NCBI GenBank assembly: GCA_012729555.1
Contig: JAAYCX010000001.1
Location: forward strand, 1-42,408
DNA from: Acidobacteriota bacterium
GTDB taxonomy: Bacteria; Acidobacteriota; UBA6911
Direction: 5' to 3'
Length of the DNA stretch: 42,408 bases
The notes beneath the pieces are model-generated. The model did no database searches. It had not been told where the DNA came from and saw only the letters and a program-made list of their open reading frames with translations. Position numbers and translations under genes: made by a program. Positions 1 to 42,408 of this stretch are shown here, piece by piece; position 1 is the stretch's first letter, and each line of letters begins with the position of its first letter.

Positions 1-52
1 CGACGTGCTGCCGCCAGACCTGGCTGGTGGCTTGTCCTGTTTTGAGTGCCAT
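1..52 (-). CDS. 5' end of a possible IS66-type TnpA accessory protein (partial)
   Basis: A minus-strand ATG at 50-52 is preceded by a good ribosome binding site (GGGAGGAG three bases upstream). It opens a frame reading MALKTGQATSQVWRQHV before leaving the window. The W-R-x-H spacing resembles the start of the small TnpA accessory proteins of IS66-family elements, but only 17 residues are visible, so the family call is a guess. It runs divergently from the AbiE remnant. A transposon here would explain why that locus is broken. Confidence 0.3.
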   Translation of the reverse strand, partial: MALKTGQATSQVWRQHV

Positions 53-105
53 GACTCCTCCCATTTTTCGGGGGTATCATAAGCATTCACCAGGCCCTTG
101 GGAAT

Positions 106-339
106 GTGGGGATTATTGCACGCTTACTCATAAACGGCGTGGCGGTTAAAATCTACAGTCCTGCAAAGACGGTGGCCGATTGCTTCAAGTTCCGCAACAA
201 GGTCGGTCTCGATGTCGCCATCGAAGCGCTCCGCGAGGCCTGGCGGTCGCGTAAAGTCACCATGGACGAACTGGTGGAAGCCGCCGGAATCGACAGGGTA
301 TCGAAGATCATGCGGCCCTATCTGGAGGCAACGGTATGA
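106..339 (+). pseudogene. AbiEi-type antitoxin, C-terminal fragment
   Basis: This encodes the last ~70 residues of an AbiEi family (type IV) antitoxin, the transcriptional repressor half of the AbiE abortive-infection toxin-antitoxin system. The diagnostic stretch YSPAKTVADCFKFRNKVGLD is followed by an ALREAW helix and a terminal MRPYLE motif. Normal AbiEi proteins are around 200-280 residues with an N-terminal winged-helix. Here that half is absent: the frame stays open upstream to about position 64, but the translated sequence does not look like the family. The first usable start is GTG 106. The stop overlaps the next gene's ATG (ATGA at 336-339), the usual AbiEi-AbiEii coupling. Very likely non-functional. 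Confidence 0.75.
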
Positions 340-506
340 ACCAGGGCAAAAACGTTGCCCACTCGATCATTCAGCGGCTTTTGAACCGCGCCAAAACCGA
401 CAAGGAAGATTTTAATCTTCTGCTCTCCCGGTACGGCATGGATCGGTTCCTTTATCGGCTCAGGGTCTCTTCAACTACCTTCAGACTATACTTGGCGGCA
501 GAGTAA
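336..506 (+). pseudogene. AbiEii-type nucleotidyltransferase toxin, N-terminal fragment
   Basis: The frame starts at the ATG overlapping the antitoxin stop and encodes 56 residues. The first ~45 match the start of AbiEii/AbiGii nucleotidyltransferase toxins (pattern RLLNRAK, DFNLLLSRYGMDRFLYRL). After residue 46, near position 470, the sequence turns unrelated and reaches TAA at 504-506. Intact toxins are close to 300 residues, and the nucleotidyltransferase GS..D motif lies in the missing part, so the remnant cannot be toxic. Together with the antitoxin fragment this is a dead AbiE locus truncated at both ends. Confidence 0.75.
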
Positions 507-579
507 CCCTGTGTTTACAAAAGCAATAGCGGCAGCCGGGAAGGGAAGTGCATTGCGATTGAATCTCAGCGCCGCAGAA

Positions 580-891
580 TCATGCCGCATGGCTTCGTTT
601 GGTTTTTTGGATAGGGGTCAGACTTAGCTTGAGCCCGAAGGGATTCAGAAGGCGGTTGATCGTTGACTGCGTCGGGTTGTGGCGCGGATTGATGGCGCGC
701 AGCAGGTTGGGACTTTCCATGTCGATTTTTGCAGCGAACTCCTTGACACCCATGGCCCGGATCACCTTGCCGAGCGCATGCTGCAAGGAAATGCCCTCAT
801 CAACCGCGGCCAGTAGAAATTCACGGGCGAATTGAGGGTTTCTCAGATCGTTTGCCAAACCCTCGTTCCAGTCTTTAGTCCGCCGTGCCAT
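580..891 (-). CDS. HigA-like antitoxin (addiction module antidote protein)
   Basis: A 103-residue protein of the probable addiction-module antidote family (HI1420/HigA-like). These proteins bind their toxin and repress the operon through a helix-turn-helix. Visible family features are REFLLAAVDEG near residue 30, then ALGKVIRAMG and a helix pair with ESPNLLRAI and STINRLLNPFGLKL. The ATG at 889-891 was chosen because it has a GGGGGAA ribosome site and gives the family's usual length; a longer frame upstream merely shadows the toxin. It overlaps the 3' end of the toxin gene by 17 bp, the toxin-first order typical of HigBA. No coding damage is seen. Confidence 0.82.
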   Translation of the reverse strand: MARRTKDWNEGLANDLRNPQFAREFLLAAVDEGISLQHALGKVIRAMGVKEFAAKIDMESPNLLRAINPRHNPTQSTINRLLNPFGLKLSLTPIQKTKRSHAA

Positions 892-1213
892 GTCGTGTTC
901 CCCCCAGGTATTCTTTCCAGAGAATCCGCGCTTTGCGGATATCGCCAGCTTGAGATGACTTGTCGCCGCCAAGCAAGAGCAAAATGATGGAGCGGCCTTC
1001 TTTCCCAAAATAGATCCGATATCCCGGACCAAACATTATGCGCGCTTCCCACACGCCGCCGCCAAGGGACTTGTGATAGCCGAGGTTGCCCATTTCAAAA
1101 TGGAAAACCCTTGCTTGCATTCGGGCTTTAACTGAGACAGCAAGCGAGTCCAGCCACTCCCGGAAATGGTTTCTGCCATCGGCTGAGAGATATTCCCTTA
1201 TTATCAGCCTCAT
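875..1213 (-). CDS. HigB/RelE-family toxin (addiction module killer protein)
   Basis: A 112-residue RelE/ParE-superfamily toxin of the 'putative addiction module killer' group; relatives are ribosome-associated mRNA interferases. It shows the conserved run REWLDSL, a central GNLGYHKSLGGGVWEAR and the core strand GPGYRIYFGKEG, followed by ILLLLGGDKSSQ, an almost signature pattern for this subgroup. Length is normal (about 100). The start ATG at 1211-1213 has only a weak ribosome site. It is first in a two-gene operon with the antitoxin, read leftwards. The region is lower in GC than the chromosomal genes further right, consistent with acquisition. Confidence 0.85.
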   Translation of the reverse strand: MRLIIREYLSADGRNHFREWLDSLAVSVKARMQARVFHFEMGNLGYHKSLGGGVWEARIMFGPGYRIYFGKEGRSIILLLLGGDKSSQAGDIRKARILWKEYLGGTRHGTAD

Positions 1214-1884
1214 CGTCGTTCAAAAATATCACATATGATAATATAGGGCAACCCAAAAACCGCGAATAAATTGGGAACGGAACACCTTAAAACACCACAT
1301 AAATTCAGATAGCAGAGAGGCCGAATCCCATCCCCCGAGCGCTGGGCATCCATTAAGCACTTATAATGAGCCGGTCAATGATTTCTCAATTCACGGTCAC
1401 TAGCTTGCGGCACTATTCCCGATTCCTTTTGGGAACTGCCGGGAAGATCCGGTCCCCATATAGATTGCCAGGCCGATTTATTGATAAGGCTGGCGGCGGA
1501 ATGTTTGAAGGTAGATGAGCGTAATCGCGAAGCATGTGAGGATTTCGGAATTGTGCGCCCGGTCTACAGACAACGAAATTTCGCGGGTCCATGGGCGGAG
1601 CCTCCGGCCTCCCCTTCCGATCCGGCTGGCTGATTTTGCAGTCCATTCCGCAAACACCAAAATCCAAAAAGATGTTAAGCTGTGCCCGATCAGAAAGATG
1701 AACCCGGTACGCGTGACTCCAATGACGATTTACCCGAACCAGCCACGCGATAGCTATGATTTCATGCCCGATGGTTTGATACCGACCCCACCGGCCCGTT
1801 CGAGCGATACGAAGAGCTCAGCGGGAGAGGCGACCAGGAAAACGGCGGGCCACGACACTGACGTTGACGAATAGGACAAACGAT
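1214..1884. other. Intergenic stretch, no gene recognised
   Basis: About 670 bp between the HigBA-type pair and the first copy of the duplicated gene. Several short open frames exist on both strands (the largest is 1515-1874 plus), but none has a ribosome site, a recognisable motif or normal composition. The first 200 bases are AT-rich for this window. I see no RNA gene, repeat or clear promoter here. It may be degraded accessory DNA. Confidence 0.5.
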
Positions 1885-2655
1885 ATGATCCAAACGGTAA
1901 TCACGCCAGCCGCCGGAAAGCGGCTGATGGCCAAAGCGCTTGCCAACCACCCGGCGATAAGGACGGCGCTGGAGTCCGGTACCGTCGTGATTGTCGCGGG
2001 AACGACCAACGGATATGTGGCCGAGGAGTTGCTGCACGCATGCGGCTGTGGAGAGGGGTTCTTGCGCAGGGGATTCTTCCGCGGCATCACCTTGCCGCCG
2101 TGCGCGAAGACGACCGATACCGGCCGGTTAGCGGACGAGGGCGGGTTCCCGGGCGATGTCGTCATCCGGAAAGGGAAGTGGCTGAAGGGGAAGACCATAT
2201 TCGATGTCGTCGATGAACTCGGGGAAGGGGACGTCATTCTCAAGGGCGCCAATGCCGTCGACCCTGCAGAGAAGCAGGCGGGCGTTTTGATCGGGCACCC
2301 GGAGGGGGGGACGATCGTGGCCGCGCTCGGGGCGGTGGTTGGAAGGCGCGTTCGGCTCATCCTTCCCGTCGGGCTCGAAAAGCGGGTCTCGACCGGCCTA
2401 CGCGACATCGCCGCGCGGCTCAACTCGCCGGGTGCCAGCGGGGCACGGATGCTTCCGGTTCCGGGGGAAGTGGTGACGGAACTGGAGGCCATCGGGACCC
2501 TTACCGGCGCCAGGGCGGAATTGGTGGCGGCTGGCGGGGTTTGCGGAGCGGAAGGGGCCGTCTGGCTGGCCATCTCGGGAACGGCGGAGCAGGAGGAGTG
2601 CGCCAGGGCGATCGTGGCCGGCCTGGGCGGAGAACCGATGTTCAGCCTGGAGTAG
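1885..2655 (+). CDS. Uncharacterised 256-residue protein, copy A of a duplicated gene
   Basis: Function unknown. The protein is rich in conserved-looking glycine motifs: [20 protein letters not shown] at residues 31-50, [52 protein letters not shown], and a C-terminal VPGEVVTEL. The G-T-T-N-G turn after a hydrophobic strand recalls the NagB/RpiA/CoA-transferase-like fold (DeoR effector domains, lactate-utilisation proteins); this is only a fold-level guess. There is no signal peptide or membrane segment. ATG 1885 was chosen over an ATG seven codons upstream because AGGACAAACGAT precedes it and copy B starts at exactly this point. Copy B (3962-4732) has the same length and differs at about 20 of 256 residues. 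Confidence 0.8.
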
Positions 2656-2857
2656 AGGGACAACTATGCCCCTCTGGTTCAGATACAATCGTCACATGGT
2701 GCATGTCATCGCGTGCGTGAATCCGGCGACGCTGGAGCATTTGTGTGATGTGGGCGACCCTCGGCCCGTGACGTTGAAGTGGATCATCGAAGATTATGTC
2801 CGGCATGTAGAGCATCACCTGCGACAGATCATGCCGGAGGCGGGCGCACGGCCCTGA
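2656..2857 (+). pseudogene. DinB-family protein, C-terminal fragment
   Basis: From ATG 2666 a 63-residue frame matches the end of DinB-like four-helix-bundle proteins: RYNRHMVHVIA, then a GDPRPVTLKWIIEDYVRHVE helix and HHLRQI near the terminus. The HxxxHHLxQI pattern is characteristic. Whole DinB proteins are 150-180 residues, so two helices and part of a third are missing. The match begins only a few codons after the right edge of duplicated copy A (identity between the copies stops near 2672). This suggests the duplicated segment landed next to, or inside, a dinB-like gene. It is probably not a functional protein. Confidence 0.6.
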
Positions 2858-3247
2858 GCGCGGCGGAAGGAACCCGTACTCGGAAGCCGCTGTCACGGGC
2901 CACCGCCTGACCAGCGCCAAAAATTGGCGCGCCCACGGGCCAGGGTGGGTCCAGGAGTTGACGCAGTCCTTTCGCATCGGTGCCTCGACGTGGTATGCCC
3001 ACGCTTTGGGCTCGCTCCTACCAAAGAGGGCGGCATCGTGCAAGCAGGGCGAGGAACTCGACCGCCGGCGCGCGTTAATATTTGCATATCCGCGGCACAG
3101 ATGAATGAAAGAATAGGATGTGCACAAGGAGCTGCCTGATCATGGATGGAGTATCCGGTCGTGAGGACATGCCTTTGACAGGGACCTGGTCAGGAGTGCC
3201 TTTCCGAGGCCAAGGGTCAGGGTACGAGGCCCCAAAGACGGTTAAGC
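2858..3247. other. Intergenic stretch with a small hairpin
   Basis: About 390 bp with no gene that I can support. A perfect 7-bp inverted repeat (GCGCCAA, loop AAA, TTGGCGC) sits at 2914-2930. Short plus-strand frames around 2924-3139 and 3118-3300 lack ribosome sites and family features. It separates the DinB fragment from the second toxin-antitoxin pair. Confidence 0.45.
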
Positions 3248-3275
3248 TTGCGAAATATATAAAGATTTATATAAT
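3248..3275 (+). promoter_or_regulatory. Promoter with overlapping palindromic operator of the toxin-antitoxin pair
   Basis: TTGCGA (3248-3253), 16 bases, then a consensus TATAAT (3270-3275). Across the spacer and -10 lies a perfect palindrome, TATATAAA-GA-TTTATATA, at 3256-3273 (8-bp arms, 2-base centre). This is the position expected for autoregulation by the antitoxin's HTH domain. The -10 box ends six bases before the toxin ATG at 3282, so transcription should begin at or next to the start codon and give a leaderless message. The AT-rich block stands out sharply from the surrounding sequence. Confidence 0.65.
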
Positions 3276-3281
3276 ACCGAT

Positions 3282-3605
3282 ATGGGCGTCAAGGAGTTGA
3301 GGTTCGTCGCATCGAGTCTGGATGAGCTGCGGAATTTTCCTGAAGATGCCCGAAGAATTGCAGGCTTCGAACTGCGCGCCGTGCAAAATGGGCTGGAGCC
3401 TCAAAATTGCAGGCCTATGAGATCTATAGGCTCTGGCGTTAAGGAGATACGCATCCATGTACTGGGTGAATGGCGAATTGTTTACGTGGCAAAACTGAGT
3501 GATGCCATATATGTGCTGCATGCCTTTCAAAAAAAGAGCCAAAAGACCAATAGGCATGACATCGAACTGGCTCGTAAACGATTCAGGGAGCTTGGAGGCA
3601 AGTGA
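3282..3605 (+). CDS. HigB-type toxin, phage-derived Gp49-like family
   Basis: A 107-residue member of the phage-derived Gp49-like/HigB family within the RelE superfamily, presumed ribosome-dependent mRNA interferase. Family hallmarks are FVASSLDELRNFPEDARR at the N-terminus, GVKEIRIHV, WRIVYVAK, and the near-invariant AFQKKSQKT followed by ELARKRF. The start at ATG 3282 fits homologues, which begin a few residues before the SSLD motif, yet no ribosome site precedes it; see the promoter entry for a leaderless reading. The stop overlaps the antitoxin start by four bases. The pair lies between the two copies of the duplicated 256-residue gene. Confidence 0.87.
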   Translation: MGVKELRFVASSLDELRNFPEDARRIAGFELRAVQNGLEPQNCRPMRSIGSGVKEIRIHVLGEWRIVYVAKLSDAIYVLHAFQKKSQKTNRHDIELARKRFRELGGK

Positions 3606-3889
3606 TGAATGAATCCGTCGTCAAATCATCCGGAAACGTCTTTGTGGATCTCGGCTATTCACCGGAAGAAGCGGCTATTCTGCAGATGCGTGCGGATCTC
3701 ATGGCAAGTCTCCGCAAGTTCATCAAAACCAGGAAGATTACCCAATCAGAAGCAGCCGAAATGCTGGGTGTAAGCCAGTCGAGAATTTCGGATCTTACGA
3801 GAGGGAAGTGGGAAAAATTCAGCCTCGAAATGTTGATCATTCTGGCGACAAAGGCCGGAATGCGTGTGACTCTCAAGACAGCGGCGTAG
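3602..3889 (+). CDS. XRE-family antitoxin (HTH_37-like)
   Basis: A 95-residue helix-turn-helix protein, the standard partner of Gp49-type toxins. It has an N-terminal region FVDLGYSPEEAA, a coupling helix ILQMRADLMASLRKFI, then the XRE HTH with TQSEAAEMLGVSQSRISDL around residues 48-66 and a KWEKFSLEMLI helix. It should neutralise the toxin and bind the palindrome at 3256-3273. The start overlaps the toxin stop (ATGATG at 3602-3607; either ATG may be used), which couples their translation. Complete and normal in length. Confidence 0.88.
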   Translation: MMNESVVKSSGNVFVDLGYSPEEAAILQMRADLMASLRKFIKTRKITQSEAAEMLGVSQSRISDLTRGKWEKFSLEMLIILATKAGMRVTLKTAA

Positions 3890-3961
3890 AAGAGAGCGTG
3901 AAAAGCAACATACCCGGGCTGAGGCGGCTGGCGCCAAACGTCGGCGGAGAGGACCAACGAT

Positions 3962-4732
3962 ATGATCCAGACCGTGATCACGCCGGCCGCCGGAAAGCGG
4001 CTGATCGCCAAAGCGCTGGTCAACCACGCGGCGATACGAACGGCGCTGCGATCCGGTACCGTCGTGATTGTCGCGGGAACGACCAACGGATACGTGGCCG
4101 AGGAGTTGCTGCACGCGTGCGGCTGTGGAGAGGGGTTCGCGCGCAAGCGGTTTTTCCGCGGGATCACCCTGCCGCCGTGCGCGAAGACGACCGATACCGG
4201 CCGGCTAGCCGACGAGGGCGGGTTCCCGGGCGATGTCGTCATCCGGAAAGGGAAGTGGCTGAAGGGGAAGACCATATTCGATGTCGTCGATGAACTCGGG
4301 GAGGGGGACGTCATTCTCAAGGGCGCTAATGCCGTCGACCCTGCAGGGAAGGGGGCGGGCATCCTGATCGGGCACCCGGAGGGGGGGACCATCGTGGCCG
4401 CGCTCGGGGCGGTGGTTGGAAGGCGCGTTCGCCTCATCCTTCCCGTCGGGCTCGAAAAGCGTGTCTCGACCGGCCTGAACGACCTTGCCGCACGGCTCGA
4501 CGCGCCGGGCGCGAGCGGGGCGCGGATGCTTCCCGTTCCGGGGGAAGTCGTGACGGAACTCGAGGCCGTCGGGACCCTTGCCGGCGCCAGGGCGGAATTG
4601 GTCGCGGCCGGCGGGGTTGGCGGGGCCGAAGGGGCCGTTTGGCTGGCAATCTCGGGAACGGCGGCGCAGGAGGAGTGCGCCCGGGCGATCCTGGCCGAGC
4701 TGGGCGGAGAACCGATGTTCAGCCTGGAGTAG
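3962..4732 (+). CDS. Uncharacterised 256-residue protein, copy B of a duplicated gene
   Basis: Paralogue of the 1885-2655 gene: same length, no indels, about 20 substitutions. These cluster at residues 15-30, 60-63, 128-133 and in the C-terminal quarter; residues 64-127 are identical. The motifs [30 protein letters not shown] and [11 protein letters not shown] are all kept, so both copies look functional. A GAGAGGACC ribosome site precedes ATG 3962. DNA similarity extends a little beyond both ends (…GATATGATCCA at the start; GAGTAGAGGGACAACTA after the stop) and then ends abruptly near 4749. It follows the XRE antitoxin by 72 bp on the same strand. Function unknown; a CoA-transferase/NagB-like fold is a weak guess. 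Confidence 0.8.
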
Positions 4733-4787
4733 AGGGACAACTACGCCGGCAGTCCCCGTCCCGCCGATGGCAGCCGCCCTTGCGGGT

Positions 4788-5468
4788 CTACCTCTTCGGC
4801 TTTTTCTCCGACTTGCCGTCGCTCTTGATGAAAATGTACTTGTCCCTCATCTCCGCCGGAACCAGGTCCTGTCTCGGGGTTTCCACCAGCTTGGGACCGT
4901 AGTGCGCCTGGATGAAGATGAACGGGCGGGTGCATTTTATGATGGTAAACGGGCAGTGAACGGTTTCGGGAGGCACGTAGATCAGGGTCGACCTGTCGAT
5001 GACGTGCTTTTCCATCTCCTCGCCCATGTACATTTCGAAGGTCGCCCCCAGATCCATCGGGTTGCCGGGGTCGGCGCCGAGCGCGACCAGGACTTCCGCG
5101 ACCGGGTGCGTATGCGGGCCGTGCCCCATGATCTTGGTGGCGCTTTCCCCCATCCACATGACCGAAAAATAGTTGCACCCTTCGATGATGTCGTCGTCGG
5201 CGAAGGCCGTAAACATCTTCATGGCGCCGTAGCCGACTTCCTTTTCCTCCGCGGTCAGTTCGCTGAGGAAACACTTGCGGTATTTCGACCCGGGCGCCCG
5301 GGAAGCGGAAGCCCCGGGCCCGCCGATTTCCTGGGCGATGCTCTCCTGGAGCGGCCTGAACGCGGCCGCTAAAATGCCGGCCAGGGCGAGTCCGGCGGCG
5401 TTGCCGGTGAGTTCCTTCACGAATCCCCGCCTGGTCGTCCCCTGTTGCTTTTCCGGAACAGATATCAT
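4788..5468 (-). CDS. Tat-exported cupin-domain protein
   Basis: A 226-residue protein with a twin-arginine signal (TTRRGFVKEL, then a hydrophobic stretch ending in AGILAAAF), so it should be exported folded to the periplasm. The mature part looks like a metal-binding cupin: GHGPHTHPVAEVLVALG supplies the HxH…E-type first motif near residues 115-131, and YVPPETVHCPF the histidine of the second near 164-174. Substrate unknown. ATG 5466-5468 has a strong GGAGAAG ribosome site. It lies 71 bp downstream of, and co-directional with, the Tat-exported sugar-isomerase-like gene, so the two are probably one transcript acting in the same compartment. Confidence 0.75.
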   Translation of the reverse strand: MISVPEKQQGTTRRGFVKELTGNAAGLALAGILAAAFRPLQESIAQEIGGPGASASRAPGSKYRKCFLSELTAEEKEVGYGAMKMFTAFADDDIIEGCNYFSVMWMGESATKIMGHGPHTHPVAEVLVALGADPGNPMDLGATFEMYMGEEMEKHVIDRSTLIYVPPETVHCPFTIIKCTRPFIFIQAHYGPKLVETPRQDLVPAEMRDKYIFIKSDGKSEKKPKR

Positions 5469-5539
5469 GGCTGCTTCTCCTTTTCGTGGACCCGGGATGC
5501 CCCCGGGCTGCATTGCCGCCGGTGCGGACCGGTAGGGAT

Positions 5540-6988
5540 TCACGCCGGAGGGTTGAATTCCGCCGGCCCGACCAGGCTCACGTTCATGCCGTACAACGCG
5601 TCTCCGACGGTTTTGGTGTAATCGCCGAAAACCATCACCTGGTGGAGCCCGTTGACGTTCTGGAGGAAACGGCCGGCGTCCCTGATTTTCACCTCCATGG
5701 TGTTCGCGCACGCGTTGAGCGGCGTACCTCCGCCGGCCGAGGATTTTTCGGTATCCTTCACCTGGCTCTGGATGCGGCCGGGCCATGCCGCAAAACTTTT
5801 CAGATCCTTGCTGAACGCGCCGAGCAGGACCTCCCTCCCTTGCGGGAAAGCGACCTCCGGCACCACCCCCTTGCCGAAATTGTGGTAGTTGTGGAGCCTG
5901 TACGGGAGCGGCGGCGCCGCCGGGCCCTCGAGCCCGAGCGCGGAAGTGCAGTGGCTCAGGACGATTTTGGAACGGGGAGCATCCAGCGACATGAGGTTGC
6001 ACATGAAGGAGGGCTTCCGGCTGACTCTCTCCAGGAACATCGACGTCAGCATGCCGCACACATCCGCTTCGCAGGCAGCCGTAATCCCGTCGTCCCTCAA
6101 CCTGGCAAACGCCAGGCAAGGGTAGGGCAGGATGGGGTTGGGGCTCATGGTAAACCCGAGGCAATCCAGGGACACGGCCGACAGGCCCTCCCGCTGCACC
6201 ATGGCGCGCAGGTACACATAAAGCCTGCAAACATCGAGGATCGTTTCATCCGGGACATTGACGATTTCGGTCGCCTCTCCCTTCCACCGCTGCATTTCCT
6301 TTCGGGCGGCCGTTTCATCGGCGCTTCTGTAGAGGGACGCCAGTTCCGCCAGCGGGCGGTACTCCATCTTTACGCCCGTTTGCCGGTAGACCTTGTCTTC
6401 GGTCAGGTTGCGGGCGGGGACGGTGGTGGACTCGAACGGTTTTCCAAAGAGCACCGCGCGACGGCCCTCCAGGATTCGGGGTGCGGCGACGATGCCGACA
6501 AGTTCCGCCGCCTCCTCGCGGGACAGGGCGAACCGGACGTTGGCCCCATTCCCCCGCAGCGAGGCTACCAGGTTGGCGTCGATGGGGATCAACTCGGGGT
6601 TTGCCGACAGCACGATCACCGGAACGCGCAGATCACCCATGGAGTCATACAGGCTTCCGAAATTGAAGGTGAGACGGGGCAGGCACAGGAGCAGGATATC
6701 CATCTGCTGCGCCCGAAGAACGCGGATGAGGTCATCCGGCTTCTGGTAGTCCACCTTCAGGGAGGATACCCGGAGGTTCTGTCCCGACGCTGATTGGACG
6801 GACCCGATCCACCCTTCGTGGCTCTTCGGGTCATCGCTCAGCACGAGGAGGTGCTTTCTCCCTGGGCCGGGCCTTACGGCCGACACGACGGCGTCCTGAC
6901 CCGCGGGGGCGGCAACCGGGAGGGTTGCGGCGATGCCGGCCATGGCGGTGGTTTTTATGAAGGTACGCCTGCCTGCACGGAGTGTCAT
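5540..6988 (-). CDS. Tat-exported protein resembling the L-fucose isomerase fold
   Basis: 482 residues with a twin-arginine signal (GRRTFIKTTAM near residues 6-16, then AGIAATLPVAAPAG). The remainder resembles L-fucose/L-arabinose isomerase-like proteins (COG2407 type): alternating strand/helix N-terminal domains with LLLCLPRLTF, and a C-terminal part with candidate metal ligands in CEADVCGML, MSLDAP and HQVMVFGDY. Those families are normally cytoplasmic, so a Tat leader is unusual. ATG 6988 was chosen because GGGAGG sits four bases upstream and the Tat motif follows at once; a further 36 codons upstream look non-coding. It probably forms an operon with the downstream cupin. The sugar-isomerase call is by motif only and catalysis is not established. 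Confidence 0.6.
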   Translation of the reverse strand: MTLRAGRRTFIKTTAMAGIAATLPVAAPAGQDAVVSAVRPGPGRKHLLVLSDDPKSHEGWIGSVQSASGQNLRVSSLKVDYQKPDDLIRVLRAQQMDILLLCLPRLTFNFGSLYDSMGDLRVPVIVLSANPELIPIDANLVASLRGNGANVRFALSREEAAELVGIVAAPRILEGRRAVLFGKPFESTTVPARNLTEDKVYRQTGVKMEYRPLAELASLYRSADETAARKEMQRWKGEATEIVNVPDETILDVCRLYVYLRAMVQREGLSAVSLDCLGFTMSPNPILPYPCLAFARLRDDGITAACEADVCGMLTSMFLERVSRKPSFMCNLMSLDAPRSKIVLSHCTSALGLEGPAAPPLPYRLHNYHNFGKGVVPEVAFPQGREVLLGAFSKDLKSFAAWPGRIQSQVKDTEKSSAGGGTPLNACANTMEVKIRDAGRFLQNVNGLHQVMVFGDYTKTVGDALYGMNVSLVGPAEFNPPA

Positions 6989-7129
6989 GAGGCCTCCCAT
7001 CGGATCCGGTGATTTCGCTTCGGGTGCCGGAGGCGTGAAAACCCCCGGCGCTGATGGGGCGATTGTACACTCTTTTGCGGCCAGAGCGAAACGCAACTTC
7101 GGGGAGCGGCCCCGGCGTCCCGGTCCCGG

Positions 7130-8056
7130 CTACTCGAGGGCGAACGAGACGTCGGGCCCCGCCTTCTGCGACCGGTTGATCAGGAGCCGGCTGAGGTCGT
7201 ACATGACCCGGAAGGGCTGGATGTCGGTGATCCCGTCGACGAAGCGGGCGCTGTCGATGGCGATCTTCTCCGCGCTCTCCCCCGCCTCCAGGCGCGCGAG
7301 CAGCCCGCGGTGGTATTTCTCCGTGGCCTTCATCGCGTACTCGAGGTGCTCCCGGACGTGGCCGTACAGGACGCAGTTGTGGCTCAGGACGGCACGCGCG
7401 GCCGGCAGGGTGGCTATTTTCCGGATGCTGTCGAGGTAACCGGGGAGCGACACGAAATAGTTCGGCCACAGGGCGTCCTTTTCCGGGACGTAGAAGCCGG
7501 TGGCGTCGCCGATCACCAAGGTCCCCTCCGAGCGCTCGAGGTAACAGACGTGGCAGGGGGAGTGCCCCGGGGTCTCGTAGACGTCCCAGACGACGCCCCC
7601 TCCCAGGTCGATCCGTTCCCCCTCCTGCACGACGGCGTCCAGCCCGAAATGGTAATCGGTCAGAAACGGCGGCAGGTCCTCGATTTCGTCCTTGGCCTTC
7701 ATCATCTGGGCGATCGCGGTGTCGGCCAGGAGGTACTCGTGGAAGAGGTCGCGCTTCTGGAAGATCTTCTCCGCCGCGGCGCTCCCGATGACGCGGATGT
7801 GGGGCCAGATGCGCTTGAAATGGGGGATCCCCCCGATGTGGTCCGCGTGGGTGTGGGTCAGGGCGATGAACCGGATCTTCTCCGGGCTGACGCCGAGCGA
7901 GCGGATCTGTTCCACGAGGATGGGGAAGGTGGGCCCGGTGCCCCCCTCGATCAGCATGGCGCTCTCGCCCAGGGACAGGAAGGCGGGGAATGCCGGGGTC
8001 CCCAGCTGGAAAAGGGTGGGCGTCAGGGCGATGGGCGGGTGCTTCCTCCGGTACAT
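7130..8056 (-). CDS. MBL-fold metallo-hydrolase
   Basis: 308 residues of the metallo-beta-lactamase superfamily, a di-metal hydrolase of unknown substrate. The signature HTHADH is at residues 68-73. It is followed by ETPGHSPCHVCYLE (third metal site), IGDATGF (bridging Asp) and LSHNCVL (late His strand). The C-terminal helical region (AMKATEKYHRGLLARLEAGES) resembles glyoxalase-II-like members. No signal peptide. AAGGAGG precedes ATG 8056. It is co-directional with the Tat pair, but about 140 bp separates them, so operon membership is uncertain. It is divergent from aspartate kinase, with a ~170 bp shared upstream region. Confidence 0.88.
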   Translation of the reverse strand: MYRRKHPPIALTPTLFQLGTPAFPAFLSLGESAMLIEGGTGPTFPILVEQIRSLGVSPEKIRFIALTHTHADHIGGIPHFKRIWPHIRVIGSAAAEKIFQKRDLFHEYLLADTAIAQMMKAKDEIEDLPPFLTDYHFGLDAVVQEGERIDLGGGVVWDVYETPGHSPCHVCYLERSEGTLVIGDATGFYVPEKDALWPNYFVSLPGYLDSIRKIATLPAARAVLSHNCVLYGHVREHLEYAMKATEKYHRGLLARLEAGESAEKIAIDSARFVDGITDIQPFRVMYDLSRLLINRSQKAGPDVSFALE

Positions 8057-8223
8057 CGGAATCCTCCTTGGGTCGATAAAGCGGATATTCTACCGCATCC
8101 GGGGGCGGATTGCGCCATTATCTCCATTGACCGGGGTCCGGGGGCGGAGAGTGTGATATCCTTTCCCCCCGGAACGGCGCCCGCCGGCGGGCGGCGCCAT
8201 GAAATTGTGGGGGACGGTTACCT

Positions 8224-9618
8224 ATGATTACGATGAAATTCGGCGGGACCTCGGTCGGCGACGCAGAGCGCCTGTGCGAAGTCGCGGCCATCGTGCGCAC
8301 CAACCTCTCCTGCCGGCCGGTGGTGGTGGCCTCGGCGATGTCGGGGGTGACCGACCTGCTCCTGGGCACGGCGCACCTGGCGCTCGAGCGGAGGAAGGAG
8401 GAGGGCCTCCGCAATACGGAGCGGCTCCGGGAGAAGCACCTCGAGATCGTCACGGCGCTGGTGGAGCCGGGGGAGGCCAGGGACCGCCTGGTCCGGGAGC
8501 AGGGGGAGCTCGTCGACAAGCTCGAGACCCTCCTGCGCGGCGTGCACCTGCTCGGGGAACTGAGCCCCCGCTCGCTCGACGCCATCGCCTCCTTCGGCGA
8601 ACTCCTCTCCTGCATGCAGATCGCCGCCATCCTCGAAGCGCGCGGGATCCCCGCCCGCTTCGTCGACGCGCGCCCCCTTATCCGCACCGACAGCGGCTAC
8701 GGCGAGGCGGCGGTCGACTTCGAGGTGACCAACCCCGCCCTGCGCGGCGCCCTCCTCCCGTTGGTGGAATCGGGCGTCGTCCCGGTGGTGACGGGCTTTG
8801 TGGCTTCGAATCCCGAGGGGATCACCACCACGCTCGGGCGCAGCGGGTCCGACTATACCGCCTCGATCGTCGGGGCCGCCCTCGGCAGCGAGGAAATCTG
8901 GATCTGGACCGACGTCGACGGGGTCATGACGGCCGACCCCCGGGTGGTCGAGGGGGCGGCGCCGCTCGGCGAGATCTCCTACCGGGAGGCGGCGGAGATG
9001 TCGTACTTCGGGGCCAAGGTCATCCACCCGAAGACCATGCAGCCGGCGATCGAGCACGGCACCCCGATCCGCATCAAGAACACCTTCAACCCCGCCCACC
9101 CGGGGACGCTGATCTCGAGCTCGGGCAGCAGCTCCGCGAAGATCGTCAAGAACGTGACCTCCATCGACAAGCTCGGCCTGGTGGCCGTGGAGGGGAGCGG
9201 CCTGATGGGGGCCCCCGGCGTCATCGCGCGCCTCTTCGCCGCGCTCGCCCGCGTCGGCGTCAACGTCATGATGATCTCGCAGGCCTCCTCGGAGCACAAC
9301 GTCTGCCTCATCATCCCCGAGAAGGACTGCCGCCGGGCGGTCGAGGAACTCCGCACCGAGCTGGGCCCCGAACTCGCCCGCAGGACGGTCGAGGCGGTCC
9401 GGGTCCGCGACTCCGTCTCCATCATCGCGGTGGTGGGGGAGGGGATGCGGGGGGTCCCCGGGATCGCGGCCAGGACCTTCACCGCCGCGGCCCGGGCCGA
9501 CGTCAACGTCATCGCCATCGCCCAGGGCTCCTCGGAGCTCAACATCTCCTTCGTCGTGGACCAGTCGGAGGCGCACCGGGCGGTGCGGGCGATCCACGAG
9601 GCCTTCCAGCTCGCCTAG
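8224..9618 (+). CDS. lysC: Aspartate kinase
   Basis: 464 residues, EC 2.7.2.4: phosphorylates aspartate as the first step to lysine, threonine and methionine. The N-terminal amino-acid-kinase domain opens with MKFGGTSVGDAE. It contains GRSGSDYTASIVGAAL (nucleotide-binding), WTDVDGVMTADPR, and FGAKVIHPKTMQPA. Two ACT domains follow (LVAVEGSGLMGAPGVIARLF and IIAVVGEGMRGVPGIAARTF), implying feedback control by an end-product amino acid. Length and order match monofunctional AK-III-type enzymes; no homoserine dehydrogenase domain is fused. It stands alone: the next gene converges on it, with stops two bases apart. Confidence 0.95.
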   Translation: MITMKFGGTSVGDAERLCEVAAIVRTNLSCRPVVVASAMSGVTDLLLGTAHLALERRKEEGLRNTERLREKHLEIVTALVEPGEARDRLVREQGELVDKLETLLRGVHLLGELSPRSLDAIASFGELLSCMQIAAILEARGIPARFVDARPLIRTDSGYGEAAVDFEVTNPALRGALLPLVESGVVPVVTGFVASNPEGITTTLGRSGSDYTASIVGAALGSEEIWIWTDVDGVMTADPRVVEGAAPLGEISYREAAEMSYFGAKVIHPKTMQPAIEHGTPIRIKNTFNPAHPGTLISSSGSSSAKIVKNVTSIDKLGLVAVEGSGLMGAPGVIARLFAALARVGVNVMMISQASSEHNVCLIIPEKDCRRAVEELRTELGPELARRTVEAVRVRDSVSIIAVVGEGMRGVPGIAARTFTAAARADVNVIAIAQGSSELNISFVVDQSEAHRAVRAIHEAFQLA

Positions 9619-9620
9619 GG

Positions 9621-10337
9621 TCAGAGTCCGAGGAAAAGCACCGCGGCGCCCGAAAGCGCGATGACGGCGCCTGCCATGGCGTGGGTCCAGCGCTCCAGCC
9701 GCCCGAAGTGGACCAGGCTGAGCCCCTTCAGCGCCACGAGCGTCACCGCCACCATGAGGAGGATGGTGATGACGCCGAAAACGATCCCGGTCGCCAGCGC
9801 CAGGTCCCAGCGGCCGCGGCTGGCCGGGAGCACGAAAAGGGGGATGAGGGGCTCGCAGGGGCCGAGGACGAAGATGATGAAGAGGCTCCAGAAGGTGAGC
9901 TGGGAGCGGCCCGCGGCGCCGGCGGAGTGGGCGTGGACGTGGTCCCCGTGCGCGTGGATGTGGACCCCCCTGCCGTGGGCGTGCGCCGCGATCCCGCGGC
10001 GGCTCCGGACGGCGTGCCGGACGCCCCAGGCGAGGTAGGCCAGCCCGAAGGCCAGCAGGCCCCAGGCGGCCCAGTCCCCCCGCATCCCCTCCAGGGCCTC
10101 GATGCGGGCGATGGCGCTCCCCGCGGCCAGCCCCAGGGCTCCGAGCACGAGGGAGGAGAGGATGTGGCCCGCGCCGCAGAGCGCGGTCACCCCCACCGTG
10201 CGCGCCCGGCTCCAGCCGCGCGCGCGGGCGAGCATGATGAAGGGGAGGTAGTGGTCCGGGCCGAACAGGGTGTGGGTGACGGCGATCGCGATCGTGGCCA
10301 GGATCAGGTTCCAGGAAAAGGCATCCATCTGGGGCAT
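9621..10337 (-). CDS. Nickel/cobalt-type permease (UreH/NicO-like) membrane protein
   Basis: 238 residues with about six membrane segments in two halves. The first half carries THTLFGPDHYLPFI and CGAGHILSSLVLGALG, the HxxxxDH-type motif of nickel/cobalt permeases and UreH-like proteins. A cytoplasmic or periplasmic loop at about residues 116-142 is a histidine cluster (HAHGRGVHIHAHGDHVHAH), presumably a metal-sensing or delivery loop. The second half starts with SLFIIFVLGPCEPLIPLF. Direction of transport (uptake or efflux) cannot be read from sequence. ATG 10337 has GGGAGGAG somewhat far upstream; a second ATG three codons in is possible. No urease or hydrogenase genes are nearby. Confidence 0.75.
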   Translation of the reverse strand: MPQMDAFSWNLILATIAIAVTHTLFGPDHYLPFIMLARARGWSRARTVGVTALCGAGHILSSLVLGALGLAAGSAIARIEALEGMRGDWAAWGLLAFGLAYLAWGVRHAVRSRRGIAAHAHGRGVHIHAHGDHVHAHSAGAAGRSQLTFWSLFIIFVLGPCEPLIPLFVLPASRGRWDLALATGIVFGVITILLMVAVTLVALKGLSLVHFGRLERWTHAMAGAVIALSGAAVLFLGL

Positions 10338-10486
10338 GCGGTTCTTTTTCTCCTCCCGTCAACGGGCGTTTCGCCTTCGGGTACAATACAGGAACCCGCC
10401 CCGGAAGCAAAGAGCGGGGGCTTCTCGTTCCCGGCGGTTGCCCGGGGGGGCGGGTTGTGGCAGGATTCGGCTGAAAGGAGCGGACC

Positions 10487-11359
10487 ATGGTCGGGAAGGT
10501 CGTCATCGGACTCGCGCAGATGGTCATGGAGGCCGAACCCGCGCGCAACCGGGCGCGCGCGTGCGAGCTCGTCGCGGAGGCCGCCCGCCGGGGGGCGGAC
10601 GTCGTCTGTCTGCCCGAGCTGTTCACCTCCCGCTATTTCGCCCAGTACCGCGGCCCGGAGGGGAAAGGCGCGCCGTTCCTGGAATCGATCCCCGGGGAGA
10701 GCGAACGCGCCCTTTCGCGCTCTGCGGCGCAAAACCGCGTGATCCTCGTGGCCGGGTCGGTCTACGAGGACGCCCCGAACGGCCGGTTCAACACCTGCAT
10801 GACGTTCGACCGGGAGGGGACGCTTCTGGGAAAATACCGGAAGATCCACATCCCGCACGACGAGAGTTTCTTCGAGCAGGACTACTTCACCCCCGGGGAC
10901 CTCGGGTTCCAGGTCCATGACACGGACAGGGGGAAGATCGGGACCCTGATCTGCTACGACCAGTGGTTTCCCGAGGCGGCGCGGGTGAACGCCCTGATGG
11001 GGGCCGGGATGATCTTCTACCCCACGGCCATCGGCCGGGTGCGGGGCATGCCGGAGGAAGAAGGGGACTGGCGGGAGGCGTGGGAAAACGTGATGCGCGG
11101 GCACGCGATCGCCAACGGCTGCGTGGTGGCCGCCGTCAACCGCGCGGGCACGGAAGACCGGATGGAGTTCTGGGGCGGCTCCTTTGTCATCGACGCTTTC
11201 GGCAAAACCCTCGTGCGCGCGGGGGCGGGGGAGGAAGTGGTCCTGGCCGAAGTCGACCCGGCCCACGGCCGCAAGGTGAGAGAAGGGTGGCGCTTCTTCC
11301 ACAACCGCCGCCCGGACCAGTACCGGAAAATCGTGGAACGGGGGGGGACGGCGTCATGA
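10487..11359 (+). CDS. aguB: N-carbamoylputrescine amidase
   Basis: 290 residues of the nitrilase/carbon-nitrogen hydrolase superfamily. The catalytic triad is visible as Glu44 (LPELFTSRYF), Lys119 (GKYRKIHIPHDESFFEQ) and Cys156 (LICYDQWFPEAAR). The K-I-H-I-P and DQWFPEAAR wording matches AguB, which hydrolyses N-carbamoylputrescine to putrescine, CO2 and ammonia. Its stop overlaps the agmatine deiminase start (ATGA, 11356-11359), so the two-step agmatine-to-putrescine pathway is translationally coupled. AAAGGAG precedes ATG 10487. A TACAAT box at 10382-10387 might serve as the -10, but no good -35 is seen. Confidence 0.93.
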   Translation: MVGKVVIGLAQMVMEAEPARNRARACELVAEAARRGADVVCLPELFTSRYFAQYRGPEGKGAPFLESIPGESERALSRSAAQNRVILVAGSVYEDAPNGRFNTCMTFDREGTLLGKYRKIHIPHDESFFEQDYFTPGDLGFQVHDTDRGKIGTLICYDQWFPEAARVNALMGAGMIFYPTAIGRVRGMPEEEGDWREAWENVMRGHAIANGCVVAAVNRAGTEDRMEFWGGSFVIDAFGKTLVRAGAGEEVVLAEVDPAHGRKVREGWRFFHNRRPDQYRKIVERGGTAS

Positions 11360-12462
11360 CGGAAGCGAACAACCTCGAAACACCGAAGGCGGCCGGCTTC
11401 CGGATGCCGGCCGAATGGGCCGAACACGAGGCCACCTGGCTCTCGTGGCCGAAAAACCCCCTCACCTTCCCCGCAAACATCCTCGGCGCGGTGGAGGAGA
11501 TCTACTGCCGGATGGTGAGGGCGCTGTCGCGCGGGGAGATCGTCCGGATCCTGGTCGACGACGAAGCCGCCCGCGTCCGCGTCGCCCGGATGCTCGAGAA
11601 TCACGGCGCGGTCATGGACCGGGTGCGGCTGCTGCCCATCCCGAGCGCCGACGTCTGGATCCGGGACTACGGCCCCACCTTCCTGCTCCACCCGGAAACG
11701 GGGGAGCGCGCGGCGGTGAAGTGGCGCTTCAACGCCTGGGGGGGGAAGTACGACGACATCCTCCCCGACGACGCCACCGGGGACGCCGTGGCGGCCACCC
11801 TTTCGGACCGGGTCTTCCGCCCCGGGATCGTGCTCGAAGGGGGCTCGATCGACGTCAACGGTCTCGGGACCGTCCTCACGACCGAGCAGTGCCTCCTCAA
11901 CCCGAACCGCAACCCGGCTCTCTGCCGGGAGCGGATCGAGGAGATCGTCCACGCCCACATCGGCACCGAGCGGATGATCTGGCTCAAATCGGGCATCGAC
12001 GGGGACGACACCGACGGGCACGTCGACGATTTCGCCCGCTTCGTGGCCCCCGGCCGGGTGCTCTGCGCCTCCTCCGCCTCCGGCAAGGGGGGGAACGCCT
12101 CCGTCCTGCGGGAGAATTTCGACATCCTCCGCTCGGCCCGCGACCAGTCGGGCAACCGGCTCGAGGTGACCCCGCTCCCGCTGCCGGAGCCGCTCTGGCT
12201 GGAAGAAGAAAAACGGTGGCTGCCGGCGAGCTACGCCAACTTCTACCTCGGCAACGCCGCCGTGCTCCTGCCGGTGTTCGGCGACCCGATGGACCGGGAG
12301 GCGGTGGCCATCCTGAAATCGTGCTTCCCCGACCGCGAGATCGCGGCGATCCCCGCCGTCGAGCTGGTGTACGGCTACGGCGGGATCCACTGCATCACCC
12401 AGCAGGAGCCGGCCGCGCGCCAGAGGGGTCAGATCCGGTCGAGCAGCCGGTACCAGACGTAG
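11356..12462 (+). CDS. aguA: Agmatine deiminase
   Basis: 368 residues, EC 3.5.3.12, converting agmatine to N-carbamoylputrescine. Family motifs run in order: MPAEWAEHEATWLSWP at the start, DVWIRDYGP (99-107), FNAWGGKY, LEGGSID (160-166), DGHVDDFARF (220-229), and the catalytic cysteine in GGIHCITQQEP (Cys346). The usual protein ends just after that motif. Here about 16 extra residues run into DNA that also encodes the tail of the converging YdcF-like gene (34-bp overlap of opposite-strand coding ends). It overlaps the aguB stop. No arginine decarboxylase lies in the window, so agmatine must come from elsewhere. Confidence 0.95.
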   Translation: MTEANNLETPKAAGFRMPAEWAEHEATWLSWPKNPLTFPANILGAVEEIYCRMVRALSRGEIVRILVDDEAARVRVARMLENHGAVMDRVRLLPIPSADVWIRDYGPTFLLHPETGERAAVKWRFNAWGGKYDDILPDDATGDAVAATLSDRVFRPGIVLEGGSIDVNGLGTVLTTEQCLLNPNRNPALCRERIEEIVHAHIGTERMIWLKSGIDGDDTDGHVDDFARFVAPGRVLCASSASGKGGNASVLRENFDILRSARDQSGNRLEVTPLPLPEPLWLEEEKRWLPASYANFYLGNAAVLLPVFGDPMDREAVAILKSCFPDREIAAIPAVELVYGYGGIHCITQQEPAARQRGQIRSSSRYQT

Positions 12463-13235
12463 CCGGCGTACTCGTGGTGCGCCCACTGCAGTTTGGCGAA
12501 ATTGCGCAGCGACACGTGCCGGCCCACGTAATCGAGCACCCGGCCGCCCAGGCCCTCCCGCGCCTTCGCCCGCTGCAGGGTGCGGATGTAGGCGGGCGCG
12601 GGGATGGCGTGCAGCCCGAGCTTGCGGGCCACCCCCATGGCGCGGCGCAGGTCGCAGGCCGAGGCGACCAGGATGAAGGGCCGCTCGCCGACCAGGGCCC
12701 GCACCTCGAACAGGTTTTCGTAGGTGTTTTCCGATTTCCCCTCGATGACGAGGTCCTCCCTCGGCACCCCGAGCTCCGCGAGCAGGTCGGCCATGGCGGC
12801 CGCCACCGGCCTTTCCCCCTCGATCGCCACCCCGCCCGAGGTGACGAGCTTGTTGCCGGGGAGCGCGCGGTAGAGCCTCAGCCCCTCGGCCAGGCTGGCG
12901 AGCGTCTGCTCCGACACCCGGCTGGTGACCGGCAGGTGCGGCTGCTCCTCGGCGTACCCGGCCAGGACCACGATCCGGTCGGTCTTGGGCACCGCCGCGA
13001 GGTTCACCAGCGGCGCGTGCTCCCGCTCGAGCTTCCCCAGCATGACGTTCGCGAGCGGCGAAGCGTAATACAATAGAAACAGGAAGGCGCCCGCGACCAG
13101 CAGGCGCGGGCCCCCGCGCGACTGCCGCCGCGCGACGCTCCACAGAAACCCGGCCGCGAGGAGCAGGACCATGACCCCCACCGGGGAAAACACCCACTCG
13201 AGCAGCCTCTTGGCGATATACACGGAATCGGTCAT
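12429..13235 (-). CDS. YdcF/ElyC/SanA-family (DUF218) membrane-anchored protein
   Basis: 268 residues. Two N-terminal membrane segments (LLLAAGFLWSV and LLVAGAFLFLLYYASPLAN) precede a DUF218 domain: RIVVLAGYAEEQPHLP, LYRALPGNKLVTSGG, EGKSENTYENLFEVRAL and LVASACDLRRAMGVARKLG. ElyC/SanA relatives act in envelope integrity and lipid-carrier metabolism; the exact role is unknown. ATG 13235 is taken because GGGACG lies upstream and it gives the normal topology. The open frame upstream to 13544 has no family similarity. Its 3' end overlaps the end of aguA on the other strand. Confidence 0.8.
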   Translation of the reverse strand: MTDSVYIAKRLLEWVFSPVGVMVLLLAAGFLWSVARRQSRGGPRLLVAGAFLFLLYYASPLANVMLGKLEREHAPLVNLAAVPKTDRIVVLAGYAEEQPHLPVTSRVSEQTLASLAEGLRLYRALPGNKLVTSGGVAIEGERPVAAAMADLLAELGVPREDLVIEGKSENTYENLFEVRALVGERPFILVASACDLRRAMGVARKLGLHAIPAPAYIRTLQRAKAREGLGGRVLDYVGRHVSLRNFAKLQWAHHEYAGYVWYRLLDRI

Positions 13236-13621
13236 GCGTCGTCCCTGGGAAAAGGGTTGCCGCCCGCGCGCAAAAACCGGGGCGCTACGCGCAGTGTAAG
13301 TCGTGGCATGATCCGAAGCAAGCGTCGAGTGGGTGCGATTGACCTGGGTCCGCGTCGTGACCAGACCCGCAAATTGTCCAATTCCGGGTGCGGTGAACGG
13401 CCTGCTCGACAACGAACGTCGGCTGCGGCGGCTCCCATTGATCGCCTCGATCTTCGGTTGGAATGCCCCCGTAGTCCTGATGATATATCCTAGGTCGACA
13501 TGATGGCCTGCCGGAAGAGGGGAAACGGGAAGAGAATATCGCACCTGGAGGAAAAAAGCAGAGGATACATCCTATCCTTATCGGGATGCCCTGACATTCG
13601 TGTCGGGTATCCCGATACCAA
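13236..13621. other. Intergenic stretch carrying a long hairpin
   Basis: About 386 bp, lower in GC than its flanks. Overlapping open frames exist on the minus strand, but none has a ribosome site or a recognisable product. A structured inverted repeat lies at its right end (13579-13617, listed separately). The middle (13300-13500) could be decayed mobile DNA, but I recognise nothing specific. Confidence 0.4.
13579..13617. terminator. Long hairpin with UUCG tetraloop, just past the 94-residue gene
   Basis: TATCGGGAT (13579-13587) pairs perfectly with ATCCCGATA (13609-13617). Inside, a G-U pair, CCC/GGG and, after one bulged T, GACA/TGTC close a TTCG loop on the plus strand. The hairpin starts four bases after the stop of the minus-strand 94-residue gene. 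Further along that strand a second small hairpin (GGATA…TATCC) precedes a run of six T. The whole looks like a termination region for that gene; a REP-like element is the alternative. Confidence 0.55.
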
Positions 13622-13906
13622 TCAGTCCGCTCGTTCCCAGTTCGCTTCAAACGTATTGTCATAGAGGGTGTATAAATAGCCCAGCATTCGGCCCACCCCC
13701 GGTTGTACACCCTCCTGCTGCCGCCAATAGGTGAGATAGATGGCCGGAACCATATGAGGGTCGCTGGATTTTTCTTCCACGTCGATGTTCTGCCAGACCT
13801 CTCTTTTCTCCATGACCCGCCAAAGAGTGCCGTGGGCTTTGCTGCGCACGGTCTGTCCGACTTCAGGCAATCCTTTTTGCTGAATAATCTCCTGATAAGC
13901 GTTCAT
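13622..13906 (-). CDS. Unrecognised 94-residue protein
   Basis: Starts at ATG 13906 behind a very strong ribosome site (GAGGAGG, five bases spacer), so it is probably expressed. The sequence (MNAYQEIIQQKGLPEVGQ…) is soluble and rich in W and Y, with HGTLWRVMEKREVW, then VPAIYLTYWRQQEG. No signal peptide, membrane segment or metal motif is visible. The short beta-like segments might suggest a small barrel, but I recognise no family. It is divergent from the sigma-factor gene, and both sit in a lower-GC patch. Confidence 0.6.
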   Translation of the reverse strand: MNAYQEIIQQKGLPEVGQTVRSKAHGTLWRVMEKREVWQNIDVEEKSSDPHMVPAIYLTYWRQQEGVQPGVGRMLGYLYTLYDNTFEANWERAD

Positions 13907-13999
13907 GGATGCCTCCTCGATTTGATGAGATAGCCGTTAGATAAAACTTAGGCCTCTTCCCAAAGAGTTTCAAGTTTGTCCTGTGAAGGAGATCATTCC

Positions 14000-14446
14000 A
14001 TGACGCCCCAGGCACGCCGGCGCTGCTGGACTGTCTCGCCTATAGTGTTCCATAGGGCGCTCGACGCCCTGCCCAAATTTCGCGGACACAGCAGACTTTC
14101 CACCTGGCTCTACAGGATTGCCTGGCGTGAGGGTCTGCGGAATTTACAGAAGCGGAAATCGTCCACGCGGAATGAAACGCCGATCGATGATGCCCACGAT
14201 CCGGCGGATCCGGGCGAAAGCGCTCTCGAGGCGCTGGAAAGATGGGAAACCGCCGAATGCGTGCAGCGGGCATTATCCGGACTTCCGGTGAGGGACCGGG
14301 AAATACTCGCCCTGAGATATATGGAAGACCTGAAAGTGGCGGAACTGGCCGAGAGGATGAATATGCCGGTTGGAACGGTCAAGGCACAGATCCACAGAGC
14401 GCTGGCCAGGCTGAAAACATTGCTGGAGAGGCATCATGATGCATAA
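14000..14446 (+). CDS. ECF-type sigma factor, N-terminally short
   Basis: 148 residues. The C-terminal sigma region 4 is intact: LPVRDREILALRYMEDLK then AELAERMNMPVGTVKAQIHR, the promoter -35-binding HTH. Region 2.3-2.4 is recognisable as FHRALDALPKFRGHSRLS, TWLYRIAW. The preceding ~45 residues that normally form regions 2.1-2.2, with the AEDLvQEvF core-binding signature, are missing. Instead there are 17 unrelated residues (MTPQARRRCWTVSPIV). ATG 14000 has an excellent AAGGAG site, and the divergent gene leaves no room for a longer start. It is either a 5'-truncated gene or an unusual short sigma. Its stop overlaps the next gene's start. Confidence 0.75.
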   Translation: MTPQARRRCWTVSPIVFHRALDALPKFRGHSRLSTWLYRIAWREGLRNLQKRKSSTRNETPIDDAHDPADPGESALEALERWETAECVQRALSGLPVRDREILALRYMEDLKVAELAERMNMPVGTVKAQIHRALARLKTLLERHHDA

Positions 14447-14816
14447 ACTGCGGGTTCAAGAACATCTTCGAAACGGCGCCCTGTACCTGCCCGTATCCGA
14501 ACCTCCGCTCAGCGGCGAGTGGAAGGGGCGTTTGTTCCGCCAGCGCTTGCTGCGTCAACAGCTCCTAGCCGCCCTGGAAGAAAGGCCCCGTTTATCGAAG
14601 AGGCTCCTCCGGATCGGCGTCCCCGTCCTCTGCGGCGCGTTCGCTTTTGCTGCATATTCTGGGCTGATATATCCGGCCGGCTGGTCTGAAGCCCTGGTTG
14701 CGTACGTCAGTAATCTCGATGCTCCGCCTGTCGGCTTGAAGGAATCTCTCCTGTACATCGCGGCTGTCAATGGGCTGACAATCCTGGTTCGAAAGCGGGC
14801 GCATTTGTTCGGGTAA
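14436..14816 (+). CDS. Small membrane protein coupled to the sigma factor (candidate anti-sigma)
   Basis: 126 residues. A basic, soluble N-terminal half (EWKGRLFRQRLLRQQLL near 26-44) is followed by a membrane helix (IGVPVLCGAFAFAAYSGLIY, about 60-80). A second apolar stretch near the end (LLYIAAVNGLTIL) precedes a basic tail. It overlaps the sigma-factor gene by 11 bp, the arrangement typical of sigma/anti-sigma pairs, but no zinc-finger anti-sigma (HxxxCxxC) motif is present. The anti-sigma role therefore rests on position only. ATG 14436 or 14439 may be used (GAGAGG upstream). Confidence 0.6.
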   Translation: MMHKLRVQEHLRNGALYLPVSEPPLSGEWKGRLFRQRLLRQQLLAALEERPRLSKRLLRIGVPVLCGAFAFAAYSGLIYPAGWSEALVAYVSNLDAPPVGLKESLLYIAAVNGLTILVRKRAHLFG

Positions 14817-14953
14817 GCAACCGCAGCAAGGGGCAATCCGTTCAGTTTCTGATCGTATGGGCATTGTTGCACAAAAGAAATCTCCTCAGCTCCGCGTCTG
14901 AATCCAATCTGGCGGTTCACCGGCAAGGAACGGGATGAGGAAATGTTGTCCGC

Positions 14954-15790
14954 CTATGAAGATGGCGCCGCGGAATGCTTGTCGATGAAGGAGTCGATGA
15001 GGCGGCGGGCGATGCTCAATCGGCCGGGGATCGGGGGGAGGTTGTCGGCGCGGAACCAGCCGGCTTCGCAGATTTCGTCGCCGTCGATCCTGATTTCGCC
15101 CGAGGCGCAGCGGGCGGTGAAGCCGATCATCAGGCTGTCGGGGAAGGGCCAGGGCTGGCTGCCGAAGTAGGCGACGTCCTTGACGGCGATGCCGGTTTCC
15201 TCCAGGACTTCGCGGTGGACGGCGTCCTCGAGGCTCTCGCCCGGCTCGACGAAGCCGGCCAGGACGCTCCACATCTCGCTCCTGAAGCGGGGGGAGCGGG
15301 CGAGCAGCAGGGTGTCGTCTTTTTCCACCAGCATGATGACGGCGGGGGAGATGCGGGGGAACTCGAGGCGGCCGCATTCGGGGCACTCCTTGGCCCGGAT
15401 GTCGCGGCGCGCATTGAGGGGGGCCCGGCAGCGGGAGCAGAAGCGGCAGGCGCCGTCCCACCCGGCCAGGTGAAGGCCGCGCAGCGCGATGTCGTACCAG
15501 GGGTCCGCGAGGCGGGAGAAGAGGGTGCGCAGCTCCCGGAACTCGGCGCCGGGCAGGGCTTCGGACGGGGGGGTGGAGGGGACGGCATAGCACGCGCGGC
15601 CGCGGCAGCGGCCGAGGAAAAGAGGGTGCGAGAGATCGATCCCCTGCGAGGCGACTTCGCGCAGGGAGGGGAGTTCGGGCGCGGCGCCGGTGGTCTTGAC
15701 CAGCAGGCGGGATTCCGAATAAACGAAGCAGCAGGCGTCCGGGTCGGGCTCGCCGGGAGGGTCGATGGAAGGCGAAAAATCCTGGTTCAT
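14954..15790 (-). CDS. nudC: NAD(+)/NADH pyrophosphatase NudC
   Basis: 278 residues. It hydrolyses NADH to NMNH and AMP, and the family also removes NAD caps from RNA 5' ends. The N-terminal domain is followed by a zinc ribbon (CRFCSRC … CPEC, about residues 115-140). The Nudix box is GFVEPGESLEDAVHREVLEE plus TGI. Just after it comes SQPWPFPDSLM, the SQPWPFPxS motif diagnostic for NudC. ATG 15790 was chosen over a GTG three codons upstream because GAGG lies eight bases before it. The gene ends a minus-strand series that begins with the methyltransferase. Confidence 0.93.
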   Translation of the reverse strand: MNQDFSPSIDPPGEPDPDACCFVYSESRLLVKTTGAAPELPSLREVASQGIDLSHPLFLGRCRGRACYAVPSTPPSEALPGAEFRELRTLFSRLADPWYDIALRGLHLAGWDGACRFCSRCRAPLNARRDIRAKECPECGRLEFPRISPAVIMLVEKDDTLLLARSPRFRSEMWSVLAGFVEPGESLEDAVHREVLEETGIAVKDVAYFGSQPWPFPDSLMIGFTARCASGEIRIDGDEICEAGWFRADNLPPIPGRLSIARRLIDSFIDKHSAAPSS

Positions 15791-15887
15791 CGCGATCACC
15801 TCGGGGATCGTGACCGGACGATCCCTGGGTAGGGTATACCCAAAGGGGAGGAGCGGGAAGGAAGAAAGCGGAGCCGGTGCTGTCTGA

Positions 15888-15913
15888 TGCCGGCCGCCGT
15901 GAGGCGGCCGGCA
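15888..15913 (-). terminator. Hairpin after the lipocalin-like gene
   Basis: A perfect 11-bp stem (TGCCGGCCGCC / GGCGGCCGGCA) with GTGA loop starts ten bases past the stop of the minus-strand gene. The sequence beyond lacks a clean T-run (only CTTTCTTCC further on), so termination efficiency is uncertain. Confidence 0.5.
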
Positions 15914-15923
15914 CCGGTGTGGA

Positions 15924-16307
15924 TTACTTCACGCGGGCGAGCGTGAACTTCTGGGGTGCGGCGCCTTCCATCGCCGGCATGCCGGCCATCTCGAACGTCA
16001 GCTCGAGGGTATCGCCGCTCAGCACGCCCTTGTAGTTGAACACCATCTGCATTTCGCCCATCGACGATTCGACGGTGAAGGATACGTTGTTGCCGTCGAT
16101 CTTGCCGTTTTTGAGCGGGATCGTCGCGCCCGGCCCGCCGGGGGCCGTGCCGGTCAAAGTGGTCCCCTCGGCCTTGAAGGTGAAATCCATCTGCATCGGT
16201 TCCCCCATGCCGGAGTTGTACTGCCCGGTCCACTTCCCGTCGATATCCGCGCCGAAAGCCACGCCTGCCACGAGCAGCAGGCTCAGGATCACTGCACAAA
16301 ATTTCAT
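15924..16307 (-). CDS. Small secreted lipocalin-like protein
   Basis: 127 residues. A Sec signal (MKFCAVILSLLLVAGVAFGA, cut near residue 20) precedes a compact beta-rich domain beginning ADIDGKWTGQY, with FTFKAEGTTLTGTAP, then GKIDGNNVSF and a terminal strand KFTLARV. Small 'DGKWTG…G.TLTGT…G.I.GN.VSF' proteins are abundant in Acidobacteriota genomes and of unknown function; they probably form a lipocalin-type barrel in the periplasm. AAAGGAG precedes the ATG. It has its own promoter (16339-16366) and a hairpin after it, so it is probably monocistronic. Confidence 0.75.
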   Translation of the reverse strand: MKFCAVILSLLLVAGVAFGADIDGKWTGQYNSGMGEPMQMDFTFKAEGTTLTGTAPGGPGATIPLKNGKIDGNNVSFTVESSMGEMQMVFNYKGVLSGDTLELTFEMAGMPAMEGAAPQKFTLARVK

Positions 16308-16338
16308 CTCTGGTCTCCTTTGGTTGACTTAGGACAAT

Positions 16339-16366
16339 AGAATACATCATTCCGGGGGAAACTCAA
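16339..16366 (-). promoter_or_regulatory. Sigma-70-type promoter of the lipocalin-like gene
   Basis: Read on the minus strand: TTGAGT (16366-16361), 16 bases, TATTCT (16344-16339). This puts the start of transcription near 16332 and a leader of about 25 bases containing AAAGGAG. It lies in the gap directly after tcdA. Confidence 0.6.
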
Positions 16367-16370
16367 TATC

Positions 16371-17159
16371 CTACCGGAGATCGGCGGGGCGATTTTGGGG
16401 CGGCGGCTGGCCGTTCTGCTTCAGCAGTTCGAAGATGACGTAATTGGCCGCCATCAGGCCGACGATGCCCGGCAGGGTCGCGATGCTGGGCAGGGCGCGG
16501 CGCGGGCGCCCGCGGGAATGGGCCCCGGCCGATTCGGGCGGGGGACCCTCGCCTTCGTGGGTCTCGACGGCCGGTTCTTCCGAGTAGAGCACGGGGGGGT
16601 CGGCGGCGACGTTTCTGACCCGCAGGTAGCGGCGCAGGGCGCGGGCGAGGGGGCAGCCCCGGGTGCGGCCAAGGGTGGTGAGCCGGATGGCGAAGGGGTC
16701 GGTCCGGCTGCTCGCCCCCAGGGCGGAGATGATCGGGATCCGGCGCTCGACGCAGTGGCGGATCAGGGCCGCCTTGGGGCCGAGGCTGTCGATGGCGTCC
16801 ACGACGAAATCGAGGTCCGGGGTGACGAGTTCCTCGGCGGTGTCGGAGTGGAAGAAGGCGTTGCGGGCGTCGAGCTCGAGGCCTGGATTGATCGCCAGCA
16901 GGCGCGCGCGGGCGGCCTCGACCTTGGGGGTGTCGAGGTTGGTGGACAGGGCCAGGAGCTGGCGGTTGACGTCGCTGGCCTTGAGGACGTCGCAGTCGAT
17001 GACGCGGAGCCGGCCGACGCCGGCGCGGACGAGGGCCTCGGCGGCATAGGCACCGACCCCCCCGAGCCCCACGACGGCGACGCGGGCCGCCTCGAGGCGT
17101 TCCAGCCCTTTGCTGCCGAAAAACATCCGGTTGCGGGCGAAGATGTCGCTGGCCGTCAT
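16371..17159 (-). CDS. tcdA: tRNA threonylcarbamoyladenosine dehydratase (TcdA, E1-like)
   Basis: 262 residues of the ThiF/MoeB/E1 family. It uses ATP to cyclise N6-threonylcarbamoyladenosine at tRNA position 37 to ct6A. RNRMFFGSKGLERL at the N-terminus and VVGLGGVGAYAAEALVRAG (nucleotide-binding) at about 28-46 are clear. Next come IDCDVLKASDVNRQ, DAIDSLGPKAALI, and LYSEEPAVE, a TcdA-typical segment. The C-terminal SIATLPGIVGLMAANYVI helix is also kept. It lacks the CxxC zinc pairs of MoeB/ThiF, supporting TcdA. The start overlaps the tatD stop by four bases, so the two are translated together. Confidence 0.9.
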   Translation of the reverse strand: MTASDIFARNRMFFGSKGLERLEAARVAVVGLGGVGAYAAEALVRAGVGRLRVIDCDVLKASDVNRQLLALSTNLDTPKVEAARARLLAINPGLELDARNAFFHSDTAEELVTPDLDFVVDAIDSLGPKAALIRHCVERRIPIISALGASSRTDPFAIRLTTLGRTRGCPLARALRRYLRVRNVAADPPVLYSEEPAVETHEGEGPPPESAGAHSRGRPRRALPSIATLPGIVGLMAANYVIFELLKQNGQPPPQNRPADLR

Positions 17160-17938
17160 CTTCGCGGGATCCTGGTGAAGAGGGCGAGGGCGTTTTGGGT
17201 GCTCTGGGCGGCGATCTCCTCAAGCGTGCGACCGCGGAGGGCGGCGATTTTTTGGGCCACTTCCCGGACATGGCGGGGTTCCACCCCGGAGGCGGCGGTG
17301 GACTCGGTGGCGATCGAGGGGGCGTCGGTTTCGAGCAGGAAGCGGTCGGCGGGGACGGCGGCCGCGGCCCGGTGATACTTGCGGGCGTTCGGGCGGGTGA
17401 CCGAGCCGGAAAAGGAGATGGCGAGCCCCAGGTCGAGGAAGCGGGGGAGGAGGTCGGCCCCGCCCGAGTAGGAGTGGAGCACCCCCCGCAGGCGCCCCCG
17501 GTATTTTTTCAGGAGGGGGTAGAGGGCGTCGTACGCCCTGCGGCAATGAAGGAGGACCGGCAGGCCGAATTCGATCGCCAGGCCGAGCTGCCGGTCCAGG
17601 GCGCGGAGTTGTTCGTCCGGGGGGGGATAGTCGGGGGAGGCGAAATCGAGCCCGATCTCCCCCACGGCCACGGTGTCTTCGCGGCCGAGGAGGGGCCGGA
17701 GTTTTTCGGGGTCGCAACCTGAGAGGAACCAGGGGTGAAAGCCGAAGGCGGGGAAGACGAGGCCGGGATAGCCGTCGGCCAGCTCCGCCGTGCGCCCGAG
17801 CGAGGGGGCGTCATAGGCGGGCACGACGAAGCGGTTCACTCCCTCGGCCCGGGCCCTGGCGATCACCCCGGGGAGCGTGGGAGCGAAGGAGGGGTCGTTC
17901 AGGTGGCAATGCGTGTCGATGAGGTCGATGTGGTCCAT
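17156..17938 (-). CDS. tatD: TatD-family metal-dependent hydrolase
   Basis: 260 residues of the TatD DNase family, a TIM-barrel metalloenzyme; the family shows 3'-5' exonuclease activity. Metal ligands are in place: DTHCHLNDPSF at the N-terminus, VGEIGLDF (Glu), LLHCRRAYDAL (His), LHSYSGG (His) and LETDAPSI (Asp). Normal length. Overlaps tcdA by ATGA, and both lie downstream of a porin-like gene by 53 bp. The name is historical: no tatABC genes are visible here, although several Tat-exported proteins are encoded in the window. Confidence 0.93.
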   Translation of the reverse strand: MDHIDLIDTHCHLNDPSFAPTLPGVIARARAEGVNRFVVPAYDAPSLGRTAELADGYPGLVFPAFGFHPWFLSGCDPEKLRPLLGREDTVAVGEIGLDFASPDYPPPDEQLRALDRQLGLAIEFGLPVLLHCRRAYDALYPLLKKYRGRLRGVLHSYSGGADLLPRFLDLGLAISFSGSVTRPNARKYHRAAAAVPADRFLLETDAPSIATESTAASGVEPRHVREVAQKIAALRGRTLEEIAAQSTQNALALFTRIPRR

Positions 17939-17991
17939 GCGCCGGTCCCGTTTCCGGAATTGTATCCCGTGCGGCGGGTAAAGCGCCAGGC

Positions 17992-19350
17992 CTACGGCAG
18001 GGTGAAGCGCACCCCGCCGAAGACCATGTGCATGTGCCGGTCGGAGCTGTCCGAGGGGGCGCGGTACCAGGGGGCGCGGGTCACGTAGGCGTACTGACCG
18101 AGGACGACGAGGGCGCCGTGGTTCGGGTTTTTGAAGAGGGTGTGGATGTAGCCGCCGGTGGCTTCCTGGATCTGCCGGTTGGCCGTGTCGGGGGAGCCGG
18201 GGTGGCCGAAGCCGATGGCGCCCTCGCCGTCGGCGACGACGTTACGGCTGAAGTAGGCGCCGCTGTAGTAGGCGAAGAGCTGGGAGGAGGGGCGCGGCTG
18301 GTATTCGAAGCCGGTGACGCCGCTCGTCGTGTGCACGGGCGAGATCGAGCCGTCGGGCGCGACGACCGCGTCGGGCCCCATCGCCATGACGTAGCGCCCG
18401 CCCCCGCTCGAGAAGAAGGTGGTCAGGATCCAGCGGAGGTTCGGCAGCGGTTCCACGAACAGGTTGAGCGACCCCCCCACGCCGTGGGCCGTCCGTTTCT
18501 CCAGGGAGGCGTCGACGGTGCGGAAGGCGCGTGACATCCCGGCGAGCTCCACGTGGACGGAGCGGCCCGCGGGGCGCACGTCGAAGGCGAGCTTGGCGGC
18601 GAAGTCGGGGCGCGGGTTGGCGATGGTGCCGTTGCCGGACGGGGCGTCGAACTGGGAGCGGAAGGCGGCCGGAAGGGTGGTCCCCGCCGTGACGTACTGG
18701 TCGGGGTTTTCGGCGGAGAAGGCCAGCGCCCAGTTCGGGGAGAAGTGGTACGTGACCCGAGCCTGCGCCTGGCGCGCCCAGAGCAGCCCGGCCAGGTAGG
18801 AGGAGTCCTGCCCGATGCCGAGGAAGATGTCGGCGGGGGCCGCGGAGATCCCCCGGCGGTTGGGCGTCATCAGCGACCACGCCTGCCCCCCCAGGATCTC
18901 CCACTTGCCGGTCTCGGCGGTGACGAACGCCTGGCGCATGCGGAAACCGAGGCTGTTGGAGGAGACGTAGGCGGTCCCGGGGGCGGTGCCGGCGAAATCG
19001 ACCTCCACGTACCCGGTGAACTTCAATTTTTCGAGCGGCTCCTCGGTGACTTTCAGGGTGAGGCGGGTGTTGGTGGCGCTCATCCGGAACTCGGACATCC
19101 GCCCCGCCAGGCTGTTGTTGGCCGGGATGGAACCGAAGGCCGTGGCCACGCCGCTCCCCACGTTGGTGGAACGCCAGACGGCGGACATGTCGATGAAGCC
19201 GCCGGGGGTGAACTCCGCCCCGCCGATGCGCAGGGAGAGCGGGGCCGTCTCTTCCGGGCCCTCCTCGGCCGCAGCGGGGAGGGGGGACAGGGTCAGGATC
19301 AGTGCGATGAGGAATCGGGAAATTCGGGAAATTCGGGAAATGATGATCAT
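17992..19350 (-). CDS. Porin-like outer-membrane protein (DcaP-like)
   Basis: 452 residues. A signal peptide (ISRFLIALILTLSPLPAAAEE) leads into a beta-barrel sequence: GGFIDMSAVWRST, MSATNTRLTLKV, KFTGYVEVDFAG, FRMRQAFVTAETGKWEILGG, then QAWSLMTPN, alternating polar and apolar strands, and a terminal GGVRFTLP. This order resembles DcaP/putative porins that carry 'YVEvDF … RmRqAfv … GQaws'. Presumed passive channel for small solutes. ATG 19350 has GGAG ten bases upstream; an ATG three codons earlier sits too close to that site. The signal peptide contains a triple ISR repeat encoded by three exact 9-bp units. Confidence 0.75.
   Translation of the reverse strand: MIIISRISRISRFLIALILTLSPLPAAAEEGPEETAPLSLRIGGAEFTPGGFIDMSAVWRSTNVGSGVATAFGSIPANNSLAGRMSEFRMSATNTRLTLKVTEEPLEKLKFTGYVEVDFAGTAPGTAYVSSNSLGFRMRQAFVTAETGKWEILGGQAWSLMTPNRRGISAAPADIFLGIGQDSSYLAGLLWARQAQARVTYHFSPNWALAFSAENPDQYVTAGTTLPAAFRSQFDAPSGNGTIANPRPDFAAKLAFDVRPAGRSVHVELAGMSRAFRTVDASLEKRTAHGVGGSLNLFVEPLPNLRWILTTFFSSGGGRYVMAMGPDAVVAPDGSISPVHTTSGVTGFEYQPRPSSQLFAYYSGAYFSRNVVADGEGAIGFGHPGSPDTANRQIQEATGGYIHTLFKNPNHGALVVLGQYAYVTRAPWYRAPSDSSDRHMHMVFGGVRFTLP
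19315..19341. repeat. Three exact 9-bp tandem units inside a signal-peptide coding region
   Basis: TCGGGAAAT is repeated three times without mismatch (19315-19323, 19324-19332, 19333-19341). On the coding (minus) strand it gives Ile-Ser-Arg three times at residues 3-12 of the porin-like protein. Copy-number change would keep the frame and lengthen the positive n-region. Confidence 0.9.
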
Positions 19351-19463
19351 GGCGGTCATTCTCCGGGATCGGCGGTATGAGTGATGCGGGCGGTCCGCAA
19401 AAAGGACGTATTTTGTCCCCTCCGGTGCGGGGATGCAACCCCGAATGTGGATTCCGGGACGTG

Positions 19464-20270
19464 TCAGACCGCGCCGAGCACCGTGATCAGGTAGCCGCCC
19501 CTGCGGTCGCGCTCTTCGCCGGTCTGTTCGTAGACGTCTTCCATGACCCGGGAGCGGAAGAAGGCGGAAGCCAGGACCCGGAACCAGGGGCGGATGCCCT
19601 CTTCGGGCAGGTCGAGGGATCCTTCTTCGAATTCGACCTGGCGGAGGATGCGGGGGTCCCATTCCTCCCGGCGCGAGTCGGCGTATTCGACCCGGATGCA
19701 GAGACCGCCGCGCCGGAGCAGCCGGCGCAGGTCGCGCGAGATGCTTCGGCCGTATTCCAGGAGCGCCGGGTCCGCTTCCTCCCCGGGGCCGCCGACGAGA
19801 CGGCGGGCGATGTCGCGCTCCTCCCGCTCCAGACCGGTCCCCGGGGCTTCTTCCGCCGGGGGCATCATGTTGGGGAAGGTGTAGACGGCCAGGTCGGCCT
19901 TCTCCCCGAGCGGCCGGCCCATGGGGAGGAGGGTGCGGGCGAGGGTGACTTCGGCCGTGCGGCCCCCGGGCAGGCGGGCGAGGCGAGCCGCGGCCAGATC
20001 GAGGAGCGCGTCGGAGCCGTCGAGCCCCACGAGGCGCGTGTGCGGGAAGAGGGGGGCCAGCCGGGCGAGCAACTGCCCCGCGCCGCAGGCGTAATCGACG
20101 ATCACGCGCGGTTCGCGGGGGAGGGAGGCGCGGATGAAGCCGGCGATGTTGCGGTACGCCCTGCCGTGCGCGCGGTCCCGGGCGCGGCCGCGCCACCAGC
20201 GGGCATAGATGTCGCCGCAGGCGAATTCCGCGCCGGGGGGCGGGTCGAGTCGCTTTCGCTTTATTTGCAT
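19464..20270 (-). CDS. Class I SAM-dependent methyltransferase
   Basis: 268 residues with a Rossmann methyltransferase core. Motif I is VIVDYACGAGQLLARLA at about 56-72, then HTRLVGLDGSDALLDLA (acidic end of strand 2). Later come ADLAVYTFPNMMPP and LLRRGGLCIRVEYAD. The substrate cannot be told; it resembles small-molecule or lipid methyltransferases. ATG 20270 sits after a short AT-rich leader. It is the first gene of the minus-strand series, about 110 bp upstream of the porin-like gene. Confidence 0.8.
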   Translation of the reverse strand: MQIKRKRLDPPPGAEFACGDIYARWWRGRARDRAHGRAYRNIAGFIRASLPREPRVIVDYACGAGQLLARLAPLFPHTRLVGLDGSDALLDLAAARLARLPGGRTAEVTLARTLLPMGRPLGEKADLAVYTFPNMMPPAEEAPGTGLEREERDIARRLVGGPGEEADPALLEYGRSISRDLRRLLRRGGLCIRVEYADSRREEWDPRILRQVEFEEGSLDLPEEGIRPWFRVLASAFFRSRVMEDVYEQTGEERDRRGGYLITVLGAV

Positions 20271-20350
20271 GGCGGGGTCATTATATCCTGCTGCCGTTGC
20301 CTTGCCGCTGCGCTTTCATGGAAGGATTTCCGAAGGGAAGGGAGGGGATC

Positions 20351-20893
20351 ATGGGAACCGAAGGGCGCCTCCGCGTGGGGGCGGTGACATTGGGAGCGAT
20401 CCTCCTGTTGACCGGCTCGATCTTTTCGGGTATTACACCGGCGTCCGGCGCCGATTCCGTCGCGGACCGGCTGCGGAGGCTCGAGGATACCGAGGAGATC
20501 CGCCTCCTGCTCCACGGCTACGGCCGCTTCCTGGACGCCCGGGATTTTGCCTCCTTCTCCGCGCTCTTCGCGGAGCGGGACGGGGAGTGGATCGGGGGGA
20601 TGGGGCGTGCGAAGGGGCGGGCGGCCATCCGCAAACTGATGGAGGACTCGATCGGGACCGGCACCCCCGGGGCCCCGAACCGCCACCTGTTCTCCAACGA
20701 GATGATCTCGATCGACGGGGACCGCGCGGCGGCCGTGAGCACCTGGATGTTCCTGGTCCAGGCCGAATCCCGGCCGCAGACGGTGTACGTGGGGCGGTAC
20801 GAGGACCTCCTGGTCCGGGAGCGGGGGCGCTGGCGCTTCCTGCGGCGCACGGTGCACGCGGAGATTCCGCCCGACCCCCCGGCGGGGCGGTAG
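20351..20893 (+). CDS. Secreted NTF2-like (SnoaL-type) protein
   Basis: 180 residues. A signal peptide (about residues 1-34: GAVTLGAILLLTGSIFSG … ASGA) precedes an NTF2-like cone fold: RLEDTEEIRLLLHGYGRFLD, ARDFASFSALFAE, the GRAAIRKLMED helix, NRHLFSNEMISIDGDRA and the final strand GRWRFLRRTVH. SnoaL-like domains can be enzymes or binding modules; no catalytic residues are certain. ATG 20351 was chosen for its GGGAGGGG site and for placing the signal peptide at the N-terminus. A related exported NTF2-like protein is at 41490-42179. Confidence 0.75.
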   Translation: MGTEGRLRVGAVTLGAILLLTGSIFSGITPASGADSVADRLRRLEDTEEIRLLLHGYGRFLDARDFASFSALFAERDGEWIGGMGRAKGRAAIRKLMEDSIGTGTPGAPNRHLFSNEMISIDGDRAAAVSTWMFLVQAESRPQTVYVGRYEDLLVRERGRWRFLRRTVHAEIPPDPPAGR

Positions 20894-20907
20894 CGCCACG
20901 GGCGGGA

Positions 20908-20939
20908 GCGCCCGGGGCGGCAGGCGCCCGGGGCGGCAA
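20908..20939. repeat. Two tandem 16-bp GC-rich units
   Basis: GCGCCCGGGGCGGCAG and GCGCCCGGGGCGGCAA follow one another (15 of 16 identical) between the NTF2-like gene and the DUF1846 gene, just before GGTTTTTG. They might fold, but no clear terminator stem is formed. Confidence 0.6.
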
Positions 20940-20963
20940 GGTTTTTGCGAAAGGAAAGGGAGC

Positions 20964-22478
20964 ATGCCGGGAAAGATCGGTTTCGACAACGAACTCTACA
21001 TCCAGCAGCAGGCGGCCGAAATCCTCGAGCGGGTCGGACGCTTCGACAACAAGCTCTACCTCGAGTTCGGCGGGAAGCTCCTGTTCGACTACCACGCGGC
21101 GCGCGTGCTCCCGGGCTACGACCCCAACGTGAAGATGCACCTGATCCGGGAACTCAAGGAGCGGGCCGACATCGTGCTCTGCATCTACGCCGGGGACATC
21201 GAGCGCAAGAAGCTGCGGGCCGACTTCGGCATCACCTACGACGCCGACGCGATGAAGCTGATCGACGATTTGAGGGGGTGGGGGATCGAGGTGCGGGCCG
21301 TCGTGATCACGCGCTACGAGCGGCAGCCGGCGGCGACCCTGTTCAAGAACCGGCTGGAGCGGCGGGGGATCGAGGTCTTCACCCACCGCTTCACCAAGGG
21401 GTACCCGACCGACATCGATTCGATCGTGAGCGACGAGGGGTACGGGGCCAACGCCTACATCCCGTCCGACAAGCCGCTGGTGATCGTGACCGGGCCGGGC
21501 CCGGGGAGCGGGAAGCTCTCCACCTGCCTGTCGCAGCTCTACCACGAGTACCGCCGGGGGGTGCGGGCGGGCTACGCCAAATTCGAAACCTTCCCGATCT
21601 GGAACCTCTCCCTGAAGCACCCGGCCAACATCGCCTACGAGGCCGCCACCGCCGACATCCGCGACTTCAACCTGATCGATCCCTTTCACCTGGAGGCCTA
21701 CGGGAAGACGGTGGTGAACTACAACCGCGACGTGGAGGTGTTTCCCATCGTCAAGCGGATCCTGGGGAAGATCACCGGCGGGGCGGATTTCTACCAGTCC
21801 CCCACCGACATGGGCGTCAACCGGGCGGGGTTCGCCATCATCGACGACGACGTCACGCAGGAGGCTGCCCGGCAGGAGATCCTGCGGCGCTGGTTCCGCT
21901 ACCGGTGCGAGTACGCGATGGGGCTGACGGATAAGGAGACGGTCGAGCGGGTGCAGCTGCTGCTCGAGAACATCGGCATGCGATCGGAGGACCGGCCGGT
22001 GGTCGAACCCGCCTGGCGGGCGGCCCGGGAGGGGAAGGAAGCGGGGAAGGGGAACGAGGAGATCTATTGCGGGGCCGCGCTCGAGCTGCGCGACGGGACC
22101 ATCGTCACCGGCAACAACTCCCCCCTCATGCACGCGGCTTCCAGCCTGGTGCTCAACGCCCTGAAACACCTGGCTGGCATCCCCGACAAGCTCAAGCTGC
22201 TCCCCAGCCTGATCACCAACGCGGTGGGGAGCCTGAAGACGGAGATTCTCCAGGAGCGCTCGGTCAGCCTGGACCTCGAGGAGACGCTGATCGCCCTCAG
22301 CATCAGCGCCGCCACCAACCATGCCGCCCAGATGGCGATGGAAAGGCTTCAGGAGCTGCGCAACTGCGAGGCGCACATGACCCACATCCCCACCCCCGGG
22401 GACGAGGCCGGATTGCGCAAACTGGGGGTCAACATGACGAGCGAGCCCAATTTCCCCACCCGGAACCTCTTCATGTAG
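20964..22478 (+). CDS. DUF1846 domain-containing protein
   Basis: 504 residues, matching DUF1846 along its full length. The opening is GFDNELYIQQQAAEILERV, then KLYLEFGGKLLFDYHAARVL and GYDPNVKM. The centre has VIVTGPGPGSGKLSTCLSQL (P-loop-like, near 172-191), and the end AHMTHIPTPGDEAGLRKLG with PNFPTRNLF. The family has solved structures but no firmly known activity; the GPGPGSGK loop suggests nucleotide or phosphate binding. AAAGGAAAGGGAGC precedes the ATG. The rtcB-like gene converges on its end with 16 bp between. Confidence 0.9.
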   Translation: MPGKIGFDNELYIQQQAAEILERVGRFDNKLYLEFGGKLLFDYHAARVLPGYDPNVKMHLIRELKERADIVLCIYAGDIERKKLRADFGITYDADAMKLIDDLRGWGIEVRAVVITRYERQPAATLFKNRLERRGIEVFTHRFTKGYPTDIDSIVSDEGYGANAYIPSDKPLVIVTGPGPGSGKLSTCLSQLYHEYRRGVRAGYAKFETFPIWNLSLKHPANIAYEAATADIRDFNLIDPFHLEAYGKTVVNYNRDVEVFPIVKRILGKITGGADFYQSPTDMGVNRAGFAIIDDDVTQEAARQEILRRWFRYRCEYAMGLTDKETVERVQLLLENIGMRSEDRPVVEPAWRAAREGKEAGKGNEEIYCGAALELRDGTIVTGNNSPLMHAASSLVLNALKHLAGIPDKLKLLPSLITNAVGSLKTEILQERSVSLDLEETLIALSISAATNHAAQMAMERLQELRNCEAHMTHIPTPGDEAGLRKLGVNMTSEPNFPTRNLFM

Positions 22479-22494
22479 CGGCGGGATCGGCGGA

Positions 22495-23709
22495 TCAGTC
22501 TTCGGGGCGCTCCCCTTCGGGCGCCATCTTGACGAGCCGGGGGTCGAAGCGGGCAACGATCTCGACCAGGTCGGCCTGGGCCGCCATCACGGCGTGGATG
22601 TCCTTGTACCCCATCGGCACCTCGTCCAGCCCCGCCGAGATCAGCACCACCCCCCGCCCGGCCAGGAAGCGGCGCCCCTCCTGCCAGCTGTAGCGGGTCC
22701 GCGTCTGGGTGCGGCTCATCCTCCTCCCCGCGCCGTGCGCGGCCGAGTTCATCGCCGCGGCCGTCCCCTTTCCCCGGACCACGAAGCCGGGGGTGGCCAT
22801 CGATCCGGGGATGACGCCGAGCGCCCCGGCGCCCGCCGGCGTGGCCCCCTTGCGGTGCACCACGACGTCCACCCCGAAATGGCGCTCCCTCCAGGCGAAG
22901 TTGTGGTGGTTCTCGACCGCCGCGATCACCTCGGCCCCCAGCAGCCGGACCAGGTCGCGGTGGATGAGGTGGTGGTTGGCGGCCGCGTAGCGCCCCATCA
23001 GTTCCATCGCGCGCCAGTACTCCTCCCCCTCGCCCCCCGGGAGGTCGAGCCAGGCGAGCTGTTTCAGCTCGCGCGGCAGCTCCCGGTGCCGGTCCATGGC
23101 CAGCCGGCTGTACCAGGTGGCCACCTGCCCGCCGACGCCGCGGCTGCCGCTGTGGCTCAAGAGAGCCGTGTAGACGCCGGGGGGAAGGCCCAGTTCCGCC
23201 CGTTCGAGGGTCAGGGTGCCGAACTCCACGAAGTGGTTGCCCGAGCCGCTCGAGCCGAGCTGGAACCGGGCCTTGTCCCGGTTGCGGCGCGTGACGGGGC
23301 TGAAGCCCCAGTCCTCTTCCATGACCGGGTGGTCCTTCGGCTTTTTGAACCCCTCCCCGACGCCGAAGACCGTCGCTTTCTCCAGGGCGGAGCGCAGCCG
23401 CCCCTCCTCCCCCCGGATGGCCGACGGCGGGAGATCGAGTACGCTCATCTTCATGCGGCAGGCGATGTCCATCCCCACGGCATAGGGGATCACGGCGTCG
23501 CGGACGGCCAGCACCCCGCCGATGGGGAGCCCGTAGCCGACGTGGGCGTCGGGCATCAGGGCGCCCGCGACCGCGACCGGGAGGCTGCAGGCGTTTTCCA
23601 TCTGCCGGAGCGAATCGGCGTCCATGTCCGACCCCCATCGGCGCCAGGGGGCCGGCTCCCCGCGGCGGGGGACGCCGGCTGCGGCTATAGGCGGATCGCG
23701 TCTCTTCAT
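22495..23709 (-). CDS. rtcB: RtcB-family RNA ligase
   Basis: 404 residues. RtcB joins RNA 2',3'-cyclic phosphate and 5'-OH ends using GTP and Mn. Signatures: ALMPDAHVGYGLPIGGVLA, VGMDIACRM (Asp81/Cys84 metal ligands), SSGSGNHFVEFG, LLSHSGSRGVGG, the RKGATPAGAGALGVIPGS loop, and SAAHGAGRRMSR, with the histidine that carries GMP. In most family members the metal motif reads DIGCGM; here the two small residues are Ala and Arg (DIACRM), as in some divergent RtcB groups. ATG 23709 lacks a good ribosome site, so the start is uncertain (a TTG at 23745 or a later ATG at residue 29 are alternatives). No RtcA or archease gene is adjacent. Confidence 0.88.
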   Translation of the reverse strand: MKRRDPPIAAAGVPRRGEPAPWRRWGSDMDADSLRQMENACSLPVAVAGALMPDAHVGYGLPIGGVLAVRDAVIPYAVGMDIACRMKMSVLDLPPSAIRGEEGRLRSALEKATVFGVGEGFKKPKDHPVMEEDWGFSPVTRRNRDKARFQLGSSGSGNHFVEFGTLTLERAELGLPPGVYTALLSHSGSRGVGGQVATWYSRLAMDRHRELPRELKQLAWLDLPGGEGEEYWRAMELMGRYAAANHHLIHRDLVRLLGAEVIAAVENHHNFAWRERHFGVDVVVHRKGATPAGAGALGVIPGSMATPGFVVRGKGTAAAMNSAAHGAGRRMSRTQTRTRYSWQEGRRFLAGRGVVLISAGLDEVPMGYKDIHAVMAAQADLVEIVARFDPRLVKMAPEGERPED

Positions 23710-23771
23710 GCCATAATCATGTCCGGAAGAGGGGGGGGGCGTCAATCCCGGGCAACGGAGGAGGGAACGGT

Positions 23772-24539
23772 ATGGGACGGATATGCGGCTGTGCGTGGGT
23801 GGCTTTGGCGCTTTTGGCTGCGGCGAGGCTTTCGCCCGGAGCGCCCGGAGCGGAGGAGCAGAAATTCTTCGTGGAGTTCGAAGCCGGGCCCGCCTGGCAG
23901 GCCAGGAACGACGTCCGCATCCCGAACAGCGACGCCGGGACGAAATTCTCGCTGCGCGATCTGCAGGGGACGGGGCCCTTTGCGGCCCCGAGGGTGACGA
24001 TCTTCGTGAAGCTGGCGCCGAAGCACGAAATCGGTTTTCTGGCGGCGCCGCTTTCGATCAAGGCCGCCGGTTCCCTCGATCGCCCGGTCGAGTTCGCGGG
24101 GGCGTCCTTCCCGGAGGGACCCGGCGTCGAGGCCGTCTACCGCTTCAACTCCTACCGGGCGACCTACCGCTACCGGGTCTGGCAGGGGGAGCGCTGGACC
24201 TGGAAGCTGGGGGTGACGGGAAAGATCCGCGACGCCAGGATCGAACTCCGCAGCGGCGACACCGTCGCCGTGGACGACAACCTGGGCTTCGTCCCGCTGG
24301 TCCACCTGGACGGGGTATGCAGGCTCGGGGAGCGCTGGAGGCTCGACGTCAACGCCGACGGCCTGGGCGCCCCGCAGGGGCGCGCGATCGACCTGGCGCT
24401 CAAGGCGCGCTATGAGTTCTCCCCGAACTGGTCGGCGAGCGCGGGATACCGCATGCTCGAGGGGGGGGCCGACGTGGACAAGGTGTACACCTTCGCCTGG
24501 GTCCACTACGCCGTCGCCGGCATCCGGTTCGGGTTTTAG
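23772..24539 (+). CDS. Outer-membrane beta-barrel protein
   Basis: 255 residues. A signal peptide (VALALLAAARLSPGAPGA) leads into strands of an 8-10-stranded barrel: FFVEFEAGPAWQARNDV, RVTIFVKLAPKHEIGFLAAP, YRATYRYRVWQ, WKLGVTGKIRDARIEL, KARYEFSPNWSASAGYRML and a terminal VAGIRFGF ending in Phe, the BAM recognition pattern. Function unknown; OmpW/OmpA-like in shape only. CGGAGGAGG precedes ATG 23772. It converges with the cytochrome gene (14 bp between stops). Confidence 0.75.
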   Translation: MGRICGCAWVALALLAAARLSPGAPGAEEQKFFVEFEAGPAWQARNDVRIPNSDAGTKFSLRDLQGTGPFAAPRVTIFVKLAPKHEIGFLAAPLSIKAAGSLDRPVEFAGASFPEGPGVEAVYRFNSYRATYRYRVWQGERWTWKLGVTGKIRDARIELRSGDTVAVDDNLGFVPLVHLDGVCRLGERWRLDVNADGLGAPQGRAIDLALKARYEFSPNWSASAGYRMLEGGADVDKVYTFAWVHYAVAGIRFGF

Positions 24540-24552
24540 CCGTTCAGGACGG

Positions 24553-25314
24553 CTAGTGCGGGTCCTCGTGGCACGTATCGCACGACATGCTGCTGGCGAC
24601 GTTGGCCTTGACGCCCGCGGGCCCGTGGCACGCCTGGCACCCTTCGGAGAACGCGTTCAGCTTTTCCTTGTACGTCATCTTCCCCCGGCTGTACTCGTTG
24701 AGCATGGAGACGATCTTGACCGCGGCGTCGGCGACCAGGCGGTTGCAGCGCTCGAAATGCTGGGGCGTCATCAGCTTCAGGCCCGAGGCGTTGGCCCAGC
24801 GGGTCGAGGAGACGTGGCAGAGGTTCGATCCCGACACGGAGGTGACGTCCGGAATCTGGTGTCTGGGGTCCTTGGGCTTGTAGACGGGCAGGGGGGCCTT
24901 TTCGTACCAGAGGGACATTTCCCCGCAGAGGGCGAACATCTCCTCCTGGCTTTTCGCGAACAGGCCGAACAGCATCCCGGCGGCGTTGACGGTGCCGCAG
25001 AGGGAGCCGATCCCGCCGATGCCGCCGCTGCCGTAGACGGTGGCGTCCACCGGGAAGGTGTTATAGGGGGCCCCGTACTTGTCTCCCAGGGTGCCGAGCA
25101 CCGCCTCGAGAACGCCGTACATGCATCCGACCTTGGCCCAGGCGGAGGCGTACGCCCTCTCCTGGATCGATTCGGGCGGAAGCTCCTTCCACTCCCAAGG
25201 GGTCTTCACCGCGGCATCGGCCGCTACCCGGGAATTGGCCGCATACAAGAGGGTTCCCCCGATCGTGGCGGCGCCGAGGCCGAGGGCCCGGCGCCGGGTG
25301 ATGATGGTATCCAT
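24553..25314 (-). CDS. Split-Soret-type di-heme cytochrome c, Tat-exported
   Basis: 253 residues. The N-terminus TRRRALGLGAATIGGTLLYA is a Tat-like leader. The body has the C_GCAxxG_C_C-type segment (GGIGGIGSLCGTVNAAGMLFG, about 97-117). Two c-heme motifs are at the C-terminus, CQACH (226-230) and CDTCH (245-249), plus NLCHVSS (Cys166-His167) as a possible extra ligand. This arrangement matches the split-Soret cytochrome c known from Desulfovibrio, where hemes of two subunits stack. It is predicted to be periplasmic and an electron carrier or redox enzyme with unknown partner. No ccm genes are in the window. A DUF401 permease lies upstream on the same strand, starting about 1.3 kb away and separated by 43 bp. 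Confidence 0.8.
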   Translation of the reverse strand: MDTIITRRRALGLGAATIGGTLLYAANSRVAADAAVKTPWEWKELPPESIQERAYASAWAKVGCMYGVLEAVLGTLGDKYGAPYNTFPVDATVYGSGGIGGIGSLCGTVNAAGMLFGLFAKSQEEMFALCGEMSLWYEKAPLPVYKPKDPRHQIPDVTSVSGSNLCHVSSTRWANASGLKLMTPQHFERCNRLVADAAVKIVSMLNEYSRGKMTYKEKLNAFSEGCQACHGPAGVKANVASSMSCDTCHEDPH

Positions 25315-25357
25315 CTGGACGCTCCTTTCAATGTGAACACGCCATGGCTTCCCTATA

Positions 25358-26650
25358 TTAATACATCCAGCGCAAAAAGAGGAAATATCCTATGTTCAGC
25401 AGGGCCGTGATCAGCGCCGAGGGGAGGATGTGGCGGTAGACGGGGCCGTAGGTGGTGCCGAAATAGCGGTTGCTGACGATCTGGCAGACATGGATCGGGC
25501 TCATCATCTGCCCGAGGTGTCCGAAGGTGTAGGAGAGCGGGATGTAGGCGAAGGCGCCGGCGGCCCCGTCCACGGCGCCGACGAGGTTGAGTACGATCGG
25601 CAGCGCGGTGCCGACGAATCCGACGGCGATCCCGGTGACGAACCCGGCGATGAAGGGGAGGATGGCGACGACCAGGACCAGGGGGACGTGCAGGTTCTGC
25701 AGTTCCGCCGCTATCCGGCTGGGCGCGTCGACAGCCTCGAGGGTGTGCTGGAAGATCAGGATGGCGAAGATCAGTCCGGCCAGGGAATAGGTCCCCGGCT
25801 GCCAGAAGGCCTTCCGGAGCGCTTCGCGGCCGAGCCCGCCGCCGAGGACGGTCCAGAGGATGCTCCCCAGCAGCCCGATGACGAGCGGCCCGTGCTTCAG
25901 GATCATCCCGGGGAGCGAATCGGCCGGGACCCGGTCGAGCAGGAGGCCGGCGAGGAGGTAGGCGGCCCCCCAGCCGAGGAGGATCACCCAGATCGACGCG
26001 GTCGCCCCGAGGAGCCTGCGTTTGGTCCCCGCGGGAGGGGGCGCGCTTGGGGCCTGCAGGTCGGCGGGGATCCCCCGCAGCATCACGAGACCGCCCAGAA
26101 ACATCGCCGCCGTGCCGAAGATCATCAGGGCGGTCCAGGCGGGGATGGCCCGGTGGGTCAGCGCCATCGCCAGGAGCACTCCCGGGTAGAGGGGCCAGAA
26201 GAACTCCCAGATATGGCGGAACCAGTAGTTGATCGAGGAGAGGAGGGAACGGGCCACCTCCGACCGGCCGCTGGCCGATTCCACCATCGGGGCGGAAAAG
26301 ATGGCGCCCCCGGGCATGGGGAGCAGCCCGATCAGCGCGGGCATGGCGACCATGGTCGCTACGGGGCGCCGCAGCATCCCGTGGGCCAGCGTGACGATCT
26401 CCTCCAGCCGCCCGCTCTCGCGCATCAGGACGGACAGTCCCAGCAGCAGGGCCGTGACGAGGGCCAGGGCGATGGTCTGTGGGGCGGTGGCCCCGCTCCA
26501 GGCCGCGCGCGCCAGCTGCGGGCCGTCGAGCCCGAAGCCCAGCCCCACGGCCGCGCTCCCCAGGACTATGGAAAGCCCCAGCGGCACGCGCACCCGGGCG
26601 CAAAGCAGGATCAGGCCGAAGGCCCCGAGGGTGACCGAGAGTGCGAACAT
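25358..26650 (-). CDS. DUF401-family integral membrane protein
   Basis: 430 residues with roughly ten membrane segments in two related halves. Family signatures are LIGLLPMPGGAIFSAPMVES near residue 105, IWEFFWPLYPGVLLA, and the second-half repeat ILPFIAGFVTGIAVGFVGTA with SYTFGHLGQMMSPIHVC. DUF401 is part of the ion-transporter-like permeases; the substrate is unknown. The ATG at 26650 is preferred over a TTG three codons upstream, though neither has a clear ribosome site. It precedes the split-Soret cytochrome on the same strand; whether they cooperate is unknown. Confidence 0.85.
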   Translation of the reverse strand: MFALSVTLGAFGLILLCARVRVPLGLSIVLGSAAVGLGFGLDGPQLARAAWSGATAPQTIALALVTALLLGLSVLMRESGRLEEIVTLAHGMLRRPVATMVAMPALIGLLPMPGGAIFSAPMVESASGRSEVARSLLSSINYWFRHIWEFFWPLYPGVLLAMALTHRAIPAWTALMIFGTAAMFLGGLVMLRGIPADLQAPSAPPPAGTKRRLLGATASIWVILLGWGAAYLLAGLLLDRVPADSLPGMILKHGPLVIGLLGSILWTVLGGGLGREALRKAFWQPGTYSLAGLIFAILIFQHTLEAVDAPSRIAAELQNLHVPLVLVVAILPFIAGFVTGIAVGFVGTALPIVLNLVGAVDGAAGAFAYIPLSYTFGHLGQMMSPIHVCQIVSNRYFGTTYGPVYRHILPSALITALLNIGYFLFLRWMY

Positions 26651-26721
26651 AACCCGCAATCATGCCAAGGCGCGGCCCGAAAGTCCAATCCGGGATTCCG
26701 CCGGCCTCGAGGGGGGGAGGG

Positions 26722-27573
26722 TCAGAGCCCCCCGGCCGCCTGGTAGGAAACCCAGTTTTTCGTGATGGTGCGCCGGATGTCTTTCACCATCATGATCTCC
26801 AGGTCCAGCCGGAGGTCGAAGTCGAGAGGGGTCCAGATGTCGGGGGCCACCCGCTGGTAATCCATCCTCCCGTCGGTGTTGCGAATGACGGCCAGGAGCC
26901 CTCCCCAGTACTTGAAGGGATGGCGCAGGGCGAACTCGATCCGCACGGCGCCGTAATCCTCCCGGGCGATCCAGAACCTTCCGGTCGACTGGTTCAGCGC
27001 CCGGTCCATCCGGTTGCGCACCGGTAGCTTTCCCGGCCTGGGCTTGAAGGCGATCACCCAGCAGTTGTGGCCCCGCACGGTCTCCGTCCCCTCGAGCCGG
27101 AACTCGTAGCGGTCCACGAATTCGCGGTTGAAGCGGATGCCCGGCTCCTGTTCGGGCTGGGGGTGCCGGCCCTCGGCCCGCCGCCTGGCCACTTCGCGGA
27201 GGAACGACTCCCTCCGCTTCCGTTCTTCCCGCTTTTCCCCCTCGTCGAGGGGACGGCCGTTTTTCTCGATCAGCTCCTCGAAGAGGGCGCCGCCGACCGG
27301 GTATTGACGGTAACGGAAGGTCTCCGTTTTGACCGGCCTTCCCTCGGCGTCGAGCGAGCGGACGACCGACAGCGCTTCCGATTCGAAAACGGCCTCCGCC
27401 TGCGCCTCATACTGGGCCTCCGCCCTGGTGACGGCGCGATGGAGGATGCCGGCCGCGCGGTCCGCGGGGGTCTCCGTTCCCGGGGAGATCGAGGGGAGGA
27501 GGGCCGCGAGAACGGCCGCGCCGAGCGTGAGGGTGATCGATTTTTTCGGACGGCGGGAAAAATGACGGTTCAA
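26722..27573 (-). CDS. Secreted LolA-like protein (outer-membrane lipoprotein-sorting type)
   Basis: 283 residues. A signal peptide (KKSITLTLGAAVLAALLPSIS) precedes a charged, helical half (EKREERKRRESFLREVARRR). A LolA/LolB-like curved sheet follows: FVDRYEFRLEGTETVRGHNC, WVIAFKPRPGKLPV, TGRFWIAREDYGAVRIEFAL, PDIWTPLDFDLRLDLEIMM and KNWVSYQ. Such proteins bind lipids or lipoproteins in the periplasm. The start is taken as TTG 27573 because GGAAGGGG lies six bases upstream and the signal peptide follows directly; there is no ATG at a suitable place. The gene follows the lipoprotein gene on the same strand, with a 12-bp-stem hairpin between. Confidence 0.65.
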   Translation of the reverse strand: MNRHFSRRPKKSITLTLGAAVLAALLPSISPGTETPADRAAGILHRAVTRAEAQYEAQAEAVFESEALSVVRSLDAEGRPVKTETFRYRQYPVGGALFEELIEKNGRPLDEGEKREERKRRESFLREVARRRAEGRHPQPEQEPGIRFNREFVDRYEFRLEGTETVRGHNCWVIAFKPRPGKLPVRNRMDRALNQSTGRFWIAREDYGAVRIEFALRHPFKYWGGLLAVIRNTDGRMDYQRVAPDIWTPLDFDLRLDLEIMMVKDIRRTITKNWVSYQAAGGL

Positions 27574-27597
27574 TTCAAGCCCCTTCCGGGTGCTGGC

Positions 27598-27626
27598 GGC
27601 AGGCGGGGGCGTAACCCCCGCCTGCC
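27598..27626 (-). terminator. Perfect 12-bp hairpin between two minus-strand genes
   Basis: GGCAGGCGGGGG pairs with CCCCCGCCTGCC around a CGTAA loop, eight bases past the lipoprotein stop. No T-run follows. It is more likely an mRNA-stabilising or attenuating stem between two co-directional genes than a full terminator. Confidence 0.5.
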
Positions 27627-27634
27627 GGTCGTGG

Positions 27635-28378
27635 CTATCGGATCGAGGCTTCCAGGGGGGCCGTGAGCTCGAAGGTGATGGGGGTTTCGCCCGCGACCTC
27701 GGCCGGGTCGCCATGGGTGGCCAGGGCGGCCCCGGTGCCCGCGGCGCCGCCGACGCCGGCCCCGATCGCCGCGCCCTTGCCGCCGCCCGCGATCGCCCCG
27801 ATCGCGGCGCCGATGCCGGCGCCGATGCCGACCTTGGTGGCGTCCTTTTTCACGCTGGTCTTGGCCTGTACGCCGTAAGCGTCAGTCACGATGGAAACCT
27901 CCTGCCCGTCGGCCAGGGTCAGCCGGGTGAGCTTCAGGGAAAGGGAAGCGACCCCCTTGACCCTGCCCCCGGGATCCGCTTCGGCCACGATGCCGGTGAC
28001 CAGGGCCCCGCGCCGGGCGACGACACGGTTGCCGTCGACGATGTCCTTGTCAAGGGAGGCTTCAAAAACGTCCCCGGTCTGGTGGGTCTTGGTCGAGATC
28101 GGGGAGGAGGTGACGACCGCGACGGGCGTCCCCGGGGGGAGGCTGACGGCGCGGGCCGCGGGGGCGGGCGCAGGTGCCGGGGCCGGCTGGCGGGTCGCGG
28201 AGGCGGGCCGCGCCGCGGGGGCGGGCGCCGGAGCCGCGCTTTGCGTCGTCTCTTCGGCCGCCGGCTGTTCCGGATCCTCCAGTTCGGACGTCTGCTGTGT
28301 CCCGCACCCCGAGAAAGTCAGGCAAAGCAGCGCCGCACCCAGGATGGCCAGAAAGAACAGCTGAGATCGGTGTTTCAT
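27635..28378 (-). CDS. Glycine-zipper lipoprotein
   Basis: 247 residues. It has a lipoprotein signal with lipobox TFSGC (Cys25), then a low-complexity Ala-Pro linker (residues ~45-80). Next is a domain with LPPGTPVAVVTSSPISTKTHQ, TGDVFEASLDKDIVDGNRVVARRGA, and late on a glycine zipper (VGIGAGIGAAIGAIAGGG followed by KGAAIGAGVGGAAG, about 187-218). Glycine zippers insert into or span membranes. It is anchored in the outer or inner leaflet; role unknown, possibly envelope stress-related. ATG 28378 has GGAGG eleven bases upstream. Its 5' leader contains an 8-bp-stem hairpin (28414-28437). Confidence 0.75.
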   Translation of the reverse strand: MKHRSQLFFLAILGAALLCLTFSGCGTQQTSELEDPEQPAAEETTQSAAPAPAPAARPASATRQPAPAPAPAPAARAVSLPPGTPVAVVTSSPISTKTHQTGDVFEASLDKDIVDGNRVVARRGALVTGIVAEADPGGRVKGVASLSLKLTRLTLADGQEVSIVTDAYGVQAKTSVKKDATKVGIGAGIGAAIGAIAGGGKGAAIGAGVGGAAGTGAALATHGDPAEVAGETPITFELTAPLEASIR

Positions 28379-28609
28379 GATAATCGTATCCTCCGAAGTA
28401 AGTTTGTCGATCCGGGGGCGCGTTTCCGGGCGCCCCCCTGAATCATTGCGCCTCGTCAAGGCAGGCCTATCCATGAACTATACTCTTTGCGGTGACGGCA
28501 CGCCACCCGGGAGTACGGGTTTGGTGTCCCGCGTCACAAAAGGCGGTCCAAATCCGAGGTTGAGCCGTCGGGCGGAAACCTCTACTATGTACGCCTCTTT
28601 CCAGATGAG

Positions 28610-29206
28610 GTGCGCTTGGAGTTATTGAACCGGTTGAGCCGATACCTTGCCGTGATGGGCATTCCGGGCCTTCTGGCCATATCTTTCCTGGATTCGGCCG
28701 CGGTCCCGCTCGCGGGGGGGCCGGATGCCGTGCTGATGCTCCTTTCCTGGCGCCGCCCGGAACTCCTGCTCTGGATCGCGCTCGCGGCCACGGTCGGGTC
28801 CACCCTGGGCTGTTTCGTGCTCTACGGCATCGGGCGCAAAGGGGGGGAAAAGGCGCTGGCCCGTTTCGATCCGGGTAAGGTCTCCCGCATGGAGAGGCGA
28901 ATGCGGGATTACGGCGTGTGGCTCGTCGCGGCTTCGGTCATGGCCCCTCCCCCGTTTCCCACCAAGCTCGTCGTCCTCGCCTCGGGGGTGCTGGGGACGG
29001 GGAAAGGGCGGTTCGGTCTCGCGGTCTTCGCCGGGAGGTTCGTGCGGTACCTGCTCGTGGCCTGTCTGGCCGCGCGGTACGGCGATCAGGCCGCCGGGGT
29101 GTTGAGCCGGCACTACCCGGCCGTTTCGGCCGTCCTGGCCGTCATTCTCGCGGTCCTCTTCCTCCTCCGGCGCCGGCGGCGCGCCCGGGGGCCGAAGCCG
29201 GTCTGA
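28610..29206 (+). CDS. VTT (DedA/SNARE-associated) family membrane protein
   Basis: 198 residues, four to five membrane segments. VTT-domain wording: GIPGLLAISFLDSAAVPLAGG, PDAVLMLLSW, then LAATVGSTLGCFVLYGIGRKGG, and MAPPPFPTKLVVLASGVLG, the re-entrant P-rich loop. DedA-family proteins are half-conserved envelope proteins implicated in lipid flipping. The GTG at 28610 has a poor ribosome site. TTG 28616 (AGG five bases upstream) is a reasonable alternative, and the frame is open, without a start codon, back to 28496. It ends in an Arg-rich cytoplasmic tail. Confidence 0.75.
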   Translation: MRLELLNRLSRYLAVMGIPGLLAISFLDSAAVPLAGGPDAVLMLLSWRRPELLLWIALAATVGSTLGCFVLYGIGRKGGEKALARFDPGKVSRMERRMRDYGVWLVAASVMAPPPFPTKLVVLASGVLGTGKGRFGLAVFAGRFVRYLLVACLAARYGDQAAGVLSRHYPAVSAVLAVILAVLFLLRRRRRARGPKPV

Positions 29207-29231
29207 CCCCCCGTCCGCAACGGGATCGGGG

Positions 29232-29453
29232 TCACCGGATCAGGCCGCGCGCCAGTTCCCACAGCCCGAGCAGGATGCGGAGGAGGTGGTCCCGGATGCG
29301 GGCGAGGGTCGATCCGGTTTCGTGAAGGAGGGACCGGAGGGTCCCGGGACTCCACGCTTCCAGCAGCGCGGCCGCGGCCGCCAGCAGGAGCGCCGCGAGC
29401 AGCAGCCGCCTGCCGGTGTCTTCGCCTCGGAGCATCACCTGACGTTCGGACAT
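29232..29453 (-). CDS. Small single-pass membrane protein, unknown
   Basis: 73 residues. A short polar start (MSERQVMLRGEDTGRR) is followed by one strongly apolar helix (LLLAALLLAAAAALLEAW) and an amphipathic C-terminal helix (SLLHETGSTLARIRDHLLRI). AAAGG lies seven bases before ATG 29453. The longer upstream frame is not credible. No family is recognised. Composition is normal for the region. It could be a real small membrane protein or chance coding. Confidence 0.5.
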   Translation of the reverse strand: MSERQVMLRGEDTGRRLLLAALLLAAAAALLEAWSPGTLRSLLHETGSTLARIRDHLLRILLGLWELARGLIR

Positions 29454-29703
29454 CGGGCCGCCTTTTCTCTTTCTCCGCGATCTGCACGCGTGGGACGATT
29501 CTATAGGAAATCGGAACGGGGCATGGTCAACAGAGCGTAAAGAATTGTGAACTTTTCGCGACCGGGCGCGGCCCGGGGGCCGATAAAAAGGACGATGGGG
29601 GCCGCAATCGTTGCGCGGAGCCCCCGCCTGACTTAAAGTATCGGTGACCGGGGCTCCGCGGCGGCACCGACTCCCGCGGCCCGATGACACAGGTGGGAAC
29701 GGA

Positions 29704-31890
29704 ATGGCCATCATTCGCCTCAGACTTCAAACATATGGGCCGGCCCGGGCAAGGCGGCGGACCCCGGGGGCGGAGGATGCCGTCCGCTTCACCAGCCTGC
29801 GCAATTCCTATTTTCCGGCCCGGGGGGTCCCCCTCTCCCTGGCGGTTCACGGCGTCCTTTTCTGCATCCTTTTCTTCCTCAGGGTGCCGAACCAACCCTG
29901 GGCGGGAGACCCCGCACCCCCCCGGGCCGCGGTGATCGAGAAAAACGAACCGAGGGTGGTCATGTATCTTCCCCTTATCGGGGGGGGGACTCTCGGGCTC
30001 CCCCAACCCGATTCCGGCAAGGGAAAGAGAGCAAAAGCGAAGCCTGTCAGCGCCCCGGAGGTTCCCGCGGCCAGGGCGCGGGGGATGAGCTATCCCGGGC
30101 GGCAGGAGATCGTGTCCGACCCGCCCGACCCGACCAACCGGATCCAGACCCTGGAGCAGCCCGAACTGCTGAATCCGCCGATTCTGCCCCCCCCGCTGGC
30201 CCTGCCGAACATGGTCCAGATAGCCGAGGCCCGGGTCGAGCTCCCGGACCTGCCGGTTCCCGCCGGAATGCCCGAACAGGTGAAACCCGTGGACCCGCCT
30301 CCCGCGAGGCCCCCGGGGCAGATCGCCCCGCCGGATCCCCCCCCGGTGGTTCCCCCGGAGGTGAAGCCGGAGGAACCTCCCGGACCGCCGGAGCCCGCAC
30401 AGCCCCCGCCGCCCCCCCGCCCCGCCGATCCGCCGGCCAATCCCGAGCCGCCGCCGGTGGTGCCTCCGGTGCTGCTTCCTCCGGACGAACCGGTGCTCCC
30501 CCCGGTGGCGCCGATGACGATCCCCGTCGCGGCCCCCGCGGCCGTGATCGAGATTCCCAGGGCGGAACTCGCGCCGCTGGTGCCCCCTCCGCCGGAGCCC
30601 CCTCCGCCGCCGGAGCCCCCGGAGAAAGTGCCCCCGCCGAAGGCGCCCCCGCCGAAGGCGCCCCCGCCGCCGGCGGCGCCGCGGCCCGCGGTCGAAAAGG
30701 CTCCCGTACCGGAGGTTGAAAAAGGGACCGTCCCCGCGGCCGGGAAGGGACCCTCCCCGCCGGAGGTTCCCGTTCCGGCCCGGCCGAAACCGCGCCGGAA
30801 GACGCGGGAGGCGCCCGAGGGGGGGAGCGACCGGAGGGACCTGCTTGCCCTGACCCCCATGCCGGCGCCGGTGCGGGACACCATCGTAGTGCCCCCCGGG
30901 GAGGCCCGCGGGCGTTTCGCCATTTCGCCCGATGCCAACCTCACCGGGCCGGATGACGTGCTGGGGCCGAAATCGGGCCCGGATGAACCGGACCTCGCCG
31001 CCGGCCCGGCCGCGGAACCGGTTCCGCAGGACAGGGAGGCGGCTGCGCCCGACAGCACGGCGGGGCCCGCTCCCGCAACGGAGCCCGCCCCCCCGAAGGT
31101 CGAAAACACCCCCGCCGTCGTCAATATCGGCTCCATTTCCAGAAAGGGCGGGAACCGTCAGGGGTCCGGACCGGGCGGCGCAAAGAGCGCGAAATCCTCC
31201 CCGTCCCCGCAAACGGGGATGGGGACCGGCCGGAGCGGCAGCCCGGGCGGGGGCGCCGTGGCCGGGAGGGGGGCCGGGACCGGTTCCGGGAGCGGCTCCG
31301 GACCGGGCAGGAAGAGGCCCTTTTCGGGCATCACCATCGTGGGCGGTTCGTACGACCCCGGGACGGCCTCCGACCCGGCTCCCGTGGTTCAGGCGCGGCG
31401 CCCGGTGCAGACCGAGTACGGGCTCACGGTCATATCGACGGAGACGAGCGGCGGAGGGCTCCCCTTTACCGGGGTTTTCGCCGGGGCGCAGATCTACACC
31501 GTGTACCTCGACATGAGGCGCGACGAATCGGACGACGCCCCCTCCTGGACCCTGGAATTCGCCCTGGCCGAGGACGCGTCCGGCCCGGCGGCGCCGATGG
31601 GGCCGGGAGGCGGCGAGGGATTGATCCTCCCTTTCCCGGTGGTCAAGGAGACTCCTTCCTGGCCCCCCGAACTGGTTTCCAGATACCCGGGGAGGATGGC
31701 CATCGTCTACGCGGTGGTCAGCGCCGAGGGGAAACTGGAGCAGATCGAGGTCAAGGAGAGTCCCGACCCCCTCCTCCGGGAGCCGCTGCTGCAGGCCCTC
31801 GGCCAGTGGGTGTTCCGTGCCGCGCGGCTGCAGGGGGTCGCGGTTCCGATCCGGCTCCTGATGGGGATCCCGCTGCGGCCCCCCCGGTGA
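29704..31890 (+). CDS. Large proline-rich TonB-like protein
   Basis: 728 residues. An N-terminal cytoplasmic segment precedes one membrane helix (VPLSLAVHGVLFCILFFLRV, about 40-60), as in TonB/energy-transducer proteins. A very long Pro-rich span (about 140-450, e.g. PPPEPPPPPEPPEKVPPP) should bridge the periplasm. A Gly/Ser-rich linker (about 490-545) follows. The C-terminal TonB-type domain has PSWPPELVSRYPGRMAIVYA, VVSAEGKLEQIEV, LLQALGQWVFRAA. It transmits proton-motive force to outer-membrane receptors, or acts as a structural span. ATG 29704 was chosen for GGAACGGA upstream; no ExbB/ExbD genes are nearby. Confidence 0.8.
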   Translation: MAIIRLRLQTYGPARARRRTPGAEDAVRFTSLRNSYFPARGVPLSLAVHGVLFCILFFLRVPNQPWAGDPAPPRAAVIEKNEPRVVMYLPLIGGGTLGLPQPDSGKGKRAKAKPVSAPEVPAARARGMSYPGRQEIVSDPPDPTNRIQTLEQPELLNPPILPPPLALPNMVQIAEARVELPDLPVPAGMPEQVKPVDPPPARPPGQIAPPDPPPVVPPEVKPEEPPGPPEPAQPPPPPRPADPPANPEPPPVVPPVLLPPDEPVLPPVAPMTIPVAAPAAVIEIPRAELAPLVPPPPEPPPPPEPPEKVPPPKAPPPKAPPPPAAPRPAVEKAPVPEVEKGTVPAAGKGPSPPEVPVPARPKPRRKTREAPEGGSDRRDLLALTPMPAPVRDTIVVPPGEARGRFAISPDANLTGPDDVLGPKSGPDEPDLAAGPAAEPVPQDREAAAPDSTAGPAPATEPAPPKVENTPAVVNIGSISRKGGNRQGSGPGGAKSAKSSPSPQTGMGTGRSGSPGGGAVAGRGAGTGSGSGSGPGRKRPFSGITIVGGSYDPGTASDPAPVVQARRPVQTEYGLTVISTETSGGGLPFTGVFAGAQIYTVYLDMRRDESDDAPSWTLEFALAEDASGPAAPMGPGGGEGLILPFPVVKETPSWPPELVSRYPGRMAIVYAVVSAEGKLEQIEVKESPDPLLREPLLQALGQWVFRAARLQGVAVPIRLLMGIPLRPPR

Positions 31891-31964
31891 GGCCCCCGGG
31901 CGGGGCGCACGCCCCTTGCCCGAAGGGAGGGGGATGCGTTAAGCTCATCGGCACCGGGGGATTC

Positions 31965-32246
31965 ATGAGGATTCAAGCGAAACACATCATCGTGCACGGC
32001 AGGGTCCAGGGGGTCGGCTTCCGCTATTTCGTCCGCGACGCCGCGGCCCGGCTGGAGCTTGCCGGTGATGTCCGCAACCGCCCCGACTCCACCGTGGAAA
32101 TCGTCGTCGAGGGGCCGCCGGGGCCGGTCGGGGAGTTCGTCCGGGAGGTGGGCCGGGGGCCCGCCCTGGCCCGCGTCGAGCGCCTCGATGTCGACGACCT
32201 TCCGGCAGGAGGGAACTACCGCTCGTTTACAATCGAAGGACGGTGA
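31965..32246 (+). CDS. acyP: Acylphosphatase
   Basis: 93 residues, EC 3.6.1.7, hydrolysing acyl phosphates. The family signature [17 protein letters not shown] holds the phosphate-binding loop and catalytic Arg (Arg20). The Asn of [17 protein letters not shown] (Asn38) completes the active site. Normal size. GGGGG lies before ATG 31965. It begins a tight plus-strand operon with apt (one base between the stop and next ATG) and the two mdh-like genes. Confidence 0.93.
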
Positions 32247-32247
32247 C

Positions 32248-32778
32248 ATGAACGCACAGCTGATCGAACAACTCAAATCGGAAATCCGCGAAATTCCCGA
32301 CTGGCCCAAGAAGGGGATCCTGTTCTATGACGTGACCACGCTGCTGAAAAAGGGGGAGTGTTTCGGCCGGACCATCGACGCCCTGGTCCAGCCGTACCGG
32401 GACCGGAAGGTCGACCTGGTGCTCGGGATGGAGGCGCGCGGGTTCATCTTCGCTCCCACGGTGGCCTACGCGCTCAAGGCGGGATTCGTCCCCGTCAGGA
32501 AGCCGGGGAAGCTTCCGGCGGAAAAGCTGCGGGTGAGCTATGAACTGGAGTACGGGACCGACAGCCTGGAAATCCACCGGGACGCGGTCGAGCCCGGCCA
32601 GCGCGTCCTCGTCGTGGACGACCTCATCGCGACGGGGGGGACCGCCAGGGCCGTCGCGGAAATGGTCGAGACCCTGAAGGCCACCGTCGTCGGGTTCGCC
32701 TTCCTGGTGGAACTCGACTTCCTGAGAGGGCGGGAGAAGCTCGCCGGGTACGACGTTCACAGTCTCCTCAGGTACTAG
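32248..32778 (+). CDS. apt: Adenine phosphoribosyltransferase
   Basis: 176 residues, EC 2.4.2.7: adenine plus PRPP gives AMP (purine salvage). The N-terminus has [20 protein letters not shown], characteristic of Apt. [12 protein letters not shown] and RKPGKLP come next, and the PRPP-binding motif is [14 protein letters not shown] (about 111-124). Length and order are standard. AAGGACGG precedes ATG 32248, one base after the acylphosphatase stop. The next gene starts seven bases after its own stop, so they form one transcript. Confidence 0.96.
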
Positions 32779-32785
32779 GAGGGCC

Positions 32786-33727
32786 ATGAAGCGCATCGGC
32801 ATCATCGGCAGCGGCAACGTGGGCGCCAACAGCGCCTTTTTCATGGCCGAAAACGGCACCGCCACGGTCACCCTCGTGGATATCCGGGAAGGGCTTTCGG
32901 AGGGGAAGGCGCTCGACCTCCTGGAGGCGGGGCCGATCAGGCGCTACGACACGGGGATCCGGGGGAGTGCGGACATCACCGCGATCCGCGGCAGCGACAT
33001 CGTCGTCCTGGCCGCCGGGCGGGTGCGGTCGCCCGGGGAGGGGCGCGAGGCGCTCTACCGGGACAACGCGCCGCTGGTCGGGGAACTCTGCGGCGAAATC
33101 CGCGCCCTCGCGCCCGGGGCCGTCGTCATCAACGTGGTGGAGCCGGTCGACATGCTCACCCTGCTCGCCGGGAGAGTCCTCGGTTTCGACCGCGGGCGGG
33201 TCCTCGGGGTGGGGGGGCTGCTCAGTTCCACCCGGCTCCGGCACCTCGTGAGCCGGGCCCTGGGGGTTTCGCCCCGGGAGGTGACGGGCATGGTGATCGG
33301 CCCGCACCGGCCCGGCATGGTCGTGCTCGAGGACACGGTGCGCGTGAGCGGCGTTCCCGTGGCGCAGCTGCTCGAGCCCGAGGCCCTCTGCGCCATCGTC
33401 GAGGAAACGCGCCGCGCGGGGGACACCATCCTCGAACTGTCGGAAAGGTCCACGGCCTATTACGCTCCCAGCGCCGCCGTGGCCGCCCTGGCGCGGGCCG
33501 TGATCCGGGACGCCCGGACGATCCTTCCGGTATCGATGCGGCTCGACGGCGAGTACGGCCTCCGGGATATCGCCCTCAGCGTACCGGCCCGCATCGGCGC
33601 CGGGGGAGCCGAAAGCGTGATCGAAGTAGCGCTCGGCGGCCGGGAGGAGAAGGAATTTCGGGACGCCGCCGGGGACCTCCGCCGCTCGCTCGAGCGCGCC
33701 GGCGCCGGCGCGGGGCCGGGGGAGTGA
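32786..33727 (+). CDS. Degenerate malate/lactate-dehydrogenase paralogue
   Basis: 313 residues aligned end to end with the canonical MDH that follows. The NAD-binding start is intact (GIIGSGNVGANSAFFM), and the two mobile-loop arginines (Arg81, Arg87) and Arg150 of SSTRLR are present. The catalytic histidine is kept as His174, but in a rewritten loop (IGPHRPGM instead of GGHGDQM). The Asp that pairs with it is Ser147 (LSSTR for LDSTR), and the substrate-contacting Asn of SNPLD is Glu119 (VEPVD). The enzyme is therefore unlikely to oxidise malate normally: it is a regulatory subunit, a changed-substrate enzyme, or a decaying copy. AGGAGG precedes ATG 32786. Confidence 0.8.
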   Translation: MKRIGIIGSGNVGANSAFFMAENGTATVTLVDIREGLSEGKALDLLEAGPIRRYDTGIRGSADITAIRGSDIVVLAAGRVRSPGEGREALYRDNAPLVGELCGEIRALAPGAVVINVVEPVDMLTLLAGRVLGFDRGRVLGVGGLLSSTRLRHLVSRALGVSPREVTGMVIGPHRPGMVVLEDTVRVSGVPVAQLLEPEALCAIVEETRRAGDTILELSERSTAYYAPSAAVAALARAVIRDARTILPVSMRLDGEYGLRDIALSVPARIGAGGAESVIEVALGGREEKEFRDAAGDLRRSLERAGAGAGPGE

Positions 33728-33729
33728 CC

Positions 33730-34674
33730 ATGCCGGGGAAAAAAGTGAGCATCATCGGGGCGGGCAACGTCGGGGCGACGGCCGCCTACTACATCGCCGA
33801 GAAGGTGATGGCCGACATCGTGATGGTGGATGTGGCCGAGGGGGTGACCCGGGCCAAGGCGATCGACTTCCTGCACGCGGGGCCGATGAGGGGGTACGAC
33901 GTCTCGATAGAGGGGACGGGCGATTACGCCGCCGTCGCCGACAGCGACCTGGTGGTGGTCACCGCCGGGGTCGCCCGCAAGCCGGGGATGGACCGCATGG
34001 ACCTGCTCCGGGTGAACGCCGGGATCGTGAAGTCGGCGTCGAAGATGATTGCGCGTTACGCCCCCAACGCCACGGTGATCGTGGTCTCCAACCCCCTGGA
34101 CGTGATGTGCCACGTGGTATACCGCACCACGGGGTTCGCCGTGCAGCGCGTCATCGGCATGGCGGGCATCCTCGATTCCACCCGTTTCCGTTATTTCGTG
34201 GCGGAGCGGCTGGGGTGCGCCTTCACGGACGTCCACGCGATGGTCCTGGGGGGGCACGGGGACCAGATGGTGCCGATGCCTCGCTACACCACCGTCGCCG
34301 GGATCCCGGTCAGCCGCTTCCTGGACGCCGACGAACTGGAGCGGCTGGTGGACCGGACCCGCAAGGGAGGGGCGGAGATCGTGGCCCATCTCAAGACCGG
34401 CTCCGCCTACTACGCCCCCGCGGCGTCGGTCGCGGAGATGGCGGAGGCGATCCTCACCGACCGCCGGACCCTGGTCCCCTGCGCCGTCTGCCTGCGCGGG
34501 GAGTACGGCATCGAAAACCTGTTCATCGGCGTCCCGGTGATCCTGGGGAAAAACGGGGTGGAGCGCATCGTCGAGGTCGAGTTGGAGCCGCAGGAACTCC
34601 AGCTGCTCCGCCGGAGCTCGGAGGCGGTGAGGAAGGGGGTCGAGGAGCTCGAGACCTTCTTCACCGTCCGGTAA
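33730..34674 (+). CDS. mdh: Malate dehydrogenase
   Basis: 314 residues, EC 1.1.1.37, the LDH-like bacterial MDH type. VSIIGAGNVGATAAYYIAEK is the NAD site. ARKPGMDRMDLLRVN carries Arg83/Arg89 (Arg83 region favours malate), SNPLDVM Asn121, GILDSTRFR Asp149/Arg152, and VLGGHGDQMVP the catalytic His176. It interconverts malate and oxaloacetate, feeding gltA and pckG beside it. ATG 33730 was chosen for GGGGAG five bases upstream; a GTG two codons earlier overlaps the previous stop. It lies directly after its degenerate paralogue and converges with gltA (17 bp between stops). Confidence 0.95.
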   Translation: MPGKKVSIIGAGNVGATAAYYIAEKVMADIVMVDVAEGVTRAKAIDFLHAGPMRGYDVSIEGTGDYAAVADSDLVVVTAGVARKPGMDRMDLLRVNAGIVKSASKMIARYAPNATVIVVSNPLDVMCHVVYRTTGFAVQRVIGMAGILDSTRFRYFVAERLGCAFTDVHAMVLGGHGDQMVPMPRYTTVAGIPVSRFLDADELERLVDRTRKGGAEIVAHLKTGSAYYAPAASVAEMAEAILTDRRTLVPCAVCLRGEYGIENLFIGVPVILGKNGVERIVEVELEPQELQLLRRSSEAVRKGVEELETFFTVR

Positions 34675-34691
34675 CCGCGGGGCAAAGAGCG

Positions 34692-35975
<1,284 letters not shown>

Positions 35976-36074
35976 CGATCGCCTCCTTCAGGCAGGTTTC
36001 GGTTCCGTTGTCTCCAAGGATACCAACACCGGATCGGCCGGTGAAGCAAAACCGGCGGGAGCGGGCCCCTTCCC

Positions 36075-36102
36075 TTGACCGGGCGGGCTAAAGGATTATA
36101 AT
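36075..36102 (+). promoter_or_regulatory. Strong sigma-70-type promoter of pckG
   Basis: TTGACC (36075-36080), 16 bases, TATAAT (36097-36102). Transcription should start near 36109, giving a short leader with AGGAAAGGA nine bases before ATG 36129. It is the best sigma-70 match I see among housekeeping genes in the window. It lies in the 150-bp gap between the divergent gltA and pckG. Confidence 0.75.
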
Positions 36103-36128
36103 CGCTCTTTTCAGGAAAGGACAATTTC

Positions 36129-37937
36129 ATGACTGCTCCAACAAAACACGCCAGGCTCCTGGCGTGGGTACAAGAGATGGCCCGCATGACGCAGCCGGAC
36201 AGCGTGGTCTGGTGCGACGGGTCCAAGGCGGAGTACGACTCCATAATGAAAATCGCGGTGGATGGGGGCGTTGCCGTGCCGCTCTCCAGGCGCTCCAATT
36301 CATTCCTGTTCCGCTCGGAAGCATCCGATGTGGCGCGCGTGGAGAACCGCACCTACATTTCCTCCAGGTCCCAGGACGACGCCGGGCCGACCAACAACTG
36401 GATCGATCCCGCCGAACTGAAAGCCACGCTCAAAAAGCTCTACACGGGCTGCATGCGGGGGCGCGTGCTCTACGTCATCCCCTTTTCGATGGGGCCGATC
36501 GGCTCCCCGATGGCCAAGATCGGGGTGGAGATCACCGATTCCCCCTACGTCGTCACCAACATGCACATCATGACGCGGGTGGGGAAGCGGGTGCTGGAAG
36601 TGCTGGGCGACTCGGGGGAGTTCATCCCCTGCCTGCATTCGGTCGGAAAGCCGCTCCTCTCCTGCCAGGACGACGGCGGGCTCTGGCCCTGCGCCCCGAT
36701 GGAACGGAAGTACATCGCCCAGTTCCCCGAGGAGCGGGCGATCTGGTCCTTCGGCTCGGGCTACGGCGGCAACGCCCTGCTCGGAAAGAAGTGCCTGGCG
36801 CTGCGCATCGCCTCCGTGATCGCCAGGGATGAGGGGTGGCTGGCCGAACACATGCTCATCCTGAAGATCACCAGTCCCGAGGACAAGGTCAAGTACATCG
36901 CCGCCGCCTTTCCCTCGGCCTGCGGCAAGACGAACCTGGCGATGCTGGTCCCCACCATCCCCGGCTGGAAGGTCGAGACCATCGGAGACGACATCGCCTG
37001 GATGAAGCAGGGGAAGGACGGCCGCTGGCGCGCCATCAACCCCGAGGCGGGATTTTTCGGGGTGGCCCCGGGGACCTCGATGGAATCGAACCCGAACGCC
37101 ATGCGCACCTTCGAGAGCAACACCATCTTCACCAACGTCGCGCTCACGGAGGACGGGGATGTCTGGTGGGAGGGGATCGGCTACGACGCCCCGGGCACTC
37201 TCGTCGACTGGAAGGGGAATGCCTGGGCACAGAACAAGAAGGACAAGGCCCAGCCCCCCGCGGCGCATCCCAATTCCCGCTTTACGGCCCCCGCGGCCCA
37301 GTGCCCCTCCATCGCCCCCGAGTGGGAGGACCCGGAGGGGGTGCCGATCGACGCCTTTCTCTTCGGCGGCCGCCGCCCGAGCACCGTCCCGCTGGTGACC
37401 CAGTCGTTCGACTGGAACCACGGGGTCTTTCTCGGGTCGATCATCGGGTCGGAGATCACCGCGGCGGCGATCGACGCCAATATCGGCAAGGTCCGGCGCG
37501 ACCCCTTCGCCATGCTCCCCTTCTGCGGCTACCACATGGGGGACTATTTCGCCCACTGGATCCGGATGGGAAAGAAAACGCCGGAAGCGGTGCAGCCGAA
37601 GTTCTTCATGGTGAACTGGTTCCGCAAGACCGCGGAAGGAAAGTGGCTCTGGCCCGGCTACGGGGAGAACAGCCGGGTGCTCCGGTGGATTTTCGAGCGC
37701 TGCGACGGGACGGGCAAGGGGGTGGAGACCCCGATCGGCTATCTCCCGACGGTGGATGCCATCGAGCGGCCCGAAAAGGTCCGGGCCGAAGAGATGCAGG
37801 AGCTTCTGACGGTGGACGCCGCCGGCTGGCGCCGGGAGCTCGAGAACATCAAGGCCAGCCACTACCCGAAATTCGGGGCCAGGCTCCCCAGGGAACTGGC
37901 CCGGCTGCTCGAGGAGCTGGAAAACAGGCTCCGATAG
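36129..37937 (+). CDS. pckG: Phosphoenolpyruvate carboxykinase (GTP)
   Basis: 602 residues, EC 4.1.1.32: oxaloacetate plus GTP gives PEP, CO2 and GDP, the gluconeogenic exit. The kinase-1a loop FPSACGKTN is at 261-269 with the family's reactive cysteine (Cys265), and the metal-binding kinase-2 motif IGDDIAWM at 285-292. Also visible are [11 protein letters not shown], the SMGP loop, and [10 protein letters not shown]. The length near 600 separates it from the ATP type (about 530). Driven by its own strong promoter. The aminotransferase gene begins ten bases after its stop. Confidence 0.96.
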
Positions 37938-37947
37938 GAGAACGCGC

Positions 37948-39246
37948 ATGAAAGAGCACAACCCACTCGCCGCGGCGATGAACCGGGACCTGGAAGCGGG
38001 CGCGCCGCAGCTGCTGGCGATGTTGTCCGAGCGGGGCAAGGCCATCTATTTCCCCCACAAGGGGATCCTGGGGCAGACGGCGGAGGCGAAGGGGGTCTCG
38101 ATCAACGCCACCATCGGCACCGCTTTCGAGAACGACGGATCCCCGCTGACGCTCGAGTGCATGGAGGCGCTGGTCAACGTCCCCTCCGAATCCTTTCTCT
38201 ACGCCCCCAGCTTCGGGTTGCCGAAGCTGCGGGAGGAGTGGGGCCGGCTGCTCGAGACCAAGAACCCGGGGCTCAGGGGCAAGAGGTTCAGCAAGCCGGT
38301 GGTCACCGCGGCGCTGACCCACGCGCTTTCGGTCGCGGGCTACCTTTTCGTCGACCCCGGGGACGAGATCCTGATCCCCGACCTCTACTGGGACAACTAC
38401 GAGCTCGTTTTCGGCGAGACCTACGGCGCCGCCTTCAAGTTCTACAACACCTTCACGGGCGGGGGCTTCGACGTGGGAGCCTTCTCCCGCGCCCTCGGCG
38501 AAGGGAAGCCGGGCAAGCGGATCGTGCTGCTCAATTTTCCCAACAACCCGACCGGCTATACCCCGACGGTGGAGGAGTACCACGCCCTCGTCGGGGCGAT
38601 CCGGGACGCGGCGGAAGCGGGCAGCCGGGTGGTCGTGGTGCTCGACGACGCCTATTTCGGCCTGGTCTACGAGGAGGGAGTCGCCCGCGAGTCGCTCTTC
38701 AGCGCCCTGGCCGACCTGCACCCGAACGTGCTCGGCGTGAAACTGGACGGGGCCACCAAGGAGGACTACGTCTGGGGCTTTCGTGTCGGTTTCGTCACCT
38801 TCGGCTCGGCGGGCGCGGCCGAGTCCCACCTCCGGACGCTCGAGGACAAGGCCGCGGGGGCCGTCCGGGGCACGATCTCCAACGCCCCCTGCCTCTCCCA
38901 GGCGATCCTGCTCAGGGCCTACACCGACCCCGGTTATGCCGCGCAGAAGAAGGCGAAATACGAAACCCTGGCCGGGCGGGTGCGCGAGATCAAGGCCGTG
39001 CTCCGGGCGCACCCGGAATACGCCGACAGCTTCGATGTCATGCCCTTCAATTCCGGCTATTTCATGTGCGTCCGGCCGAAAGGGGTCGACCTGGAGGCGC
39101 TCCGCAGGGAGCTGATCGCCGGGTACGCCACCGGCGTCATCGTCCTGGTCGGCCTCGTGCGGCTCGCCTTCTCCGCGGTCCCGACCGAGAAGATCGCGCA
39201 GCTGTTCGCCAACCTGGACGTCGCCGTCAGGAAGCTGCGCGGTTAG
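37948..39246 (+). CDS. Class I/II PLP-dependent aminotransferase
   Basis: 432 residues of fold-type I. Cofactor motifs: LLNFPNNPTGYTPT (Asn/Pro/Gly loop), VVLDDAYFGLVYEEG (Asp and Tyr contacts), and GATKEDYVWGFRVGF with the Schiff-base lysine and the downstream carboxylate-binding region; SGYFMCVRP carries the late strand. The substrate is not certain; position after pckG suggests an amino group transfer linked to oxaloacetate or pyruvate. AGGAG precedes ATG 37948. Its last 24 codons, stop included, are repeated twice more directly downstream (see the repeat entry). Any read-through of TAG would extend the protein in frame. Confidence 0.85.
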   Translation: MKEHNPLAAAMNRDLEAGAPQLLAMLSERGKAIYFPHKGILGQTAEAKGVSINATIGTAFENDGSPLTLECMEALVNVPSESFLYAPSFGLPKLREEWGRLLETKNPGLRGKRFSKPVVTAALTHALSVAGYLFVDPGDEILIPDLYWDNYELVFGETYGAAFKFYNTFTGGGFDVGAFSRALGEGKPGKRIVLLNFPNNPTGYTPTVEEYHALVGAIRDAAEAGSRVVVVLDDAYFGLVYEEGVARESLFSALADLHPNVLGVKLDGATKEDYVWGFRVGFVTFGSAGAAESHLRTLEDKAAGAVRGTISNAPCLSQAILLRAYTDPGYAAQKKAKYETLAGRVREIKAVLRAHPEYADSFDVMPFNSGYFMCVRPKGVDLEALRRELIAGYATGVIVLVGLVRLAFSAVPTEKIAQLFANLDVAVRKLRG

Positions 39247-39390
39247 GCGTCCCTGACCGAGAAGATCGCGGAGCTGTTCGCCAACCTGGACGCCGCCATC
39301 CGGAAGCTGCGCGGTTAGGCGTCCCTGACCGAGAAGATCGCGGAGCTGTTCGCCAACCTCGACGCCGCCGTCAGGAAGCTGCGCGCCTAG
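39175..39390 (+). repeat. Three tandem 72-bp units made from the aminotransferase 3' end
   Basis: Copies at 39175-39246, 39247-39318 and 39319-39390 are each exactly 72 bp, and each ends in TAG. The first is the authentic end of the aminotransferase gene (24 codons). The others read on in the same frame as ASLTEKIAELFANLDAA plus RKLR(G/A) and a stop. Copies 2 and 3 are more alike to each other (GCGTCCCTGACCGAG start) than to copy 1 (GCGGTCCCGACCGAG). A terminator follows at 39422-39446. It is not a microsatellite: unit length, stop and register are all kept. Confidence 0.95.
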
Positions 39391-39421
39391 GCGCTCTTTC
39401 GCCGGCCCCGTCAAAGACCGC

Positions 39422-39446
39422 AAAACCCGCCCGTCCGGCGGGTTTT
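39422..39446 (+). terminator. Rho-independent terminator after the aminotransferase
   Basis: AAAACCCGCC pairs perfectly with GGCGGGTTTT around a CGTCC loop, followed by CGCTTTTCC. The A-run before and T-run after make it bidirectional in form. It ends the pckG-aminotransferase transcript after the 72-bp repeats. Confidence 0.88.
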
Positions 39447-39688
39447 CGCTTTTCCGGCCCTCCCGGCCCCATGGCTGCCGCGCGAGGGGCCCGGCCCGGA
39501 AAAAGTTGGTTCCTTTTCCCCCTTTTTAATGTATCTTCTACGGATCAAAGGATATTTTGAGGGAACGGAATCCTTCCCCGCAATTTTGCCGGATTGGAGC
39601 TGGATAAAGGATTTCCCACCCAGGCGCGCGGATGCGTGAATCCGCCGGGGAACCGGGACAGGACACCAAATTTGGAGGAAATCAGCCG
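39447..39688. other. Leader region of the MoaF-like gene
   Basis: About 240 bp without a gene. It includes an AT-rich patch (39514-39560, TTTTTAATGTATCTTC) that may hold a promoter, but no box pair with good spacing is obvious. Confidence 0.4.
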
Positions 39689-41488
39689 ATGATGAACATA
39701 CCGATGCACCGATTCAAGTACACCAAGCTTTCCAAGGACCAGGTGACACGCAAACTCGCCGCCACCGCGGCCGGGCCGAAGAGCGCGTCGCAGCTTTCGG
39801 GCGTGCTGGCCGGCAAGAGCCTCAAGATCGTGACCGACGACGGCCCGGTGCTCCACTACGCGTTCAAGAGCGCCAACCGCCTGACGCTGGCCGAAGGGAA
39901 CGCCTCCGCCGCCGAGGCGGCCTACGGCGCGCTCGAACTGAAACAGATGGTTTTCTTTTCCCACATGGTCCCCGGGACCCTGAAGGGGTTCAACGTCTTC
40001 GTCGACCTCAAGAGCCACCTCGCGACCGTCTTCGAGGTGTGGTTCGCGGGCGGCAAGGACCCGTCCGGGCAGCAACTCGATGACCGGGAAGTCCAGCGCC
40101 AGGTCTGGTTCGGTTACGTCGACGTTGCCGGGAAAAAGGCCCCGGAGGAGCGGCACCATTTCACCAACCGGCTCGAAGGGACCGGCATGTACTGGAAGCA
40201 GGACACGGGGATCGAAACCATCGACCTCTATCCCTCGATCATCTCCTCCAACTTCATCGAGGTCACCCGGCACGCGGACGATCTCAGCTACTGCAGCCCG
40301 TCGGACTACATCCTGGTCAACGACAACCTGGTCATCTATGACCGGACCGAATGCGAGTTTTCGGGCATCATGACCCTCTACCTCCTCGACCTGTTCACGG
40401 AGACCCAGGTGGGGATGCGGCTCGGCTTCAACGAAAAGGACGAACTCGAATACTACATGTACCGCGGAGCGGGGAAGATCGTCGGCCAGCTGACGTCGCT
40501 GGCCCCCTTCGACGAGCACGGCAAGACGGTCAACCTGGCCATGGGCGGGGCCCCGGCCAAGGCCGCCAAGGCCGCTCCGGCGGGGCCGCCGCCCAAGGGG
40601 CAGCGCACCGTGTACCGCCCGGGCAGGACCTTCAAGAACATGACGCCGGAAGAGGTCCAGCGGGCGGCGGAGAAGAGCACCGTCACCTTCACCGGCGACC
40701 CCAACGCGCCCCAGCAGCAGGCGGGGATGATGGGGGGCCACCTCCTCCCCTTCAGCGACCTGCTCGTCGGCAAGGAGTTCACCCTCCGCTACGACAACGA
40801 GGGGCCCGGGTGGGAGTACAAGGTCCTCGACATCTATAACCTCCAATGGCGCAAGGAGGGGACGACCGCGTGGCAGAAGGAGACCTACCGGGCGTTCGAG
40901 GCGGACGAAAAACTGGTGTTTTTCGGCCACATCGTCACCGGGAGCAATCCCGTTTCCTGCCGCCGGATCGCCCTGGACCTGACCAACGGGCTGACCACGG
41001 CCATCCTCTCCTGGATGGGGACGGAGTATTACGGGAACGAGGTGTCCTACCGCGCCGTCTTCGGCGCCGCCGAAATGGAAGGGGTCAACGCCCCGAGGTA
41101 CGTGCGCCACGGCTTCACCGACGAGCTGGTCGGCCGCGGATTCACCCGCACCTATTCCGACCAGATGACGTCCATGCACCTGTACACCACGGCGCATTCC
41201 TCTTCGTGGACGATCTACACGGCGAACCAGACGCTGGGCATGCAGTGGTGCGCCCCGGCCCTTTACGTGAAGCTCCGGGACGGGGTGTACATCTTCGACC
41301 TGGTCGAGGAGGCGTGCAACGGCGCCGAGACCTGCATCATCGAGAACGAAAAAACCAAGCGCGCCATCGGCTTCGGTTTTTCCGGAGGCGAACGGGGGGT
41401 GAGCTTCGGCCTGATCGGGGCCATCGCGCGCGACCTCGGGGGGTACGACATCAAGCACTTCCTCGGACCGAAGGCGAAAGGAGTATAG
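39689..41488 (+). CDS. Double MoaF-like protein (two fused modules)
   Basis: 599 residues built from two MoaF-type units. Unit 1: residues ~38-145 (ALELKQMVFFSHM, FNVFVDLKSHLATVFEVWFA) and ~155-268 (SPSDYILVNDNLVIYD … YYMYRGAGKI). A Pro/Ala linker follows (~287-350). Unit 2: ~357-450 (LLVGKEFTLRYDN, RIALDLTNGLTTAILSWMG) and ~472-582 (GRGFTRTYSDQMTSMHLYT, SSWTIYT, CAPALYVKLRDGVYIFDLVEE). MoaF proteins are about 260-280 residues, with a calycin-like N- and C-terminal domain, originally tied to molybdopterin or amine metabolism; their function is unclear. No signal peptide. GGAGG lies before ATG 39689 (39692 also possible). One base separates it from the next gene. Confidence 0.75.
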   Translation: MMNIPMHRFKYTKLSKDQVTRKLAATAAGPKSASQLSGVLAGKSLKIVTDDGPVLHYAFKSANRLTLAEGNASAAEAAYGALELKQMVFFSHMVPGTLKGFNVFVDLKSHLATVFEVWFAGGKDPSGQQLDDREVQRQVWFGYVDVAGKKAPEERHHFTNRLEGTGMYWKQDTGIETIDLYPSIISSNFIEVTRHADDLSYCSPSDYILVNDNLVIYDRTECEFSGIMTLYLLDLFTETQVGMRLGFNEKDELEYYMYRGAGKIVGQLTSLAPFDEHGKTVNLAMGGAPAKAAKAAPAGPPPKGQRTVYRPGRTFKNMTPEEVQRAAEKSTVTFTGDPNAPQQQAGMMGGHLLPFSDLLVGKEFTLRYDNEGPGWEYKVLDIYNLQWRKEGTTAWQKETYRAFEADEKLVFFGHIVTGSNPVSCRRIALDLTNGLTTAILSWMGTEYYGNEVSYRAVFGAAEMEGVNAPRYVRHGFTDELVGRGFTRTYSDQMTSMHLYTTAHSSSWTIYTANQTLGMQWCAPALYVKLRDGVYIFDLVEEACNGAETCIIENEKTKRAIGFGFSGGERGVSFGLIGAIARDLGGYDIKHFLGPKAKGV

Positions 41489-41489
41489 G

Positions 41490-42179
41490 ATGACCAGAAC
41501 GCAAAGGACTTCAGACACCATCGACCGACATAAGCCGGACCGCAGCCGCCGCTCCTTCATCCGCAAGACGGGGGCCGCCCTTTCCGCGGTGGCGGCGTCG
41601 GCGGCGGCGGGATTTTCCCGCACCTCCGCTCCGTCGTCCGGCGGCGACCAGCTCGGCCTTCTCAAGCGCCGGGTGGGGAACCTCGAGGACGCGGAAAATG
41701 TCCGTCGGCTGCACCTGGCCTACGAGTCGAGCCTCGACCGGGGCCGTTACGAGGATGTGGCCGCGATGTTCACCGAGGACGCCGAGGTGGTCTTCGGCGG
41801 CAGCCTCTTCAGCGGCAGCGAGGGGGTGCGCCGCCTCTACTGCGAGCGGTTCGCCGCCGGCCGCACCGGAAAAAAGATCGAGCCGGCGCCGGGATTCGAA
41901 CCCGGCCTTCCCGAACTGGAGACGGCCGTGGAGGTCGCGAAGGACCGCACTACGGCCTCCGGGCGCTTCCCCTTCTCCATGCAGGTGGGCGAGCCGATGA
42001 CGGGCGATTCCTCCCTGGTGGCCATGGCGCGCCTGCACGGCGAGGGGATCGTGCGGCGGTGGGAGCGCGGCAGCTGCACGCTGTCCTGCGTGAAAACCGA
42101 CGCGGGCTGGAAGATCCGGCGCCTGGAATACCGCACCGCCCTCAAGGCCGACTACCGCCCCGGCCGGGTCCTGGCGTAA
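41490..42179 (+). CDS. Tat-exported NTF2-like (SnoaL-type) protein
   Basis: 229 residues. A twin-arginine leader (SRRSFIRKTGAALSAVAASA, residues ~19-38) sends it folded to the periplasm. The mature part has LEDAENVRRLHLAYESSLD, RGRYEDVAAMFTEDAEVVFG, GSEGVRRLYCERFA (fold helices) and a final strand GWKIRRLEYRTAL. The cone fold can bind or isomerise small hydrophobic ligands; catalytic residues cannot be assigned. AAAGGAG precedes the ATG one base after the MoaF-like stop, so they are co-translated although only this one carries an export signal. Related in layout to the secreted NTF2-like protein at 20351-20893. Confidence 0.75.
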   Translation: MTRTQRTSDTIDRHKPDRSRRSFIRKTGAALSAVAASAAAGFSRTSAPSSGGDQLGLLKRRVGNLEDAENVRRLHLAYESSLDRGRYEDVAAMFTEDAEVVFGGSLFSGSEGVRRLYCERFAAGRTGKKIEPAPGFEPGLPELETAVEVAKDRTTASGRFPFSMQVGEPMTGDSSLVAMARLHGEGIVRRWERGSCTLSCVKTDAGWKIRRLEYRTALKADYRPGRVLA

Positions 42180-42224
42180 TCGGGGACGGACCAGGGTAAT
42201 TGACTGATTCTGTTCTTCTTATAA

Positions 42225-42262
42225 GCCTTCCGCGGCGGCCGCCCAAAGCCGCCGCGGAAGGC
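42225..42262. terminator. Perfect 15-bp hairpin after the NTF2-like gene
   Basis: GCCTTCCGCGGCGGC pairs with GCCGCCGCGGAAGGC, loop CGCCCAAA. No T-run follows on the plus strand; an AT-rich TTCTTCTTATAA lies on the left side. It may end the MoaF-NTF2 transcript, or be a repetitive palindrome. Confidence 0.6.
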
Positions 42263-42296
42263 GGCCTCCCCGCGGGCCGGGGGGCAAAAAGGGACT

Positions 42297-42324
42297 TTGA
42301 GACCTCCCCCGCCCGTGCTACTCT
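42297..42324 (+). promoter_or_regulatory. Likely promoter of the tRNA-Arg gene
   Basis: TTGAGA (42297-42302), 16 bases, TACTCT (42319-42324); the predicted start is about a dozen bases before the tRNA 5' end at 42344. Confidence 0.5.
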
Positions 42325-42343
42325 CTCTGGGTCAATCCCTTAT

Positions 42344-42408
42344 GCGCCTGTAGCTCAGGTGGATAGAGCAACAGTTTCCTAAATATCCCGGACCATATTT
42401 CGTAAACC
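42344..42408 (+). tRNA. tRNA-Arg (CCU), 5' half only
   Basis: GCGCCTG acceptor strand, TA, D-arm GCTC…GAGC with loop AGGTGGATA, then anticodon-stem 5' strand ACAGT, loop TTCCTAA and anticodon CCT (42378-42380). The 3' strand should read ACTGT, but the sequence goes on as ATATCCCGG, so pairing is lost after 42383. The acceptor 3' strand and T-arm are absent to the window end. The gene is cut in the anticodon arm, a common integrase crossover point, or the contig is misjoined. As it stands no mature tRNA could be made. Confidence 0.75.

Follow-up and report, generated by a model that had tools for sequence, protein, structure and literature searches.

A malate dehydrogenase paralogue with a rewritten active site, possibly a ligand-sensing partner of the canonical enzyme encoded directly after it, in an acidobacterial lineage

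Malate dehydrogenase (MDH) is a textbook homo-oligomeric enzyme in which Asn140, Asp168, and His195 (lactate dehydrogenase [LDH] numbering) are close to universal. Division of labour between paralogous subunits is exemplified by NAD-isocitrate dehydrogenase (human IDH3, yeast IDH1/IDH2), which pairs catalytic with regulatory paralogues, the latter having given up catalysis while retaining the ligand site. In the mechanism of the LDH/MDH family, Asp168 orients His195, and Asn140 makes contact with the oxygen of the substrate; the C1 and C4 carboxylates are bound by Arg171 and Arg102, respectively, and polarisation of the carbonyl is due to Arg109 (PMC4109310 and general knowledge). In the trypanosomatid prozymes, a dead paralogue activates a working enzyme within a heteromer, as described for AdoMetDC (PMC5201418) and deoxyhypusine synthase (PMC3663545). 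The closest described relatives of the locus presented here are the LDH-like bacterial NAD MDHs (TIGR01763), e.g., those of Chloroflexus aurantiacus (1uxi/1guy) and Thermaerobacter (7aob); one of its two products is a full member of this group, and the other departs from it in the catalytic centre.

The window, i.e., the whole 42,408-nucleotide stretch of DNA analysed (contig JAAYCX010000001.1 of assembly GCA_012729555.1), carries two MDH-type genes lying head to tail on the forward strand. Gene A (32786..33727; 313 aa) encodes an MDH paralogue with a rewritten active site (N140E, D168S, and GGHGDQ replaced by GPHRPG) and is immediately 5' of gene B (33730..34674), a canonical NAD MDH with an ATG 2 nt past the A stop codon; an alternative GTG start of B at 33724 overlaps that stop codon. 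Apart from A and B, nothing in the window genome (3.83 Mb, 98 contigs) matches the C-terminal LDH/MDH domain. The likely ribosome-binding site of A, AGGAGGG (32777..32783, forward strand), overlaps the stop codon of the preceding apt gene and ends 2 nt before the A ATG; this strong motif is found in the window genome and in G004, with weaker motifs in the remaining pair-bearing species. Across six species, the spacing from the A stop codon to the conserved ATG of B is -8, -8, -8, +2, +2, and +24 nt. Because of the 8-nt overlap in three species and the 2-nt gap in two, translational coupling and balanced synthesis of A and B are likely in most species, to judge from the gene arrangement.

The two proteins share 39% identity over 302 residues, gap-free. 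B passes the equivalog profile for bacterial MDH, TIGR01763, at 432.3 bits (cut-off, 351.85), which A fails at 259.2 bits; A passes the broader subfamily profile NF004863 (291 vs 283) and scores above the Pfam gathering thresholds of PF00056 (81.7 bits; threshold, 27) and PF02866 (68.4 bits; threshold, 22.6). The original prediction was of a canonical MDH beside a paralogue that keeps the NAD site, loop arginines, and catalytic His and has Ser for the His-partner Asp, Glu for the substrate Asn, and a GPHRPG loop; the profile match of B and the alignment of A bear out each of these points. Retained in A, along with the NAD-site motifs, are R102 (R81 in A numbering), R109 (R87), R171 (R150), and H195 (H174), and substituted are N140 (E119), D168 (S147), and G194 (P173), together with the GGHGDQ loop. 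For the catalytic set R102, R109, N140, D168, R171, and H195, B thus has 6/6 residues and A 4/6, with E140 and S168 in the remaining positions. The E/S/GPH combination is identical in all six A orthologues; therefore, the A sequence is not a product of sequencing error or chance. N140 and D168 are present in 47/47 of the other MDH sequences compared, none of which has E or S in those positions, and this conservation suggests that both residues are essential. GPH by itself is not diagnostic of A, as the otherwise canonical MDH L086 reads GPHGD.

Membership of A in described groups of altered specificity was considered. L-lactate dehydrogenase was rejected given the presence of R102, where canonical LDHs have Gln together with D168/H195, and of S168. 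The hydroxyisocaproate dehydrogenase clade has a residue other than Arg or Gln at 102, a loop insertion, and a retained D168 (PMC4109310), whereas A has R102, S168, and no insertion relative to B. The original prediction offered two roles for A, a regulatory partner of MDH or a dehydrogenase for another 2-hydroxy acid; the latter, in its classical form, is weakened because the known specificity switches keep Asp168 and His195 (PMC4109310).

An AlphaFold2 model of A (44 sequences; pLDDT 93.7) predicts a complete LDH/MDH fold, and matches the nearest solved structure, the tetrameric Chloroflexus MDH 1uxi, with a Z of 46.3 and an rmsd of 1.3 Å over 308 residues. Residues 36-56, which we take to be the main dimer-interface helix of the fold, are 56% identical between A and B and thus among the best-shared segments, with several later segments at 23-35%. 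Sharing of the 36-56 segment would allow for an A-B dimer.

The pocket of A has been held constant in its altered form. A dN/dS comparison, proposed with the original prediction, gave values indicative of purifying selection on A, i.e., 0.14 between G007 and G009 (dS 0.69) and 0.30 between the window genome (G000) and G004 (dS 0.08), synonymous sites being near saturation in comparisons beyond these two pairs. The corresponding values for B are 0.06 and 0.19, such that A evolves about twice as fast. Among 65 columns that are ≥95% conserved in 55 canonical sequences, 38 have the canonical residue in every A (including R102, R109, R171, H195, and the NAD motifs), and 13 hold a different, itself invariant residue, including N140E, D168S, G194P, and the change from Gly-Ser to Ser-Thr at 222-223. 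In the first-shell pocket, 14/16 positions are invariant in A compared to 159/300 overall (p = 0.0035), with the 16 MDH residues taken from a published list (PMC4109310) and 236/237 mapped by alignment, perhaps off by one. Conservation within A is thus stronger in the pocket, in its rewritten form, than elsewhere. A was rewritten and is maintained; as in the non-catalytic member of an IDH3-like or prozyme-like pair, near-universal catalytic residues are missing from a protein that is nonetheless under purifying selection.

Orthologues of A (64-95% identity) are present in 6/10 species of one genus of uncultured Acidobacteria, window included, and A lies directly before B in each genome that carries it. 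A profile built from the six A sequences returned 595-618 bits for A orthologues and 295 bits for the next best match among 396 Acidobacteriota genomes; no A-type protein was found outside the genus in this search. Likewise, none scored over the cut-off in 395 genomes from the phylum of the Bacteroidetes-named MAG L035, a set holding no positive control, and a pattern scan across 84,980 species genomes, which detects close relatives only, yielded no A loci beyond two, one in each of two species of the window's genus. From the four other species of the genus, both A and a B-clade MDH are absent (3/4 of these genomes being 97-100% complete); two contain an MDH-like gene that is different and more distant, and in the other two none was detected. 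A search reading through stop codons recovered no decayed remnant of A in these four species at an E value of 0.001. Operon position had been part of the original case for A, and conservation of the pair in relatives had been proposed as a check on it; both hold in that A and B are adjacent in 6/6 A-bearing species, mostly with coupling-type spacing. Relatives with the MDH gene but with A frameshifted or absent, which would have spoken against that case, were sought and not found, as B is missing wherever A is missing. As a separate observation, no LDH/MDH-family relative of A or B was detected in G006 (97% complete) or G002 (76%); since G006 is a close sister of the window species, malate oxidation there probably proceeds via another enzyme type.

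Phylogenetically, A and B each form a single clade (each 100/100) in a tree of 43 MDHs. The A stem branch is very long, at about 1.8-2.1 changes per site, and the A crown is ordinary, a shape in which rapid change came first and constraint later. A and B are not grouped in this tree, and an AU test does not reject their grouping (p-AU 0.29). Rare residues are common to A and B at four sites, and the counts for two further clades are 4 and 8; with no clear excess, these residues show neither descent of A from B, as by tandem duplication, nor co-adaptation with it. L086, from a genome of another acidobacterial family (G217), resembles A in its GPHGD and RPRSPG motifs and has 8 rare residues in common with it, with N140 and D168 normal; this likeness may be a clue to the origin of A or a long-branch coincidence. 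Species with the pair do not constitute one clade in an rpoB tree (p-AU 1e-12), and G006, without A and B, is sister to the window species plus G004; thus, on at least two occasions A and B were gained together or lost together, for which physical linkage can in part account.

The flanks of the pair are rearranged between species, with the pair itself staying together. Directly 5' of A, apt (adenine phosphoribosyltransferase; 32248..32778, forward strand) is a neighbour in the window genome and G004 only, and a fixed operon of A and B with apt and acylphosphatase was rejected, as both of these genes precede A in those two genomes alone. Further upstream of acylphosphatase and apt, positions 29644-31890 encode a 748-aa proline-rich protein of TonB-like appearance and without a Pfam match. 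On the other side, citrate synthase (34692..35975, reverse strand) is convergent with B and also adjoins the pair in G001, G004, and G008; GTP-dependent PEP carboxykinase (36129..37937, forward strand) is also close to the pair in G001, G007, and G008; and a class I/II aminotransferase (37948..39246, forward strand), for which the nearest solved relative is 2x5f, named aspartate/tyrosine/phenylalanine aminotransferase, is close to the pair in four further species. Oxaloacetate is common to MDH, citrate synthase, and PEP carboxykinase directly, and probably to the aminotransferase. The 3' end of the aminotransferase gene, including its stop codon, occurs three times as a 72-bp tandem array (39178-39393; 93% identity) of 24 in-frame codons, with TAG closing each copy and a terminator-like hairpin following. 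Beyond it, a 618-aa protein with a MoaF-like domain (39632-41488) adjoins a SnoaL-like protein (41490-42179).

Our favoured reading, held at somewhat below an even chance, is that A, as an MDH paralogue, binds ligand but is impaired in the transfer of hydride, and that it joins B in a common assembly to act there as the sensing subunit. According to this proposal, (i) A would bind NAD(H) and a malate- or oxaloacetate-like dicarboxylate, (ii) A would be poor or inactive in normal MDH chemistry, (iii) A and B would co-assemble through the conserved dimer/tetramer surfaces, and (iv) ligand occupancy of A would tune B at the oxaloacetate branch point, a setting suggested by the clustering of MDH, citrate synthase, PEP carboxykinase, and aminotransferase genes. 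We prefer a partner role because no A-bearing genome has A apart from B, and because Asp168 and His195 are retained through the specificity switches known for the superfamily. Against it, physical linkage alone would also give joint loss or transfer of adjacent genes, a constrained substituted pocket is as compatible with catalysis as with sensing, loss of Asp168 need not abolish activity, and rare residues give no sign of co-adaptation with B. In the main rival reading, a less probable one, A works by itself as an enzyme, and its chemistry, on a dicarboxylate resembling oxaloacetate or malate, has been altered. There, a carboxylate would in effect have been moved from 168 (Asp) to 140 (Glu), changing either the polarisation of His195 or the C2 group that is handled; another 2-hydroxydicarboxylate, an imine, or oxaloacetate tautomerisation are guesses at the reaction. 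The invariance of the replaced residues, a first shell more conserved than the rest of A, the loss of one negative charge at 168 with the gain of one at 140, and the aminotransferase in the same cluster are all in keeping with such an enzyme, and dicarboxylate binding is plausible with Arg102, Arg109, Arg171, and His195 kept. However, no enzyme known to us catalyses with the E140/S168 combination. Moreover, pathway genes specific to a substrate do not travel with A, an independent enzyme would not need its tie to B, and the specificity changes of the superfamily (in LDHs and hydroxyisocaproate dehydrogenases) preserve Arg109, Asp168, Arg171, and His195 (PMC4109310).

That A is a slow yet genuine MDH isozyme, with tolerated substitutions and a contribution of added capacity or different kinetics, is improbable: His195, the three substrate arginines, and the complete predicted fold would permit it, but N140 and D168 are without exception in the 47 other MDHs, A falls below the TIGR01763 cut-off, and a poor second MDH beside a good one offers no obvious benefit. 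Still more remote is the decay of a duplicate that lost its function recently, for which the doubled evolutionary rate relative to B and the long stem branch might be cited; the gene is intact in six species at 64-95% identity with dN/dS well under 1, its catalytic substitutions are frozen, 159/300 core positions are invariant, and no frameshifted copy was found. A pseudogene or assembly artefact was rejected in view of the six intact orthologues and purifying selection, which, with the frozen substituted pocket, uphold the earlier argument against simple decay. That its catalytic residues were replaced and then strictly preserved points away from a copy in decay and towards either a dedicated partner or a new enzyme. 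A frozen, different residue set beside a normal MDH would represent either the first regulatory MDH subunit or a natural redesign of an active site that is among the best studied, with its wider importance limited by a distribution so far confined to one genus.

Ultimately, A shares with the TIGR01763 MDHs its fold, length, NAD motifs, Arg102, Arg109, Arg171, and His195, and differs from them in Glu140, Ser168, the GPHxP loop, and the failed equivalog cut-off. The apicomplexan LDHs, which derive from MDH, are likewise diverged MDH-derived copies; there, the specificity loop changed and the catalytic residues were kept, whereas in A the specificity arginine was kept and the catalytic partners were replaced (PMC4109310). 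Per its PDB molecule name, the LDH of Cryptosporidium parvum (2fn7) is also encoded by a gene adjoining that of MDH, as is A. An MDH with a pseudoenzyme or regulatory subunit was not found in a non-exhaustive search of the open-access literature, in agreement with the earlier statement that no described system of this kind was known. The prozymes belong to eukaryotic and unrelated enzymes, and A would be their counterpart if it were inactive and activated B. The NAD-isocitrate dehydrogenase pairs come from an unrelated protein family but are alike in the logic proposed for A and B, for which co-assembly and regulation are put forward by analogy. A catalytic enzyme with a non-catalytic paralogous partner is thus an arrangement already known from NAD-isocitrate dehydrogenase and the prozymes; for MDH it would be new, and this tightly coupled gene pair at an oxaloacetate branch point in an acidobacterial lineage may, as a tentative proposition that we hold with well under even confidence, provide the first MDH with a dedicated non-catalytic, ligand-sensing paralogous subunit.
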